Shown here in pieces: positions 1-42,763 of a stretch of 42,763 nt of DNA. Under the pieces are notes generated by a model, which had not been told where the DNA came from, made no database searches, and worked only from the letters and a program-made list of their open reading frames with translations. How positions within the stretch are numbered: position 1 is the stretch's first letter; each line of letters starts with the position of its first letter. Location: positions 121,164-163,926 of the forward strand of contig JAKQEM010000024.1 of assembly GCA_029558515.1 (NCBI GenBank). Reading direction: 5' to 3'. Source of the DNA: a bacterium (GTDB lineage Bacteria > Patescibacteriota > Gracilibacteria > Peribacterales > Peribacteraceae). The translations under genes and the position numbers were made by a program.

Positions 1-464
1 CCATCCCCGGTCCCCTGCAACCTCTCTATCAGCACGCACTCACGGACGGCCCCGCAGTCTTCGGAAGACTCACGCAAGTCATCTGCAACCGTGTCTGGCT
101 GCATGACTGCGCCGGATGGAATACGCTGATCGAGCGCGAACGCATCGAGTACCTGCGCGCGACCAAACAGCAAGGAAAAGGCATTCTGCTGGATTTAAAC
201 GCACAGAACGGCGACTCCATACTGCGCCAAATCCGAGAGCACGCGGATGAAAAAGCCGGAAAGACCGCGCCCGGCCTCAGCGCAGACGAGCACTGGGGAT
301 ACTGGACTTCCGTCATTCCGCAGGATGTCACGATCAATCGACAGCGTGAGATCGTGCACAATGACCACTATCGTCTGAAGAGCGGGCTACGAGCACTGCG
401 ACAAATGGGCTACGTCTACACGATGTCCGGCGAACTCACGCGGATGGATGGAACCGTCGCATAA
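1..464 (+). CDS. 3' end of an unrecognised protein (partial)
   Basis: An open frame enters from the left edge (first full codon at position 3) and ends at TAA 462-464, giving about 153 C-terminal residues. It has no internal stop and codon use like its neighbours, with many Arg, Gln, Asp and aromatic residues (for example LHDCAGWNTLIERERIEYL near the start of the visible part and HWGYWTSVIPQDVTINRQ later). There is no membrane segment, signal peptide or catalytic motif that I recognise. The next gene is on the same strand 90 bases downstream, with its own possible promoter, so no operon is implied. The reading frame is probably real; the function is unknown. Confidence 0.6.
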   Translation, partial: IPGPLQPLYQHALTDGPAVFGRLTQVICNRVWLHDCAGWNTLIERERIEYLRATKQQGKGILLDLNAQNGDSILRQIREHADEKAGKTAPGLSADEHWGYWTSVIPQDVTINRQREIVHNDHYRLKSGLRALRQMGYVYTMSGELTRMDGTVA

Positions 465-496
465 AATCAGCAGTCTAAAAACAACAAAATGAGCCA

Positions 497-524
497 TTGA
501 ACGTTACCCATCGTACGCTAGCAT
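497..524 (+). promoter_or_regulatory. Possible promoter of the DM13-like lipoprotein gene
   Basis: TTGAAC at 497-502 and TAGCAT at 519-524 are separated by 16 bases. Transcription would start about 23 bases before the ATG at 554. Suggested by match to the consensus only. Confidence 0.35.
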
Positions 525-553
525 GAAGACGATACTACTTCCCCCGCTGTTTC

Positions 554-1129
554 ATGCATCGCACGCTGCTCTTGCTCCTCCTCTCCCCCTCCCTTCTGAT
601 CGCCTGCTCACGCGCTCCGATCAAAAGCGAGGATCTGGCGCAAAAATTGGAAAACCCGCTGTATGCGCGACAGTACTACAGCGAACAAATGGACTACATG
701 GTGTCGCTCTTCATCAAGAATGACCCGCAAACTCAGAGCGGCGCGAGCGCGCAACTGATCGATCGCCTGCGCACGGAATCACTCGACAAAGCTCGCGCGG
801 CATCCCGACTGGAACTGGAAGGACCGCGCGGTTCCTTCAGCGGCCCGCTCAATGAAGTACGGGGCGACGTCGTGCTGCTGGAACACACGCTGTTTGTGGG
901 ACCGGACTTCTCCACCTCCCCGGGCGCGGACCTGCGGATGATGCTCACGGGGGGCGATCCGCGATCACCCGGCTTCCCGGACGAAACGACCGTCGATCTG
1001 GGACCGCTGAAGGACGCCTTCGGCGCACACCGCTACGACGTTCCTCCGGAAGCAACCAACCTGCGCACCGTTGTGCTGTGGGATGCGCAACTGAAACGAT
1101 TGTTCGGAGTGGCGCAGCTGGCACAATAA
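554..1129 (+). CDS. DM13-domain-like lipoprotein
   Basis: 191 residues. The N-terminus is a lipoprotein signal: basic start, Leu-rich core and lipobox LIAC with the acylated Cys at about residue 18, so the mature protein should be anchored on the outer face of the membrane. The C-terminal half (about 90-190) follows the DM13 fold pattern: GADLRMMLTGGD, then DLGPLKDAFGAHRYDVPP, then VVLWDAQLKRLFGVAQLA. In DM13 proteins the VxWC motif carries a conserved Cys proposed to take part in redox chemistry; here that position is Asp (LWDAQ), so a redox role looks lost. The ATG at 554 is chosen because it gives a perfect signal peptide; an ATG at 523 opens an overlapping frame without protein character. 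The next gene, a DsbA-like lipoprotein, is convergent. The assignment is by motif and not certain. Confidence 0.65.
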   Translation: MHRTLLLLLLSPSLLIACSRAPIKSEDLAQKLENPLYARQYYSEQMDYMVSLFIKNDPQTQSGASAQLIDRLRTESLDKARAASRLELEGPRGSFSGPLNEVRGDVVLLEHTLFVGPDFSTSPGADLRMMLTGGDPRSPGFPDETTVDLGPLKDAFGAHRYDVPPEATNLRTVVLWDAQLKRLFGVAQLAQ

Positions 1130-1133
1130 CGTT

Positions 1134-1212
1134 AGTTCGTGATCTCGTTACTTCGTTATCTCGTGTGTGCGTTACGAAATAACCAAATAACGAAATTACG
1201 AGAGTACGAACT
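1134..1212. repeat. Imperfect 26-bp inverted repeat between convergent genes
   Basis: The left arm at 1134-1159 and right arm at 1187-1212 are reverse complements with about four mismatches, around a 27-base loop. It fills the gap between the lipoprotein stop (1129) and the stop of the convergent DsbA-like gene (1216). It has no T-run, so it could be a shared 3' hairpin or a mobile palindrome. Part of the right arm recurs inside dnaX (3141-3157). Confidence 0.6.
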
Positions 1213-1215
1213 CTA

Positions 1216-1818
1216 TCACAATCGCTCCCGCATCCTCGCCCCCGCCTCCTCAATCGCCCGGCTGAGCGCATCGAAAGTGGAGGACACCTGCACTCCGTTC
1301 ACGAGGTACGTGGGCGTCCCGCCGACATTCGCATCACGTGCAACCTGGAAGGAATCCTGTATCGCATCCCGCTTGATATGAGATGCTCTGCAACGCCGGT
1401 ACAACTGCGTATCCAACCCCAACGTCTCCCCCCAGGTATCGAGCATCGGAAAGCTGATCTGATCTTGTTCCGCATACGCCAGATCCACAAATTCCCAGAA
1501 TTTCCCTTGATCTGCCGCGCACTCCGCCGCTTCCGCCGCGGGGAATGCCAACGGGTGGATGGAGGAAAGCGGCATATGAAGGAACTCAAACGAAATCTGT
1601 GCACCGTACGTCTGCAGCAGCACCGGATCAATGAGCTCATGTGCACCTTTGCACGCGGGGCACTGCAGGTCGGAATAGACCCGGACGGCCACGGCGGCAT
1701 TGGCGGTGGAACGCGGGTGTGGTCCGCTCTGAAGCTCCGGCGTCAATCCCGTCGTATCGACAGATGTGCACGCAGCCAGCAGCAATGCCGGCAGAAAGAG
1801 AAGGTGTCGTAAATTCAT
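1216..1818 (-). CDS. DsbA-like thiol-disulfide oxidoreductase lipoprotein
   Basis: 200 residues. The lipobox LLAAC places the acylated Cys at about residue 17. A thioredoxin-fold DsbA-type domain follows (Thioredoxin_4 style). The redox motif CPAC is at about 53-56 after RVYSDLQ, a helical insertion spans roughly 65-150, and the cis-proline loop GGTPTYLVNG is near 167-176. The family oxidises or shuffles disulfides in exported proteins, and the lipid anchor would keep it at the outer membrane face. Two extra Cys (about 99 and 143) lie in the helical insert. It is convergent with the lipoprotein gene to its left and divergent from dnaX, about 150 bases away. Family assignment is firm; whether it acts as oxidase or reductase cannot be read from sequence. 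Confidence 0.9.
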   Translation of the reverse strand: MNLRHLLFLPALLLAACTSVDTTGLTPELQSGPHPRSTANAAVAVRVYSDLQCPACKGAHELIDPVLLQTYGAQISFEFLHMPLSSIHPLAFPAAEAAECAADQGKFWEFVDLAYAEQDQISFPMLDTWGETLGLDTQLYRRCRASHIKRDAIQDSFQVARDANVGGTPTYLVNGVQVSSTFDALSRAIEEAGARMRERL

Positions 1819-1872
1819 GGAAAGAAAAGTGGAAAGAGTGTGTAGAATACAGATACTTCAAGCACGTTGCCA

Positions 1873-1967
1873 GGTATGAGTTTCGAGTTATGAGTTGTGA
1901 GTGATGAGTGATGAGTTTTGAGACCCGAATCCCGAAGTCCCAATCCCAAATTCCTGTCCTTCGTCCC
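1873..1967 (+). repeat. Heptad-period spacer upstream of dnaX
   Basis: Degenerate 7-base units run right up to the dnaX start. First come TGAGTTT, CGAGTTA, TGAGTTG, TGAGTGA (twice), TGAGTTT and TGAGACC; then CGAATCC, CGAAGTC, CCAATCC and CAAATTC. The same two-part composition (TGAGTGA-like, CCGAAGTCC, AATCCC-like) recurs at 23675-23743, and its second part recurs at 42588-42627. Confidence 0.75.
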
Positions 1968-1968
1968 C

Positions 1969-3513
1969 ATGTCCCTCTACCGTACATACCGGCCCAAAAC
2001 CCTCGACGACATCGTCGGACAACAGCATGTCGTGACGCTGCTGCGGCAAGCGATCAACCAGGATCACCTCTCCCACGCCTACCTCCTCGCGGGCACCCGC
2101 GGAACGGGTAAAACGTCCACGGCGCGCATCCTCGCTCGCCACATGCTCACAAAAAACATCACGGATCCCATCTTGAAAACGCAGGTGGAGAAAGCAATCG
2201 ATGACGATAATTTGGTGGATCTGGTTGAAATTGATGCCGCCAGCAATACCGGAGTCGCCAATATCCGCGACCTCATTGAAAAAATTCAATTTACGCCCGT
2301 TGTTGCTTCGGCCAAGGTCTACATCATCGATGAAGTACACATGCTTTCATCCGGTGCCTTCAACGCGCTGCTCAAAACATTGGAAGAACCGCCTGTCTAC
2401 GCATTTTTTATTCTGGCCACCACCGAACTGCACAAGATCCCTGCGACCATCCAGTCCCGCTGCCAACGCTTCCTCTTCCGCCAAATCAGCGAAGATGCCA
2501 TCGTGGGACGGCTGAGGACCATCGCGGAAAAAGAGCAGATCACCGCCGAGGAAGACGCCCTGCGAGCGATTGCACGCGCAGCACGGGGAGGCATGCGTGA
2601 CGCCATATCGCTCCTGGATCAACTGCGGACTCTGCCGACCGTCACCGCCGCACTGGTGACCGAGCGCATCGGCGAATCGGAGCATGCGTTCGTCGATACG
2701 GTCCTCGCGGCACTCGAAAGCGGTGAGAGAAGCGCCATCTTGAGCGCGGTGCGAAGTCTGGAGGAAGCCGGCATTCCGCTGGATATTTTCGTTCGACTGC
2801 TTCTGGGAGCCATACGCAACCAATTGCATGACTCCGTGCGCATGGAACGGGGCACCGCGACGCAGCGCCGCCGCATCGATGTCCTCCTGCAATGCACGCG
2901 CGATCTGCGCACAGCGCCCGTCCCCGGCCTCGTGCTGGAATCTGCGCTGCTCTCCCTCGCAGAAAAGAATGACAGTACGAGAAACGAGCCCCCTCCTCCC
3001 GACCCCAACCCTCAAGTTCCAAGCACCAAAAAACAGGAACCGATGCCCAATGCTCCATCCCCGATCCTCCAACCACCCGTCTCCGCGTCTGCGGCACGCG
3101 ACACAATACTAAATCCAAACAACGAACTAACGAATCAACGAAATAACGAAATTGCGAAATCCATCTCAGAACAGACAACGGCCTCCCCTTCTGCGCTATC
3201 GATCGTTGACCTCCGCCGCCTCTGGCCGGAGATCCTGAAAAGCGTGCAACCGGCCTCAGCGCGCATGTCGCTGCCAAACGGTCAACTGCATGCACTGGAG
3301 GGCACCACGCTCGTCCTTCGCTTCGCCTCCAATTTCCATCGCGAAAAAGCCTCCGCGCCCGAGGGACTCCGCTCCGTCCTGAGTGCCATCACCGCCGCAA
3401 CCGGACAACAACTGAACATCAAAACGGTCCTCGATACGGAGATCGCCGAACCGCCGCCGGAACCGCCGGCGCACGATGTGGATCTGGCAAGCGCCGTCTC
3501 CGATATTTTTTAG
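1969..3513 (+). CDS. dnaX: DNA polymerase III subunit gamma/tau
   Basis: 514 residues, the clamp-loader ATPase of the replisome. The start is set at ATG 1969 (MSLYRTYRPKTLDDIVGQ), the family's usual N-terminus; an upstream in-frame ATG at 1918 lies in the heptad repeat. Visible motifs are Walker A GTRGTGKTS (about 42-50), Walker B VYIIDEVHML (about 110-120), sensor 1 ILATTE (about 148) and the SRC arginine-finger motif (about 162). The usual four-Cys zinc module between Walker A and the EIDAAS motif is absent: that stretch (about 60-85) has no Cys. A Pro/Asn-rich linker (about 345-410) precedes a compact C-terminal domain. There is no evident frameshift site for a separate gamma form. The 5-formyl-THF cyclo-ligase gene follows 19 bases later. 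Confidence 0.95.
   Translation: MSLYRTYRPKTLDDIVGQQHVVTLLRQAINQDHLSHAYLLAGTRGTGKTSTARILARHMLTKNITDPILKTQVEKAIDDDNLVDLVEIDAASNTGVANIRDLIEKIQFTPVVASAKVYIIDEVHMLSSGAFNALLKTLEEPPVYAFFILATTELHKIPATIQSRCQRFLFRQISEDAIVGRLRTIAEKEQITAEEDALRAIARAARGGMRDAISLLDQLRTLPTVTAALVTERIGESEHAFVDTVLAALESGERSAILSAVRSLEEAGIPLDIFVRLLLGAIRNQLHDSVRMERGTATQRRRIDVLLQCTRDLRTAPVPGLVLESALLSLAEKNDSTRNEPPPPDPNPQVPSTKKQEPMPNAPSPILQPPVSASAARDTILNPNNELTNQRNNEIAKSISEQTTASPSALSIVDLRRLWPEILKSVQPASARMSLPNGQLHALEGTTLVLRFASNFHREKASAPEGLRSVLSAITAATGQQLNIKTVLDTEIAEPPPEPPAHDVDLASAVSDIF
3141..3157 (+). repeat. Repeat unit inside the dnaX linker
   Basis: A 17-base stretch matches 16 of 17 bases of 1185-1201 in the intergenic inverted repeat. 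It sits in a run of similar units (about 3118-3160) that is translated as the Asn-rich linker of DnaX, so an intergenic-type repeat appears to have been absorbed in frame. Confidence 0.55.
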
Positions 3514-3532
3514 TCACTGGTCATTGGTCGCC
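3512..3532 (+). repeat. Short heptad spacer dnaX / cyclo-ligase
   Basis: The units GTCACTG, GTCATTG and GTCGCC lead directly into the ATG at 3533. No Shine-Dalgarno sequence is present. Confidence 0.5.
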
Positions 3533-4114
3533 ATGCACGAGAAGTTCACTCTCCGCCGCGCAATCAACGAGCGCCTCGCGCGCCTCAATGAAAAAGACCG
3601 CGCCGCGGAGAGTCGCAGCATCGTGCGCAGGATCCGCGAACATCTGCCGGAGGATCTCTCGGTTCTCTGCGCCTTCATGCCGATGGCAAACGAACCGGAC
3701 ATCCGGCCGCTGCTTGAAGCACTGCTCCAAAAGCACATCACCCTCTCTCTTCCCCGTACCGAAGGAAAAGCCTTCACTTTCCGCACGATCACCGATCTCA
3801 CGCAATTGGAAAGAGGACCGTTCGGGATTTTGGAACCCCGTGTGGAAACGGATGCGCTCGATCTGAAAACGGTGCAACTCGTTCTCGTACCCGGCGTCGC
3901 GTTCGACCCCTCAGGCAATCGTCTGGGGAGAGGAAACGGCGGCTACGACAAATTTTTGGCACGACTTCGCGCGGAGAACCCCGCAGCCCTTGCGTGGGGC
4001 ATCGCATTCGACTGCCAAATGGTCAACGCAATCCCCGTACAGCAGCACGATGCGAAAGTGGATGCGGTGGTGACACCGAGGGGAAAGCAAGATGTATTGA
4101 GTATGCAGTATTGA
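3533..4114 (+). CDS. 5-formyltetrahydrofolate cyclo-ligase
   Basis: 193 residues. The family converts 5-formyl-THF plus ATP to 5,10-methenyl-THF in the cytoplasm. The signature is clear: LVPGVAFDPSGNRLGRGNGG then YDKFLAR (about 122-148), with a basic N-terminal helix (FTLRRAINERLARL) and a C-terminal VDAVVTPRG strand typical of the fold. The start at ATG 3533 is chosen because the N-terminus then matches family length; a longer frame would run back into dnaX. It lies 19 bases after dnaX and 52 bases before glyA. Pairing with glyA is sensible, since serine hydroxymethyltransferase makes and is inhibited by 5-formyl-THF. Gene names differ between species (fau, ygfA, fthC). Confidence 0.92.
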   Translation: MHEKFTLRRAINERLARLNEKDRAAESRSIVRRIREHLPEDLSVLCAFMPMANEPDIRPLLEALLQKHITLSLPRTEGKAFTFRTITDLTQLERGPFGILEPRVETDALDLKTVQLVLVPGVAFDPSGNRLGRGNGGYDKFLARLRAENPAALAWGIAFDCQMVNAIPVQQHDAKVDAVVTPRGKQDVLSMQY

Positions 4115-4160
4115 GTATGGTGTATGACCTATACACAATACCCAATACCTAATACTATCC
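4091..4160 (+). repeat. Heptad-period, partly self-complementary spacer before glyA
   Basis: Units of GTATTGA / GTATGCA / GTATGGT type are followed by AATACCC / AATACCT / AATACTA. The two halves are near reverse complements (TGAGTAT against ATACCCA), so the spacer could fold as a loose hairpin. The last units overlap TACTAT (4153-4158), a -10-like box 8 bases before the glyA ATG. Confidence 0.6.
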
Positions 4161-4166
4161 CTCCCG

Positions 4167-5444
4167 ATGCCCTCCTACGACTCCCTCAAACTGGCCGACC
4201 CCGATATCTACGCAGCCCTCACGGGCGAAATGCAGAGGCAAGCCGATGGGGTGGAACTGATTCCTTCGGAAAATTACGTCTCCCCCGCGGTCCTGGAAAT
4301 CATGGGATCGGTATTCAATAATAAATACGCGGAAGGCTACCCCGGCAAGCGCTACTACGGCGGACAGGAATTCACCGATGCGGTGGAGTCACTCGCCATC
4401 GAACGGGCGAAGAGACTCTTCAATGCAACGCATGCCAATGTCCAGCCGCACGCAGGGGCGCCTGCAAATATCGCCACCTACTTCGCGCTCTGCGAACCGG
4501 GCGACACCATCATGGGAATGGACTTGAGCCACGGCGGTCATCTCACACACGGGCACCCCGTCACCTACCTTGCCAAAATTTTCAACTTCGTCCGGTACAA
4601 GATGAAGGATATCACCACCGGCGAGATCGATTACGACGAAATGCGAGCAGTAGCCAAACGCGAGAAACCCAAAATCCTCATGGCCGGTTACTCCGCCTAT
4701 CCCCGGGAACTCGACTACGCGAAGATGCGCGCGATTGCCGATGAAGTGGGAGCGATTGCCATCATGGATATGGCGCACGTCGCGGGACTCATCGCAGGCG
4801 GCGCTCACAAGAATCCCTTTGATTTCGGCTTCGATATCTGCCTCACCACCACCCACAAGACGTTGCGCGGTCCCCGCGGCGGCATGATCCTGACGCGCGA
4901 GGCGGAACTTGGCAAAAAGATCGACAAAATGGTCTTCCCGGGCTTCCAGGGCGGACCCATCATGCAGATGGTGGCGGCCAAGGCCGTGGCATTCGGCGAG
5001 GCGCTGAAACCGGAATTCAAAGATTACGCGCATCAGATCGTCAAAAACGCGCGCCACATGGCCGTGGAATTTTTGAAGAACGGCGCTCTGCTCATCACGG
5101 GCGGCACCGACAATCACATGCTGCTCATCGATACGGTGACCTCATGGGGCATCGGCGGCAAGGAGGCGGAAGTGCTCTTCGACCGCATCGGCATCACGTT
5201 GAATAAGAACATGATCGCCGACGATCCCCGCTCCCCCATGGACCCCTCCGGCATCCGTCTGGGCACCCCCGCCATCACCACTCGCGGCATGAAGGAACCG
5301 GAGATGGAGCAACTGGTGAGCTTCATGCTCCGGGCCATCGAACAAAGGAGTGATGACGCGGCGATCAAAGCGTTGCACGAGGAAGTGAAGACGTTCTGCC
5401 AGCAGTATCCGGTGCCGGGGATAGAAAGAATGGAGAATGGATAA
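4167..5444 (+). CDS. glyA: Serine hydroxymethyltransferase
   Basis: 425 residues, the normal length for bacterial SHMT. This PLP enzyme interconverts serine and glycine and charges THF with a one-carbon unit. Motifs: LIPSENYVSPAVLE near the N-terminus (about 32-45), the substrate-loop region YAEGYPGKRYYGG (about 52-65), the PLP-binding segment MDMAHVAGLIAGG (about 193-205) and the Schiff-base Lys in TTTHKTLRGPRGG (about residue 230). The C-terminal GTPAITTRGM is also typical. The start ATG at 4167 gives the standard N-terminus. It is grouped with 5-formyl-THF cyclo-ligase, a folate one-carbon pair. A TACTAT box 8 bases upstream suggests it may also have its own promoter. Confidence 0.97.
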   Translation: MPSYDSLKLADPDIYAALTGEMQRQADGVELIPSENYVSPAVLEIMGSVFNNKYAEGYPGKRYYGGQEFTDAVESLAIERAKRLFNATHANVQPHAGAPANIATYFALCEPGDTIMGMDLSHGGHLTHGHPVTYLAKIFNFVRYKMKDITTGEIDYDEMRAVAKREKPKILMAGYSAYPRELDYAKMRAIADEVGAIAIMDMAHVAGLIAGGAHKNPFDFGFDICLTTTHKTLRGPRGGMILTREAELGKKIDKMVFPGFQGGPIMQMVAAKAVAFGEALKPEFKDYAHQIVKNARHMAVEFLKNGALLITGGTDNHMLLIDTVTSWGIGGKEAEVLFDRIGITLNKNMIADDPRSPMDPSGIRLGTPAITTRGMKEPEMEQLVSFMLRAIEQRSDDAAIKALHEEVKTFCQQYPVPGIERMENG

Positions 5445-5460
5445 TTGAAAATGAATCGAA
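5430..5460 (+). repeat. Short heptad-like run at the glyA 3' end
   Basis: GAATGGA, GAATGGA and TAATTGA units straddle the glyA stop. This is a weak member of the heptad spacer family. The rest of the gap to 5559 shows no clear promoter or RNA. Confidence 0.3.
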
Positions 5461-5559
5461 AATATCGTGGTAATCCAAAGCTATGAATCACTGCGGGAAC
5501 GGAGGATGCACAGCAAAATACATTCCGCTACCATATGCATACATTTCCTCTGTAATCCT

Positions 5560-5913
5560 ATGCAATGGAAAAATCTCGCCCCTGATCTTGTAAGACAGCG
5601 TGTCATACTCGAAGGAACAACCACAACTATTGTGGAGCCCGATCAAATCAAGCAGTACCTCGATGGCCTCGCGGAAGTGGCAGAAATGGAAAAGCTATCT
5701 GGTCCGTATGCATATTCCGCACATGATATGGGGTTTGGAGGATGGATCCACTGGAAATCATCCGGTGCAGCTTTCTATTCATATCCCACTACCCCACCAC
5801 TCTTCACCGTAGATTGCTACACATGCAAACCGTTCTCCGTTGAAAGAGTAGCCAAATACACACAAGAATTTTTCGATTCGATTGAGTTGGTATGGAAAGA
5901 AATCGAAGTTTAA
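5560..5913 (+). CDS. SpeD-like (AdoMet decarboxylase family) small protein
   Basis: 117 residues from ATG 5560 (MQWKNLAPDLVRQRV). The C-terminal half matches the pyruvoyl enzyme SpeD: GGWIHWKSSGAAFYSYP (about 60-76), then FTVDCYTCKPFSVERV (about 82-97). Aligning the YP of this motif with the WP of Thermotoga SpeD, the pyruvoyl-forming Ser (Ser63 there) falls on Ser68 and catalytic Cys83 on Cys89. The Glu before the cleavage site becomes Ser67, and the His needed for processing (His68 there) becomes Tyr73. SpeD homologues that decarboxylate ornithine or arginine are known in small genomes, so this may be a changed-specificity enzyme or an inactive relative. No other polyamine gene is nearby. 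dgkA follows 13 bases later. The family call is likely; the activity is open. Confidence 0.65.
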   Translation: MQWKNLAPDLVRQRVILEGTTTTIVEPDQIKQYLDGLAEVAEMEKLSGPYAYSAHDMGFGGWIHWKSSGAAFYSYPTTPPLFTVDCYTCKPFSVERVAKYTQEFFDSIELVWKEIEV

Positions 5914-5926
5914 CCCCTGCAGAATC

Positions 5927-6316
5927 ATGCCCCTCCTCAAGAGCTTCCTCCACGCACTCCACGGCCTTCTCCATGCTTACGCACGGGAGCGCAATCTGCA
6001 GATCTTCACGGTGGTGTATGTATTGATGCTGGTGCTGGGCGGATATGTCCGACTGCTGACGTGGGAGTGGCTGGCGCTGATCCTGGCCGGCGGCCTCTTC
6101 CTCACCGTGGAACTCCTCAATACCGCCATCGAGCGACTGACCGACGTGCTGGATCATGAGCGCAAGCTCCTGGGCCGGACGGAGTACCACGAAGGCATGA
6201 AGTGGACGAAGGACGTCGCGGCATCGGCATCCCTGATGAGTCTGCTGATCGTGATAGTGGTGATCGTGATCGTATTTTGGCCGTATGGAGAGATCGTATT
6301 AGGGAGTAGGTGGTAG
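5927..6316 (+). CDS. dgkA: Diacylglycerol/undecaprenol kinase (DgkA family)
   Basis: 129 residues, the usual size for this small integral membrane kinase, which phosphorylates diacylglycerol or, in Gram-positive-type cells, undecaprenol to recycle the cell-wall carrier lipid. Motifs: an N-terminal amphipathic stretch with the conserved helix ARERNLQIF, TM1 about 25-43, TM2 about 47-63 leading into ELLNTAIERLTDVL (Glu and Asn of the active site), KDVAASA (about 96-102) and TM3 about 103-122. The start at ATG 5927 is chosen by family length; a longer frame overlaps the SpeD-like gene. It probably shares a transcript with that gene. Undecaprenol is the more likely substrate in this kind of cell, but that is inference. 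Confidence 0.9.
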   Translation: MPLLKSFLHALHGLLHAYARERNLQIFTVVYVLMLVLGGYVRLLTWEWLALILAGGLFLTVELLNTAIERLTDVLDHERKLLGRTEYHEGMKWTKDVAASASLMSLLIVIVVIVIVFWPYGEIVLGSRW

Positions 6317-6345
6317 GTTATAGGATTGGGAAATGAGCATGGGAC
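6298..6345 (+). repeat. Heptad spacer after dgkA
   Basis: Units GGGAGTA, GGTGGTA, GGTTATA, GGATTGG and GAAATGA start within the last dgkA codons and continue past the stop. Same period-7 style as the other junction spacers. Confidence 0.45.
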
Positions 6346-6374
6346 AAATTGCATAATTTTGGAAGTGTACCATA

Positions 6375-6824
6375 ATGGACGTTATGAATGAACAAATGCA
6401 AAAACTGCTGACTCCAATGACTGGGGTGCAGGGAGTAGCCGGAGAATTATTTCAGCTTTGCGCTCAAGAGCAGTATGAACAAGCTGCGGAACGATTGCTT
6501 GAATTATACGAAGGTGGAAATCCGGCATCAAACCTCACCAAATTTGGTGGGCGACTGGTCCTCATGCGTCTGGCATGGACCATACAAAACGATCAAACTA
6601 AAATAGAACGATTACGTAAAGTTTTTGCACAGATTCATCCTGAAGAAAGAGCCGTCTTCTTTACATGCATTCCCAAGCTCTTGGAAACAGCGGACCTCGC
6701 TCCAGAAATAAAAGAGCTGATACGGTGGTTGATACAAAATATTTTGGAAATTGGACCCGACACAACCGAAGAAGAATTGATGGAGGCAATGGATACATTC
6801 CTCCGAGCAGCGCAGCAATACTAA
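6375..6824 (+). CDS. Unrecognised small helical protein
   Basis: 149 residues, soluble and acidic, with a strongly helical look throughout: QEQYEQAAERLLELYEGG (about 31-48), VLMRLAWTIQNDQTKIERL (about 62-80), PEIKELIRWLIQNILEIG and EEELMEAMDTFLRAA at the end. There is no signal peptide, membrane segment or known motif. An in-frame ATG at 6384 is an alternative start; TACCAT at 6368-6373 could be its -10 box. It is convergent with the large ATPase gene, with a palindrome-rich gap between them. Codon use matches a somewhat lower-GC gene than its neighbours. I cannot assign a function. Confidence 0.7.
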   Translation: MDVMNEQMQKLLTPMTGVQGVAGELFQLCAQEQYEQAAERLLELYEGGNPASNLTKFGGRLVLMRLAWTIQNDQTKIERLRKVFAQIHPEERAVFFTCIPKLLETADLAPEIKELIRWLIQNILEIGPDTTEEELMEAMDTFLRAAQQY

Positions 6825-6850
6825 AATGTTCAGTCTTCTTTCAAGAAGAG

Positions 6851-6868
6851 GTGCCCCACAGGGGCCAC
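6851..6868. terminator. Possible shared 3' hairpin
   Basis: GTGCCCC and GGGGCCAC flank ACA to form a short GC hairpin (one bulged base) just after the 6375-6824 gene and facing the 3' end of the ATPase gene. There is no T-tract, so termination is only a guess. Confidence 0.3.
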
Positions 6869-6892
6869 GAAGTGCGACACAGCTCTTATGGG

Positions 6893-6935
6893 CATCCTTC
6901 GTGGCTCCTCGCTTCGCTCGAAGCACCTCAGGATG
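6893..6935. repeat. REP-like imperfect palindrome
   Basis: CATCCT at 6893 and AGGATG at 6930 bound an imperfect palindrome with a core built on CTCGCTTCGCTCGAAG. Sequences of the type CATCCT-TCG-CTTCGCTCG-ACCTCAGGATG are dispersed in intergenic regions of many bacteria. It lies between convergent genes. Confidence 0.55.
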
Positions 6936-6969
6936 ACACAGGTGACCTTTCTGCCTTTCCTGTCCTTTC

Positions 6970-9702
6970 TTACTTTTCTCCTCTCTTCGCCGCCTTCTCC
7001 ACCGCATCCAGCATGCTCTTACTGGGAGCCGGAATACCGCCGGATTGCTCGAGCTTCCCCGCCAGATCCTGCATCGTCTTCCGCTCATCCTCCGAGAGTG
7101 CTTCCCCGAGCATCTCCCGCTTGCGCAGAGCATTGTACGCATTGAGCCACATCTCCCGATCGCGCCACGCGCGGTAGTCCTGCAGACTCATGCCCTTGGC
7201 CTTGGCCTTCTTGCGCTCCTCCTCCTCTTTTTCCTTCGATTTCTCCGCCGTCTTGGCAGCCGTCTTCGCTTCCGCGGCACCCGCCGCCCATCGCATGATC
7301 TTCTCCTCCACGATCGCACGCTTCTGCGCGTACCGCTCGCGGGAAAGATCGCGCAAGATCTGCAGACGGTTGTCATCCTGCTCGAACAGGGGAGGCGGAA
7401 GCGTGGCCACGGAAAAAGGCTTGCTGGGCACGCCGTCGATCATGAGACGCATGTACGCGTGATACTTGGGCAGGCTGAGGATGTCCTTCTGCGACACCAT
7501 TTCCTCAAACTGCAGGCTCAAATCCTCGGCGTCATCGGACCCCACCTGGAAGCTGATGAGCGACCCGACGTTTCCGAAGACCGCATCACGCAGAGACGTA
7601 TCATTCTGTCCGATGGTCAGTTGTCCGACGTACTGGTGCGCAACCGTCAGGGACAATCGATACTTGCGCGCTTCAGAGAGAATGGTCGCAAATGACTTGG
7701 TGGCGAAATTCTGGAACTCATCGACGTACAGGTAGAAGTCCCGGCGCTCCGCTTCCGGCATATCGGCGCGGCTCATGGCATCGATCTGGAACTTCGTCAC
7801 GAGCATGGAACCCAGGAAAGCCGACGTATCCTCCCCCAGTTTTCCTTTACTGAGATTCACCAGCACGATTTTGCCCGTGTCCATCGCGTGCCGCACGTCG
7901 AGGGTCGACCGCACCTGGCCCACGATGTTGCGAATGAGCGGCGTCGTCAGCAGTTGCCCGATTTTGTTCTGGATGGCGGCGATGGCTTCCGTCCGGTACT
8001 TGTCGCTCCACCCGGCGTACTCCGTCTCCCAGAAACTCTTCACGACGGGATCGGTGACCTTGGAAACGATCTTCGCGCGGTACGCGTCATCTCCGAACAT
8101 CCGGAGAATCCCGAGCATCGAAGACCCCTCGTTCTCCAGGAGCGCGAGCAAGGTATTGCGCAGGATGTGCTCCATGCGGCCGGAGAACGCCTCCGGCCAG
8201 AGTTTGGTGAAGACGCTCATGAGACCCGATGCGACGAGCGGGCGCTGATCGGGATTCGGCGCCTCCAGCATATTGAAGGAAATCGGGAAGTCGCGGTCGG
8301 ACGGATCAAAGAGGATGACATCGTTGCTGCGACCCTTGGGAATGAAACGCAGAATCGCTTCGATGAGATCGCCGTGCGGATCGATGACGCCGATGCCCTT
8401 CCCCGCGTGGATATCGCTGAAGATCATATTTTGCAGGAGCACGGATTTGCCCATACCCGTCTTGCCGATGGCATAGACGTGACGGCGACGATCATCCTGA
8501 CGAATCCCGAATTTCAGACGTTGACCGTGAAAAACAGCCTCACCCAGCACCGTCAAATCCTCCGCTTGATCGGTCATCCCGGGGACCGGCAGTTCCACGG
8601 GCGGTTCCAGTTTCTTACTGACGACCCAATCGATGTTCGGCGTTTTGACGAGGATGTTGGGAATATGCCAGAGCGTCGCGATTTCCTCCGCAGAGAGGAT
8701 GAAGCCCGGCTGCAGGAAGTTCGTCGGCAGTACCTTCAGTACCTTCACCGGCCCGACGGCAAATCCGTTGCACTGCGGCAGGGAGAACGGCCGGAAACTG
8801 CTCGCGATCTCCTGCATCTTCGCGATCGCCTCCTGCTTGCAGGACACAGGTGCGATGACGCTGACCCGCACGTTGGCGGCGAAAAGCAGACGGTTCAGTT
8901 TATCCACCGCACCCGTCACGCCGTCTTCCCGCTCATGGCTCCGCATGCTCGTTTTTTGCATTTCCTCTTCGGCGCTGCCTTCTGATAAAGTCGCCTCACC
9001 CGTGAACAGCGAAATGGAAGTCTGCGGCGTCATGCGCGCAAACCACACGCGCCATCCGCCCAGGAGGACATCGAACGGGAACAGCAGCAGACGCTTCGGC
9101 CCGCGCGCAAGGTGGGTGCGCGTGAAGAGCTTGGCGTACGCCGGCCAGTACTTGGAAATGCCGCGACCGAGGAACGGAACGAATTTCAGCGCGCGCTTGC
9201 GAAATCTGCCTCCGACGGGCTCGATGATCACTTGCACGTGCCCGCGCATTCCGGGCGTGGGATACCGCACCAGCGTCGATGTGATGCCGGCGATCGTATC
9301 AATGTTCTGCCGACTCATGAGATCGGAAAATTGCGGATAGCGCTTGATGGGGAACACTTCCGGATCGGTGAGGTGCAAATCCGCCGTCACGACGATCTCC
9401 CCCTCTTTGGCCGCAAACAGTTCCACGGGTACTTCGTCGATTTCCGCATCGGGGTACTGACCGTAGAGCTGACTCTCCACCAAACCGGATGCCGCCCGAG
9501 TGGAGCGCGTGAAGAGCGCGATCTTCCCGTCCGCAATGCCGATTTCCAGAGAAATCCTGCCCTGCTTCCCGCTGAGCGAATGCATCGATGAAAGCGCGGT
9601 CTCCATCATGAGCGGCCCGCGCTGCGCGCTGATCTCATCCGGATCGGGCAGACTCGGACGAATGCGAAGAAGGACGGTATCGGAAACGGGAGGAGATGCC
9701 AC
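6970..9702 (-). CDS. TraG/VirD4-type DNA transfer ATPase
   Basis: 910 residues from a GTG start (9700-9702). An N-terminal alpha/beta region of about 350 residues with no clear membrane helix precedes a RecA-like motor: Walker A IGKTGMGKSVLLQN (about 412-425), IDPHGDLIEAI soon after, and Walker B FYLYVDEFQNFATKSF (about 640-655), then TVAHQYVGQL, all typical of TraG/VirD4/TraD-like pumps. The last 120 residues are a Lys/Glu/Ala-rich coiled-coil (KEKEEEERKKAKAK) and a helical tail. Such ATPases move DNA or protein through type IV machines in conjugation or uptake, and are common as chromosomal genes in Patescibacteria. No pilus or mating-pair gene is in this window, so whether it serves DNA uptake, export or something else is unknown. 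TATACT 6 bases before the GTG suggests a leaderless mRNA. Confidence 0.88.
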   Translation of the reverse strand: MASPPVSDTVLLRIRPSLPDPDEISAQRGPLMMETALSSMHSLSGKQGRISLEIGIADGKIALFTRSTRAASGLVESQLYGQYPDAEIDEVPVELFAAKEGEIVVTADLHLTDPEVFPIKRYPQFSDLMSRQNIDTIAGITSTLVRYPTPGMRGHVQVIIEPVGGRFRKRALKFVPFLGRGISKYWPAYAKLFTRTHLARGPKRLLLFPFDVLLGGWRVWFARMTPQTSISLFTGEATLSEGSAEEEMQKTSMRSHEREDGVTGAVDKLNRLLFAANVRVSVIAPVSCKQEAIAKMQEIASSFRPFSLPQCNGFAVGPVKVLKVLPTNFLQPGFILSAEEIATLWHIPNILVKTPNIDWVVSKKLEPPVELPVPGMTDQAEDLTVLGEAVFHGQRLKFGIRQDDRRRHVYAIGKTGMGKSVLLQNMIFSDIHAGKGIGVIDPHGDLIEAILRFIPKGRSNDVILFDPSDRDFPISFNMLEAPNPDQRPLVASGLMSVFTKLWPEAFSGRMEHILRNTLLALLENEGSSMLGILRMFGDDAYRAKIVSKVTDPVVKSFWETEYAGWSDKYRTEAIAAIQNKIGQLLTTPLIRNIVGQVRSTLDVRHAMDTGKIVLVNLSKGKLGEDTSAFLGSMLVTKFQIDAMSRADMPEAERRDFYLYVDEFQNFATKSFATILSEARKYRLSLTVAHQYVGQLTIGQNDTSLRDAVFGNVGSLISFQVGSDDAEDLSLQFEEMVSQKDILSLPKYHAYMRLMIDGVPSKPFSVATLPPPLFEQDDNRLQILRDLSRERYAQKRAIVEEKIMRWAAGAAEAKTAAKTAEKSKEKEEEERKKAKAKGMSLQDYRAWRDREMWLNAYNALRKREMLGEALSEDERKTMQDLAGKLEQSGGIPAPSKSMLDAVEKAAKRGEK

Positions 9703-9708
9703 GGAGGA

Positions 9709-9714
9709 AGTATA
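9709..9714 (-). promoter_or_regulatory. -10 box (TATACT) of the ATPase gene, leaderless geometry
   Basis: TATACT on the minus strand ends 6 bases before the GTG start at 9702, so transcription would begin at or next to the start codon. The -35 is weak. Confidence 0.6.
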
Positions 9715-9811
9715 GCGGTTTTACCGATGAAACAATGAGAATTGCGAAGCGTCGCAGGCAACCCGGGAAACGCGACGTGCATCCGACGTACCTTCTCCAT
9801 TCGGGTACTGC

Positions 9812-9817
9812 TAGACT
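9812..9817 (+). promoter_or_regulatory. -10 box (TAGACT) of glycosyltransferase 1
   Basis: TAGACT, preceded by TGC (extended -10 style), ends 7 bases before the GTG at 9825. No Shine-Dalgarno sequence is present, which helped select this start. Confidence 0.5.
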
Positions 9818-9824
9818 CAGACGC

Positions 9825-10514
9825 GTGCCCGCTACCACTCAACCCGTAACAGCCTGTCTGCTGTCCTGGAAAAGGCCGCACAACATCCCTCGCATTGTCG
9901 GGCACTTGCGGACATTCCCGTTCATCGATGACATCCTCATCTGGAACAATGACCCGACTGCGACGTTTTCTTTAGACGACAAAAATACCCGCGTCATTCC
10001 GAGCGTCGAAAACATGATGGTATACGGCCGGTATCTTTGCACGGCGCACGCACGCCATCCCATCATCTTTGCGCAGGACGACGATTGGCTGGTGCCGCAC
10101 ATCGCACAATTGCATGAGTTGTTCATGGCTGATCCCACGCGCATCGCCTGTCTGCTGCATCCGGATCACATTAAAAAGCACAGGGAACAGCAGTATGGAG
10201 TCGCGCAGATGGTGCTGATGGGATGGGGAGCGTTCTTCCGATGCGATTGGGTTTCCGTGCTTGACAGGTATGTCGCAGCGTATGGAAAAGATCCGTTGTT
10301 CCTGCGTGAAACAGATCGCCTCTTTTCGATTCTCCTCCACCGCGCGCATCAATCGCTCATCGCGATGCCCGAGGCCCTCCCCGGGACAACTGCGCCGGAG
10401 GCGATGTATCATCAACCGGAACACTGGCACATGCGCCAGGAAGCCATACGCAGGGCACTCGGCATTCTGGGAGTTGAGTATGATCCCGCAGATCATCCTC
10501 TCATTCCGGCATAG
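9825..10514 (+). CDS. Glycosyltransferase-like protein (GT2/GT64 style)
   Basis: 229 residues from GTG 9825 (VPATTQPVTACLLSWKRP). The opening strand VTACLLSWKRPHNIPRIVGHL and IDDILIWNNDP resemble the nucleotide-sugar binding start of GT-A enzymes. IIFAQDDDWLVP (about 85-96) supplies the DxD-type metal site. Later GVAQMVLMGWGAFFRCDWV and FLRETDRLFSILL fit the acceptor side of exostosin/GT64-like domains. There is no membrane segment, so it is probably cytoplasmic or peripheral. The start was chosen from the -10 box 7 bases upstream and because upstream codons look non-coding. It is divergent from the ATPase gene and 87 bases before a second glycosyltransferase. Donor and acceptor are unknown; a cell-surface glycan is likely. 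Confidence 0.7.
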   Translation: MPATTQPVTACLLSWKRPHNIPRIVGHLRTFPFIDDILIWNNDPTATFSLDDKNTRVIPSVENMMVYGRYLCTAHARHPIIFAQDDDWLVPHIAQLHELFMADPTRIACLLHPDHIKKHREQQYGVAQMVLMGWGAFFRCDWVSVLDRYVAAYGKDPLFLRETDRLFSILLHRAHQSLIAMPEALPGTTAPEAMYHQPEHWHMRQEAIRRALGILGVEYDPADHPLIPA

Positions 10515-10589
10515 GGATCCAGGAACACATATCCCGGACCATAGGCGAGAGGACCGTGCCGGAGGCTCCGAGACACCGTCGCGATGCGG

Positions 10590-10595
10590 TACAGT
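10590..10595 (+). promoter_or_regulatory. -10 box (TACAGT) of glycosyltransferase 2, leaderless geometry
   Basis: TACAGT ends 6 bases before GTG 10602. It would fall inside the coding region if the upstream ATG at 10584 were used, which argues for the GTG start. Confidence 0.5.
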
Positions 10596-10601
10596 GGGAC
10601 G

Positions 10602-11879
10602 GTGCAGAACAACGTGCTCATCGTCACCTCTCTCCTCACGCCTCATCATCCGCCGACGCACCGCGTCGAAGCCATGGCCGCCTATCTGTCTCGCAGAGGG
10701 TATGTCGTCACCGTGCTCAGCCCCGGCGGGAGCGTGGAGCTTGCCGGGACCACGCACGTGCGCATGGCATCGCAGGAGCTCCGGCTCTACTCTGCGGTAC
10801 GACGCGCATCACGACGCAAGCACGCCATCATTTCATCCCTGTGGTGGCGGATGGCGGAATGTAGCTTGCGAATGCTCTATGGCGGAGAACCGAGAAGTCA
10901 CTTTGCGCTGTGCATCCTGCGCGCCTACTGCACGGACCGCGCGTTCAGAGCAATGGTGCGCTCGCAGGACCACGTGCTGATCACCGTTCCGCACTACAGC
11001 TTGGGAATGGTTGGATTGCTCCTGAGAACACGAACAGTGGTGTACGACGTCCGCGATCCGCTCGTACACAATCCGTTTGAACGCAGCCGCATGTCCTATC
11101 TGAGTCGCCTCTTCTTCCAGTGGGCGGTCGACAGAGCGGACCGATTCATCGCCACCACGGAGGAGTGCGCGACGTACTACAAACGCATCGGAAAAACAGT
11201 CCTGCACATGCCGAATGGAACGTCCCTCCCCCGTCCATCAACACCAATGGTGCCGCGGGATCCTCTGAAACCCTACATTCTCATCAGGTACTGCGGCTCG
11301 CTCTATGCGGACCGGAGGGACAATCTCCTGTTGTTTCTGCGCATCCTCGAGCAATTGCCGCTCCCGGCACCCGTACGACTGGAAATTCTCGGCTCATCCG
11401 CTCCCATCCGGTCACAGCACATACCGGTCTTGCTGCGAGAGCCGCTGCATGACCCCCGGTCCTATCTCCACGCACTCATGGAAGCGGATCTGCTCCTGAA
11501 TATCCAGAGCTCGCGGCAGTCGGCGGTGAGCCAAATCAGCACCAAAACGTATGATTATCTGTATGCAAACAGACCCATGATCCATCTCGGCAAAAGCCGG
11601 GAGAACAGACGGTTGATACGGGAACACGCAAGTGCATGGTTCATGATGGAGGACGAACGAACGGATGGCGCCGCATTGACACGCTTCCTCAACGAGAGCC
11701 GCACGCGAGAGTACGAGGTGAATGAGAGCATCCGAGAGAGATATGACAGGGAGACGCTCGCCAAAAATCTTGCACCATTCTTCGGCAATCTTACGCAAAA
11801 AGTCCCCCTGCACGACGTCGGGAGCGGCTTGGTGTCCGGCCCCGGGGATGACGGCATCGAGGCTTCGCCGGGAGCCTAA
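10602..11879 (+). CDS. Glycosyltransferase, GT4/GT-B type
   Basis: 425 residues from GTG 10602; an in-frame ATG at 10584 is the alternative. The N-terminus NNVLIVTSLLTPHHPPTHR, followed by AMAAYLSRRGYVVTVLSPGG, is the usual first Rossmann half of a GT-B enzyme. VVYDVRDPLVHNPF and ADRFIATTEECATYY (about 145-195) and VLHMPNGTSLP (about 203-213) match the linker region of group 1 transferases. YILIRYCGSLYADRRDN opens the second domain. The usual E-x7-E motif is not clear. It ends in a short Gly/Pro-rich tail. It probably works with the preceding glycosyltransferase on a surface polysaccharide or glycolipid; substrate unknown. Confidence 0.82.
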   Translation: MQNNVLIVTSLLTPHHPPTHRVEAMAAYLSRRGYVVTVLSPGGSVELAGTTHVRMASQELRLYSAVRRASRRKHAIISSLWWRMAECSLRMLYGGEPRSHFALCILRAYCTDRAFRAMVRSQDHVLITVPHYSLGMVGLLLRTRTVVYDVRDPLVHNPFERSRMSYLSRLFFQWAVDRADRFIATTEECATYYKRIGKTVLHMPNGTSLPRPSTPMVPRDPLKPYILIRYCGSLYADRRDNLLLFLRILEQLPLPAPVRLEILGSSAPIRSQHIPVLLREPLHDPRSYLHALMEADLLLNIQSSRQSAVSQISTKTYDYLYANRPMIHLGKSRENRRLIREHASAWFMMEDERTDGAALTRFLNESRTREYEVNESIRERYDRETLAKNLAPFFGNLTQKVPLHDVGSGLVSGPGDDGIEASPGA

Positions 11880-11920
11880 GGACAGTGCGGGCCGTCTTCA
11901 ATCAAACGGACGGCGGTACC

Positions 11921-11939
11921 ATGCGCAGATGCTGCGCAT
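11921..11939. terminator. Short perfect hairpin between convergent genes
   Basis: ATGCGCAG and CTGCGCAT form an 8-bp stem with a 3-base loop, 42 bases after glycosyltransferase 2 and about 80 bases past the end of hrcA. No T-run follows, so the terminator role is tentative. Confidence 0.3.
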
Positions 11940-12020
11940 CACATGAGCAGACACTCCCGACTCAGAAGCGCACGATTACATGGCCGCGTGGGTCCAAACG
12001 ATGCAAGAAGCAGCAGACAG

Positions 12021-12731
12021 TTACAACGTCCGCAGCAGATCCGCCGCCATTTCCAGCGCCACCGTATTGTACGCGTAATCCATGCGCATGGGACCCAGAA
12101 TGCCGATGAGACCCTTCTCCCCCCGCACCGCAAAACGCTTCACGAGCACACTGCAACTCTGGATCTGCGGCAGGAGGTGCTCATCGCCGATGTAGTAACG
12201 CACGTTGTCATCGACCTCAACGTGTTCCAGCAAATCCGCGAGACGATGCTCCAGAACCTCCACCACGCCCGTCGCGAGCAAGGGATCGACTTGGAATTCC
12301 GGCTGACGCAACGTATTGGCAAGTCCCAGGAAAAAGACACGCTCCTTGTGCGGTACCGTGGCGAAAGCGACATTGGGAATCATCTGCGCCAAGAGCGCAA
12401 CCGCCTCCTCCACGCGTTCCTGATCCTTGCGCTTTTCGTAGTGATCTTTGAGCACGTCAAAGCGTCTGCGCACCTTGAGTTCCTGCACGGAGGGCTCCAT
12501 GAAATCTTTCACGTATATGCGATACCCTTTGGCCGTCGGGATGCGTCCGGCACTGATGTGCGGCTGTTCGATCAGTCCTTCCTCTCCGAGCAATCGCATC
12601 TCGTTGCGAATGGTCGCGCAGGAGAGATTGAAGTGTCCGCTCTCGATGATCTGCCGGCTTCCCACGGGGATGGCGGTTTTGATGAACTCATCGATGATCG
12701 CCGAGAGCAACTTGGCCTGACGCGTGTTCAT
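12021..12731 (-). CDS. hrcA: Heat-inducible transcription repressor HrcA (short form)
   Basis: 236 residues, about 100 fewer than common HrcA (around 340). The N-terminal winged helix is clear: NTRQAKLLSAIIDEFIKTAI, then PVGSRQIIESGHFNLSCATI and RNEM (about 20-45), with ISAGRIPTAKGYRIYV (about 59-75) after it. The C-terminal GAF-like effector domain is shortened but keeps the closing GEKGLIGILGPMRMDYAYNT. The family represses chaperone operons by binding the CIRCE inverted repeat. I see no intact CIRCE upstream of this gene and no groE or dnaK gene in the window. TATACT lies 6 bases before the ATG, implying a leaderless transcript. It is divergent from the NYN gene. Confidence 0.9.
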   Translation of the reverse strand: MNTRQAKLLSAIIDEFIKTAIPVGSRQIIESGHFNLSCATIRNEMRLLGEEGLIEQPHISAGRIPTAKGYRIYVKDFMEPSVQELKVRRRFDVLKDHYEKRKDQERVEEAVALLAQMIPNVAFATVPHKERVFFLGLANTLRQPEFQVDPLLATGVVEVLEHRLADLLEHVEVDDNVRYYIGDEHLLPQIQSCSVLVKRFAVRGEKGLIGILGPMRMDYAYNTVALEMAADLLRTL

Positions 12732-12737
12732 ACGGAA

Positions 12738-12743
12738 AGTATA
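12738..12743 (-). promoter_or_regulatory. -10 box (TATACT) of hrcA, leaderless geometry
   Basis: TATACT on the minus strand ends 6 bases before the hrcA ATG (12729-12731). The spacer TTCCGT holds no ribosome binding site. Confidence 0.6.
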
Positions 12744-12804
12744 GCACTACGAGTGAGAGAGTGACAGATTGCACATGATGTCTTCCCATGAAATCCACGG
12801 ATGC

Positions 12805-12810
12805 TATTCT
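12805..12810 (+). promoter_or_regulatory. -10 box (TATTCT) of the NYN gene, leaderless geometry
   Basis: TATTCT ends 6 bases before ATG 12817. It supports that ATG over the upstream in-frame ATG at 12769. Confidence 0.55.
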
Positions 12811-12816
12811 CAGCGT

Positions 12817-13338
12817 ATGGTGAACAATTTCGCATTCATCGACAGTCAGAACGTCCATCTGGCCATCCGTGATCAAGGGTGGACACTGGATTGGACCAAA
12901 TTTCGCAGGTATCTGAAAGACAAGTATGCTATTACGACGGCATTCGCCTTCATTGGGTATGTGCCCGGAAATGAATCGCTCTATACATATCTCCAACGTG
13001 CGGGCTTCATTGTGATCCATAAACCCACACTGGCAATCCGAAAGGGAAAAGAAACGATCATCAAAGGCAATGTTGATGCAGAATTGGTGCTACACACCAT
13101 GATCGAATGGAATCAATATGAAAGAGCACTTATTATATCGGGAGATGGGGACTTTCATTGTCTCGTAGAACACTTGCTTGCCCATGAAAAGCTGTTACAT
13201 CTGATGATTCCCAATGCACGAAAATACTCCGCGCTCCTTCGAGATTTTCGCGAATCCATTGTGTACATGAATGAATTGAAATCAAAAATTGGTCGAGATC
13301 ACAAAACGAGAGGGAGTATCCTTCGGACGAAACCTTAG
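12817..13338 (+). CDS. NYN-domain (PIN-like) ribonuclease, LabA family
   Basis: 173 residues. The NYN domain fills nearly all of it: NNFAFIDSQNVHLAI at the N-terminus supplies the first acidic residue (FID) and the diagnostic Asn; GNVDAELVLHTMI (about 88-100) gives the second acidic site; and ALIISGDGDFHCLVEHLL (about 106-123) gives the SGDGDF metal site. The family cleaves RNA with Mg2+ and is cytoplasmic. A short basic C-terminus (KIGRDHKTRGSI) could bind nucleic acid. It is divergent from hrcA and convergent with rpmE, standing alone. The start is chosen from the -10 box and family N-terminus. The target RNA is unknown. Confidence 0.88.
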   Translation: MVNNFAFIDSQNVHLAIRDQGWTLDWTKFRRYLKDKYAITTAFAFIGYVPGNESLYTYLQRAGFIVIHKPTLAIRKGKETIIKGNVDAELVLHTMIEWNQYERALIISGDGDFHCLVEHLLAHEKLLHLMIPNARKYSALLRDFRESIVYMNELKSKIGRDHKTRGSILRTKP

Positions 13339-13445
13339 GCGTGCCCTCTCATCGTGATACTCACATTCTACAGGAAAATCCACTCTCTGCAACGGATTGT
13401 ATTGAAATTTGGCATGAGAAAAAAGCATTTCCCCGTCTTGTGTCC

Positions 13446-13664
13446 TCAATCCTTCTTCCTTGCCTTCTCCAAACGCTTCTTGAAGCGATCCACGCGGCCG
13501 CCGCGCAGGTCCTTCTGCTGCTTGCCCGTGTACACGGGGTGGCAATTGCGGCACGTTTCAATGGTTTGCTCTGCGATCGTCGAGGGGATCAGGAAGACCG
13601 TCCCGCACGTCGAGCACGTTGTTTTGGCCTTCTGATGCATTTCGGGGTGGATGCCTGATTTCAT
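13446..13664 (-). CDS. rpmE: 50S ribosomal protein L31
   Basis: 72 residues, normal for L31. The start MKSGIHPEMHQKAKTTCSTC is typical. The zinc-type Cys pairs are CSTC (about 17-20) and CRNC (about 39-42), followed by HPVYTGKQ, the family hallmark. The C-terminus is strongly basic (VDRFKKRLEKARKKD) and contacts rRNA at the central protuberance. Keeping all four Cys marks the zinc-binding form. The promoter is TTGCAA, 16 bases, TACAAT, with the -10 ending 9 bases before the ATG. It lies just downstream of gyrA on the same strand, separated by a 35-base palindrome. Confidence 0.97.
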   Translation of the reverse strand: MKSGIHPEMHQKAKTTCSTCGTVFLIPSTIAEQTIETCRNCHPVYTGKQQKDLRGGRVDRFKKRLEKARKKD

Positions 13665-13673
13665 GGTAGAGGG

Positions 13674-13701
13674 ATTGTAGGGAAATGCCATGGGATTGCA
13701 A
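13674..13701 (-). promoter_or_regulatory. Promoter of rpmE
   Basis: On the minus strand TTGCAA (13696-13701) and TACAAT (13674-13679) are spaced by 16 bases, with the ATG 9 bases further on. The promoter abuts the palindrome at 13702-13736. Confidence 0.6.
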
Positions 13702-13736
13702 GCCGTAGAGACGTTCCGACGGAACGTCTCTACGGC
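13702..13736. repeat. Perfect 16-bp palindrome between gyrA and rpmE
   Basis: A 16-bp arm (GCCGTAGAGACGTTCC) and its exact complement surround the loop GAC. It starts 12 bases after the gyrA stop. No T-run follows. Similar GTAGAGACGTT...AACGTCTCTAC palindromes are dispersed in several unrelated phyla, so this could be a mobile palindromic repeat now acting as a 3' hairpin for gyrA. Confidence 0.75.
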
Positions 13737-13748
13737 ATTCCCCAATGA

Positions 13749-16412
13749 TTACGTCTTCACCGTCTTCTTCGCCTTCCGTTTGCTGGATTTGGCCGCTTTT
13801 TCGATGGCCTCCGCCTCCTCGAAGAGTTCCTCCATCTCCCCTTCCCGCTGCTGCTCGGCGGCTTCCTCCATCGCCTTCTCGGCTTCTTCATCATGCAGGA
13901 CAACGCTCATGGTCGCCACCTTGTCCGGCGCATCGAGCCGCATGACGATGACGCCCTGCGTGGCACGACCGCGCGATGGAATATCGGAGAGCGCCATGCG
14001 AATGGCCTGCCCCTGCTTGCTGATGCAGAGCAGATCGCCCTTCGCCCCCTCCTCCAGTACCACCGCCCCGATGATATCGCCGGTCTTGGTCGTCAGTTTC
14101 GCCGCAAGCACGCCGCTGCCGCCCCTTCCCTGGAAACGATACTCCGTCACCGCGCTCATTTTCCCAAGTCCGTTCTCCATCACCACCAGCAAACTGCTGA
14201 TGCGAGGATCACGAATGACGCCCGCTTCCACCACGCGATCGCCGGTCCCGAGCTTGATGCCGCGGACGCCCGCCGCCGCGCGCCCCATCGACCGCACGTC
14301 ATCCTCCTTGAAACGAATCGCTTTGCCTTTCTTGGTCACGATCAAAATCTCATCCTTGCCGCTCGTCGTCACCACCCATTTGAGATCCTCGCCTTCCGGC
14401 AATTTCTGCGCGATCAAACCGGAACGGCGAATGTTCTGGAATTCACCGACTTCCGTACGCTTCACCGTCCCCTCCGTCGTCACCATGAAGAGGTAACGCG
14501 CGCCGCCCAGATCCGCCTTCAGGATGGCGGTGATGACTTCCCCGGGCTTGAGCTGCAAAAGGTTCACGATCGCCTGTCCCCGCGCGACGCGTCCCGCCTG
14601 CGGCAATTCGTACGCCGGCATCTGGAACACGCGTCCGGTATTCGTGAAGAAGAGCAGATCATCGTGATTCATGACGTGCAGGATGGAGAGCACTTCGTCA
14701 TCATCCTTCACATCGGCGCCTTTGATACCCTTGCCTCCGCGATGCTGCGCACGGAATTGCGACGGACTGAGACGCTTCACGTAGCCGCTTCTGGTGAGCG
14801 TCACCATCATGGGGGCGTTGGGAATCGTGTCCTTGGCTGAAAACTCCCCCGCCGCCATCGGCACCACGGCCGTCCTCCGGTCATCGCCGTACGTTTGCTT
14901 GACTTGCACGAGCTCATCGCGGAACACGCCGTCGATCTTCTTCGGGTCCTTCAAAATCTCCTCGCACTCTTTGATGAATTTCTTCACCGCCTTCAATTCG
15001 TCGATGATCTTCTGCCGCTCCAACCCCGCCAACGTCTGCAAACGCATGTCGAGAATGGCGTTGGCCTGCAGTTCCGAGAGTGAGAACTTCTTCATGAGGT
15101 TCTCCCGCGCATCCTCCCGAGCCCGGCTCTTCTTGATGGTCGCGATGACTGCGTCGATGTTGTCCAGAGCGATGTTGAGTCCCTCCAGAATATGCGCGCG
15201 TTCCTTGGCGCGGTCACGATCGAACGTGATGCGCCGCGTGATGACGGTGCGACGGTGATCGATGAAGACCTGGAGGATTTCCTGCAGATTCATGAGCCGC
15301 GGCTGGAGACCGTCGGCCAGCGCGATCATGTTGTACCCAAAGCTCGTCTGCAGATCGGTGTGCTTGTAGAGTTGATTGAGCACCTTCTGCGGGTAGGCGT
15401 CTTTCTTCAGTTCGATGATAATGCGTACCAATTCCCTGCGATCGGATTCATCCCGGATATCGCTGATCCCGAGAATCACCTTGTCCGTGACAAGCTGCGC
15501 CATCTTCTCAATGAGCGTCGACTTGTTGACCTGATACGGGATCTCGCTGATGCGGATCTGGAAACGGCCGTTCCCCATCTCTTCGATCTCCGCCTTGCCG
15601 CGCATCGTCACCGATCCGCGCCCCGTCAAGTACGCCTGCTTGATCGCTTCCTTGTTGTAGACGATGCCGCCCGTGGGAAAATCGGGGCCCTGGATGTACT
15701 TGAGAAGATCCTCGACGGTGGCATGGGGACTATCCAAGAGGTGGATGGTCGCGTTGACGACTTCGTGCAAGTTATGAGGCGGGATGTTCGTCGCCATGCC
15801 CACGGCGATACCGACGGTGCCGTTGAGGAGGAGATTGGGGATCTTGGACGGAAGGACGGACGGTTCCCTGCGGGAGGCGTCGTAGTTGGGCACGAAATCG
15901 ACGGTATTCTTGTCGATATCCATGAGGAGTTCATCGGAGATGCGCGCCATTTTGGATTCCGTGTACCGCATGGCGGCCGCAACGTCGCCGTCGATCGAAC
16001 CGAAGTTTCCCTGACCATGGACCAGGGGGTATCGCATGGAAAACGTCTGCGCCATGCGCACGAGAGAATCGTAGATGGCGGAATCGCCGTGCGGGTGATA
16101 CTTACCCATGACGTCACCCACGATGAGAGCGGACTTGCGGAATTTCGCGGACGACCGCAGCCCCAGATCATTCATGCCGTAGAGAATGCGTCGGTGCACG
16201 GGCTTCAATCCGTCCCGTGCATCGGGCAGCGCACGAGCGACGATGACGCTCATGGCATAGCTCAAATAGCTCTCTTCCATCTCCGTCACGATGGGCCGCG
16301 CCTGAATGCGACCGATCGAAGACAGCGTCTCACCGAGCTCCTGCTGTGCTCCCTCCTGCGAGGGGACGGACTGAGCATCGTCAGGTGATGGAGTGGAATC
16401 GTTCTTTGCCAT
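13749..16412 (-). CDS. gyrA: DNA gyrase subunit A
   Basis: 887 residues from ATG 16410-16412 ([12 protein letters not shown]). An upstream in-frame ATG (to 16445) coincides with a -10-like TATGAT and is not used. The breakage-reunion domain shows [11 protein letters not shown] (about 70-80), the [21 protein letters not shown] (about 106-122, with the drug-sensitive Ser111 and Asp115 states) and the catalytic Tyr at about 150 in AAMRYTE. The six-bladed C-terminal domain carries a GyrA box, [10 protein letters not shown] (about 575-585), which marks gyrase rather than topoisomerase IV. The tail is acidic and then basic (SSKRKAKKT). gyrB is not in the window. An approximately 28-base leader separates TATGAT and the ATG. 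Confidence 0.97.
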
Positions 16413-16440
16413 AGGGAAAAACGGGGGACCGTTCGAAAGA

Positions 16441-16446
16441 ATCATA
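16441..16446 (-). promoter_or_regulatory. -10 box (TATGAT) of gyrA
   Basis: TATGAT on the minus strand lies 28 bases before the chosen gyrA ATG, so unlike many neighbours gyrA would have a short leader. No Shine-Dalgarno is visible in it. Confidence 0.4.
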
Positions 16447-16534
16447 GCGGAATTTCTCCATGAGGAAAGTATCTGCGATTATCCGGAGAAAATTTTATCG
16501 CCGAAGGGACGCAGCGCGTACAATGGGAGCCGGC

Positions 16535-18271
16535 ATGCCCACTCCATACCCGCACAGAATCGGCAGCATGTCTTCACACGGAGCGATGGGAGTGCTGCTG
16601 ATCATCTCGCTTCTCCTTGCGGTCGGTTTCCCCGCAAGGGCCGCCGTTTCGGATGTCACGCCACGGGACGCGAAGCGCTACATCATCCTGTTTGAGAAGC
16701 CGGTGACGCAGCAGCATGTTCGTGCCGCTCTGAAGAACGGCGCGCACATCACCCGTGCGTTCGAAAGCATTCCCGCCCTTGCCGTTTCCCTGCGCGAGGA
16801 TTCCGTTGCCGCCATCCTGCAAAACGCGGGAGTGGTGCGCATCATGGAAGACAGCCCCGTGCACGCTTCGCTCACGGTGAGCGTGCCGCACATCGGCGCG
16901 AACCGGGTATGGCAGGCGGGGACCGATGGCGCGGGTGCGAGAGTGTGCATCGTGGATACCGGCATCGATACGCACCATGCCGCACTGCCCGTACCGGTCG
17001 CCCAGTATGATTTTGTCAACGACGATGCGAACGCCCACGATGATGCGGGACATGGCACGCATGTGGCGGGGATCGCGCTCTCGCGGGATGCCACGTACAC
17101 GGGAGTGGCGCCGGGTGCATCCCTGATGGCGGCGAAAGTACTGGATGCAAACGGTTCCGGGTACACGTCGGATGTGATCGCCGGCATGGAATGGTGCGTC
17201 AAGAACGGCGCCGACATCATCAATATGAGTCTCGGGGGCCGAACGTACAGAGGCGTCTGTGACGTTGATCCCCTGGCGCAAGCAGCCAACGCGGCAGTCA
17301 CGAACGGCGTGACGGTCTTCGCCGCATCGGGCAATGACGGGAGCATCAACAAAATCAGCACCCCGGCGTGCGCCGGGCACGTGATTGCCGTGGGAGCGGT
17401 GGATGCAACCGATCGCCGTGCATCGTACTCAAATGGCGGTGCCAAGCTGGACATCGTCGCGCCGGGCACGGGCATCACGTCCCTCTATCCGACGAACGGC
17501 ATCCGCAAGCTTTCGGGCACGTCGATGGCGTCGCCACACGCCGCGGGACTGGCAGCTCTCCTGCTCTCGGCACAGCCCTCCCTCACGCCCGAACAGATAC
17601 GGCAGGTAGTGCGGGACACGGCGGTTGATCTCGGCTCAATCGGCTTCGATACACGGTACGGCTACGGCAGAATCGATGCGCTCGCCGCCTACCGCAGCGT
17701 GACGCAGACGCCGATTTCTTCTTCGTCCTCCTCGTCGTCGTCTTCCCCGTCGTCCTCTTCATCCTCTTCCCCCTCTCCGTCCTCGTCGCCGTCCTCCACA
17801 CGCATGTTCTTCGATGATTTTCAGAGCGGACTCAACCGATGGGATACGAGCGGTACGCCAAACTGGACAACACTCCCTCCCGCGGAACGTGCGGTGCCGG
17901 GAACGAACGACGACAATACTGTGGCGCATGCCGACGATTGTGAATCGGCCTGTGTCCTCTCTCTTCGGCAATCACTGGACCTGCGCTCGTTCGACAGCGT
18001 CACCCTTTCCTTCTGGCGATTTGTGGACCGCAGCCTCGATGACGGCGAAGAACTGCGCCTGGAAGCGTTCGATGGAGCCGCTTGGGTGACGCTCGCTGCC
18101 TGGAGCGATGGCACCGGAAACGATGATCGGTGGCACCGGGAACAGATCGTGCTCCCCTCCCGCTTCCTGCACCGGGAATTTCGTCTGCGATTCGTGACGG
18201 TGGAAAGCTCAAGAATCGAGGAAGTGGAAGTGGATGACGTGGAATTGACGGGGATGATTGCGGACCGATAA
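16535..18271 (+). CDS. Secreted subtilisin-like serine protease with Ser-rich linker
   Basis: 578 residues from ATG 16535; ATGs at 16523 and 16568 are alternatives. Signal peptide core MGVLLIISLLLAVGFPARAA (about 18-37). An inhibitor_I9-like propeptide covers about 45-115 (RYIILFEKPV ... GVVRIMEDSP). The peptidase S8 domain has all three catalytic residues: Asp in VCIVDTGID, His in DAGHGTHVAGIA and Ser in LSGTSMASPHAAGLAAL. A run of Ser with a few Pro (about 394-418) links to a C-terminal beta-sandwich of about 160 residues (FFDDFQSGLNRWD ... EVDDVELTG) that resembles jelly-roll adhesion domains. It should be exported and may be cell-surface held. TACAAT at 16519 is a likely -10 box. Substrate unknown. 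Confidence 0.93.
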   Translation: MPTPYPHRIGSMSSHGAMGVLLIISLLLAVGFPARAAVSDVTPRDAKRYIILFEKPVTQQHVRAALKNGAHITRAFESIPALAVSLREDSVAAILQNAGVVRIMEDSPVHASLTVSVPHIGANRVWQAGTDGAGARVCIVDTGIDTHHAALPVPVAQYDFVNDDANAHDDAGHGTHVAGIALSRDATYTGVAPGASLMAAKVLDANGSGYTSDVIAGMEWCVKNGADIINMSLGGRTYRGVCDVDPLAQAANAAVTNGVTVFAASGNDGSINKISTPACAGHVIAVGAVDATDRRASYSNGGAKLDIVAPGTGITSLYPTNGIRKLSGTSMASPHAAGLAALLLSAQPSLTPEQIRQVVRDTAVDLGSIGFDTRYGYGRIDALAAYRSVTQTPISSSSSSSSSSPSSSSSSSPSPSSSPSSTRMFFDDFQSGLNRWDTSGTPNWTTLPPAERAVPGTNDDNTVAHADDCESACVLSLRQSLDLRSFDSVTLSFWRFVDRSLDDGEELRLEAFDGAAWVTLAAWSDGTGNDDRWHREQIVLPSRFLHREFRLRFVTVESSRIEEVEVDDVELTGMIADR

Positions 18272-18285
18272 AAGAGAGGTACCCT
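18258..18285 (+). promoter_or_regulatory. Promoter of rsmI, leaderless geometry
   Basis: TTGCGG (18258-18263), 16 bases, TACCCT (18280-18285), then 6 bases to ATG 18292. The -35 lies within the last codons of the protease gene. Confidence 0.6.
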
Positions 18286-18291
18286 TGCCGT

Positions 18292-18963
18292 ATGCTCTCC
18301 ATTGTGTCCACCCCCATAGGAAATCTCGGCGATATCACCGTGCGCGGGATGGAGACGCTCAGAAACTGCGCCGCCATCGTCTGTGAAGATACGCGCGTAA
18401 CGGGCACTCTCCTCAAGCTTCTCTCGCTCAACAGGAAGGAACTCATCAGCATGCACGGGTACACTGATCCGCGAAAGATCGACGGCGTCTTAGACCGGCT
18501 GAAAAACGGCGAACACCTGGCGCTGGTCTCCGACGCGGGCACACCCGGCATTTCCGATCCGGGTTATGCCTTGGTGCATCGCTGCGCGGAAGAGAACATC
18601 CGCATCGAAGTTCTCCCCGGTGCCGCCGCTTTCCTGACCGCGCTCAGCGGCTCGGGATTGCCCATCAACCGCTTCCTGTACCTGGGATTCCTGCCGATGA
18701 AGAAGGGCCGCAAGACGCTGCTGGCATCCTTTGTCGGGCAAGAACAAACCATCGTATTCTACGAGTCGGTCCATCGCATCGAACGCACGCTCCTGGAACT
18801 CGCCGACGCACTCGCCTCGCAACCGACACGCGTCATCGTCATCGCGCGGGAACTGACGAAGCTGCATGAAACCTTCCACCACACGACGGTGGCCGGCCTG
18901 CCGGACCTCGCCGGAAACATTGTGAAGAAAGGGGAATTCGTAATCGTCATCGGACCGATGTAA
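18292..18963 (+). CDS. rsmI: 16S rRNA (cytidine1402-2'-O)-methyltransferase
   Basis: 223 residues; E. coli RsmI has about 286, so the extra C-terminal domain is missing here, which is common in small genomes. The SAM-dependent tetrapyrrole-methylase fold is clear: LSIVSTPIGNLGDITVRGM (1-20), AAIVCEDTRVTGTLL (about 29-43), ALVSDAGTPGISDPGYALV (about 79-97) and VLPGAAAFLTALSGSGLP (about 107-124). The enzyme adds a 2'-O-methyl group at C1402 in the decoding centre. It is preceded by a promoter inside the end of the protease gene and followed by a 366-base repeat-filled gap, so it is probably a single-gene transcript. Confidence 0.96.
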   Translation: MLSIVSTPIGNLGDITVRGMETLRNCAAIVCEDTRVTGTLLKLLSLNRKELISMHGYTDPRKIDGVLDRLKNGEHLALVSDAGTPGISDPGYALVHRCAEENIRIEVLPGAAAFLTALSGSGLPINRFLYLGFLPMKKGRKTLLASFVGQEQTIVFYESVHRIERTLLELADALASQPTRVIVIARELTKLHETFHHTTVAGLPDLAGNIVKKGEFVIVIGPM

Positions 18964-19145
18964 TTTCCCCGCCCCATCTCTCCCCCGCCATGCACCACAG
19001 GCTTGCCGGAGGAGGGAGCAATCTTTCAAGGAAACTACTCTTCGCTTTTCCAAGATGCATCACATGCGACGACGGACGGGCAGGCGGAGGTGAGAAGGTT
19101 TCTCCCGTGACGGAGGAGCCCGCGCGCACGGGGGGTGAAGGGGAA

Positions 19146-19212
19146 GCCCCGCAGCGTTTGCGAGACGTTTTCGTCTGAAGCCTTGGAAGACGAAAACGTT
19201 GAGCCGCGGGGC
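19146..19212. repeat. Nested hairpin (67 bases) upstream of queA
   Basis: The outer stem GCCCCGC (19146-19152) pairs with GCGGGGC (19206-19212). The inner 12-bp stem ACGTTTTCGTCT (19165-19176) pairs perfectly with 19188-19199 around an 11-base loop. This could be a structured RNA or a palindromic mobile repeat. Confidence 0.6.
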
Positions 19213-19240
19213 GGGCGGAGGGGTGATTGCGCGCGGCGCG

Positions 19241-19290
19241 CTTTCTTTGGTCCTTTCTTTGCGCGCTACAAAGAAAGGACGAAAAGAAAA
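19241..19290. repeat. Long inverted repeat of the CTTTCTTTG / CAAAGAAAG type
   Basis: The arm at 19241-19261 pairs with 19269-19289 over about 20 bp with one bulge, around a GCGC-rich loop. The arm motif CCTTTCTTTGCGCGC...CAAAGAAAGGAC resembles dispersed palindromes seen in many bacterial genomes. It ends about 26 bases before the -10 box of queA. Confidence 0.65.
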
Positions 19291-19315
19291 TCCGTTGCGC
19301 AAAGAAAAATCTTGC

Positions 19316-19321
19316 TATCCT
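19316..19321 (+). promoter_or_regulatory. -10 box (TATCCT) of queA
   Basis: TATCCT ends 8 bases before ATG 19330, close to leaderless geometry. It supports this start over in-frame codons upstream. Confidence 0.45.
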
Positions 19322-19329
19322 GCCACGCC

Positions 19330-20385
19330 ATGGAATCCATCGCAAAAATCCTCCCGGCCTACGACTACCACTGTCCGAAAGAATTGATCGCCTCCGCGCC
19401 CGCGCACCCCCGCGACAGCGCCCGCCTGCTGATCTTCGATCGCGCGACGGGCAACACATCCTTCGATACCTTCCGCACGATCACCGATTATCTGCCGAAG
19501 AATGCAGTTCTGGTTCTGAATGAAACCCGCGTTCTCCCCGCCCGCATCCATCTGACGAAACACACGGGCGGCAGGGTGGAAGCGCTCTATCTCTCCACGC
19601 AACCGTGCACGATCCGCGCGTTGATCGGGGGGAAAATCAAACCCGGTGACCGGCTCACATGGCAAGAGGGCCACACGTTCATCGTCGAAACGCGCAAGGA
19701 AAAAGAGGCGACGCTGCGACCGTCGTTCCCCATCGATCAGCTGCACGATCTGCTGGAGCGCTACGGCGAGACGCCGCTGCCGCCGTACATCAAGGATTCT
19801 CCGCTCACGGAAGCACGGCGCCGCGAGGAATATCAGACGGTTTTTGCGAAGGAAAACGGTTCCGTAGCCGCTCCCACGGCGGGTCTGCATTTCACGGCGG
19901 AACTTCTGCGCAAGATCGAAGCGCACGGCTGTGATATCCGACGCGTCACGCTCCATGTGAATCTGGGAACCTTCGCGCCCCTGACGGAAGAACAACTCCG
20001 CACCCGCACGCTGCACGAAGAATGGTACGCCATCGATCCGAAAACCGCCGCCTTCCTGCAGGAAGCCAAAGGAGCGGGCCGTCCGATCATCGCCGTGGGG
20101 ACGACGGTGGTGCGGACGTTGGAAGCGGCATTCGGGGCCGGGCGTGCAGACGTTCCGGCGGAACATCTCTGCCGTACTACCGGCTCCACGACGATCTTTT
20201 TGCATCCCGATCGTCCGCCAACGTTCGTCGACGGCCTCATCACCAATTTCCACGTCCCCAAGAGCAGTTTGCTGATGCTGGTGGCGGCATTGACCGGAAG
20301 AGAGACACTCTTTGATCTCTACGAACAAGCCATCGAGAAACAATTCCGCTTCTTCAGTTTCGGAGATGGGATGATGGTGATGTGA
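19330..20385 (+). CDS. queA: S-adenosylmethionine:tRNA ribosyltransferase-isomerase
   Basis: 351 residues, normal length. QueA transfers the ribosyl of SAM to 7-aminomethyl-7-deazaguanine in tRNA, making epoxyqueuosine at wobble position 34. Motifs: the N-terminus AYDYHCPKELIASAPAHPRD, SARLLIFDR, VLVLNETRVLPARI (about 57-70), the central AAPTAGLHFT (about 178-187), VTLHVNLGTFAPL (about 202-214), and the C-terminal LITNFHVPKSSLLMLVAAL (about 302-320). The N-terminus was set at ATG 19330 by family alignment; upstream codons are repeat DNA. tgt and queG are not in the window. Its presence implies the cell modifies or salvages queuosine precursors. Confidence 0.97.
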   Translation: MESIAKILPAYDYHCPKELIASAPAHPRDSARLLIFDRATGNTSFDTFRTITDYLPKNAVLVLNETRVLPARIHLTKHTGGRVEALYLSTQPCTIRALIGGKIKPGDRLTWQEGHTFIVETRKEKEATLRPSFPIDQLHDLLERYGETPLPPYIKDSPLTEARRREEYQTVFAKENGSVAAPTAGLHFTAELLRKIEAHGCDIRRVTLHVNLGTFAPLTEEQLRTRTLHEEWYAIDPKTAAFLQEAKGAGRPIIAVGTTVVRTLEAAFGAGRADVPAEHLCRTTGSTTIFLHPDRPPTFVDGLITNFHVPKSSLLMLVAALTGRETLFDLYEQAIEKQFRFFSFGDGMMVM

Positions 20386-20434
20386 AGAACCAGGCTGCCC
20401 ATCCGGCTGCTTTCCGTTGCGGACAAGAGTACAA

Positions 20435-20845
20435 GTGAAAAATAATGAAGGAAGAAGCTATGTTCCACTTGCATCCATCAAGAATAAGTATAACAATCCT
20501 CCTCCAATGGGTGACCCGGAGCAACCAACGGGAAATACTGACCCAATCCACACCTTCCTAGTGTGCAAACAAATGGGGGAGGTCCCCGGCATCTGTGCAG
20601 ACTTCCCACATGGAATAGGTGGTGGGTATGTGGGGGCTACACCAGAAATTGCGGCTCAACGTATCGCTAAGGAAGCTCGAAACCTCAGACTGAGTGGTCC
20701 ATTAGCGATAGGACACAGAAGATTGGGGCGGTATGGAGATGGAGATTTGATGCCATTAACTGAAGAAGAAATGAGAATAACACGTGCAGAATTGTCAGAA
20801 CTTATTGTGGGAACGCAGAACAGTCTCGTTGGAAGCTGCGTTTGA
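20435..20845 (+). CDS. Unrecognised small protein
   Basis: 136 residues from GTG 20435 (VKNNEGRSYVPLASIKN). The codon use is of lower GC than the neighbours. It is hydrophilic with a Pro/Asn-rich start. A middle part reads VPGICADFPHGIGGGYVG and then ATPEIAAQRIAKEARNLRL. The C-terminal helix is EEEMRITRAELSELIVG. No membrane segment or known motif. It lies 49 bases after queA and converges with the M23 peptidase gene (stop 20876). The first 20-odd codons may be wrong, because another in-frame GTG or ATG could be the start. Function unknown; it may be a recent arrival given its base composition. Confidence 0.6.
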   Translation: MKNNEGRSYVPLASIKNKYNNPPPMGDPEQPTGNTDPIHTFLVCKQMGEVPGICADFPHGIGGGYVGATPEIAAQRIAKEARNLRLSGPLAIGHRRLGRYGDGDLMPLTEEEMRITRAELSELIVGTQNSLVGSCV

Positions 20846-20875
20846 GGTACGTTGCATCTACAAAACAACCCACCA

Positions 20876-22096
20876 TCACGGCAGCACGCTCCGCGGATCA
20901 ATGTGCACGCCGCCCTTGATCACTTCGAAGTGCAAGTGCGGACCCGTCGTCATGGGACCCGCGCCGCGCGTGCCCGGCTGTCCTCCGCTCATACCGATGA
21001 TCTGCCCCGCATCCACATCCTGTCCCGCGATCACCGCAGTGGAGAGGAGATGACCGTAGAGCGTCGCGTAGCCGTCGCGATGGCCGATCAGCACGTACGT
21101 GTACCCGGTGGCGCCTCCGTCGCGCACGAGGAAGACGACGCCGTCGGTGGACACCGCTACGGGGGTGTTCTCCCCGACGACGATATCAATGGCATAGTGC
21201 GGCACACCGAAGAATTCCTTGTAACCGGGACTGAGGAACCCGGCGGAAATGCGGCCGTACACGGGCCACCCGAAGCGCGGCGTACCTGACGCGATCGCCG
21301 TTCCGCCCGCCTTTGGGTCCAGGAGCCCTTTCTCGATGAGATCGCGCTCCGCCCGTCGCTTGATCCGCGCGTCGATGCGCGCCAGTTCCCCCTGAATCTT
21401 CAGCACCTGCTCGTGCACTTCGGCCATGATGCGCTTGATCTGGTCCAGTTGCGCCGCGCTCCGCGCCGCCGTCGCCTCCGCCCTGTCGTAGGCAGCCTGC
21501 GCCGCGCGATACGCGACGAGCGCTTCCTCCCGCTCCTCCTCCACGTCCGCCAGACGATCGAACACCTTCCGCGCAGCGACGAGATCACGCAGATACGTCA
21601 TGGAATCGGCACTCACCTGCACGACGGGATCATGGGCCGCGCCGTGCATGACGGCCCGCAGCAGCACCCCGCCGACTTCCGACGGACTGTCCCCGATGTG
21701 CCGCAAATACTGCTCCTTGAGCATGCGGGAGAGCCGCGCCTTCGCGGATTGAATCAACAAATCCGTCTGCGCGGCGGTGACCAGTGTCACATCGTGCTTC
21801 TCTCCGATGGTCCGCAGGATGCGGCGAAGACGAACGACCTCCGCGCGCAGCGCCGCCCTCTGCTCGTTGAGTGGACTAAGCTCCCGGGAAAGTGCCTCCT
21901 TCTCCGCTTCACTGCGACGATGCAACCCTTCGACGCCCGTCCGCTGCTGATACCGATTCGCCGCAGTATCGATCGCCTGCTGCAGCGATTCCTGCACCAC
22001 CGTCTTCTCGTCCAGCGAAATGAGCGCAAACGTCGCCGGCGGCACGAGCACCACCAGGAGCAGCAGAACCGTCAAAATCCGATTGAGGGTGTGCAT
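20876..22096 (-). CDS. M23 family metallopeptidase with coiled-coil (EnvC/NlpD-like)
   Basis: 406 residues. One N-terminal membrane segment (about 5-25, LNRILTVLLLLVVLVPP) is followed by about 240 residues of coiled coil rich in Arg, Glu, Ala and Gln. A C-terminal LytM/M23 domain covers about 285-400: HYAIDIVVGENTPV (His and Asp zinc ligands), LIGHRDGYATLYGHL, and GPHLHFEVIKGGVHIDP with the HLH motif. All expected ligands are present, so an active peptidoglycan endopeptidase acting outside the membrane is likely. This layout is that of EnvC-like division hydrolases. TATAAT lies 8 bases before the ATG. It is divergent from the VanW-like gene, also a cell-envelope protein. Confidence 0.93.
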   Translation of the reverse strand: MHTLNRILTVLLLLVVLVPPATFALISLDEKTVVQESLQQAIDTAANRYQQRTGVEGLHRRSEAEKEALSRELSPLNEQRAALRAEVVRLRRILRTIGEKHDVTLVTAAQTDLLIQSAKARLSRMLKEQYLRHIGDSPSEVGGVLLRAVMHGAAHDPVVQVSADSMTYLRDLVAARKVFDRLADVEEEREEALVAYRAAQAAYDRAEATAARSAAQLDQIKRIMAEVHEQVLKIQGELARIDARIKRRAERDLIEKGLLDPKAGGTAIASGTPRFGWPVYGRISAGFLSPGYKEFFGVPHYAIDIVVGENTPVAVSTDGVVFLVRDGGATGYTYVLIGHRDGYATLYGHLLSTAVIAGQDVDAGQIIGMSGGQPGTRGAGPMTTGPHLHFEVIKGGVHIDPRSVLP

Positions 22097-22104
22097 TTCC
22101 GACC

Positions 22105-22110
22105 ATTATA
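22105..22110 (-). promoter_or_regulatory. -10 box (TATAAT) of the M23 peptidase gene
   Basis: A consensus TATAAT on the minus strand lies 8 bases before the ATG (22094-22096). No ribosome binding site is present in the spacer. Confidence 0.55.
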
Positions 22111-22158
22111 CCTCATAATCACCATAAAGAGAAGCATCCGTCCCGCATAGCTCTGACC

Positions 22159-23049
22159 ATGGACCCCATCTTTCTCAAAGAAATCCGCAATCGCATCGAT
22201 CAATGGGAACACCCCAAACACACGGCGCTCTCGCAACGTGTTCCCCTGCTGCGCTCCCCTCTGATCATCGTACGACGCGTCCTGCGCAAAGGACGCAATC
22301 TCTGCGACAGACAGATCGCACGACAACAAGGGTACGTGCCGCTCCCTTGCATCATCGCTCGTCATCAATCGGTGCTCCTCCGCACACTGGGCGACTCGGA
22401 CATGCGTTTGCAACGGGGAAAGATACGCAACATCGCCGCCGCGCTCCCATCGTTGCAGTACCTCCTGATCCGGCCGGGAGAAACATTTTCCTTCTGGGAA
22501 ACGGTGGGGAAACCCACGACGCGAAGAGGCTTCGTCCCGGGGATGCTTCTCTCAAACGGCACGGTGATCGAAGGCGTGGGCGGCGGTCTCTGCCAGCTGT
22601 CCAATTTTCTGCACTGGCTCCTGCTGCACGGAGAAACGGAGATTGTGGAGCATCACCACCATTCGTTGGATGTCTTTCCGGATTCCGGACGCGTCCTGCC
22701 CTTCGGAAGCGGTGCGACCGTCTTCTACAATTACGTGGACCTGAAAGTGCGCAATAGCTCATCGCATCCGCTGCAACTTTGTCTGTGGCTGACGAATACG
22801 CACCTGAAAGGACGATTGCTGTCGGATGCGCCCGCAGTGCGGAAATTCCACATCGAAGAACGCAACCACTGTTTTGTGCGCTCCGGAACGCGCCTGTTTC
22901 GGTGCAACGAACTCTGGCGTGAAACACGTGTGCAAGGAAACACGATCGATGAGTCGCTGCTGACACGAACGGTGGCGCCAGTCCTCTACGCCATGGAGGA
23001 AGAGGAGTTGCGACGACGAGGAATGATCACGCTGGACGAGCACGCGTGA
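22159..23049 (+). CDS. VanW-family protein
   Basis: 296 residues. The VanW core runs from about 105 to 210: LIRPGETFSFWETVGKPTTR, then GFVPGMLLSNGTVIEGVGGG, then LCQLSNFLHWLLLHGETEIV, with the invariant GGGLCQLSN motif. It then has FGSGATVFYNYVDLKVRN, the usual second block. VanW occurs in some vancomycin-resistance clusters but is widespread in bacteria without them, and its biochemical role is not known. There is no signal peptide, and the N-terminal 100 residues are basic. There is no van gene nearby, so resistance should not be inferred. Divergent from the M23 peptidase, it is followed by ruvA 50 bases later. Confidence 0.9.
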   Translation: MDPIFLKEIRNRIDQWEHPKHTALSQRVPLLRSPLIIVRRVLRKGRNLCDRQIARQQGYVPLPCIIARHQSVLLRTLGDSDMRLQRGKIRNIAAALPSLQYLLIRPGETFSFWETVGKPTTRRGFVPGMLLSNGTVIEGVGGGLCQLSNFLHWLLLHGETEIVEHHHHSLDVFPDSGRVLPFGSGATVFYNYVDLKVRNSSSHPLQLCLWLTNTHLKGRLLSDAPAVRKFHIEERNHCFVRSGTRLFRCNELWRETRVQGNTIDESLLTRTVAPVLYAMEEEELRRRGMITLDEHA

Positions 23050-23086
23050 CACCGATCGGTTGCTTCCTGCTCCCCGTGCGATCTGG

Positions 23087-23092
23087 TACGCT
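23087..23092 (+). promoter_or_regulatory. -10 box (TACGCT) of ruvA
   Basis: TACGCT ends 7 bases before ATG 23100. It supports that start over an in-frame codon at 23046 that overlaps vanW. Confidence 0.5.
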
Positions 23093-23099
23093 GCGTACG

Positions 23100-23675
23100 A
23101 TGATCGCACATCTGCGCGGCACCATCGGCAAGATCGCTCCCGGGGAGGCGGTGGTAGATGTGGGCGGAGTGGGCTACCGCGTGCGCATGCCGATGCATGA
23201 CTGGGACGCACTGCACGACGGAACGAGCGTGCACCTGCACACGGTGACGTACGTCCGGGAGGACCGCTTCGACCTCTATGCATTCATCGATACGCACACG
23301 CGCATGCTTTTCGCGGCATTCATCGACCTCAACGGCGTCGGTCCGCGCATGGCCCTGGAACTCTGCGCCGTGCCCCGTGCGCTTCTGACCCGCGCCATCA
23401 ATGAGAAGGATGCGAGCATCCTCAGCTCCGTCAAAGGCATCGGACGCAAGACTGCGGACAAACTGCTCGTCGATCTTGCCGCACTGGCTCAGCGCCATCC
23501 GGAAGCATTTTTCTCGGAAGACACTGTGATGGGCGCTCGCTACGATCGCGACACCGTTGCCGCACTGACACAACTGGGGTTTGCCACCCAAGACATCCTC
23601 CGCGTACTGGAATCACTCCCCAACGATCTCACCACAACCGAGGAACGCATAGCCGCGGCATTGCGATCATTGTAG
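23100..23675 (+). CDS. ruvA: Holliday junction DNA helicase subunit RuvA
   Basis: 191 residues, normal for RuvA, which binds four-way junctions as a tetramer and loads RuvB for branch migration. Domain I (OB fold) starts MIAHLRGTIGKI and contains VVDVGGVGYRV. Domain II has two helix-hairpin-helix motifs: LNGVGPRMALEL (about 78-89) and VKGIGRKTADKLLVDL (about 113-128). A flexible linker leads to a small C-terminal domain III (AALTQLGFATQDILRVLESL) for RuvB contact. The start is chosen by family N-terminus and the -10 box. ruvB and ruvC are not in the window. pgi follows after a heptad-repeat spacer. Confidence 0.97.
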   Translation: MIAHLRGTIGKIAPGEAVVDVGGVGYRVRMPMHDWDALHDGTSVHLHTVTYVREDRFDLYAFIDTHTRMLFAAFIDLNGVGPRMALELCAVPRALLTRAINEKDASILSSVKGIGRKTADKLLVDLAALAQRHPEAFFSEDTVMGARYDRDTVAALTQLGFATQDILRVLESLPNDLTTTEERIAAALRSL

Positions 23676-23743
23676 TTTTGAGTGATGAGTGATGAGTTCC
23701 GAAGTCCAAATCCCTAATCCCTAATCCCTAATCCCTAATCCCC
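23675..23743 (+). repeat. Heptad-repeat spacer ending in (TAATCCC)4 before pgi
   Basis: After the ruvA stop come TTTTGAG, TGATGAG twice, then CCGAAGTCC, AAATCCC and four perfect TAATCCC units, ending one base before the pgi ATG. It is the clearest member of the window's heptad spacers and shares its order of parts with 1873-1967. Confidence 0.85.
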
Positions 23744-25027
23744 ATGCTACACGTCGACATCACGGGCACCCTCGCCCGCATTCTCACCCCCACCTACGGC
23801 ATTGCCGACCAGGATCTGATGAGTCTGCGCACGAACATCAAACGCTTCATCGGCGACTGGATGGACGAAATCAAAGTGGGACAGCACGCATGGACCCAGG
23901 ATCTCTACAATGAAGTCATCATCCGGAATGTGCAGGAGATCGCCAAGCGCGTGAAAAAGGAACGCATTCAGACGGTGGTGTGGATCGGCATCGGCGGATC
24001 GGGTTTGGGACCCAAAGTCATGCAGGAAACATTCGAATCGCCGCAGACGGTGGAATTCATTCTGGTAGATACCGTGGATCCCGCGACGCTGGCGCTCTGC
24101 ATGGAATCAGTCGACTGGAAGCAAACGCTGGTGGTGGTCGTCAGTAAATCCGGCGAAACGCTGGAAACCATGAGTGCGTTCTTCCTCTTCTGGGAAGCGC
24201 TGAAACGGGCGCGAGGATCCAAAGCCGCCAACCGCGTCATCGCGCTGACGGATCCGCAGCAGGGATTCCTCCGCAACTTCAGTCTGGAACAGGGCATAGA
24301 GATCCTGCCGATCCCCGCAGGCGTCGGCGGACGCTACTCCATCTTCACACCCGTCGGTCTGCTCGCGCTTGCACTGCTCGACGCCGACGTGGAACAGTTC
24401 GTGCAGGGCGCCATCGACATGGACGAACTCTGCCGCAATGAGACGCTGGAAGATAATCCGCCCGCGCTCCTGGCCGCCGCGCAGTTCCTGCTGGATACGA
24501 AAAAAGGCTACATGATCCGCGTCGTCATGCCCTACTCCCACCGCCTGCAATCCATGGCGCGCTGGAACCAGCAGCTCATCGCGGAAAGTTTGGGCAAGAG
24601 CGAAGTGAATAACCCCATCCCGCTGGCCGCCCTGGGTTCCCAAGACCAGCACTCCCTCCTGCAGCAGTGGATGGCGGGCCCGCGCAAGAGCTGGCATCTG
24701 TTCATCCGCGAAATCGAAAAACCGCGTGTCTTCGTCCCCGGCGCGCTGAAGGAAGAATGGGGATTCATCGCCGGCAAGAGCTTCGGCGAATTGCAGGATG
24801 CGCTCTTCGAAGGAACGAGCCAGGGCCTCACCTCCGTCAAACGACCGTTCGCATCGATTTCCCTCACGCGGCTGGACGAGTATCACTTGGGACAGCTCTT
24901 CTACTTCTTCCTGGTGGAAACGGTACTCCTGGGCAAACTCTACCGCATCGACCCCTACGGACAGCCGGGCGTGGAACTGAGCAAGCGCATCGCCAGGGGC
25001 ATTCTGGGCGACCGGACGATGGAATGA
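23744..25027 (+). CDS. pgi: Glucose-6-phosphate isomerase
   Basis: 427 residues, the shorter bacterial PGI form. It interconverts glucose-6-phosphate and fructose-6-phosphate. Motifs: VVWIGIGGSGLGPKVM (about 78-93), VVVVSKSGETLETMSAF (about 128-144) for phosphate binding, VMPYSHRLQSMARWNQQL, and LGSQDQHSLLQQWM (about 295-308), the family signature region with the catalytic His. The C-terminus keeps LYRIDPYGQPGVELSK with the base Lys region. ATG 23744 gives a normal N-terminus, but there is no Shine-Dalgarno: the start is preceded directly by TAATCCC repeats. It stands between ruvA and the thioredoxin gene, with no other glycolytic gene nearby. Confidence 0.97.
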   Translation: MLHVDITGTLARILTPTYGIADQDLMSLRTNIKRFIGDWMDEIKVGQHAWTQDLYNEVIIRNVQEIAKRVKKERIQTVVWIGIGGSGLGPKVMQETFESPQTVEFILVDTVDPATLALCMESVDWKQTLVVVVSKSGETLETMSAFFLFWEALKRARGSKAANRVIALTDPQQGFLRNFSLEQGIEILPIPAGVGGRYSIFTPVGLLALALLDADVEQFVQGAIDMDELCRNETLEDNPPALLAAAQFLLDTKKGYMIRVVMPYSHRLQSMARWNQQLIAESLGKSEVNNPIPLAALGSQDQHSLLQQWMAGPRKSWHLFIREIEKPRVFVPGALKEEWGFIAGKSFGELQDALFEGTSQGLTSVKRPFASISLTRLDEYHLGQLFYFFLVETVLLGKLYRIDPYGQPGVELSKRIARGILGDRTME

Positions 25028-25160
25028 CGCAGGCGGAGCGGCAGAGCGCACGGTGAGCACTCCGCTCGGCACGACCCCGACATCCGATATTCACAGTTCA
25101 CAACGCACCCATCCTTCACTATCCTCTCTCCGCGATTCTTATCCACCTTCCTTACACTGT

Positions 25161-25481
25161 ATGCCGATTGCGATCACCGATGCGGAATTTGAAACGAGAG
25201 TCATCAAATCCGATCTCCCCGTCCTCGTCGATTTCTGGGCGCCGTGGTGCGGTCCCTGCCGCGCGATGCTGCCGGTCGTGGAGGAACTGGAGAAAGTCTA
25301 CGAAGGCCGCGTTTCCTTCGTGAAGATCAACGTCGACGAAAACTCCATGGTCCCCTCGATGTTCAATGTGATGAGCATCCCCACGTTCATTCTCTTCAAA
25401 GAGGGCAAAGTCGCCCAACAGTTCGTCGGCGCGCGCTCCAAGGCGGATATGCAGCGTGAGATCGACGCCGTTCTCGCCTGA
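25161..25481 (+). CDS. trxA: Thioredoxin
   Basis: 106 residues, standard size. Active site WAPWCGPCR (Cys pair at about 31 and 34), the buried Asp in VLVDFWAPW, KINVDENSM and the cis-Pro loop MSIPTFILFKEGK (about 73-85), then VGARSKADMQREID at the end. It reduces protein disulfides in the cytoplasm using electrons from thioredoxin reductase, which is not in the window. The start is ATG 25161 by family alignment; upstream in-frame codons from 25053 are not thioredoxin-like. TACACT lies only 2 bases before the ATG, so either this is not the -10 box or the promoter is further up. A small membrane protein follows after 7 bases. Confidence 0.96.
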   Translation: MPIAITDAEFETRVIKSDLPVLVDFWAPWCGPCRAMLPVVEELEKVYEGRVSFVKINVDENSMVPSMFNVMSIPTFILFKEGKVAQQFVGARSKADMQREIDAVLA

Positions 25482-25488
25482 TTGTTCG

Positions 25489-25698
25489 ATGAAATTCTTC
25501 CTCATACTCATCGGCCTCGGCGCCTCGTACGTCTTCGTCCGCTACCGCGAAATGGTGGGTGACATGATCGGCGGACGCCACATGCTGGCCGTGGGCATCG
25601 GTGTGCTCGTCTTCTTCTGGACCATCGCCTACGCCGTGGGCGCCACCGAATTCTTCCTCTCGCCGCTCCTATGGTTATTCCCGGGAGGAAGGGGGTGA
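25489..25698 (+). CDS. Small two-TM membrane protein
   Basis: 69 residues from ATG 25489. A first hydrophobic segment (about 2-18, KFFLILIGLGASYVFV) is followed by a charged hinge RYREMVGDMIGG and a second segment (about 30-55, MLAVGIGVLVFFWTIAYAVG). It ends with FLSPLLWLFPGGRG. It begins 7 bases after the thioredoxin stop, so it is probably co-transcribed. I do not recognise a family. The small size and conserved-looking hinge suggest a membrane helper protein, but nothing firmer can be said. Confidence 0.72.
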   Translation: MKFFLILIGLGASYVFVRYREMVGDMIGGRHMLAVGIGVLVFFWTIAYAVGATEFFLSPLLWLFPGGRG

Positions 25699-25759
25699 AA
25701 GAAGATAAGAAGAAAAGCACAGCGAAGAGTGCTGCAGAAAAATGGCTTGCCATGAGCGA

Positions 25760-25777
25760 ATCCGCCCAAAGGCGGAT
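25760..25777. terminator. Hairpin at the 3' side of tRNA-Ala
   Basis: ATCCGCC and GGCGGAT form a perfect 7-bp stem with loop CAAA, 8 bases beyond the 3' end of the minus-strand tRNA-Ala. A T-run comes only about 15 bases later on that strand. Possible terminator. Confidence 0.35.
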
Positions 25778-25785
25778 GAGTCGAA

Positions 25786-25861
25786 TGGTGGAGTCGAGGG
25801 GATTCGAACCCCTGACCCCCTGCTTGCAAAGCAGGTGCTCTACCAACTGAGCTACGACCCC
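25786..25861 (-). tRNA. tRNA-Ala (anticodon TGC)
   Basis: 76 bases including an encoded CCA. Acceptor GGGGTCG pairs with CGACTCC, with the G3-U70 wobble pair that identifies alanine tRNA. Anticodon loop TTTGCAA with TGC; T-arm AGGGG-TTCGAAT-CCCCT is normal; discriminator A73. Confidence 0.98.
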
Positions 25862-26117
25862 GCACCAGTCGCTGCGCTTGCCCTGAGTGAAAACGAAGGG
25901 CTCCGGTACGAGGCAAGCCCCACACCGTGCGCAGCAGGAATGCTCGATGGAAGGAAAAGAACACGCGACCGCGGCAGGATACAGAAAAAGGTCACCGGAC
26001 CCAAGGTCTTTCGTCGCGTGCCCGAATTCCCTAGACTGTACCGCACCGGCGCCCGTCTGCGCTTCGACTCCGGCGGACATCCGTTGATCCTTCGCCATCC
26101 CGACATCCATCCCTCAT

Positions 26118-26192
26118 GGTGCCGTAGCCAAGCAGTAAGGCAGGGGTCTGCAAAACCCCCATACGTGGGTGCAATTCCCACCGGCACCTCCA
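26118..26192 (+). tRNA. tRNA-Cys (anticodon GCA) with altered G18/U55
   Basis: 75 bases including CCA. Acceptor GGTGCCG pairs with CGGCACC; discriminator U73 as in other tRNA-Cys; anticodon stem GGGGT/ACCCC around CTGCAAA. The T-loop is TGCAATT, so position 55 is G (26171) instead of U. The D-loop reads AAGCAGTAA, so position 18 is A (26134) instead of G. Both members of the G18-U55 tertiary pair are therefore changed. Confidence 0.93.
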
Positions 26193-26228
26193 CTCAGAAT
26201 ACATAGCCACAAATCGCTCGTCTTTGGC

Positions 26229-26513
26229 TTAGTGATGCCATTCAATTGGTTGTACTCTACCGAAACGCTGTACCAAATACCTCATTCCTTGTGAGAGAGT
26301 GGAAAAGTGCTTCTTCATGGGGAAATCAAGTTGTTGATCATTCAGTTGTACTCCATTGCTGAGCCGCCTCACAATCTGCCGTCGAACCTCCGGCGACGCG
26401 GTGAAAAAACGATCCTGTAGATACTGTGCGAATGTGAGTTCATCCGATAGGGATATATTTGCAGTCCGGCTTGCGGATCGGAATCGCTCATACTTCTCTA
26501 CTGATGCACTCAT
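26229..26513 (-). CDS. Unrecognised small protein in the low-GC patch
   Basis: 94 residues from ATG at 26511-26513 (MSASVEKYERF); an in-frame ATG at 26529-26531 would add six. It is helical and basic: EKYERFRSASRTANISLSDE, ELTFAQYLQDRFFTASPEV, RRQIVRRLSNGVQLND. No known motif and no membrane segment. It follows, on the same strand, the broken terminase-like gene, and a strong inverted repeat lies just upstream. It could be a phage-derived accessory protein or the remnant of one. Existence moderately likely, function unknown. Confidence 0.5.
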   Translation of the reverse strand: MSASVEKYERFRSASRTANISLSDELTFAQYLQDRFFTASPEVRRQIVRRLSNGVQLNDQQLDFPMKKHFSTLSQGMRYLVQRFGRVQPIEWHH

Positions 26514-26540
26514 TTGTGCCTCCATCTGCATGTGTTTTTT

Positions 26541-26592
26541 GTCTCAGGATGACACACTATGACCCGAATGAGGGTATCATGGTGATCCTGAC
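26541..26592. repeat. Long imperfect hairpin
   Basis: GTCTCAGGAT at 26541-26550 pairs with ATCCTGAC at 26585-26592, and CACTATGACCC pairs loosely with GGGTATCATGGTG around loop GAAT. On the plus strand it directly follows TTTTTT. It lies between two minus-strand genes. Confidence 0.55.
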
Positions 26593-26612
26593 AAACCATG
26601 AGAGCATGGTTT
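26593..26612. terminator. Perfect 8-bp hairpin after the terminase-like pseudogene
   Basis: AAACCATG and CATGGTTT flank AGAG, starting 13 bases after the pseudogene TAA on the minus strand and abutting the previous hairpin. Possible 3' hairpin; no clear T-run on the minus strand. Confidence 0.35.
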
Positions 26613-26624
26613 TGGGATAGGCTC

Positions 26625-26993
26625 TTAGTGCATCCAGCTTTTGGGTGACTCAATATGCATCCCAAGGAACACGGCCAAGCGGTCCAGCGCATCAAGTGCT
26701 GTATCGTTTTTTTCGATTTCTGCAATGCGTTTCAAGTTCTGAAGCACAAACGGTATCCCCATATCAGCGCTCTCCATACGCTGCCGCAATTTATCCTGCA
26801 CGCTGGGTTTCGCTCAGAGCTGCGCGGCCATCGTCCGTGCAGTGGAAGCACGAAGATCGCGACTGCCGCCCTTCCCACCGATGTTGTAGACTCGGCGGGC
26901 TGCTTCTGCGCCATTGAAGCGACATTGAATATATTCATCGATAAATAAGTCTTCCTGGGTGCATCGCAGTTGAGCTTTAACACGAATAGGCAT
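26625..26993 (-). pseudogene. Phage terminase small subunit-like gene with in-frame TGA
   Basis: 123 codons from ATG 26991-26993 to TAA 26625-26627, interrupted by one TGA at 26814-26816. Before the stop the protein reads LRCTQEDLFIDEYIQC and FNGAEAARRVYNIGGKG, then RASTARTMAAQL. After it, in the same frame, it continues AKPSVQDKLRQRMESADMG, VLQNLKRIAEIEKNDTALDA and LDRLAVFLGMHIESP. This is the pattern of Terminase_2-type small subunits: N-terminal HTH, a conserved L-xAKPSVQ boundary, and a C-terminal helix ending in lgmh. The TGA most likely came from CGA (Arg). Because TGA is a normal stop elsewhere here, this is a decaying phage gene; ribosomal readthrough is a less likely alternative. Confidence 0.7.
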
Positions 26994-27001
26994 TACGGAC
27001 T

Positions 27002-27007
27002 TATAAT
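27002..27007 (+). promoter_or_regulatory. -10 box (TATAAT) of the membrane protein gene, leaderless geometry
   Basis: A consensus TATAAT ends 6 bases before ATG 27014. No good -35 is visible. Confidence 0.55.
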
Positions 27008-27013
27008 ACTCCC

Positions 27014-27901
27014 ATGATTGAATCCGCAATTTCAGCTCTAAACAATCGGGAAAAAGCTCTTATATTTTGGATAATTGTAATAGTCATTTTTCTCCTGACA
27101 AAAGCAGGGGGACGTCGATCAATCCTTTCGTTAATCAAAATCTTCTTCTCGTGGACAATTTTTAGAATATTTCTCCTGATGACGTTTTACCTTTCACTGA
27201 TAATTGCAGGACTTTATAAAATACATTTCTGGGATTTTTCAGCGACAAAGGACACATTATTCTGGTTCACTGGTACCGCACTTGTCATGTTTGTTAACTA
27301 CAACAACGCATACAAGGATCATTTTTTTAGGAACTCTGTATTAGGCAGTATAACGGTCGCCGTTTTCATTGAATTTCTTATCAATCTTTATGTTTTCAAC
27401 ATCTTCGTTGAGCTGTTGCTCCTGCCAATTTTAGTGATCATTACGGGAATGATTGTATTGGCTGAAATAAAAAAGGAACCTGAAATTGAACTGACAAAAA
27501 AATTTCTTCAGTGGCTTCTAGCAATTATCGGCATCGCATTCCTTCTCCATGCAATAATCTCTGCAATAGAGCACTTTTCAACCTTCGCAACATTGAGGAA
27601 CTTAAGGGACTTCATTTTGTACTCTCTACTTACGGTTCTATTTCTGCCATTTATCTATCTTCTTGCCGTCTATTCCCTGTATGAGAGCATATTTTTAAGG
27701 GTAGATAGGGCTGCCAAGTCCGATCAGGAAATCGCCCGTTTTCTTCGTAGAAAAATTTTCCGACTATGTTTATTGAATCTCAAAACACTTAACGATTGCT
27801 CAAAAACAATCATCGCCCATTTGTGGACATTGCGTACAAAAGAAGAGGCAATGCTTTTAATGCAGAAGTATCAAGCTAACCAGCTTTCACTTCCTGAATA
27901 G
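27014..27901 (+). CDS. Multi-pass membrane protein of unknown function
   Basis: 295 residues with about seven membrane segments: about 14-30, 36-60, 77-92, 107-125, 128-150, 166-186 and 206-232. The last 60 residues are soluble and charged (DRAAKSDQEIARFLRRKIFR ... KEEAMLLMQKYQANQ), presumably cytoplasmic. The codons are AT-rich compared with the housekeeping genes, in line with horizontal origin. A TATAAT box 6 bases before the ATG suggests a leaderless mRNA. Its 3' end overlaps by 26 bases with the end of the convergent frameshifted gene. I do not recognise the family. Confidence 0.78.
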   Translation: MIESAISALNNREKALIFWIIVIVIFLLTKAGGRRSILSLIKIFFSWTIFRIFLLMTFYLSLIIAGLYKIHFWDFSATKDTLFWFTGTALVMFVNYNNAYKDHFFRNSVLGSITVAVFIEFLINLYVFNIFVELLLLPILVIITGMIVLAEIKKEPEIELTKKFLQWLLAIIGIAFLLHAIISAIEHFSTFATLRNLRDFILYSLLTVLFLPFIYLLAVYSLYESIFLRVDRAAKSDQEIARFLRRKIFRLCLLNLKTLNDCSKTIIAHLWTLRTKEEAMLLMQKYQANQLSLPE

Positions 27902-28749
27902 GTTGAGTTCCCGGCTGATAATCCGCTGAACCAAATCTTTTGGCCAAATCATCAAAGTGCTTTCGTATCGGGTACACCAAGAACAAGAAACTGGTATCCA
28001 ATTCAATACTGCCGATGCTTGCTGCGTCAAATCCACCGATAAAAGACATTTGAACTGGGTAATCCTTATCTTCCAATCGTGGAAGTTGCTCAGCACTTAC
28101 CATAAAAAAAAGTCTTCTGAGATTTGTCCATCAAAAACCATTCTTCTAGGGTTCGCCCGTTTCGATATTTAACCGTGTGATAAGCAGGAACTTGCGGATA
28201 TTTTTCATAAGGCTTCAATGCTTCCAATAGCTTCTCTTGAGAGGTGTAGCAGTAGAAAAGAATTTTGTAAGCATCATCCTTCTTGTCCGAAAAACAACAA
28301 GCCAACGGATGATACTTTTTATTGCTCACCGGTTTGTCATCGGCAGATTCAAACAATTCCGTTCCTTGAAGGATGATCGTACCAAAATGTCCGTTGCATT
28401 CAGTGATAGGGAAAGAACAAGACTCAATTCCAAACCTATGCGTACTAAATATCTTCCTGTCTTCACTGAAAAAGCAGCGACCATCGGCATGATGGTGAAA
28501 TTTTACGTTATGAGTTGTATATCGCAATGGACGAGGATTAGGAGCTTTATGAAAGTGCTTCTTTCCTCCGGGTAAATATATTTTTCCTAGCTGCCCTTTT
28601 GACTCTGAGCAATAAGGAAAGCTAATAAAAATCCCTCCTTTTATAAAAGAAATGAGACAAATTTTCTTCAAGCTTTCTTCGATTCGGAGGGCAAGGCAGA
28701 ACTTATTATTTTCTGAGCAAGCGGGATTCACAACACAAGCCATGGCCAT
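27876..28749 (-). pseudogene. Unknown gene split by a frameshift at a run of eight T
   Basis: The upstream frame (ATG at 28749 to TGA 28090-28092) encodes about 219 residues ending MDKSQKTFFYGKC. The downstream frame (to 27876) begins around 28103 and reads MVSAEQLPRLEDKDYPVQM and onward to the stop. At 28104-28111 the minus strand has eight T in a row; removing one T joins the two frames into a smooth protein of about 290 residues (KTFF then MVSAEQLP). The N-terminal part is rich in Cys and His (HNVKFHHHADGRCFFSEDRK). No family recognised. The cause could be a sequencing error, a real inactivation, or a slippery site giving two products. Confidence 0.6.
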
Positions 28750-29012
28750 ATTAGACACCAGATGAATGTATGCTGAAAGCACAAGTTTTTGTATGACAAG
28801 GGACTCCTACCCAACTTCGTAGTGTGGGTTTCTCCCCCTCCCCCCTATGGACAGAAACTCCTATGGGGTGGCCATACATTGTTCCTTCCATGCAGTTGTG
28901 ACTGCCTGTAGGATGGACCTCCAAAGCGCGAAAGGCGCATCATAGAAGGCATGATGCGATTGATGGAAATGTGCGGCTTAGACGAAAGCATGCCGCCGTG
29001 TAGAATGGATGT
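28750..29012. other. 263-base gap without a supported gene
   Basis: It separates the low-GC patch from the next block. It contains a C-rich stretch (about 28831-28852) and a short GGGT/ACCC inverted pair near 28808-28831. Apart from the TAGAAT box at its right end I see no gene or RNA. Confidence 0.4.
29001..29006 (+). promoter_or_regulatory. -10 box (TAGAAT), leaderless geometry
   Basis: TAGAAT ends 6 bases before ATG 29013. A weak -35 (TTAGAC at 28978-28983) is 17 bases upstream. Confidence 0.55.
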
Positions 29013-29777
29013 ATGCACATCGAAAGCGTGACCACCGTCTTCCTCCCGCTCTCTTTCCCGGCACTCTTCGCGGTGATCTGGCTGTTCTCCACTTCCTTCC
29101 CGAAGCATTCCCGGGAAAAACGCACGATGTTTCTTATTTCAGGTGCCGTCGCTCTTATCGTCGGTATTCTTGCGTTTTTCCTCAATACCGCCACGTTCTT
29201 TCGCGGCAATTTCCTCTTTTTGCTTACCGGACCCTTCTTTGTCCTCATTCTCGGCGGATTAGCCGGTATCGCATGCTTCGTGTTCCTGTTCTTTCTCTAC
29301 TACATCCCCGCGTCCCTCCTCCACACACTGCGTCAGCCGCGAGAGGTTGCACTGCCCGGAGAGGATCGATCACAGATCAAATACGTCAGACTGCTGCTCG
29401 CGGCAGTGATCGCCGTCCTGCTTGCTGCAGGAGGGTTGCTCTTTGTTGAAGAAACAAAACTGAAGGAAAGGTACGGCTCTCTTTCCGACAACGAAATTCG
29501 GCAGCTCTCGGCGGAAGAAATCCGCACAGCCTACGACAATGTTCTGTTCAGAAATCACCATGACCTCCTCCGGGGACTGCTGGCTCAGGAGAATATCCCC
29601 GAAGATATCATCGAAGATATTTATCGCCGCATGGCGGCGAAAGACCGCAATGTGCTCTCAGCAATACTCTGGAATGCGCGTACTCCCTGCAGCCTCCTTG
29701 CGGAGGCCTATCGCACGCTCACATCCCCGCAACAATCCCCCGCACCGTACGCGAAATATGCGGAGAACTGTCTGTAA
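29013..29777 (+). CDS. Membrane protein of unknown function
   Basis: 254 residues. Four membrane segments are visible: about 5-25 (VFLPLSFPALFAVIWLF), 35-55 (MFLISGAVALIVGILAFFLN), a long one about 62-92 (FLFLLTGPFFVLILGGLAGI and on) and 124-145 (LLLAAVIAVLLAAGGLLFV). The remaining 105 residues are soluble and helical, with EIRQLSAEEIRTAYDNVLF and RGLLAQENIPEDIIEDIYRR, and may face the cytoplasm or cell exterior. No known domain. The start at ATG 29013 is supported by the -10 box 6 bases upstream. It is convergent with the following lipoprotein gene, with 136 bases between. Confidence 0.75.
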   Translation: MHIESVTTVFLPLSFPALFAVIWLFSTSFPKHSREKRTMFLISGAVALIVGILAFFLNTATFFRGNFLFLLTGPFFVLILGGLAGIACFVFLFFLYYIPASLLHTLRQPREVALPGEDRSQIKYVRLLLAAVIAVLLAAGGLLFVEETKLKERYGSLSDNEIRQLSAEEIRTAYDNVLFRNHHDLLRGLLAQENIPEDIIEDIYRRMAAKDRNVLSAILWNARTPCSLLAEAYRTLTSPQQSPAPYAKYAENCL

Positions 29778-29913
29778 CAGATGATGGCTTTTACCATTCC
29801 TCCACCCTCTGACACAAAATCAGGGTGATGCGCGCCACCGACGTAGCGACACGTGATGGTTGCGAGCGGCGATCAGTCGATCTCCTTGCTTGATCTGACA
29901 CTTCCGACCACCC

Positions 29914-30495
29914 TCACTCTCCCGCAGCCCCCTCCTCCCCGTCCGGCGGAACGAAGCTGAGACTCCCGAGCATGGCGATGATTTGCGTTTCCAACTCCGG
30001 ATCGACCGAGACCGGCGTCGCGGCCGTCACGGTGAATCCCATGTTCTGCGAGACGGCGCTCACCTGATAGAACCGCTCACTGAGCGCGTCCGGCCGCGGC
30101 TTGGCGGAGAAGACGTGCACCACGATGTCTTCGCCATCCACCGCCGTCTCCCGCCGGTCGATTTCCTCATACTCCGGCAAACCGGACACGGAGAGAATGC
30201 TCGCTGCGCTGTACTCGGGCGTCGTCATCGTGCGGGAGAGAATTTCTCGCGTGACGACCACGGTGGCAAACTGTCCCGCATAGGGCCGCTCGGACTGAAA
30301 AGCGATGATTGCTTCCTCGGAGACGCCCCGCTCATCGAGCTCGCTGCGATCCACCACGCGCCATTCCGGAGAGACGCAGATGCCCATTTCCCCGTTCCAG
30401 TACGCATGTTCGCAGGAGGTCACCCCATCGGTCACATTGTCGCCGCAGGCGGAGAGGAGGAGAGCCAAGCTCAGAAGGATGAGTCGTGCGCGCAT
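29914..30495 (-). CDS. Predicted lipoprotein
   Basis: 193 residues. Signal peptide MRARLILLSLALLLSACGDN with the lipobox LLSAC places the acylated Cys at about residue 17. The mature part has two further Cys close together (SCEHAYWNGEMGICVS, about 28-41) that could form a disulfide. Then comes a globular alpha/beta-looking domain (VVDRSELDERGVSEEAIIAF ... ATVVVTREILSR) and an acidic tail. The end of the domain (DPELETQIIAMLGSLSFV) resembles the closing segment of small periplasmic PsbP/DUF1795-like folds, but the match is too weak to name. TACGAT ends 6 bases before the ATG. Confidence 0.8.
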   Translation of the reverse strand: MRARLILLSLALLLSACGDNVTDGVTSCEHAYWNGEMGICVSPEWRVVDRSELDERGVSEEAIIAFQSERPYAGQFATVVVTREILSRTMTTPEYSAASILSVSGLPEYEEIDRRETAVDGEDIVVHVFSAKPRPDALSERFYQVSAVSQNMGFTVTAATPVSVDPELETQIIAMLGSLSFVPPDGEEGAAGE

Positions 30496-30501
30496 GGGCC
30501 C

Positions 30502-30507
30502 ATCGTA
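30502..30507 (-). promoter_or_regulatory. -10 box (TACGAT) of the lipoprotein gene, leaderless geometry
   Basis: TACGAT on the minus strand ends 6 bases before the ATG (30493-30495), with spacer GGGCCC. Confidence 0.5.
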
Positions 30508-30574
30508 GCAGAGAACGCAGGTCCGAATGACATGGACATCTGCACAAAATGTTCTCTCGCTGCTACCCTGTGCA

Positions 30575-30603
30575 TTGAGCCAACACGGGAAGAATGGTAT
30601 AGT
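30575..30603 (+). promoter_or_regulatory. Promoter of the surface protein gene
   Basis: TTGAGC (30575-30580), 17 bases, TATAGT (30598-30603), then GGAGAGAAT and ATG 30613. The purine run GGAGAG is one of the few Shine-Dalgarno-like sequences in the window. Confidence 0.6.
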
Positions 30604-30612
30604 GGAGAGAAT

Positions 30613-32994
30613 ATGCGTTTGCCCCTAACACACATCACCATCGCACTGTTTCTACTTTGCGCCCCCCTCACTGCGACTGCGGGAACGATCCAAGCGGAAG
30701 ATTCCGTCGCAGGGGTGGGGCTGACCGTGACACTGTCGGACTTCACGCCGCAGGCATCCGTTGAAGTGCAACTCACTGCGCCGGACGGCACGCCCGATTC
30801 GTTTGCCGCACAAACGGATGAGACGGGCACTGCGGAGCTGGCCATCGCCGGACGCTTTGCGCAGCGCGCGGGTATCTATGTCCTGCGCACGCCCAACGAC
30901 ACCTCCGGCATGACAACGGTTCTGGTGGAACCCGATTCCATGGACCCGCGCACGTCTGCACTGCAGGTCCAAACCCCGCGCATCGCCGCCGACGGACACG
31001 AGACCGCCGCCATCGAAGTCACCCTCCGGGACCGCTACGGCAACCCCCTGCCGGGGCGCGCCGCGAGCGTCCTCTCCGGCCGCACGACCGATACCATTCG
31101 CGCACTCACGCCGGAAACCGATGTGCAGGGCACCCAGCACTTCTCCTTTTCGACGCGTACGCCGGGAACATCGTCCCTCCGCGCAATCGATCTCCTCAGT
31201 GGCGCACCCGTGCTGGAATCGGCTACGGTGGAAGCACGAGGGACGGCCGTGGGCGGACAGACGGCATACGCATCCCCCTATGCGGCGCAGACCTCTTTGG
31301 ACGGTCGCTTCTTCTACGCCCAGGTACTGCCGTCCTTCGATATCATCGATCACTTCGAAGTGGAGGCGCCTCAAACGATGCAGCCGGGCGTCGAAGCGCA
31401 GAAACTGACCGTCCGCGCCGTGGACCGCTCAGGCAACACCGTGGAGAACTACCTCGGCACGGTTCTCTTCTCCTCCACCGACCCCGCGGCCACACTCCCC
31501 AATTTCGGCACGTACACGTTCCGCGAACGGGATCTGGGAGCGATGACGTTTGCGCTGGCGCTGAAGTTCCGTTCCAGCGGCACGCAAACCTTCCGGGTGG
31601 AAGATGCCAATGACGACCGCATCGCCGGCGAAGCGACCATCCAAGTGGGCGGAGACGCGACGAACCCCGGCACGGGCACCATTGAGATCACCTCGCACAA
31701 AAACGACGATTACATCAATGGCACGGACATCCTCGTGGAAGGACGCGGTCCACGATTCGCCAATATCATCGTCATGGGCGGACCGCAGGATGCGACGGGC
31801 GCCACGGACGGCGAGGGCAACTTCTCCGTTCCGGTATCGCTGAATCCCGCCCAGACGGACCACACCATCCGCGTGCGTGATGAAACGGGACGCAACGACT
31901 CGGGTCCGATTCACCTCATTTTGGACAGGAGCGCAGAGGAGATCGAACTCATCCAATTTTCTCCCGAGAAACCCGATGCAGGCACGCAGGTGCTCGTGGT
32001 CGTACGGAGCACGCCCGACCTCGCACAGGTGATGCTGCGGCTGCCGGCGGGCACCGCCGTCCAGGAGACCATTCTGACGGAGAATGCGATGCAAGCGGGC
32101 TCGTACCAAGGATTTCTCACCGCGCCCGACGCGGGCACATACCAACCGTCCGTCATCGCCACCGATCGAGCGGGCAACCGGACGGAGGTACGCACGACGC
32201 TCACGGTCGCGTCCACGCAGCTCCCCCGCGTGGAGAATCTGCGGATCGAACCGCGGGAAGAAGCCATCGCACTCCGCTGGGACGCCGTTGAGGGGAGCGT
32301 TACCGGGTACCGCCTCTACATCGGAGAAGGACCCGACAACTTCCTCTACACGTTGGATACGGGCGGACCCGTCACCCAAGCGGTCGTGCGCGGCCTCCTG
32401 CCGGACCGCGTGTATCACTTCGCCGTCACGGCTCTCCGGGAAGATCTGGAAAGCGAGGGGAAGAGCACGGTTGTCACGGGGCAACCGCTGGGCATCTCGC
32501 TCAACGTGATCCCCGAAGAGAGCGCATTGCAGGTGCGCTGGACGTCTCTCTCCGCAGATCTCCCCCTCTCGTCCTTCGTACTGGAGTACGGGACGGACGA
32601 AACGGCGCTCTCCGAGAAGCGCATACTGAACGGCGAACTGCGCGACGTCACGCTGCGCGACCTGCTCCCCGGCGTTCCCTACTTCCTGCGGCTGACGCCC
32701 GTGACCGTCTCCGGCGAGGAGATGACGCAGCTCTCCGCCACGGGCAAAGGCACGCCCGGCGGTACGGGCTTCCATGCCGCGCCGCGCGATGAAGCGCCGT
32801 TTGACATCACCCTCCATCCCGGTGCACAGCTCAATCCACCGCCCGCAGTGAATGACGTCGGACTCCCCCGCAGCGCCTGGATGGCAGCCGCGGGCATGGG
32901 CGCGCTTTGCATCCTCTGGTACGTCCGGCGCAAACAGTCCGCCCGCAGAACCGATCGCTTCCTGCAAGCGGTCTCCGCCCGCTATCATTCCTGA
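30613..32994 (+). CDS. Large surface-anchored Ig-like/FN3 repeat protein
   Basis: 793 residues from ATG 30613. Signal peptide at 1-23 (PLTHITIALFLLCAPLTATA). Then a chain of beta-sandwich domains: two N-terminal domains, one with the Big_1/invasin-like motif VTLRDRYGNPLPG (about 133-145); a middle domain with AVDRSGNTVENYLGTVLFSS; a Ig-like unit around SHKNDDYINGTDILVEGRG (about 358-376); and two fibronectin type III modules (about 535-720; LRWDAVEGSVTGYRLYIGEG, VLEYGTDE). Near the C-terminus one membrane helix (WMAAAGMGALCILWYV) is followed by a basic tail (RRKQSARRTDR), so the protein is fixed in the membrane with a long extracellular stalk. It probably acts in adhesion or host contact. The C-terminus nearly abuts the PfkB gene. 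Confidence 0.85.
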   Translation: MRLPLTHITIALFLLCAPLTATAGTIQAEDSVAGVGLTVTLSDFTPQASVEVQLTAPDGTPDSFAAQTDETGTAELAIAGRFAQRAGIYVLRTPNDTSGMTTVLVEPDSMDPRTSALQVQTPRIAADGHETAAIEVTLRDRYGNPLPGRAASVLSGRTTDTIRALTPETDVQGTQHFSFSTRTPGTSSLRAIDLLSGAPVLESATVEARGTAVGGQTAYASPYAAQTSLDGRFFYAQVLPSFDIIDHFEVEAPQTMQPGVEAQKLTVRAVDRSGNTVENYLGTVLFSSTDPAATLPNFGTYTFRERDLGAMTFALALKFRSSGTQTFRVEDANDDRIAGEATIQVGGDATNPGTGTIEITSHKNDDYINGTDILVEGRGPRFANIIVMGGPQDATGATDGEGNFSVPVSLNPAQTDHTIRVRDETGRNDSGPIHLILDRSAEEIELIQFSPEKPDAGTQVLVVVRSTPDLAQVMLRLPAGTAVQETILTENAMQAGSYQGFLTAPDAGTYQPSVIATDRAGNRTEVRTTLTVASTQLPRVENLRIEPREEAIALRWDAVEGSVTGYRLYIGEGPDNFLYTLDTGGPVTQAVVRGLLPDRVYHFAVTALREDLESEGKSTVVTGQPLGISLNVIPEESALQVRWTSLSADLPLSSFVLEYGTDETALSEKRILNGELRDVTLRDLLPGVPYFLRLTPVTVSGEEMTQLSATGKGTPGGTGFHAAPRDEAPFDITLHPGAQLNPPPAVNDVGLPRSAWMAAAGMGALCILWYVRRKQSARRTDRFLQAVSARYHS

Positions 32995-33000
32995 TATCCG

Positions 33001-33993
33001 ATGACGCTCCGCACGCTGTCCATCGGCGGGGCCACATTCGACTTGTTCGTTCGGACCGATCCGTCGGTGATCCGTTCCCATGAAGAGAAACGCGCCTTTA
33101 CGCTGCCACTGGGGGAGAAACTGCGCATCGAGGATGTCACCGGCACATTCGGCGGCGGTGCGGCCAATTCGTCGGTGGGGTTCGCGCGTCTGGGATGCGC
33201 CGCGTCCTTCGGCGGCCCCCTCGCCTCGGATCAGTGGGGACAATCGATCCGCTGCAATCTGGAACACGAACACGTCCGTCTGGAACAGGCGACCATCGTG
33301 GAGGAAGAAGCATCCAGTTTCTCGCTGATTCTCTCGGCCGAGAGCGGCGAACGCACCATCCTCACGCACAAAGGCATCGACCGGCACCTGGCAGACCCGA
33401 CCTTCGCGCTGGAAGCCGCGCGCACGATGGACGCGATCTACGTCACCTCCATCCACGATGACAGCCGCGAGATCAGTGACGACATCGCCTCCATGCTCAC
33501 CGCCCTGCCGCAGATCCACCTCACGTGGAACCCGGGAGGGAATCAAATCGCCGCAGGGATGACCGAGGCAAACGCACGGCTTCTCCTGCCGCACGTCGAC
33601 CTGCTCCTGCTCAACAGAGAGGAGGCACTGGGCTTCACGGGACGCACGACGGTACACGATGCGCTGCGCGCGCTGACGGAAGCAGGTGTGCAACGCATTG
33701 CCGTCACGGACGGTCCCCGCGGCGTCACGGCGACGGACGGGACGAAGCTGTACCGCTGCGCGGCACTGCCTTCAACCGTCATCGATACCACGGGTGCGGG
33801 CGACGCCTTCGGCACGGGAGCCACCTGGGCGCTTCTCACGGGCGAAGACTTGCCAGATGCCCTGCGAGCGGGTACGATAAACGCATCCAGTGTCGTGGGA
33901 ATGATCGGAGCCCAGGACGGACTCCTCACAGAAACCCGCATGCGGCAACGGCTCACGGAAACGGACATTCCCGTTGAGTGCGAACCCTTCTGA
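33001..33993 (+). CDS. PfkB-family sugar/nucleoside kinase
   Basis: 330 residues. The ribokinase-like fold is clear: GTFGGGAANSSVGFARLG (about 49-66, PfkB signature 1 region), DLLLLNREEALGFTG (about 200-215), and the ATP/anion-hole motif DTTGAGDAFGTGATWALL (about 262-279) containing the catalytic Asp. The N-terminus TLRTLSIGGATFDLFV fits the family. The substrate could be ribose, adenosine or fructose; the sequence does not decide. It starts 6 bases after the surface protein stop, so it is likely in the same transcript, although TATCAT at the end of the previous gene (about 32983) might serve as its own -10. The next gene follows after 47 bases. Confidence 0.92.
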   Translation: MTLRTLSIGGATFDLFVRTDPSVIRSHEEKRAFTLPLGEKLRIEDVTGTFGGGAANSSVGFARLGCAASFGGPLASDQWGQSIRCNLEHEHVRLEQATIVEEEASSFSLILSAESGERTILTHKGIDRHLADPTFALEAARTMDAIYVTSIHDDSREISDDIASMLTALPQIHLTWNPGGNQIAAGMTEANARLLLPHVDLLLLNREEALGFTGRTTVHDALRALTEAGVQRIAVTDGPRGVTATDGTKLYRCAALPSTVIDTTGAGDAFGTGATWALLTGEDLPDALRAGTINASSVVGMIGAQDGLLTETRMRQRLTETDIPVECEPF

Positions 33994-34040
33994 TCCTCCG
34001 ATACCCAGAACCACTCCCCCACCCATTTTCCTCCCTCCGT

Positions 34041-34718
34041 ATGGCAGACGATTCGCTGCTTCACATCCAGGAACTGCTCGAGAGCGCCCAGGCGTCTCTG
34101 AAGACCGCCTCCGCACTGCTGCGCGATCTCACCGGCATCGCCGATCCCAACCGGGAACGGCACATTCAGCGTGCGGCACTCACCCCGTCGAGCGGTCCCG
34201 TGAGCGGACGGGTGATCGAAGGCGTCTTCGACGGACAGAACATGATGGACGGCAACGGCCAGAGCTATCCCGTCCCGGCCAACTACGCATCCAAGAGCAA
34301 ATTGGTGGAGGGCGACGGCATGAAGCTGACCATCACCGACGAAGGCAAATTCATCTACAAGCAGATCGCCCCCATCGAACGCCGCATCACGAAAGGCGTC
34401 CTCATTCAGGAGGACGGACAGTACAAAGTGCTCGTCGAAGGACGCGCGCTCCGCGTGCTGCTCGCCTCCGTCACCTTCTACCGCGCCGAAGTCGGCGACC
34501 AGGTCACGGTGCTGCTGCCGAGTGAAGGCCAGGCGCAGTGGGCCGCCATCGAAGCCGTTCTCCCCCGCCACCTGGCCGACGCCGCCGCACAGGAACTGGT
34601 GGCCGGAAGCAGGGACGCTGAAGCGGACGGCGAACTCTCCCCCGTGCTCAACCGTGCGCTCTTAGCCGAGGACGAGGAAGAGGAAACACCGAAGACGACG
34701 AGGAAGAGGAAGGCGTAA
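34041..34718 (+). CDS. Conserved hypothetical protein with basic tail
   Basis: 225 residues from ATG 34041 (MADDSLLHIQELLES). It opens with a helix (about 5-30). A central beta-rich segment of about 110 residues follows, with VSGRVIEGVFDGQNMMDGNG, QSYPVPANYASKSKLVEGDG, MKLTITDEGKFIYKQIAPI, then VTFYRAEVGDQVTVLLPSEG. This looks like a tandem of small barrel (OB or SH3-like) units. The end is acidic then basic (EDEEEETPKTTRKRKA), a nucleic-acid-binding type of tail. I believe similar sequences occur across Patescibacteria without assigned function, but could not check. No membrane part. It lies between the kinase and a TPR protein on the same strand. Confidence 0.75.
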   Translation: MADDSLLHIQELLESAQASLKTASALLRDLTGIADPNRERHIQRAALTPSSGPVSGRVIEGVFDGQNMMDGNGQSYPVPANYASKSKLVEGDGMKLTITDEGKFIYKQIAPIERRITKGVLIQEDGQYKVLVEGRALRVLLASVTFYRAEVGDQVTVLLPSEGQAQWAAIEAVLPRHLADAAAQELVAGSRDAEADGELSPVLNRALLAEDEEEETPKTTRKRKA

Positions 34719-34766
34719 GTGGAACTCGCTACCACCAGCCCCCGTCACCTGCTACCATCCGGGTCC

Positions 34767-35999
34767 ATGCACGTCCCGGCCCGGATCACTCTGCCGATAG
34801 CCGCCGCCCTGCTCCTCGCGGGAGGCATTCTCACGTTCCTCTTTCTGCAACTGGAGGGAACGCGCGCGATGCTGATGGCGGAGCTATTGGAGGAACCGGC
34901 GGCGGGAAGCGGCGCGCGGCACGAGACGCCGACCACCACTCTCCTCCCTCTCGATGAAGAGGGCGCGCTCCTGCATCTGCGGCGCGGAGACGTGCACGCG
35001 CTCAGGGGTGACTGGAAGAAAGCCGAACAGGAGTACGCGGAGGCCGTGGAAAAGGACGGCGGACTGCCGGCGCTGCGCAAACTGGTGCAGGCGCAGATCC
35101 AGAGACGGGACATCCGGGGGGCGCGTACAACCCTTGAGCAACTGCAGCGTGTGGGCGCGAGCGCCGATGACCTGCTCCTCTGGGAGAGTACCATCGCGCT
35201 CCGAACCGGCGAGCTCACCAAAGCGCAAGGGCTGCTGGAGGGGGCGACGGCATCACCGCAACAACAGTACGGCCTCGGACTGCTCTTCCTCATGACGGGC
35301 AAGCACGAAGAAGCACGCGCGGCCTTGCGGGAAACGGCGGGCGGATGGGAGCCGGTGCTGCGCGCGCATGCGCGGGAGATCCTGAATGCCTACGAGGAGT
35401 ATGCGCTCTTTCCGGAGAGCCCGGAAATCCACCTGCAGACACTGCTGAGTCGGGCGCTGGCGGAGGCGGGCGAATGCGAACTGGCGCTGCCCATGCTCTC
35501 CCGCGTCACGCGGCAGCAGGATGACTACCGCGACGCGTGGATCGTCCGAGGATTTTGCGAACTGACGACGGAACGAACGGAGGAAGCACTTGCGTCACTG
35601 GAGCAGGCCTATCGCATCGATCCGCAGAAACCCGAGACACAGTACTTCCTGGCACGGGCCTACGGCGATCGGGGGGATCATGCCAACGCGCTGACCTTCC
35701 TGCAGTATGCGCTCCGGAACGCGTTCCAACCGGAGGCGGAGGTGAGGCAACTGCTGGCTGCCGAAGCGCTGCAACTGGGACAATCTGCTCTCGCACTGGA
35801 ACAGTTTGACACGCTCACCAAGCTGCCGGGTGCCACCATCGAAACATTCGATCAATGCATCCAAGCGTTGCTCGCGGCCAATAGGCCGCAAGAAGCGATC
35901 GTGAAGGCGGAGGAAGCGCGGTCTCGATGGCCTTTGGATCCCCGCGCGCAGATGCTCCTGCAACAGGCGCAGGCTGCGGCCACCCCGGCGGACGCATGA
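34767..35999 (+). CDS. Membrane-anchored TPR protein
   Basis: 410 residues. One N-terminal membrane helix (about 7-28, LPIAAALLLAGGILTFLFL) is followed by tetratricopeptide-like helix pairs from about 70 to the end. Typical units read HALRGDWKKAEQEYAEAVEK, LLFLMTGKHEEARAALRET, SLEQAYRIDPQKPETQYFLA and YGDRGDHANALTFLQYAL. Such proteins act as scaffolds, here probably outside the membrane. The start at ATG 34767 is chosen for the membrane helix; TACCAT lies 8 bases upstream. The stop codon overlaps the start of the next gene (ATGA at 35996-35999), so the two are translationally coupled. Confidence 0.87.
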   Translation: MHVPARITLPIAAALLLAGGILTFLFLQLEGTRAMLMAELLEEPAAGSGARHETPTTTLLPLDEEGALLHLRRGDVHALRGDWKKAEQEYAEAVEKDGGLPALRKLVQAQIQRRDIRGARTTLEQLQRVGASADDLLLWESTIALRTGELTKAQGLLEGATASPQQQYGLGLLFLMTGKHEEARAALRETAGGWEPVLRAHAREILNAYEEYALFPESPEIHLQTLLSRALAEAGECELALPMLSRVTRQQDDYRDAWIVRGFCELTTERTEEALASLEQAYRIDPQKPETQYFLARAYGDRGDHANALTFLQYALRNAFQPEAEVRQLLAAEALQLGQSALALEQFDTLTKLPGATIETFDQCIQALLAANRPQEAIVKAEEARSRWPLDPRAQMLLQQAQAAATPADA

Positions 36000-36820
36000 A
36001 AGCCCGGCGCATCGCCCTCATCGGAATCACTGCGCTGCTCGCGGCATCGGGAACCGCCATGGCCGGCATAGCACTGTTCGTCGTGCTCCCGCGCGCCTCC
36101 GCTCCTCTCCTGCCCGTCCGATCATCGGGCGCGGTGCTGTGGGTGGCGGATACCGCCGTCCTGACGGAGATGGCGACGCAGTTTCTACAGAGCGAACAGC
36201 GGCAAGCGCTGGATGCCGTCGTACGCACGTGGGGCAGAACCACACTGGGGCCGGACGTGAGTGTGCGGTACGACGTGCTGCCCTTGTTGAACGAAGCACT
36301 TCTCATATGGGATGACGCAACGGGAGACTGGACACTGCGCAGCGTCATCGACGGCGGTGCGGAAGCTTTTCTGGATCGTCTGCATGCATCGTACCGCGCA
36401 GGAATCCCCAATGTCGTACGTACGCAGCGACTGCTGGATGACCGCTTCCCGTTAAACATGGTAGAGATCGACGATCAGACCGTGACGGACGACAGCACGC
36501 AGGAGAACGGATGGACCGTGCGCATCCAGCGCTCACTCACCGGAAGCGGCACCCTCGCCTCCGCCCGCAGGGGCCGCGAGATCATACTGGGAGCAAACCC
36601 CGCCGCCGTGCGCGCGCTCCTGCAGAAGACGATCACGCCTCCCGCTCCCTGGCGCGGTATCCTCGCCATCGGCTCCCTCCCGCGCAAGCTGCTTGCCTCC
36701 GAGACGGCCACCCTGTTCCTGCCCGCCACCTTGCAGGGAACGATCGGCGCCGGAAGCGGTGATACGATCCTCTGGTCACTGCGGCGGCAGAACGATACGC
36801 TGACCGTCACGACGCACTGA
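35996..36820 (+). CDS. Membrane-anchored DUF3352-like protein
   Basis: 274 residues from ATG 35996, overlapping the TPR gene stop by four bases. A basic start (MKARRIALIG) and one membrane helix (about 9-35, ITALLAASGTAMAGIALFVV) lead to an extracytoplasmic domain. That domain has GAVLWVADTAVLTEMATQFL (about 45-64), VRYDVLPLLNEALLIWDDA, GGAEAFLDRLHASYRAGIPN and GREIILGANPAAVRALLQKT, which recall DUF3352 proteins (repeated alpha/beta units around a LP-x-D-x-A motif). The match is by feel and weak. Coupling to the TPR gene suggests the two proteins work together at the cell surface. Confidence 0.7.
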   Translation: MKARRIALIGITALLAASGTAMAGIALFVVLPRASAPLLPVRSSGAVLWVADTAVLTEMATQFLQSEQRQALDAVVRTWGRTTLGPDVSVRYDVLPLLNEALLIWDDATGDWTLRSVIDGGAEAFLDRLHASYRAGIPNVVRTQRLLDDRFPLNMVEIDDQTVTDDSTQENGWTVRIQRSLTGSGTLASARRGREIILGANPAAVRALLQKTITPPAPWRGILAIGSLPRKLLASETATLFLPATLQGTIGAGSGDTILWSLRRQNDTLTVTTH

Positions 36821-36828
36821 GCGATCGT

Positions 36829-36857
36829 TTGCCTTTCCGTGCCACGCCCGCTACCCT
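36829..36857 (+). promoter_or_regulatory. Promoter of secF
   Basis: TTGCCT (36829-36834), 17 bases, TACCCT (36852-36857), then 9 bases to ATG 36867. Confidence 0.55.
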
Positions 36858-36866
36858 CCTCACCCG

Positions 36867-37772
36867 ATGTCATTCCTCCGTTTCTCCCGGCTCGCCCTTC
36901 CGCTCTCCGCGCTGCTGATCGTGGCGTCCTTCGTCGTTTTTTTCTCGCCGGGGCCGCAGGTGGGCATCGAATTCACGGGCGGCACGCTCATGGAACTGTC
37001 GCTGCCGGAGACCGCAACCCAGGAAGATCTCTCCGCCGCGGTCGCTTCTTTCCAGCGGGAAGGCGCACCTCTCCAGGGCGTTACGATCGCCCGCACACGC
37101 ACGGACAGCTACTTCCTCCGTACGCCGACCCTGAGCAGTGACGACCACACCGTCTTCCTCGCACACATCGAATCCTCCCTGGGAGAGGTGCAGGAACAGC
37201 AGTACACGACCATCGGCCCCACGGTGGGAAGCACCTTGCAGAAACGTGCTCTCTGGGCGCTGGTTGCGGCGGGCCTCGCGATCGTCCTCTACCTTGCCAT
37301 CGCCTTCCGCAAGATCCCCCGGCATCTGAGTCCGTGGAGTTTCGGCATCAGCGCCATCATCGCCCTCCTCCACGATGTCATCATCACCATCGGACTCTTC
37401 ACCGTCCTCAGCTGGTACACCACGTTCCAGATCGACACGCTCTTCATCACGGCGCTCCTCAGCATCATGGGGTACTCCGTGAGCGACACCATCGTCATCT
37501 TCGACCGCATCCGCGACAACCTGCTCCTGGAAGGGAGGAAGGGCGCGACCTTCGACGTCATCGCCGAACGCAGCCTGCTGCAGAGCTTCACCCGCACCAT
37601 CAATACGGGGCTCGGCGCACTCATCATGCTCTTCGCCCTCTTCTTCTTCGGATCGGAAAGTATCCGCTGGTTCATCCTCGCGCTCATCGCCGGCACGATC
37701 ATCGGCACCTACTCTTCCTACTTCGTCGCAACGCCGCTCTTGGTGCTGTGGCAGAAATGGAGGAAGAGTTGA
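36867..37772 (+). CDS. secF: Protein translocase subunit SecF
   Basis: 301 residues, normal for SecF, which with SecD uses the proton gradient to help export through SecYEG. TM1 about 9-27, then VGIEFTGGTLMELSLPE (about 33-49; the conserved FTGGT motif), an extracytoplasmic head domain to about 120, and five further membrane helices. The signature LLSIMGYSVSDTIVIFDRI (about 197-215) followed by RDN is intact. The end YFVATPLLVLWQKWRKS is repeated in diverged form at 39909-39969. secD is not adjacent: the upstream gene is a DUF3352-like protein, so secD must lie elsewhere. The toxin-antitoxin island starts right after the stop. Confidence 0.96.
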   Translation: MSFLRFSRLALPLSALLIVASFVVFFSPGPQVGIEFTGGTLMELSLPETATQEDLSAAVASFQREGAPLQGVTIARTRTDSYFLRTPTLSSDDHTVFLAHIESSLGEVQEQQYTTIGPTVGSTLQKRALWALVAAGLAIVLYLAIAFRKIPRHLSPWSFGISAIIALLHDVIITIGLFTVLSWYTTFQIDTLFITALLSIMGYSVSDTIVIFDRIRDNLLLEGRKGATFDVIAERSLLQSFTRTINTGLGALIMLFALFFFGSESIRWFILALIAGTIIGTYSSYFVATPLLVLWQKWRKS

Positions 37773-37792
37773 GGGTGAAGAGTAAAGAATAA
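37770..37792 (+). repeat. Short heptad spacer after secF
   Basis: Units GTTGAGG, GTGAAGA and GTAAAGA overlap the secF stop. Nearly the same units follow the secF-like fragment at 39964-39985. Confidence 0.4.
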
Positions 37793-38146
37793 TTACGACA
37801 AGGCAAAATGGGATCGCAGGTATGCTTTGATCTGTTCACCCCACTCACTGTCCAGATCACCGATCTTCTTCAGAAATCGTGAACGATCAAAACTGTGAAT
37901 GTGTTGTACTTTGACCAGTGTCGGTTTCCAGAGATGATTGCGCTCCGAGACAGGGATAAGAATGTCATACTCCCAACGCCTCTCTTTGTACGAACTCATC
38001 AACATCACGGTATACAGACCCTCACTCTTCGGAAGCCAATTCGCCTGTATCACCACGGCAGGTCTCTTGCCATGATACTCCCTGCCCACACTCGGATCAC
38101 TCTTCACCAGCCAAATTTCCAGAGGGTTGATCCGGCTAAAGGACAT
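37793..38146 (-). CDS. MazF/PemK-like mRNA interferase toxin
   Basis: 117 residues from ATG 38144-38146 (MSFSRINPLEIWLVK). The N-terminal pattern INPLEIWLVKSDPSVGREYHG then KRPAVVIQANWL is that of the MazF/PemK SH3-like barrel, with the Arg of GKRPAVVI in the active-site loop region. TVMLMSSYKERRWEYDILIP and TLVKVQHIHSFDRSRFLKK match the second half, and the length equals the family's. These toxins cut mRNA at short motifs and stop growth. It begins 11 bases inside the end of the upstream antitoxin gene (stop 38136-38138), a toxin-second order with translational coupling. An ATG at 38170 is a longer alternative. Its partner is the XRE-Panacea protein, not a MazE-like antitoxin. Confidence 0.82.
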   Translation of the reverse strand: MSFSRINPLEIWLVKSDPSVGREYHGKRPAVVIQANWLPKSEGLYTVMLMSSYKERRWEYDILIPVSERNHLWKPTLVKVQHIHSFDRSRFLKKIGDLDSEWGEQIKAYLRSHFALS

Positions 38147-39020
38147 GGCTGCGATCGGGAAGATTCTCATAATACCGGAGTTCTTCTGCGGACATCGGTT
38201 CCAAGTGCTGCTCGCTATCCATCGCAGCGGCATCCTGTGCCATGTGCAGCATCTCTGCTTCCGTCCGCAGGGCATAGGGCTCGGTGCGCATGTACACCAA
38301 TTCGTAGTCGATCGGCTGTCGGTGCTCCGTCGCTTCCCACGGCACATCACCATGAACGTACTCTTCAATCTGCGTCGCATTCATCAGACCGAGTTTCTCC
38401 GCGACCTCCTGAATCGTTCGATGTTCTTGCGCACTCAAGACGGCGGGATCAGGATCACAGAGCGGAATGTAGCGTGTTTGAGGCATCCCGAAATACTCAT
38501 GCAATACTTTGTTCAGCTGCTGCGCTTGCAGCATCTTCTCCACCACGGGAACAAAATGACTTAGCTGCGGAACAGGACCGAATTGCATGCGCTTGTACGT
38601 CATGCCGGTGATGGACTGTCCCGTTTTCTCGTAGTGATTGAAGTCGCAAAAATAAAGAAGCTTGTAGAGCACGGTCTCCCCCACGTTCGCATGTCCGCCG
38701 ACGAATTGCAAAAGCGTGAGGAGCAATTGACGCAACTTTTCGGGTTGGAAACGAACACCGGACTGCATCGTCTTCTCCTGTGGCTGTTTGCGCTGAGGTG
38801 CAAGAATATCGTCATAACTGATCTGCAGAAAGTTTGCGAGCGTATCAAGCTCCACCGCAGTCAGATCGCGCTTCCCCTGCTCCAGAAGTGAAATCGTCTG
38901 ACGATGTACGCCAAGAGCCTTTGCGACATCGTCCTGCGAAAGCTCACGATCCAGGCGAATCTTGCGTATGCGGATGCCTATTTCCTTTGGAGAAATGCCA
39001 ACCATACGCGCACGGTACAT
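38136..39020 (-). CDS. XRE-HTH / Panacea (DUF4065, SocA-like) antitoxin and repressor
   Basis: 294 residues from ATG 39018-39020; a second in-frame ATG lies at 39003-39005. The N-terminal XRE helix-turn-helix is IRKIRLDRELSQDDVAKALG then VHRQTISLLEQGKRDLTAVE (about 15-55). A basic linker (APQRKQPQEKT) leads to the Panacea domain from about 95: LLLTLLQFVGGHANVGETV, LYKLLYFCDFNHYEKTGQSI, GMTYKRMQFGPVPQLSHFVP. Panacea domains are known as promiscuous antitoxin modules that pair with many toxin folds. The C-terminal 90 residues are acidic. It overlaps the MazF-like gene by 11 bases. It probably represses its own promoter, where a GTTGCAAC palindrome (39034-39041) lies between the -10 and -35 boxes. 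Confidence 0.85.
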   Translation of the reverse strand: MYRARMVGISPKEIGIRIRKIRLDRELSQDDVAKALGVHRQTISLLEQGKRDLTAVELDTLANFLQISYDDILAPQRKQPQEKTMQSGVRFQPEKLRQLLLTLLQFVGGHANVGETVLYKLLYFCDFNHYEKTGQSITGMTYKRMQFGPVPQLSHFVPVVEKMLQAQQLNKVLHEYFGMPQTRYIPLCDPDPAVLSAQEHRTIQEVAEKLGLMNATQIEEYVHGDVPWEATEHRQPIDYELVYMRTEPYALRTEAEMLHMAQDAAAMDSEQHLEPMSAEELRYYENLPDRSHVL

Positions 39021-39026
39021 GATGCA

Positions 39027-39055
39027 ATCTTTTGTTGCAACGTTTTTATTGACAA
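39027..39055 (-). promoter_or_regulatory. Promoter of the first toxin-antitoxin pair
   Basis: On the minus strand TTGTCA (39050-39055), 17 bases, AAAGAT (39027-39032), 6 bases, ATG 39020. The spacer contains the palindrome GTTGCAAC (39034-39041), a possible operator. The -35 overlaps that of the divergent promoter. Confidence 0.6.
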
Positions 39056-39077
39056 GTATTCTGACGTGAAATATTAT
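39049..39077 (+). promoter_or_regulatory. Near-consensus leaderless promoter TTGACA-17-TATTAT
   Basis: TTGACA (39049-39054), 17 bases, TATTAT (39072-39077), then 6 bases to ATG 39084. It is the strongest promoter by consensus in the window and shares TGACA bases with the -35 of the divergent antitoxin promoter. Confidence 0.8.
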
Positions 39078-39083
39078 AAATGC

Positions 39084-39254
39084 ATGGCAACTAATCCACC
39101 AAAAGGTGACAAGCACAGACAGGGGGCTGTCCGTAACCGCACTCAATTCCTTAATCCTCTGACTGGCAAATGGACTAAGCAAGATACTGAAACCAGCAAG
39201 ATCCTGGATGTAAAGGCTGATAATTGCCCATTCAAGGGGGTGCGAAAGAAATAG
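39084..39254 (+). CDS. Small basic protein of a conserved uncharacterised family
   Basis: 56 residues from ATG 39084: it begins MATNPPKGDKHRQGAVRNRT, continues QFLNPLTGKWTKQDTETSKI and ends DVKADNCPFKGVRKK. The pattern PPKG-x-R-GAV-x-R-(S/T)Q, W-x-K-x-DT-x-T-x-K, DVK, PFKGVRKE is one I have seen in short uncharacterised proteins from many phyla, so this is a real gene despite its size. It is rich in Lys, Arg and Gly with no hydrophobic core, probably disordered or nucleic-acid bound. The promoter upstream is near consensus and the mRNA should be leaderless. The DUF4145 gene follows 23 bases later, probably in one operon. Function unknown. Confidence 0.75.
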   Translation: MATNPPKGDKHRQGAVRNRTQFLNPLTGKWTKQDTETSKILDVKADNCPFKGVRKK

Positions 39255-39277
39255 TTTTTCAATTTCCCCAATCCTAA

Positions 39278-39886
39278 ATGGAATTTAAAGGACACAGGTC
39301 CATATCCAAGCACGACGGCAGTACACATGATGCATGGCTGGAATATATATGCGGACACTGCAATACAAAGGTCTCTGGGGCCGTAATTTGTACCGAACAT
39401 AACAGTAGACCATTTATTAAATGGCTCCTTTGTCCCAATTGCAATAATGGCTCAGTGCAAGCGAGAGATGGAAACATATATCCCGGGGTGATGCTTGGTC
39501 CAAATATTGAAGGATTGCCTGAAGATATTCATTCCTCATATAACGAGGCAAGAAAATGTATGTCTGTGAATGCCTTTGCAGCAGCGGAATTAATCTGCAG
39601 AAAAACTCTCATGCACATTGCTGTGGAAAAGGGGGCAAAGGAGGGTGATACCTTTGCCAACTACATCGACTTCCTCGCAAATGCAGGTTATGTTACGCCA
39701 CCCATGAAGGGATGGGTCTCTCTGATCAAAGATCACGGCAATAATTCCACGCATAAACTTGAAAAAGTTGAAAAGGATCGTGCGGAGGGAACGGTTATGT
39801 TTACAGCCGAACTACTCAGATTGATTTACGAGATGGCTCACATGTCGAAGAAGTACAGTCCTCCAAAAAATGAAACTACGAAATAG
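39278..39886 (+). CDS. Zinc-ribbon plus DUF4145 protein
   Basis: 202 residues. The N-terminal part has two Cys pairs, CGHC (about 25-28) and CPNC (about 52-55), which fit a zinc ribbon. From about 75 the DUF4145 pattern appears: GLPEDIHSSYNEARKCMSVN, AFAAAELICRKTLMHIAVEK, TFANYIDFLANAGYVTPPMK, WVSLIKDHGNNSTHKLEKVE, then a closing helix AELLRLIYEMAHMSKKY. DUF4145 domains often occur in or beside restriction enzymes and other defence proteins, and their role is not settled. It is 23 bases after the small protein gene and ends 23 bases before the secF-like fragment. The lower GC matches the rest of the island. A defence-related role is inference. Confidence 0.78.
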   Translation: MEFKGHRSISKHDGSTHDAWLEYICGHCNTKVSGAVICTEHNSRPFIKWLLCPNCNNGSVQARDGNIYPGVMLGPNIEGLPEDIHSSYNEARKCMSVNAFAAAELICRKTLMHIAVEKGAKEGDTFANYIDFLANAGYVTPPMKGWVSLIKDHGNNSTHKLEKVEKDRAEGTVMFTAELLRLIYEMAHMSKKYSPPKNETTK

Positions 39887-39908
39887 CCCCCATACTCTTC
39901 GATCACTG

Positions 39909-39969
39909 CACCTCCTACTTCATCGCCACGCCGCTGCTGGTTGCGTGGCAAGCGTGGAGGAAGAGTTGA
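39909..39969 (+). pseudogene. Diverged duplicate of the secF 3' end
   Basis: The sequence encodes SYFIATPLLVAWQAWRKS and a stop, against SYFVATPLLVLWQKWRKS at the true secF end. About 80% of 69 aligned bases match, including roughly ten bases past the stop. Most changes do not alter chemical character. It has no start and is only a fragment. It suggests that the island carried a foreign secF end or was rearranged next to secF. Confidence 0.75.
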
Positions 39970-39985
39970 GAGTGGAGAGTTGGAC
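39964..39985 (+). repeat. Short heptad run after the secF-like fragment
   Basis: GTTGAGA, GTGGAGA and GTTGGAC parallel the GTTGAGG, GTGAAGA, GTAAAGA units after secF. Confidence 0.4.
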
Positions 39986-39993
39986 GTACTGCA

Positions 39994-40018
39994 AACTTGT
40001 AAGGATTCCTTACAAGTT
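39994..40018. repeat. Perfect 25-base palindrome
   Basis: AACTTGTAAGGA, a central T, and TCCTTACAAGTT. It lies 120 bases before the second toxin gene and 25 bases after the secF-like fragment. It could be a rho-independent-type stem without a T-run, or an operator or recombination site. Confidence 0.7.
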
Positions 40019-40073
40019 CAAGTAAAGAGAGAGAAAAATCACCATTGTCATCGCATGAACGGAAAAAAGATTC

Positions 40074-40113
40074 TTGACAATACCCCTTGCATCTATACCC
40101 TATTGGGTATAAT
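40074..40113 (+). promoter_or_regulatory. Promoter and operator of the second toxin-antitoxin pair
   Basis: TTGACA (40074-40079) is followed at 16 bases by TACCCT (40096-40101), and TATAAT lies at 40108-40113 directly before ATG 40114. The palindrome TATACCC-TATT-GGGTATA (40094-40111) covers the -10 region, where a repressor such as the XRE antitoxin could block transcription. Confidence 0.7.
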
Positions 40114-40560
40114 ATGAATGTCTTCTGCCTCCAAGCCTCCGCGCATCCCAAGGCCTTTGCAAGGCTGCTCGCAGAGCTCGCTCAACAAGAAGATGAAGAC
40201 ACGCTTGCGAAGATCCTTACCACCATCGCTCACGTTGCACGTGTCGGCGGCCACCCACAGGAACCGGCAGCGCGCAGGCTCAGCGGCGTGGACATGTGCG
40301 AAATACGGTCCAAGTACCGCCGCGGCGAACTCATCCGCATCTACTACTTCGTCGATAAAAAAAGCGACAAAATGCTCCTTCTCAATTCCATCATAAAGCC
40401 GGACGGATCGCATAAGCCGTCACGGTACGAGGGGAACGCCGGCAAACGTCTGGAAAAAGACCTTCAAGAATCCATTGCCCTCGCACTTCAACTCAAAGAA
40501 CTTTTCCCTTCTTCCTCTCCTCAATATGACTCCCTCCCCACTCTCCTCCAAACTCTCTAA
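40114..40560 (+). CDS. RelE/HigB-type (phage Gp49-like) toxin
   Basis: 148 residues from ATG 40114. The N-terminal 50 residues are helical (RLLAELAQQEDEDTLAKILT). The toxin core is from about 58: LSGVDMCEIRSKYRRGELIR, IYYFVDKKSDKMLLLNSIIK, then a basic segment PDGSHKPSRYEGNAGKRLEK and a closing helix ESIALALQLKELF. The order strand-Arg-rich loop-strand fits the RelE/ParE/HigB fold in its Gp49-like form. Such toxins cut mRNA on the ribosome. The gene comes before its antitoxin, as in higBA, and overlaps it by 35 bases if the antitoxin starts at 40526. The start is uncertain because TATAAT directly precedes the ATG; an in-frame TTG at 40087 is less likely. Confidence 0.75.
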   Translation: MNVFCLQASAHPKAFARLLAELAQQEDEDTLAKILTTIAHVARVGGHPQEPAARRLSGVDMCEIRSKYRRGELIRIYYFVDKKSDKMLLLNSIIKPDGSHKPSRYEGNAGKRLEKDLQESIALALQLKELFPSSSPQYDSLPTLLQTL

Positions 40561-41227
40561 GATGATGCAATCAGAGAGCTTTCGCGCGAAATCCGCTCAC
40601 CACAAGCGGATGATTCTCCTTGCGGAAAAAATCTTCGGCCGCCGGAAGGATCTTAATTTCTCACAGTGGGAACTCGCTGCAAAAGCAGGAACGACTCAGA
40701 GAATTATCAGTGAACTCGAGAATGCATCCTATGCACCGGAAAACGGTATAGGTATGGAACTCTACGACAAGCTTGCAGAGGCTCTGGAAATTGATCGTGA
40801 CTACCTTCTGTCTGACAAAATCGACCGCAAGACGTTTGAACTATATTCATACATCGGTGCAAAGTTGGACTGGCATTGGGACATCATGCAATTCATGAAA
40901 TTACCGTACTTCATCGATCTGGAAATGACAAAAGCGCTTGGTTTTCAACTCTCCAATCTATCGTATATCCGCCACAACTACGGCCCATTCGATAAAAGCA
41001 TGTACGCATACAGAACTCTGTTTGAGGGTAAATCATACGAGCTCCGGCTTTCATATATTCAGGACTTCATGGATGTCATCAACAAAACACTCGACGCTTT
41101 GCCGATACGAAACGGGGAAAAGCTGAAATTATTATCGTATGAAACAGAGCCGATGAAGCGCCTCGGTGCAACGCTTGGTGGAAAAGAGGGATGGAATGAG
41201 AAACTCATGATGAACGCCAAGCAATAA
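40526..41227 (+). CDS. XRE-HTH / Panacea-like antitoxin and repressor
   Basis: 233 residues from ATG 40526 (MTPSPLSSKLSKMMQSESF); ATG 40562, one base after the toxin stop, is an alternative. The helix-turn-helix is LNFSQWELAAKAGTTQRIIS then ELENASYAPENGIGMELYDK (about 48-85). From about 110 a Panacea-type domain reads WDIMQFMKLPYFIDLEMTKA, LGFQLSNLSYIRHNYGPFDK and SMYAYRTLF, matching the K-L-Y-x-x-D ... GP-(V/F) layout of DUF4065. It is more divergent and shorter than the antitoxin at 38136-39020 and only distantly similar to it. It probably neutralises the HigB-like toxin and represses the shared promoter through the palindrome at 40094-40111. Confidence 0.78.
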   Translation: MTPSPLSSKLSKMMQSESFRAKSAHHKRMILLAEKIFGRRKDLNFSQWELAAKAGTTQRIISELENASYAPENGIGMELYDKLAEALEIDRDYLLSDKIDRKTFELYSYIGAKLDWHWDIMQFMKLPYFIDLEMTKALGFQLSNLSYIRHNYGPFDKSMYAYRTLFEGKSYELRLSYIQDFMDVINKTLDALPIRNGEKLKLLSYETEPMKRLGATLGGKEGWNEKLMMNAKQ

Positions 41228-41239
41228 TGTGCTCCAATC

Positions 41240-41306
41240 CCCGTATATTTCCCATTTCGCATTTCGCATTTCTTCCCTATCCTTCCCGTCCCGTTCCCCT
41301 TTTCCT
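41240..41306 (+). repeat. Heptad-period pyrimidine-rich spacer before tig
   Basis: Units such as ATTTCCC, ATTTCGC (twice), ATTTCTT, CCCTATC, CTTCCCG and TCCCGTT run up to the tig ATG. TATCCT (about 41278-41283) could be the -10 box. Confidence 0.5.
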
Positions 41307-42587
41307 ATGCCCGCAACCCCGCCGACCATCGAACGCCTCAAGCAGTCTCGCATCCGGGCCACCGTGACGTTTACCGTGGAGGAAGTGGCGAAAGCCGAGG
41401 AACAGGCGCTGCGGGAGATGGGACAATCCATCATGATCAAGGGGTTTCGGCCGGGACATGCGCCGATCGCAACGGTACGCGAACGTGTCACGAAAGAAGC
41501 GCTGACCGAGCAGACCATCCGCGGACTCATGAAAACGGCGCTCCCCGCGCTCATCGAGGAGCACAAGATCGTCCCCGTCATCCCGCCCAAGGTGGAAGTC
41601 ATCGGCAGAGAACCGATGGTGCTGGCGATTCTCTTCGTCGAGCGACCGGAAGTGACGGTCAAGAATGCCGATACGCTGGCGCCCGCGAAGAAGGAAATCA
41701 CGGTGGACCCAAAAGACGTGGAGCGCGTGATCGAAGGGCTGCGCCGTGAGCACAGACGCAAGCAGGAAGTTGATCGCAGTACGAAGGAAGGCGATGATGT
41801 GACGATCGATTTCTCCGCGACCGATGCGGACGGAAAAGAGATCGCGGGACTGCGCGGGACCGATGAGGAAGTGACGATCGGATCTCAGACATTCCTGCCG
41901 GGATTCGAAGACGCGCTGCAGGGAACGAAGAAAGGCGAGGAGAAAACATTCACCCTGACACTGCCGGAGAAATTCCCCGTGGAGGCGCTGCGCACCAAGC
42001 CCGCGTCGTTTCATGTGACCGTGAAGAAAGTGGAGGAAAACGAGCTGCCGGAACTGACCGACGCCTTCGTGCAGAAGGTCTTCGGACAACCCACGGCGGA
42101 GGCTTTGCGCACGCGAGTGACATCCTCCATCCGCATGCAGGAAGAGCAACACGATCGGATGGAACGCGAGCGAAAATTGCTGGAGGAAATTCGCAAGCGC
42201 ACCACGGTCGACCTTGCCGAGGAACTGCTGGAAACGGAGGTGGGAGACATGGTGCACGAATGGTCAACGCGACTGGAACGGCAGGGCACGACTATCGCGG
42301 AAGCGCTCCGGAAGGAGGGAAAGACCGTGGAACAGGCGGAGCAGGAACTGAAGACACAGGCGCTGGAGCGATGGAAGCTGCGCCTGGGACTGCAGAAACT
42401 CATCGAAATGAAGGCCATCCATGTCACCGAGGAAGAAGTGGAGCAAGCGTTTGCGCAGGCATTGCAGCAGATGCCAAAAGACCGCCAAGAGGATGCGAAG
42501 AAGGAATGGCAGCAGCGCGGTGCGGCATATCAGGAACTGCGCTGGCGGACGCTCGTGGAGAAAGCGATCGATGCGCTGCTGGCATAG
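41307..42587 (+). CDS. tig: Trigger factor (ribosome-associated chaperone, peptidyl-prolyl isomerase)
   Basis: 426 residues, close to the usual 430. The N-terminal ribosome-binding domain carries the signature GFRPGHAPIATVRERV (about 46-61). The FKBP-type PPIase domain follows (about 155-245): EGDDVTIDFSATDADGKEI, TIGSQTFLPGFEDALQGTKK and GEEKTFTLTLPEKFP. The long helical C-terminal chaperone arms run from about 250 (ELPELTDAFVQKVFGQPT) to the end. It binds L23 at the tunnel exit and shields new chains. The start at ATG 41307 follows from family alignment; the in-frame codons upstream are heptad spacer. It follows the toxin-antitoxin island; clpP/clpX, frequent partners, are not in the window. 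Confidence 0.95.
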   Translation: MPATPPTIERLKQSRIRATVTFTVEEVAKAEEQALREMGQSIMIKGFRPGHAPIATVRERVTKEALTEQTIRGLMKTALPALIEEHKIVPVIPPKVEVIGREPMVLAILFVERPEVTVKNADTLAPAKKEITVDPKDVERVIEGLRREHRRKQEVDRSTKEGDDVTIDFSATDADGKEIAGLRGTDEEVTIGSQTFLPGFEDALQGTKKGEEKTFTLTLPEKFPVEALRTKPASFHVTVKKVEENELPELTDAFVQKVFGQPTAEALRTRVTSSIRMQEEQHDRMERERKLLEEIRKRTTVDLAEELLETEVGDMVHEWSTRLERQGTTIAEALRKEGKTVEQAEQELKTQALERWKLRLGLQKLIEMKAIHVTEEEVEQAFAQALQQMPKDRQEDAKKEWQQRGAAYQELRWRTLVEKAIDALLA

Positions 42588-42627
42588 CGCACCCGAAGTC
42601 CGAATCCCTAATCTCAAATCCCGGCTT
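42588..42627 (+). repeat. Heptad remnant after tig
   Basis: CCGAAGTCC, GAATCCC, TAATCTC and AAATCCC follow the tig stop: the second half of the composite seen before dnaX and pgi. Confidence 0.6.
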
Positions 42628-42662
42628 ATAGGGAAAAAATGAATGCTAAAAATATGTTCTGA

Positions 42663-42763
42663 TCACTTTTCAAGAAGAGCATCGATCATCTGTTTTCGTC
42701 GTTTCTTGGAAAGTCCTCGATGGAGTTTCACTTTATTTTTCCAGTGTGCGAAGGAACCATCGC
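42663..42763 (-). CDS. 3' end of an unrecognised minus-strand protein (partial)
   Basis: The frame ends at TGA (42663-42665) and runs off the right edge, giving about 32 C-terminal residues: GSFAHWKNKVKLHRGLSKKR then RKQMIDALLEK. It is strongly basic and helical. The frame is open throughout the visible part, and the composition is AT-rich. It is convergent with tig, with a 75-base gap. The fragment is too short to name; it may belong to an accessory or phage-type gene. Confidence 0.5.
   Translation of the reverse strand, partial: DGSFAHWKNKVKLHRGLSKKRRKQMIDALLEK

Follow-up and report, generated by a model that had tools for sequence, protein, structure and literature searches.

A chromosomal tRNA-Cys with A18 and G55 in place of the conserved G18-pseudouridine55 elbow contact in Peribacteria, and its recurrence elsewhere

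The contact between G18 and pseudouridine55 at the tRNA elbow is regarded as almost without exception, and no tRNA modification is held to be more universally conserved than pseudouridine55. Suppressor tRNAs selected in E. coli from a randomised library, described by Doyon, Zagryadskaya, Chen and Steinberg (J Mol Biol, 2004), reportedly had U at position 55 where residue 18 was G, and G at position 55 where residue 18 was A. Known elbow structures have residue 18 intercalated between residues 57 and 58 and in contact with pseudouridine55, and G19 pairs with C56 (PMC4810234, PMC7912444). This study focused on a tRNA-Cys gene in a 42,763-nucleotide stretch of a Peribacteria genome (contig 44, positions 121164-163926; hereafter the window) that carries A18 and G55. 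A natural A18-G55 pair was not reported in the searchable open-access literature, but may have been noticed earlier in subscription papers or tRNA compilations. The main text of Mukai et al. (2017), who charged a Parcubacterial tRNA-Cys, makes no mention of the T-loop, the D-loop, A18 or U55.

The gene was called by both ARAGORN and Rfam RF00005 (61.8 bits, against a gathering score of 29), and its features are listed in Table 1. The acceptor stem (GGTGCCG/CGGCACC) is paired at 7 of 7 positions and is followed by U8 and A9, the D-stem is GCC/GGC with A13.A22, the anticodon stem GGGGT/ACCCC encloses the loop CTGCAAA, the variable loop is CATAC, and the T-stem is GTGGG/CCCAC. The D-loop reads A14 G15 C16 A18 G19 U20 A21, and equals in length the canonical D-loop of its relatives, AAGTGGTAA. 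Cloverleaf numbering confirmed the two replaced letters that the preliminary description had pointed out, and the remainder, which it had judged sound (acceptor, anticodon, U73 and CCA), does form a full cloverleaf on which both callers agree. Ordinary letters are found at G19, C56, U54, A58, R57, G53-C61, U8-A14, U73 and the Levitt pair G15-C48. The elbow features G19-C56, U54-A58, R57 and G53-C61 are thus present and G18-U55 is absent, while purine 18 is matched to residue 55 (A with G) in the manner of the specific purine trap. Promoter and terminator scans around the gene gave no signal above chance. Elsewhere in the window, positions 29983-32994 encode a protein of 1003 aa, likely a surface protein, whose domains are of the bacterial Ig-like (Big_1, invasin D3) and fibronectin III types.

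Table 1. Features of the tRNA-Cys gene and a neighbouring tRNA gene (window coordinates)
Feature	Position	Strand	Basis
Complete tRNA-Cys(GCA) gene with encoded CCA, without a second tRNA-Cys in the genome	26118..26192	+	ARAGORN, Rfam RF00005, sequence reading
A18, where G18 is near-universal	26134	+	sequence read against cloverleaf; D-loops of relatives AAGTGGTAA
G19, unaltered, pairs with C56	26135	+	sequence reading
Anticodon GCA	26150..26152	+	gene call
T-loop TGCAATT (U54 G55 C56 A57 A58 U59 U60)	26170..26176	+	sequence reading
G55, where U55/pseudouridine55 is expected	26171	+	sequence and relatives
Discriminator U73 (T), main cysteine identity element	26189	+	sequence; role from PMC9976931
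tRNA-Ala(TGC), divergent neighbour with ordinary G18/U55, internal comparison	25786..25861	-	ARAGORN, RF00005

The genome (1.31 Mb, 99.28% complete) gave 47 RF00005 matches, among which ARAGORN typing found one tRNA-Cys and no second copy, settling a question that had been raised about the gene. The other 46 tRNAs all have G18/U55 according to a D- and T-loop parser. TruB is kept (290-aa frame), as expected with 46 U55 tRNAs; the proposed loss of the TruB target is real for position 55 of tRNA-Cys alone, and does not extend to the enzyme. A canonical CysRS is also encoded (508-aa frame, PF01406, E 2e-93), and its presence was the reason for setting aside an indirect charging route by way of SepRS. 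The same genome contains an additional, unusual tRNA-Ala(GGC) whose acceptor stem is poor (G000:C38:57896-57961, L075), possibly a tRNA fragment.

To survey the family, 74 genomes (Candidatus Peribacteria) were searched with a pattern in which position 18 was open to A or G and position 55 to G or U; here, and in the searches of the class, Patescibacteria, Omnitrophota, Thorarchaeota and WOR-3, the states of 18 and 55 were read from the matches by eye. A tRNA-Cys was matched in 67 of the 74 genomes, with A18/G55 in 56, G18/U55 in 11, and mixed states in none, so the sharing by sister genomes on which the preliminary description had wanted a check is widespread. Both states occur even within one genus, g60. 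Where full tRNA-Cys sequences were compared (30 family members), the G18/U55 members keep most of the other sequence in common, including the family's acceptor stem, and because of this the switches between states look like point changes rather than gene exchange. Every genuine tRNA-Cys matched in the class's remaining families has G18/U55; the single A18/U55 match there (G224) had no tRNA fold and was discarded. Two family members are peculiar in other ways: one tRNA-Cys (L049, genome G030) has G58 for A58 in addition to A18/G55, giving the T-loop TGCAGTT, and a 2.1 Mb assembly (G079) has, besides its first tRNA-Cys, another one that is canonical and very different (G079:C10:648-699) and is perhaps contamination.

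These data bear directly on whether the unusual letters could come from a sequencing or assembly error, a pseudogene or a misaligned D-loop. The probability of this is close to nil, since identical letters recur in 56 related species and in many unrelated contigs, the gene has a full cloverleaf and is the sole tRNA-Cys, and the D-loop is of canonical length.

The two positions covary. Among 166 distinct tRNA-Cys sequences with strict cloverleafs, the 18/55 combination was A/G in 116, G/U in 49 and G/C in one, and neither A/U nor G/G was seen. Part of this set had been picked for A/G, so that the proportions of the states are meaningless and the result lies in the absence of mixed states, which rests on the loci found with open patterns, as the 74 loci from genome contigs were unable to show a mixed state. 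Mutual information between 18 and 55 was 0.88 bit, the highest of all non-helical pairs, and its normalised value (0.95) was similar to that of helix pairs. The next-best correlates of position 18 were positions 51 and 63, at 0.2 bit, a level not separated from shared ancestry. Candidates for a cause of the switch in other letters were rejected: tRNAs of either state lack D17 and have an invariant A22, and A57 is only commoner with A18/G55 (77:39) than otherwise (16:33) among the 166 sequences. The lack of mixed states in 67 family species and in 166 distinct sequences upholds the earlier suggestion that the change was coordinated and did not come from a single error.

This pattern also argues against relaxed constraint, by which the elbow contact would have been lost and tolerated in a tRNA that reads rare codons, with positions 18 and 55 left to drift. 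Cysteine is indeed a rare amino acid, which counts in favour of drift, and tRNAs with G18/C55 (T-loop TCC) exist too: a tRNA-Cys (L079), a tRNA-Leu (L125), a tRNA-Gly (L173), and at L161 tRNA-Arg, tRNA-Phe and tRNA-Val, three different such tRNAs inside 8 kb. However, drift predicts all combinations, whereas two states were seen nearly alone, with G19, C56, U54, A58 and G53-C61 kept. Given that the covariation shows almost exclusively two states, drift is contradicted and appears very improbable.

What is seen directly is the sequence, its single occurrence in the genome, its conservation, covariation and recurrence, and the presence of TruB and CysRS. The best explanation is that the tRNA-Cys is functional, with G18-pseudouridine55 replaced by a purine-purine pair, A18-G55, and with the two sites switching as a unit; we put its probability at roughly 0.87. 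A pair in the same place best explains a matched state with all else kept, and most likely, therefore, the 18-55 contact has been exchanged, and not lost or simply removed. In the T-loop, A18 would be sandwiched between A58 and R57 and hydrogen-bonded to G55, in a bonding scheme deduced from the letters, while G19 would still pair with C56, so that the D- and T-loops would lock and the L-shape be kept. Because G55 cannot be isomerised, the tRNA-Cys would be without pseudouridine55, but otherwise its function is presumably normal. In evolution, positions 18 and 55 would change together, from G18/U55 to A18/G55 or back, with intermediates being rare.

The A18/G55 state is not peculiar to the Peribacteria genome: tRNA-Cys of four groups at phylum level, bacterial and archaeal, have it too, and so do some tRNA sets of phages. 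Genome contigs were scanned for tRNA-Cys that combine A18/G55 with a variable loop of 5 nt and, among the matches listed, 74 of the 79 sites read were full cloverleafs, and came from many Patescibacteria, WOR-3, Omnitrophota, Endomicrobiia and Thorarchaeota. With open patterns, and among the matches listed, A18/G55 was found 17 times in Patescibacteria outside the class and 23 times in Omnitrophota, the remainder being G18/U55 in both groups and none mixed. Thorarchaeota (16 A18/G55, 18 G18/U55) and WOR-3 (20 and 34), searched as phyla with the open pattern, were likewise free of mixed states. The patterns were fixed for A14-G15, G19, C56, R57, A58 and G53-C61, and more altered elbows would escape them. 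Nine families of Patescibacteria (f43, f49, f57, f74, f77, f89, f95, f103 and f107) besides f1 hold both states, ten families in all, and on this basis the double change would have arisen about ten times or more, provided that each family is monophyletic and inherits the gene vertically; the independent switches are deduced from the mixed families and not from a species tree. One Omnitrophota genome (G717) has two different tRNA-Cys genes (L278 and L279), both A18/G55, with variable loops of 4 nt and 5 nt.

A further proposal, compatible with the exchanged pair, is that A18-G55 is a selected identity signal of tRNA-Cys, either read by CysRS at the elbow or repelling another synthetase. Within the Peribacteria, A18/G55 is apparently restricted to tRNA-Cys: by eye, no other tRNA cloverleaf of the family has it, the remaining anticodon-free pattern matches are not tRNA-like, and in the window's own genome it is present in 1 of 47 tRNAs. 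E. coli CysRS, moreover, depends on an unusual pair in the core of tRNA-Cys, G15-G48 (PMC9976931). Against this, close relatives, even within one genus, have G18/U55, the Levitt pair of the window's tRNA-Cys is an ordinary G15-C48, and the state is not confined to tRNA-Cys, since it is carried by a tRNA-His(GTG) (L132, 7507-7578) and a tRNA-Leu(TAA) (L177, 1207-1290) of Paceibacteria/Parcubacteria, as well as by phage tRNAs of other isoacceptors. We consider a selected identity signal unlikely, though recognition of the core by CysRS is a reasonable idea for why tRNA-Cys is the usual carrier, even if close relatives differ in state.

Viral sequences (IMG/VR) provided an independent test, in which one common frame was used for all four 18/55 combinations. 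A18/G55 gave 68 matches, 41 of them cloverleafs, and G18/U55 at least 120 matches, with 75 cloverleafs among 79 read. A18/U55 gave only 2 matches and 1 cloverleaf (L388), and G18/G55 gave 5 matches and no strict cloverleaf, although two near-identical, imperfect tRNA-Cys-like candidates were seen (L390 and L392, acceptor 5/7); together with the G18/C55 tRNA-Cys of L079, these are the rare exceptions to the two-state rule. The remaining tRNAs in the A/G viral loci comprised 66 A/G, 331 G/U, no A/U and 2 G/G, one of the last being a mis-register. Kept alongside the switch were G53-C61, U54, C56, R57 and G19. Five phage tRNA arrays (L371, L361, L328, L349 and L359) carry A18/G55 in most or many of their tRNAs, covering several isoacceptors, and L361 encodes a DnaB-like phage helicase. 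At the extreme, in a 205 kb phage contig (L371), all 15 parsed tRNAs have G55 and 11 of them are clearly A18; some of its tRNA-Leu have an apparent pyrimidine at 18. Klebsiella phage FKP3, the nearest named-phage match to a phage A18/G55 tRNA-Cys, does not have A18/G55, nor does an uncultured phage of 595 kb to which the tRNA of the window gave a match.

Phage sets of this kind are what might be expected if the change were favoured by freeing position 55 from TruB, as modifying enzyme or chaperone, with an altered folding order or the evasion of an enzyme that reads pseudouridine55 as the benefit. G55 cannot be a TruB product, and TruB is present in the Peribacteria genome; that genome, however, retains U55 in its other 46 tRNAs, and escape from TruB seems improbable as the driving force. 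A bolder proposal, speculative and rather doubtful, is that A18-G55 is a second natural elbow standard with many separate origins, chiefly in tRNA-Cys, and that certain phages have come to use it in almost all of their tRNAs, which would thereby escape host enzymes that depend on pseudouridine55, or elbow-reading defences.

An alternative to G18-pseudouridine55 that is natural, has evolved repeatedly and covaries strictly would mean that the constraint acts on the pair and not on its letters. It would also offer a natural test of what pseudouridine55 does, and would provide tRNAs that TruB is unable to modify at position 55. On the practical side, such genes will receive too low a score from tRNA finders and identity models in which U55 is rewarded.

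Compared with the canonical elbow, the window's tRNA-Cys is alike in G19-C56, U54-A58, R57, G53-C61, loop lengths and cloverleaf, and differs in having A-G at 18-55. With the suppressor tRNAs of the 'specific purine trap' it reportedly shares the same pairing rule, but those were selected from a library, whereas the tRNA described here is natural, chromosomal and conserved. Like E. coli tRNA-Cys with its G15-G48 (PMC9976931), it has an unusual tertiary core pair, although its own 15-48 pair is an ordinary G-C. Non-standard contacts between the D- and T-loops are also a feature of the tRNA-Pyl and ZtRNA scaffolds, but in these the 18-55 and 19-56 contacts are missing or shifted (PMC6337575), while in the window's tRNA-Cys a single pair has been exchanged within an otherwise standard tRNA.

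Follow-up and report, generated by a model that had tools for sequence, protein, structure and literature searches.

A diverged secF 3′ end at the seam between two blocks of cargo genes in the secF–tig interval of a Candidatus Peribacteria genome

The secF–tig interval and its cargo

The window considered here, a stretch of 42,763 nucleotides (G000:C44:121164-163926), belongs to a 1.31-Mb genome of an uncultured Candidatus Peribacteria bacterium whose named relatives are Peribacteria and Peregrinibacteria MAGs. Near its right end, an intact secF gene and the tig gene are separated by 3.5 kb containing two groups of genes and, between them, a stray copy of the secF 3′ end (Table 1). Block 1, which precedes this fragment, consists of the PemK–PanA pair, the PDC-S38 protein and the DUF4145 protein; the first-pass annotation had correctly placed a toxin-antitoxin pair, a small protein and a DUF4145 gene between the two secF ends. 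Block 2, which follows the fragment, consists of the HigB-like toxin and PanA-like antitoxin candidates. The two blocks have no sequence in common and run in different directions. Their base composition is 42–53% G+C for block 1 and 46–54% for block 2, as against 58.5% for the fragment and 60–62% for secF and tig, so that in composition the fragment resembles its host and stands out from the foreign-looking blocks on either side.

Table 1. Features of the secF–tig interval (positions within the window)
Feature	Position	Strand	Basis
secF, intact, 301 aa	36867..37772	+	ORF; homologues across the family
secF 3′ end with 11 bases after the stop (the copy taken as reference for the repeat)	37716..37783	+	repeat finding, alignment
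PemK/MazF-like toxin	37793..38173	-	Pfam PF02452, E 5.9e-19
XRE-HTH + SocA/Panacea-domain antitoxin (PanA-like)	38136..39020	-	Pfam PF13274, E 5e-19; HTH_3
Small 56-aa protein, candidate defence function	39084..39254	+	PADLOC model PDC-S38, E 3.2e-27, residues 61-115 of a longer ORF
DUF4145 protein	39278..39886	+	PF13643, E 5.5e-14; PADLOC PD-T7-4 weak, E 1.4e-7
Possible upstream extension of the secF copy, degenerate and containing indels; seam to the DUF4145 block	39883..39912	+	gapped alignment, uncertain
Diverged copy of the secF 3′ end (SYFIATPLLVAWQAWRKS and stop) plus 11 bases past the stop	39913..39980	+	repeat finding, tblastn, alignment, decay simulation
Near-perfect 25-bp palindrome AACTTGTAAGGATTCCTTACAAGTT	39994..40018	.	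sequence; single copy in genome
Gp49/HigB-like toxin candidate	40114..40560	+	PF05973, E 5.7e-4, weak, below cut-off (20.3 vs 23.9)
XRE-HTH + Panacea-like antitoxin candidate	40526..41227	+	HTH_3, E 5.8e-6; SocA_Panacea, E 2.9e-5
tig (trigger factor), right border of the hotspot	41307..42587	+	ORF; adjoins secF in relatives

With a Panacea antitoxin and a toxin encoded by overlapping genes, the segment 37793-39020 qualifies as a Panacea toxin-antitoxin pair. Its antitoxin is 74% identical to a paralogue encoded in the same genome at C39:37231-38106, at the end of a methyltransferase/AAA/helicase operon. The second antitoxin candidate scores 25.4 bits against SocA_Panacea, just under the cut-off of 25.7. 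No good homologue of the DUF4145 protein was found in 73 genomes of the family. The palindrome AACTTGTAAGGATTCCTTACAAGTT is perhaps the operator of the second toxin-antitoxin pair, which lies downstream of it; it was also considered as the end of a mobile element and rejected as such, being present in a single copy in the genome.

The second secF end

The copy of the secF end at 39913-39980 is real. It is 81% identical to 37716-37783 over 68 bases, and the portion at 39913-39969 encodes SYFIATPLLVAWQAWRKS and a stop where the gene itself, at 37716-37772, encodes SYFVATPLLVLWQKWRKS and a stop, its last 18 codons. Counting these codons and the stop, 46 of 57 bases match, while no other ungapped alignment of the secF tail within the interval or the remaining window scores above 29/57 and the best among 30 shuffles is 32/57. 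This bears out the first-pass annotation, which had seen a diverged secF end about 2.2 kb from the real one and had raised the possibility of a chance alignment; the match stands far above the shuffles. A repeat finder joins the two ends over 98 nt at 72% identity with a spacing of 2197, and tblastn with the whole SecF protein against its own genome recovers the fragment (E 3.1e-4, 63% identity, residues 278-301).

The borders of the copy deserve more caution. Some 11 bases are alike past both stops, resembling GAGTGGAGAGT, and the first-pass annotation had likewise reported similarity for about ten bases there, though its bounds were a few bases generous and these bases lie inside the heptad motif GAGTTGAGAGTGGAGAGT. 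That motif recurs exactly at two other unrelated intergenic sites in the genome, with near-copies at many more, as part of a genome-wide family of degenerate 7-bp repeats. The likeness past the stops is thus weak evidence by itself, and its reading as the sign of a long homologous stretch was rejected. From 39913 back to about 39883 a weak resemblance may continue, but its alignment needs gaps, includes small indels and a frameshift, and is uncertain. Between the two secF ends, the longest identical stretch is 16 bases, inside the tail, and another measures 9 bases.

The junction in other Peribacteria

Comparison with relatives, made at the family level on a set without another genome of the window's own genus, shows how exceptional a long secF–tig interval is. 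The gap amounts to 0–370 bp in about 60 Peribacteria relatives, mostly under 100 bp, and 61 of the 69 measurable loci (those with both ends readable, including three repeat reads of a genome already in the set) have a gap of at most 370 bp. Such empty junctions, which the first-pass annotation had proposed to look for, indicate that the 3.5 kb in the window were acquired. Gene-sized inserts do occur at this position in other genomes, with lengths of 2.6 kb (G012/L052), 0.96 kb (G003/L061), 1.1 kb (G023/L028), 0.8 kb (G074/L063), 1.65 kb (G066/L137) and 1.66 kb (G010/L168), and the junction is an occasional hotspot for cargo in Peribacteria. A copy of the secF end is absent from all five single-gene inserts among these relatives.

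With tRNAs, heptad repeats and gene duplications set aside, no other clear duplication of a gene 3′ end was found in 302 kb of the same genome and 153 kb of G012, and none comparable outside secF in 556 kb of secF-centred Peribacteria loci. Other families of the class, in which secF is not followed by tig, were sampled with 40 secF loci, and none of these carries a tail copy.

One relative, G012, provides an independent case with the same anatomy as the window. At its locus L052 the order is secF, an inserted gene, a 34-bp stretch identical to the end of this genome's own secF (stop included), a second inserted gene, and tig, while its genus sister G059 has an empty junction of 59 bp. The L052 copy starts 11 codons from the end of secF, compared with 18 in the window. 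In L052 the sequences that immediately follow the two secF stops resemble each other more than chance would allow (0.002), as though the two inserted genes had once occupied one and the same slot. The ingredients of such a scar are ordinary; what is unusual is to meet two independent cases of it at the same junction.

Origin of the fragment

Two sources for the fragment had been suggested in the first-pass annotation, namely a related secF and a related secD, and only the former has held. The sole secD match of SecF is a separate tblastn hit on contig C38, at 22% identity and without overlap with the fragment, and secD was rejected as the source. Over the first 36 bases, the fragment matches 68 secF ends of the family at a mean of 24.01 positions, practically as well as the local gene does (24.22). 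The ending WRKS followed by a stop is shared by the local secF and the fragment and is absent in about 70 relatives, which places the source in the window's lineage or a close one.

One conceivable source is the local gene itself, through replication slippage or tandem duplication of the secF tail with its cargo in the window's lineage, followed by decay of the copy. Simulated random decay predicts a mean match of 20.3 +/- 1.0 to the family ends, and a fraction of only 0.0004 of simulations (p ~4e-4) reaches the observed value, in either direction and with any transition bias tried; the material for the test is small, with 7 differences within the 36 bases, and the relatives are not independent of one another, although the simulation uses the same set. 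Moreover, five of the eight changed codons in the fragment are synonymous, as seen in 2.4% of neutral simulations. The retained family match and the synonymous excess suggest that selection was acting on each of the two as a secF end when they diverged. The fragment thus has the appearance of a terminus from a different working secF gene, probably a congeneric one, and an origin by local duplication and decay is disfavoured.

It is in L052 that a local event is possible, since the copy there matches that genome's secF end exactly and the two inserted genes have similar leaders. Even there, simple tandem duplication was rejected in spite of the leaders, as the two genes share only a coiled-coil composition (BLASTP E 0.001). 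In the window, the unlike sequences and directions of the two blocks speak against duplication as well, and this explanation is improbable for the pair of ends.

The resemblance of the two ends to alleles of different species, in a genome from uncultured material, also brings to mind a chimeric contig joined from two strains or species of one metagenome. The seam sequence is unique, however, and lacks a long shared stretch at which an assembler could switch, the 16-base identity within the tail being the longest between the ends, and an independently assembled genome has the same anatomy. An artefact is thus very improbable, and the assembly statistics (completeness 99.28, contamination 0.42) point the same way.

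How the cargo may have accumulated

The interpretation must account for an acquired interval, a secF tail at the seam between its blocks, a divergence between the two ends of the kind seen between functional genes, and the recurrence of this layout in a second genome. Most likely, the stray secF end marks a recombination seam between the two blocks, rather than an integrase-driven insertion. As to how the seam arose, the account preferred here, which stands at about an even chance of being right, is that cargo was stacked at the secF–tig hotspot by one-end-anchored, or homology-facilitated illegitimate, recombination (HFIR). Incoming DNA from a related species would have carried its own secF together with cargo. 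At one border it would have undergone homologous recombination with the resident secF. The other border, immediately after the imported cargo, would have been fused within the final codons of the resident gene with no homology involved; these codons would then persist as a dead tail ahead of the resident cargo. The essential secF gene would have survived because the incoming DNA carried a whole secF end. A mirror case, in which the incoming DNA was anchored in tig, would produce the same anatomy.

Such a process would not require an integrase. It would also predict variable start points of the copies, and tails only where cargo had been stacked; the different starts in the window and L052 (18 and 11 codons from the end) fit a non-homologous end. 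The genome encodes the competence protein ComEC (PF03772, E 6.7e-52), which speaks for a potential for DNA uptake only. At the seam itself, around 39,886-39,913, only short matches occur. Against stacking, there are just two cases; the contrast between two-block and one-block inserts (2/2 versus 0/5 with a copy) is a small one, and the copy itself enters in part into its definition; and the exact 34-bp copy in L052 would need a conspecific donor.

The main rival of stacking is the explanation given in the first-pass annotation, namely that a site-specific element entered the secF 3′ end, bringing in a replacement end and displacing the native one to the far side. Its integrase would since have been lost or have acted in trans, making the element a CIME-like remnant comparable to those at the 3′ ends of fda, guaA and trmE. 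The topology of a replacement end plus a displaced end fits: similarity starts abruptly in secF, the gene is intact, and the displaced end lies beyond block 1, which is flanked by the repeat, albeit one that is about 20% diverged. The functional-type divergence between the ends suits an imported end equally, the identical stretches of 9 and 16 bases could represent a core, and the 3′ ends of housekeeping genes are well known both as targets and as sites of tandem accretion (PMC5704250).

Several observations nevertheless weigh against this rival. No recombinase is encoded in or near the interval, where the first-pass annotation had likewise seen no integrase, and a genome-wide search for tyrosine recombinases found only two, both Xer/integron-like and on other contigs (C38 and C24). 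A site-specific element should leave the displaced end in the single-gene inserts of the five relatives, where it is missing; the L052 copy starts elsewhere in the secF end; and there is no far-end repeat before tig, as neither a further secF copy in the window or L052 nor any repeat flanking block 2 was found. The acquisition proposed in the first-pass annotation is supported, but its site-specific mechanism is rather unlikely.

A second kind of recombinase-driven arrangement is conceivable from the order cargo–tail–cargo, which recalls a cassette array, with the secF tail serving as an integron-like recombination site. One tyrosine recombinase of 276 aa has an integron integrase model as its best NCBIfam match, although below the cut-off and on another contig. 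The attC reading was rejected: paired RYYYAAC/GTTRRRY core sites 45-150 apart are absent from both the window interval and L052, an Rfam search there returned nothing, and no tail follows the last cargo. Integron-like cassettes are accordingly scarcely credible here.

A broader proposal follows from the stacking of cargo, if it is correct. The secF 3′ end of Peribacteria could be a recurrent, integrase-free port for cargo, where every new round of cargo arrives with a secF end of its own and turns the earlier end into a tail, such that the tails would count the acquisitions stacked between secF and tig. This generalization is speculative and, at present, unlikely to hold. The locus nonetheless bears on the question of how uncultured Patescibacteria, with their small genomes and no mobile elements in sight, obtain defence and toxin-antitoxin genes. 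Lying between blocks of cargo, the remnant of a gene end would be a readable scar, marking the end of one acquisition and, by its divergence, pointing to a partner from a related species. If the pattern holds, tails could serve to find and order integrase-free acquisitions in genomes that are beyond the reach of experiment.

Relation to known systems

HFIR is not known to occur in Patescibacteria. It is established for natural transformation in competent bacteria, including S. pneumoniae, A. baylyi and P. stutzeri, as an insertion with one homologous and one illegitimate end (PMC3240628). The secF–tig arrangement resembles it in that insertion would proceed without an integrase, with one border in homologous DNA (here secF or tig), the other without long homology, and a small replacement at the border. 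It differs in that HFIR is known from laboratory transformants, whereas here its action is deduced from the scar that it would have left in an uncultured bacterium; microhomology of 3–10 bp, as reported for HFIR, is not pinned down at this seam, and a gene-end remnant is no described hallmark of HFIR.

The elements of the ICE, IME and CIME type, such as ICESt1, SGI1 and those at guaA and trmE (PMC5704250), offer a second comparison. They likewise leave the target gene intact, place a second gene end inside the array, and often carry toxin-antitoxin and defence cargo. The interval differs from them by its lack of an integrase and of a far-end repeat in single and double inserts, by the different starts of the copies, and by the 20% divergence of the copy in the window.

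Finally, the cargo itself has known counterparts, although no literature was found on Peribacteria with toxin-antitoxin systems. Panacea (SocA/DUF4065) antitoxins have been reported with PemK-type partners (PMC8832971), and the first pair of the window, with its XRE–Panacea antitoxin beside a PemK/MazF-type toxin, is predicted to be of the same kind. The second pair departs from this type, combining an antitoxin candidate that narrowly misses the Panacea cut-off and a toxin candidate with a weak match to Gp49, and its function as a toxin-antitoxin pair is likewise a prediction from sequence.

Repeats and palindromes

Many intergenic sites in this genome carry degenerate 7-bp tandem repeats (types GAGAGTT/GAGAGTG, CCCAAAT, CGCATTT and CGTCCTT), which lie immediately past stop codons or ahead of start codons and resemble the heptad repeats of cyanobacteria. 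Upstream of the window's second toxin-antitoxin pair is a near-perfect palindrome of 25 bp that occurs as a single copy genome-wide, and a shorter palindrome, ATACCC-TATT-GGGTAT, overlaps the likely promoter of the pair. One relative has a dispersed intergenic repeat of 153 nt (85% identity), and two genomes have exact direct repeats of 127 bp, spaced ~227 bp and placed within coding regions or at their end.

Coordinates of the repeats and coding loci
Feature	Location
7-bp repeats, window	37769-37783; 39966-39980; 41250-41285
7-bp repeats, contig C44	87577-87601; 107496-107534; 73374-73398
7-bp repeats, other contigs	C31:12835; C38:22834
25-bp palindrome	window 39994-40018
153-nt repeat	L061:1331-1483; 8561-8704
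127-bp direct repeats	L060:3388-3741; L100:1582-1935
Restriction-like operon, contig C39	L206:697-8462
Tyrosine recombinase, contig C38	L229:226-1056

Antitoxin homologues and a recombinase

A Panacea antitoxin with 74% identity to that of the window closes, together with a PemK-type toxin, a type III restriction-like operon elsewhere in the genome that comprises a methyltransferase, an AAA ATPase and a helicase-like gene and is preceded by a tRNA-like sequence. In several Peribacteria genera, homologues of the window's Panacea antitoxin have one in-frame TAG reported within the match (L181, L182, L183, L185, L187 and L188); this TAG may be a genuine stop codon that the alignment reads through, or may have another explanation. 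The genome also encodes a tyrosine recombinase of 276 aa, whose top NCBIfam model is the integron integrase, at 217 bits against a cut-off of 265.

What the first reader, a model, noticed from the sequence alone, without database searches (positions are those of the whole stretch)
37793..41227. Two unrelated toxins, each paired with its own XRE-Panacea antitoxin, in one 3.4-kb island
Seen: MazF/PemK-like toxin (37793-38146) overlapping an XRE-Panacea gene (38136-39020) on the minus strand, and a RelE/HigB-Gp49-like toxin (40114-40560) overlapping an XRE-Panacea-like gene (40526-41227) on the plus strand. Gene order is antitoxin-toxin in the first and toxin-antitoxin in the second. Known: Panacea (DUF4065/SocA-like) is a promiscuous antitoxin domain that pairs with many toxin folds. 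Inference: the same antitoxin architecture has been matched to two RNase folds side by side, a natural test of partner swapping, and the pairs may cross-regulate. The antitoxins are only distantly similar, so this is not a recent tandem duplication.
Basis: partly seen in the sequence, partly recalled or inferred. Interest (0 to 1): 0.85.

Follow-up and report, generated by a model that had tools for sequence, protein, structure and literature searches.

The report
Two stacked Panacea toxin-antitoxin modules
In an uncultured, small-genome bacterium, two independent toxin-antitoxin gene pairs that use the same kind of antitoxin were inserted side by side between two housekeeping genes; each pair belongs to a known kind and is probably controlled on its own, but such clusters recur in related bacteria.

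Summary
37793-38146/38136-39020 is a MazF/PemK toxin with an XRE-Panacea antitoxin; 40114-40560/40526-41227 is a RelE-fold, HigB/Gp49-type toxin with a second XRE-Panacea antitoxin. A degraded copy of the secF 3' end separates pair 1 (with orf57 and a DUF4145 gene) from pair 2, which suggests two acquisitions. Each pair has its own candidate operator: TATACCC-N4-GGGTATA (pair 2, 18/18 in one relative) and TGCAA-N7-TTGCA (pair 1, shared in this genome only with a second MazF-Panacea pair on another contig). Cross-regulation of the two pairs is therefore not supported; between the two MazF-Panacea copies it is plausible. The layout is not unique: in 353 class genomes, 10 of 57 same-genome Panacea pairs (own included) lie within 10 kb, 0.9 expected. 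A tree shows an apparent partner swap in relatives, not in the window. New members of a known kind; moderate interest.

The parts
36867..37772 (+). secF, left flank; its 3' end carries one copy of the repeat
   Evidence: TIGR00966 247 bits; neighbour of tig in relatives
37711..37783 (+). secF 3' end, intact copy of the repeat; includes a 16-nt stretch around the stop codon that is identical in both copies
   Evidence: direct repeat D1; 16-nt core read by eye
37793..38146 (-). toxin 1, MazF/PemK family, 117 aa
   Evidence: PF02452 E=4.6e-19
38136..39020 (-). antitoxin 1, XRE HTH plus Panacea, 294 aa; ATG at 39005 is an alternative start (by eye)
   Evidence: PF13274 E=5e-19, HTH_3 8.7e-15
39023..39039 (.). 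candidate operator 1, TGCAA-N7-TTGCA palindrome
   Evidence: the longer 19-nt form occurs at exactly two places in the genome at up to 1 mismatch, in front of the two MazF-Panacea operons
39049..39077 (+). promoter-like site for orf57, TTGACA-17-TATTAT, 11 of 12
   Evidence: 2 sites found in the stretch, shuffles mean 3.8, so only suggestive
39084..39254 (+). orf57, 56-aa small basic protein of the phrog_12550 family, also on plasmids and phages
39278..39886 (+). DUF4145 (HEPN-like) protein, 202 aa; similar to PD-T7-4
   Evidence: PF13643 E=5.5e-14; PADLOC PD-T7-4 E=1.4e-7; phrog_1305 E=4.6e-24
39883..39980 (+). secF 3'-end relict (second repeat copy), about 28 codons with stop
   Evidence: 72% over 98 nt; 60.7% aa identity to SecF 274-301; best nucleotide score is to the own secF tail, 63, next 57
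39994..40018 (.). 25-nt palindrome (12-bp arms), single copy in the genome; role unknown
40094..40111 (.). candidate operator 2, TATACCC-TATT-GGGTATA, 2 nt before the toxin start
   Evidence: 18 of 18 kept in G223 while the next 38 nt are 20 of 38; only site in the genome at up to 2 mismatches, reversed control also 1; the promoter scan lists no promoter here
40114..40560 (+). toxin 2, HigB/Gp49-type RelE fold, 148 aa
40526..41227 (+). antitoxin 2, XRE HTH plus Panacea, 233 aa
41307..42587 (+). tig (trigger factor), right flank (searched from 41310)
   Evidence: TIGR00115 307 bits

Best explanation
The island is a stack of two independent type II toxin-antitoxin (PanAT) modules acquired separately between secF and tig. 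Module 1 (MazF plus XRE-Panacea) came with, or next to, a mobile orf57-DUF4145 unit, and this segment is bracketed by a duplicated secF 3' end. Module 2 (HigB/Gp49 plus XRE-Panacea, toxin gene first) was added between the secF relict and tig. Shown by sequence: the families and folds, the insertion, the repeat, the recurring pairings and the palindromes. Inferred: in each module the Panacea domain binds and blocks its own toxin; the XRE domain of the antitoxin (or of the complex) binds the palindrome at the start of its own operon and represses it; when antitoxin falls, MazF cuts mRNA and the HigB-type toxin cuts mRNA on the ribosome, stopping growth. This would serve phage defence or keep the island in place.
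For: Insertion: secF-tig gap at most 186 nt in 23 of 26 relatives measured against about 3.5 kb here; GC 0.616 secF, 0.599 tig, 0.520 module 1, 0.438 orf57-DUF4145, 0.488 module 2. Two events: the secF relict lies between DUF4145 and module 2; module 2 relatives stand without module 1 beside them in the stretches fetched. Stable pairs: Gp49 is adjacent in 10 of the 15 genomes with a clear antitoxin-2 match, own included; in one of these ten (G170) the toxin frame carries a TAA beyond the recoded TGAs while the antitoxin has none. MazF sits beside 10 of the 30 best antitoxin-1-type loci, own included, and beside a second own copy on contig C39 (antitoxin 74%, MazF 51% identical). Separate candidate operators. 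Toxin-2 fold. Defence surroundings elsewhere: the C39 copy follows a type III restriction-like operon with an OLD-like gene; module 2 in G223 lies near an Eco57I-type methylase and a PLD-helicase gene.
Against: No integrase was recognised among the six island ORFs scanned, so the mode of insertion is open. Toxicity and neutralisation are untested. Toxin 2 and antitoxin 2 miss the Pfam cut-offs as whole proteins; Foldseek found nothing at E <= 0.001 for either model, and the RelE fold rests on the second aligner. The structure searches for antitoxin 2 saw only its HTH. The promoter scan lists no promoter for module 2, nor one on the minus strand for module 1. Perfect 7-4-7 palindromes occur 3 times in the window, about what chance gives; the conservation, not the palindrome, is the evidence, and the palindrome test found this operator in only 3 of 9 module-2 loci (window, G223, G056), the other forms being read by eye. 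Operator 1 was found in 4 of 11 antitoxin-1-type loci. Two acquisitions could also be one composite event.
Confidence: 0.7

Rival explanations
1. The two pairs are one cross-regulated unit: each Panacea antitoxin controls or neutralises the other pair too.
For: Same two-domain architecture, about 1.1 kb apart, and clustering of Panacea genes in the class.
Against: Different palindromes, each found in the genome only at its own module(s); recognition helices that differ by eye; about 20% identity in the profile alignment; published cognate specificity (PMC8832971, passages); of the 15 genomes with a clear antitoxin-2 match only G000 has an antitoxin-1-type match (E <= 1e-10) on the same contig.
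Confidence: 0.06
2. A recent in-place partner swap or tandem duplication made the second pair from the first.
For: An apparent change of partner is seen in related loci: antitoxins paired with another small protein lie inside MazF-paired ones (96/94).
Against: The window's second antitoxin belongs to a distant clade (100/100 for 12 rows, 97/96 for the nine Gp49-labelled rows), found across class families including TGA-recoded ones.
Confidence: 0.03
3. The whole 3.5 kb is one small defence island acquired in a single event, with DUF4145 and both toxin pairs acting together against phages; the secF repeat is a scar of that event.
For: DUF4145 resembles the defence protein model PD-T7-4; orf57 relatives directly precede a SIR2-like gene in one genome and a NYN gene in another and sit on plasmids and phages; GC is lower than the flanks throughout.
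Against: The secF relict lies inside the island, between DUF4145 and module 2; GC differs between segments (0.438 to 0.520); no other genome of the 15 with a clear antitoxin-2 match has both antitoxin types on one contig, though most assemblies are fragmented.
Confidence: 0.18

Closest known systems
PanAT systems (Panacea/DUF4065 antitoxins; PMC8832971; NetFlax network, PMC10440598)
   Same: XRE plus Panacea antitoxins beside small toxins; PemK and ParE are named as Panacea partners (PMC8832971, passage); RelE/ParE is among the common folds of the whole network and Panacea gene order is variable (PMC10440598, passages)
   Different: 'Gp49' does not occur in the main text of either; a two-module stack in one insertion and class-wide clustering were not in the passages I saw
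HigBA (toxin-first type II TA, Gp49/RelE-fold toxin with XRE antitoxin; definition recalled)
   Same: Toxin-2 fold, toxin-first order, palindrome before the operon, XRE antitoxin; closest solved fold 6af4/6af3 from S. pneumoniae
   Different: The antitoxin carries an extra C-terminal Panacea domain
MazEF/PemIK (definition recalled)
   Same: Toxin-1 family (PF02452)
   Different: An XRE-Panacea protein stands in the place of MazE/PemI
PD-T7-4 / DUF4145 HEPN-like proteins
   Same: 39278-39886 matches both models; PMC3710099 (passages) puts DUF4145 in the HEPN superfamily
   Different: Function not tested; only the domain match is shown

Membership tests
PanAT (module 1) | Panacea domain in the antitoxin | tested here: met
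   PF13274 69.7 bits against a cut-off of 25.7
PanAT (module 1) | adjacent toxin conserved in other genomes | tested here: met
   MazF adjacent in 10 of the 30 best antitoxin-1-type loci, own included, and in the own second copy
PanAT (module 2) | Panacea domain in the antitoxin | tested here: met
   25.4 bits, just below the cut-off 25.7, as a whole protein but 26.4, over it, in the genome searches; 12 of 12 A1 members match at E <= 0.01; profile match 99.7%
PanAT (module 2) | adjacent toxin conserved in other genomes | tested here: met
   Gp49 adjacent in 10 of 15 genomes with a clear antitoxin-2 match, own included
PanAT (modules 1 and 2) | toxicity of the toxin and neutralisation by the partner | not testable with these tools
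   needs expression tests
MazF/PemK | family profile match over its length | tested here: met
   profile positions 4-108 of 109, E=4.6e-19
MazF/PemK | sequence-specific mRNA cleavage | not testable with these tools
   -
HigB/Gp49 (RelE superfamily) | RelE fold | tested here: met
   AlphaFold model pLDDT 94.2; 6af4/6af3 Z 13.0, RelE Z 9.7 by VIA-align 2; Foldseek alone weak, best E 0.04
HigB/Gp49 (RelE superfamily) | Gp49 profile match over the curated cut-off | tested here: inconclusive
   20.3 against 23.9 bits for the window protein; 9 of 9 A2 members match at E <= 0.01
HigB/Gp49 (RelE superfamily) | ribosome-dependent mRNA cleavage | not testable with these tools
   -
autoregulated type II operon (module 2) | conserved palindrome in the promoter region, bound by the antitoxin | tested here: inconclusive
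   palindrome kept 18/18 in G223 and as ATACCC-N4-GGGTAT in G056, but found by the palindrome test in 3 of 9 loci only, and no promoter is listed by the scan; binding not tested
site-specific integrative element | integrase gene and att repeats | tested here: inconclusive
   secF-tail repeat present; no integrase match among the six island ORFs scanned with Pfam
PD-T7-4 defence protein | profile match | tested here: met
   29.2 bits, E=1.4e-7; that library gives no cut-off and function is untested

The most novel reading that the evidence does not exclude
In this class of Patescibacteria, Panacea clusters are nurseries of partner change: Panacea genes attract or give rise to further Panacea genes next to them, and one copy then takes a different toxin while the parent pair stays beside it. 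The window is an island where two anciently separated lineages have met; G265, G275 and G282 show the younger stage, where a MazF-paired antitoxin and a relative from the nested, other-partner group sit within a few kb.
Probability: 0.2. Interest if true: 0.65.

Novelty: new member of a known kind. Interest (0 to 1): 0.42.

Why it matters
How one antitoxin domain moves between unrelated toxins is open. Natural side-by-side pairs in near-minimal genomes, with a tree that marks where the partner seems to have changed, give defined material for that question. The HigB/Gp49-Panacea pair, found on both sides of a genetic-code change, is a clean family to test, and the clustering of Panacea genes (10 of 57 same-genome pairs against 0.9 expected) is a pattern that can be checked in other phyla.

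Tried and rejected
Plasmid and phage searches with antitoxin 2 and IMG/VR scans with both module-2 alignments found no relative. Structure searches with antitoxin 2 returned only HTH proteins among the rows shown, so the Panacea half rests on profiles. The idea that orf57 is a dedicated partner of Panacea genes was dropped: a Panacea gene lies near it in 2 of the 7 genomes with a hit, own included; I listed the ORFs beside it for 3 of the other 5 and looked at 8 of the 76 plasmid and phage records, where the neighbours differ. A further partial orf57 match lies beside an antitoxin-1-type gene in G223 (L086). The 25-nt palindrome at 39994 as a repeated site was dropped: single copy. A TGNAA-N7-TTNCA operator for all antitoxin-1-type loci was dropped: present in 4 of 11 (one of the 11, L079, had no MazF match), two of the four at another distance from the start; the same pattern also occurs at 39998 in the window. 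The genes upstream of the antitoxins in L044, L047 and L048 could not be named (Gp49 E=0.095 for one, none for the others). The partner-like genes in the Panacea clusters have no Pfam or NCBIfam match of weight and only weak PHROGs ones; the labels 'RelE-like' and 'third' are my reading. In one search row L038 was labelled Gp49 although no intact toxin was found beside it, row L133b (weak MazF) is a long branch, the root is the midpoint, and the direction of the partner change depends on it. For one search: the 10-kb limit was chosen after I had seen clusters, the own pair is among the 10, G274 and G275 are of one genus, duplication alone could make neighbours, and the position rows were copied by hand.
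Full report
What is there. On the minus strand, 38136-39020 codes for an XRE-Panacea protein followed by a MazF/PemK toxin at 37793-38146, overlapping by 11 nt. On the plus strand, a 148-aa protein at 40114-40560 precedes a second XRE-Panacea protein at 40526-41227, overlapping by 35 nt. Pfam is clear for pair 1 and weak for pair 2. The weak assignments were tested with relatives: 12 of 12 members of the antitoxin-2 alignment match SocA_Panacea, 9 of 9 members of the toxin-2 alignment match Gp49, and the profiles of the two antitoxin groups align over residues 30-213 with 99.7% probability. The toxin-2 model (pLDDT 94.2) has a RelE fold by VIA-align 2: the best rows are the S. pneumoniae toxin 6af4/6af3 (Z 13.0), then ribosome-bound RelE (Z 9.7). 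Foldseek alone gave only weak E-values (best 0.04).

The surroundings. Left of the island is secF (36867-37772), right is tig (41307-42587). Of the 54 relatives with a tig match I held loci of 29. In 26 of them both genes could be measured, and the gap is at most 186 nt in 23; G003, G023 and G012 have 1.0, 1.2 and 2.6 kb there; three loci (L025, L031, L033) gave no value (rows L104 and L105 are longer stretches of G023 and G012). The three ORFs examined in the gaps of G023 and G012 have no Pfam match. In the window the gap is about 3.5 kb. GC is 0.616 in secF, 0.599 in tig, and 0.520, 0.438 and 0.488 in pair 1, orf57-DUF4145 and pair 2. So the 3.5 kb is inserted DNA. In another family (G338) a Gp49-like gene (20.8 bits, below the cut-off) with a short XRE gene lies upstream of tig, with one small ORF between: the neighbourhood of tig seems to have taken up toxin-antitoxin genes at least twice.

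The scar. Repeat search shows the last 98 nt around the secF end repeated at 39883-39980, 72% alike. The second copy still reads as the SecF C-terminus up to its stop (60.7% identity over 28 residues), and of the secF tails compared it scores best against the own one (63; next 57). Sixteen nucleotides around the stop codon are identical in both copies (by eye). The copies bracket pair 1, orf57 and DUF4145; pair 2 lies outside, between the relict and tig. This looks like insertion at the 3' end of a gene, with the displaced end left on the far side. No integrase was recognised, so the mechanism stays open.

The extra genes. orf57 (39084-39254) is a 56-aa basic protein of phrog_12550, found in 7 of 242 class genomes, own included, in 60 plasmid records and 16 phage records. 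In one relative it lies just before a SIR2-like gene and in another just before a NYN gene. The DUF4145 gene matches the PD-T7-4 defence model; PMC3710099 (passages) places DUF4145 in the HEPN superfamily.

How each pair probably works. Pair 2 has a perfect palindrome, TATACCC-TATT-GGGTATA, ending 2 nt before the toxin start. Such 7-4-7 palindromes occur three times in the window, about what chance gives, so the palindrome alone says little. But in G223 all 18 nt are the same, while the 38 nt before it match at only 20 and the toxin gene at 310 of 437 alignment columns, and G056 keeps ATACCC-N4-GGGTAT. In the other six loci compared, the palindrome test does not find it; related forms there are read by eye only. 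It is the only such site in the genome at up to two mismatches; the reversed control pattern also had one match. The promoter scan lists no promoter for this operon. Pair 1 has GTTGCAA-NN-AAA-NN-TTGCA at its start; the genome holds exactly two such sites at up to one mismatch, in front of this operon and of a second MazF-Panacea operon on contig C39, with no control match. That second copy (antitoxin 74%, MazF 51% identical) follows genes for a DNA methylase, an OLD-like ATPase and a type III Res protein. So the likelier cross-talk is between the two MazF-Panacea copies, not between the two pairs of the finding. That Panacea blocks the toxin directly, and that MazF and HigB-type toxins cut mRNA, is taken from the families and inferred here.

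History of the pairings. Clear relatives of antitoxin 2 (E <= 1e-17) occur in 15 of 353 class genomes, own included, and Gp49 is beside 10 of them; a Gp49 search of 288 genomes found 8, own included. In G170 the toxin frame is interrupted while the antitoxin is open, and in G174 no intact toxin was found. Nine of the 15 carry several in-frame TGA codons, as in lineages that read TGA as an amino acid; the records found by name are Gracilibacteria, Absconditabacterales and Peregrinibacteria. So the pair exists on both sides of a change of genetic code. In a tree of 33 Panacea antitoxins the nine Gp49-labelled ones form one clade (97/96). The MazF label needs three changes, at least two forced by well-supported branches, because antitoxins paired with an unnamed small protein nest among MazF-paired ones (96/94). 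That is an apparent partner change in relatives, not in the window.

Is the layout special? A Panacea search of 353 class genomes gave 141 matches in 103 genomes. Of 57 same-genome pairs, 10, the own pair included, lie within 10 kb on one contig; 0.93 are expected if placement is random (the limit was set after clusters had been seen, and related genomes or duplications are not corrected for). G265, G275 and G282 hold a MazF-Panacea pair near a Panacea pair with another small partner gene; G261, G274 and G292 hold other combinations; G101 has two Panacea genes with one weak MazF; G041 was not examined. Of the 15 genomes with a clear antitoxin-2 match, only G000 has an antitoxin-1-type match (E <= 1e-10) on the same contig; most assemblies are fragmented.

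Literature. PMC8832971 (passages) names PemK and ParE among Panacea partners and reports cognate specificity; PMC10440598 (passages) reports variable gene order for Panacea and RelE/ParE among the common folds of its network. 'Gp49' does not occur in the main text of either. Searches for Panacea with antitoxin, DUF4065 with HigB, toxin-antitoxin with Gracilibacteria and Peregrinibacteria and Panacea with RelE listed no paper whose title or shown abstract start describes such clusters in this group; I read passages of PMC7556043, where the HigB-like and DUF4065 genes are separate. This is not proof that none exists.

Verdict. Observation confirmed; interpretation partly supported. Two known kinds of module, new members, stacked most likely by separate insertions and most likely independent. 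Interest is moderate because of the recurring HigB/Gp49-Panacea family and the class-wide clustering of Panacea genes.

Noticed in passing
window 39084-39254; L116, L117, L118, L122-L129: orf57 (phrog_12550), a small basic protein on plasmids and phages of several phyla, directly before a SIR2-like, a NYN or a DUF4145 gene in three genomes and divergent from a WYL gene on two plasmids; no function known.
   Followed up: partly
L103:426-1206: In G338 (another family) a Gp49-like gene (below the Pfam cut-off) and a short XRE gene lie upstream of tig, perhaps an independent toxin-antitoxin arrival near trigger factor.
   Followed up: partly
L102:985-10033: The module-2 relative in G223 lies near an Eco57I-type methylase and a PLD-helicase gene, a defence-island-like setting.
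   Followed up: partly
L138:4697-12116: The own second MazF-Panacea copy on C39 follows genes for a DNA methylase, an OLD-like ATPase and a type III Res protein.
   Followed up: partly
L130, L131, L132, L134, L135, L136: Small proteins of about 112-139 aa sit beside Panacea antitoxins in several genomes; those scanned have no Pfam or NCBIfam match of weight: candidate unnamed Panacea partners.
   Followed up: partly
L038, L040 (G174, G170): Antitoxin-2 genes that stay open while the toxin gene beside them was not found intact or is interrupted (could be assembly error).
   Followed up: partly
window 39994-40018: A 25-nt palindrome with 12-bp arms, single copy in the genome, between the secF relict and module 2.
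   Followed up: partly
L105:5367-7797, L104:4375-5334: Two other relatives carry unnamed ORFs (384 and 389 aa; 319 aa; no Pfam match) at the same secF-tig junction, so it may be an insertion hot spot.
   Followed up: partly
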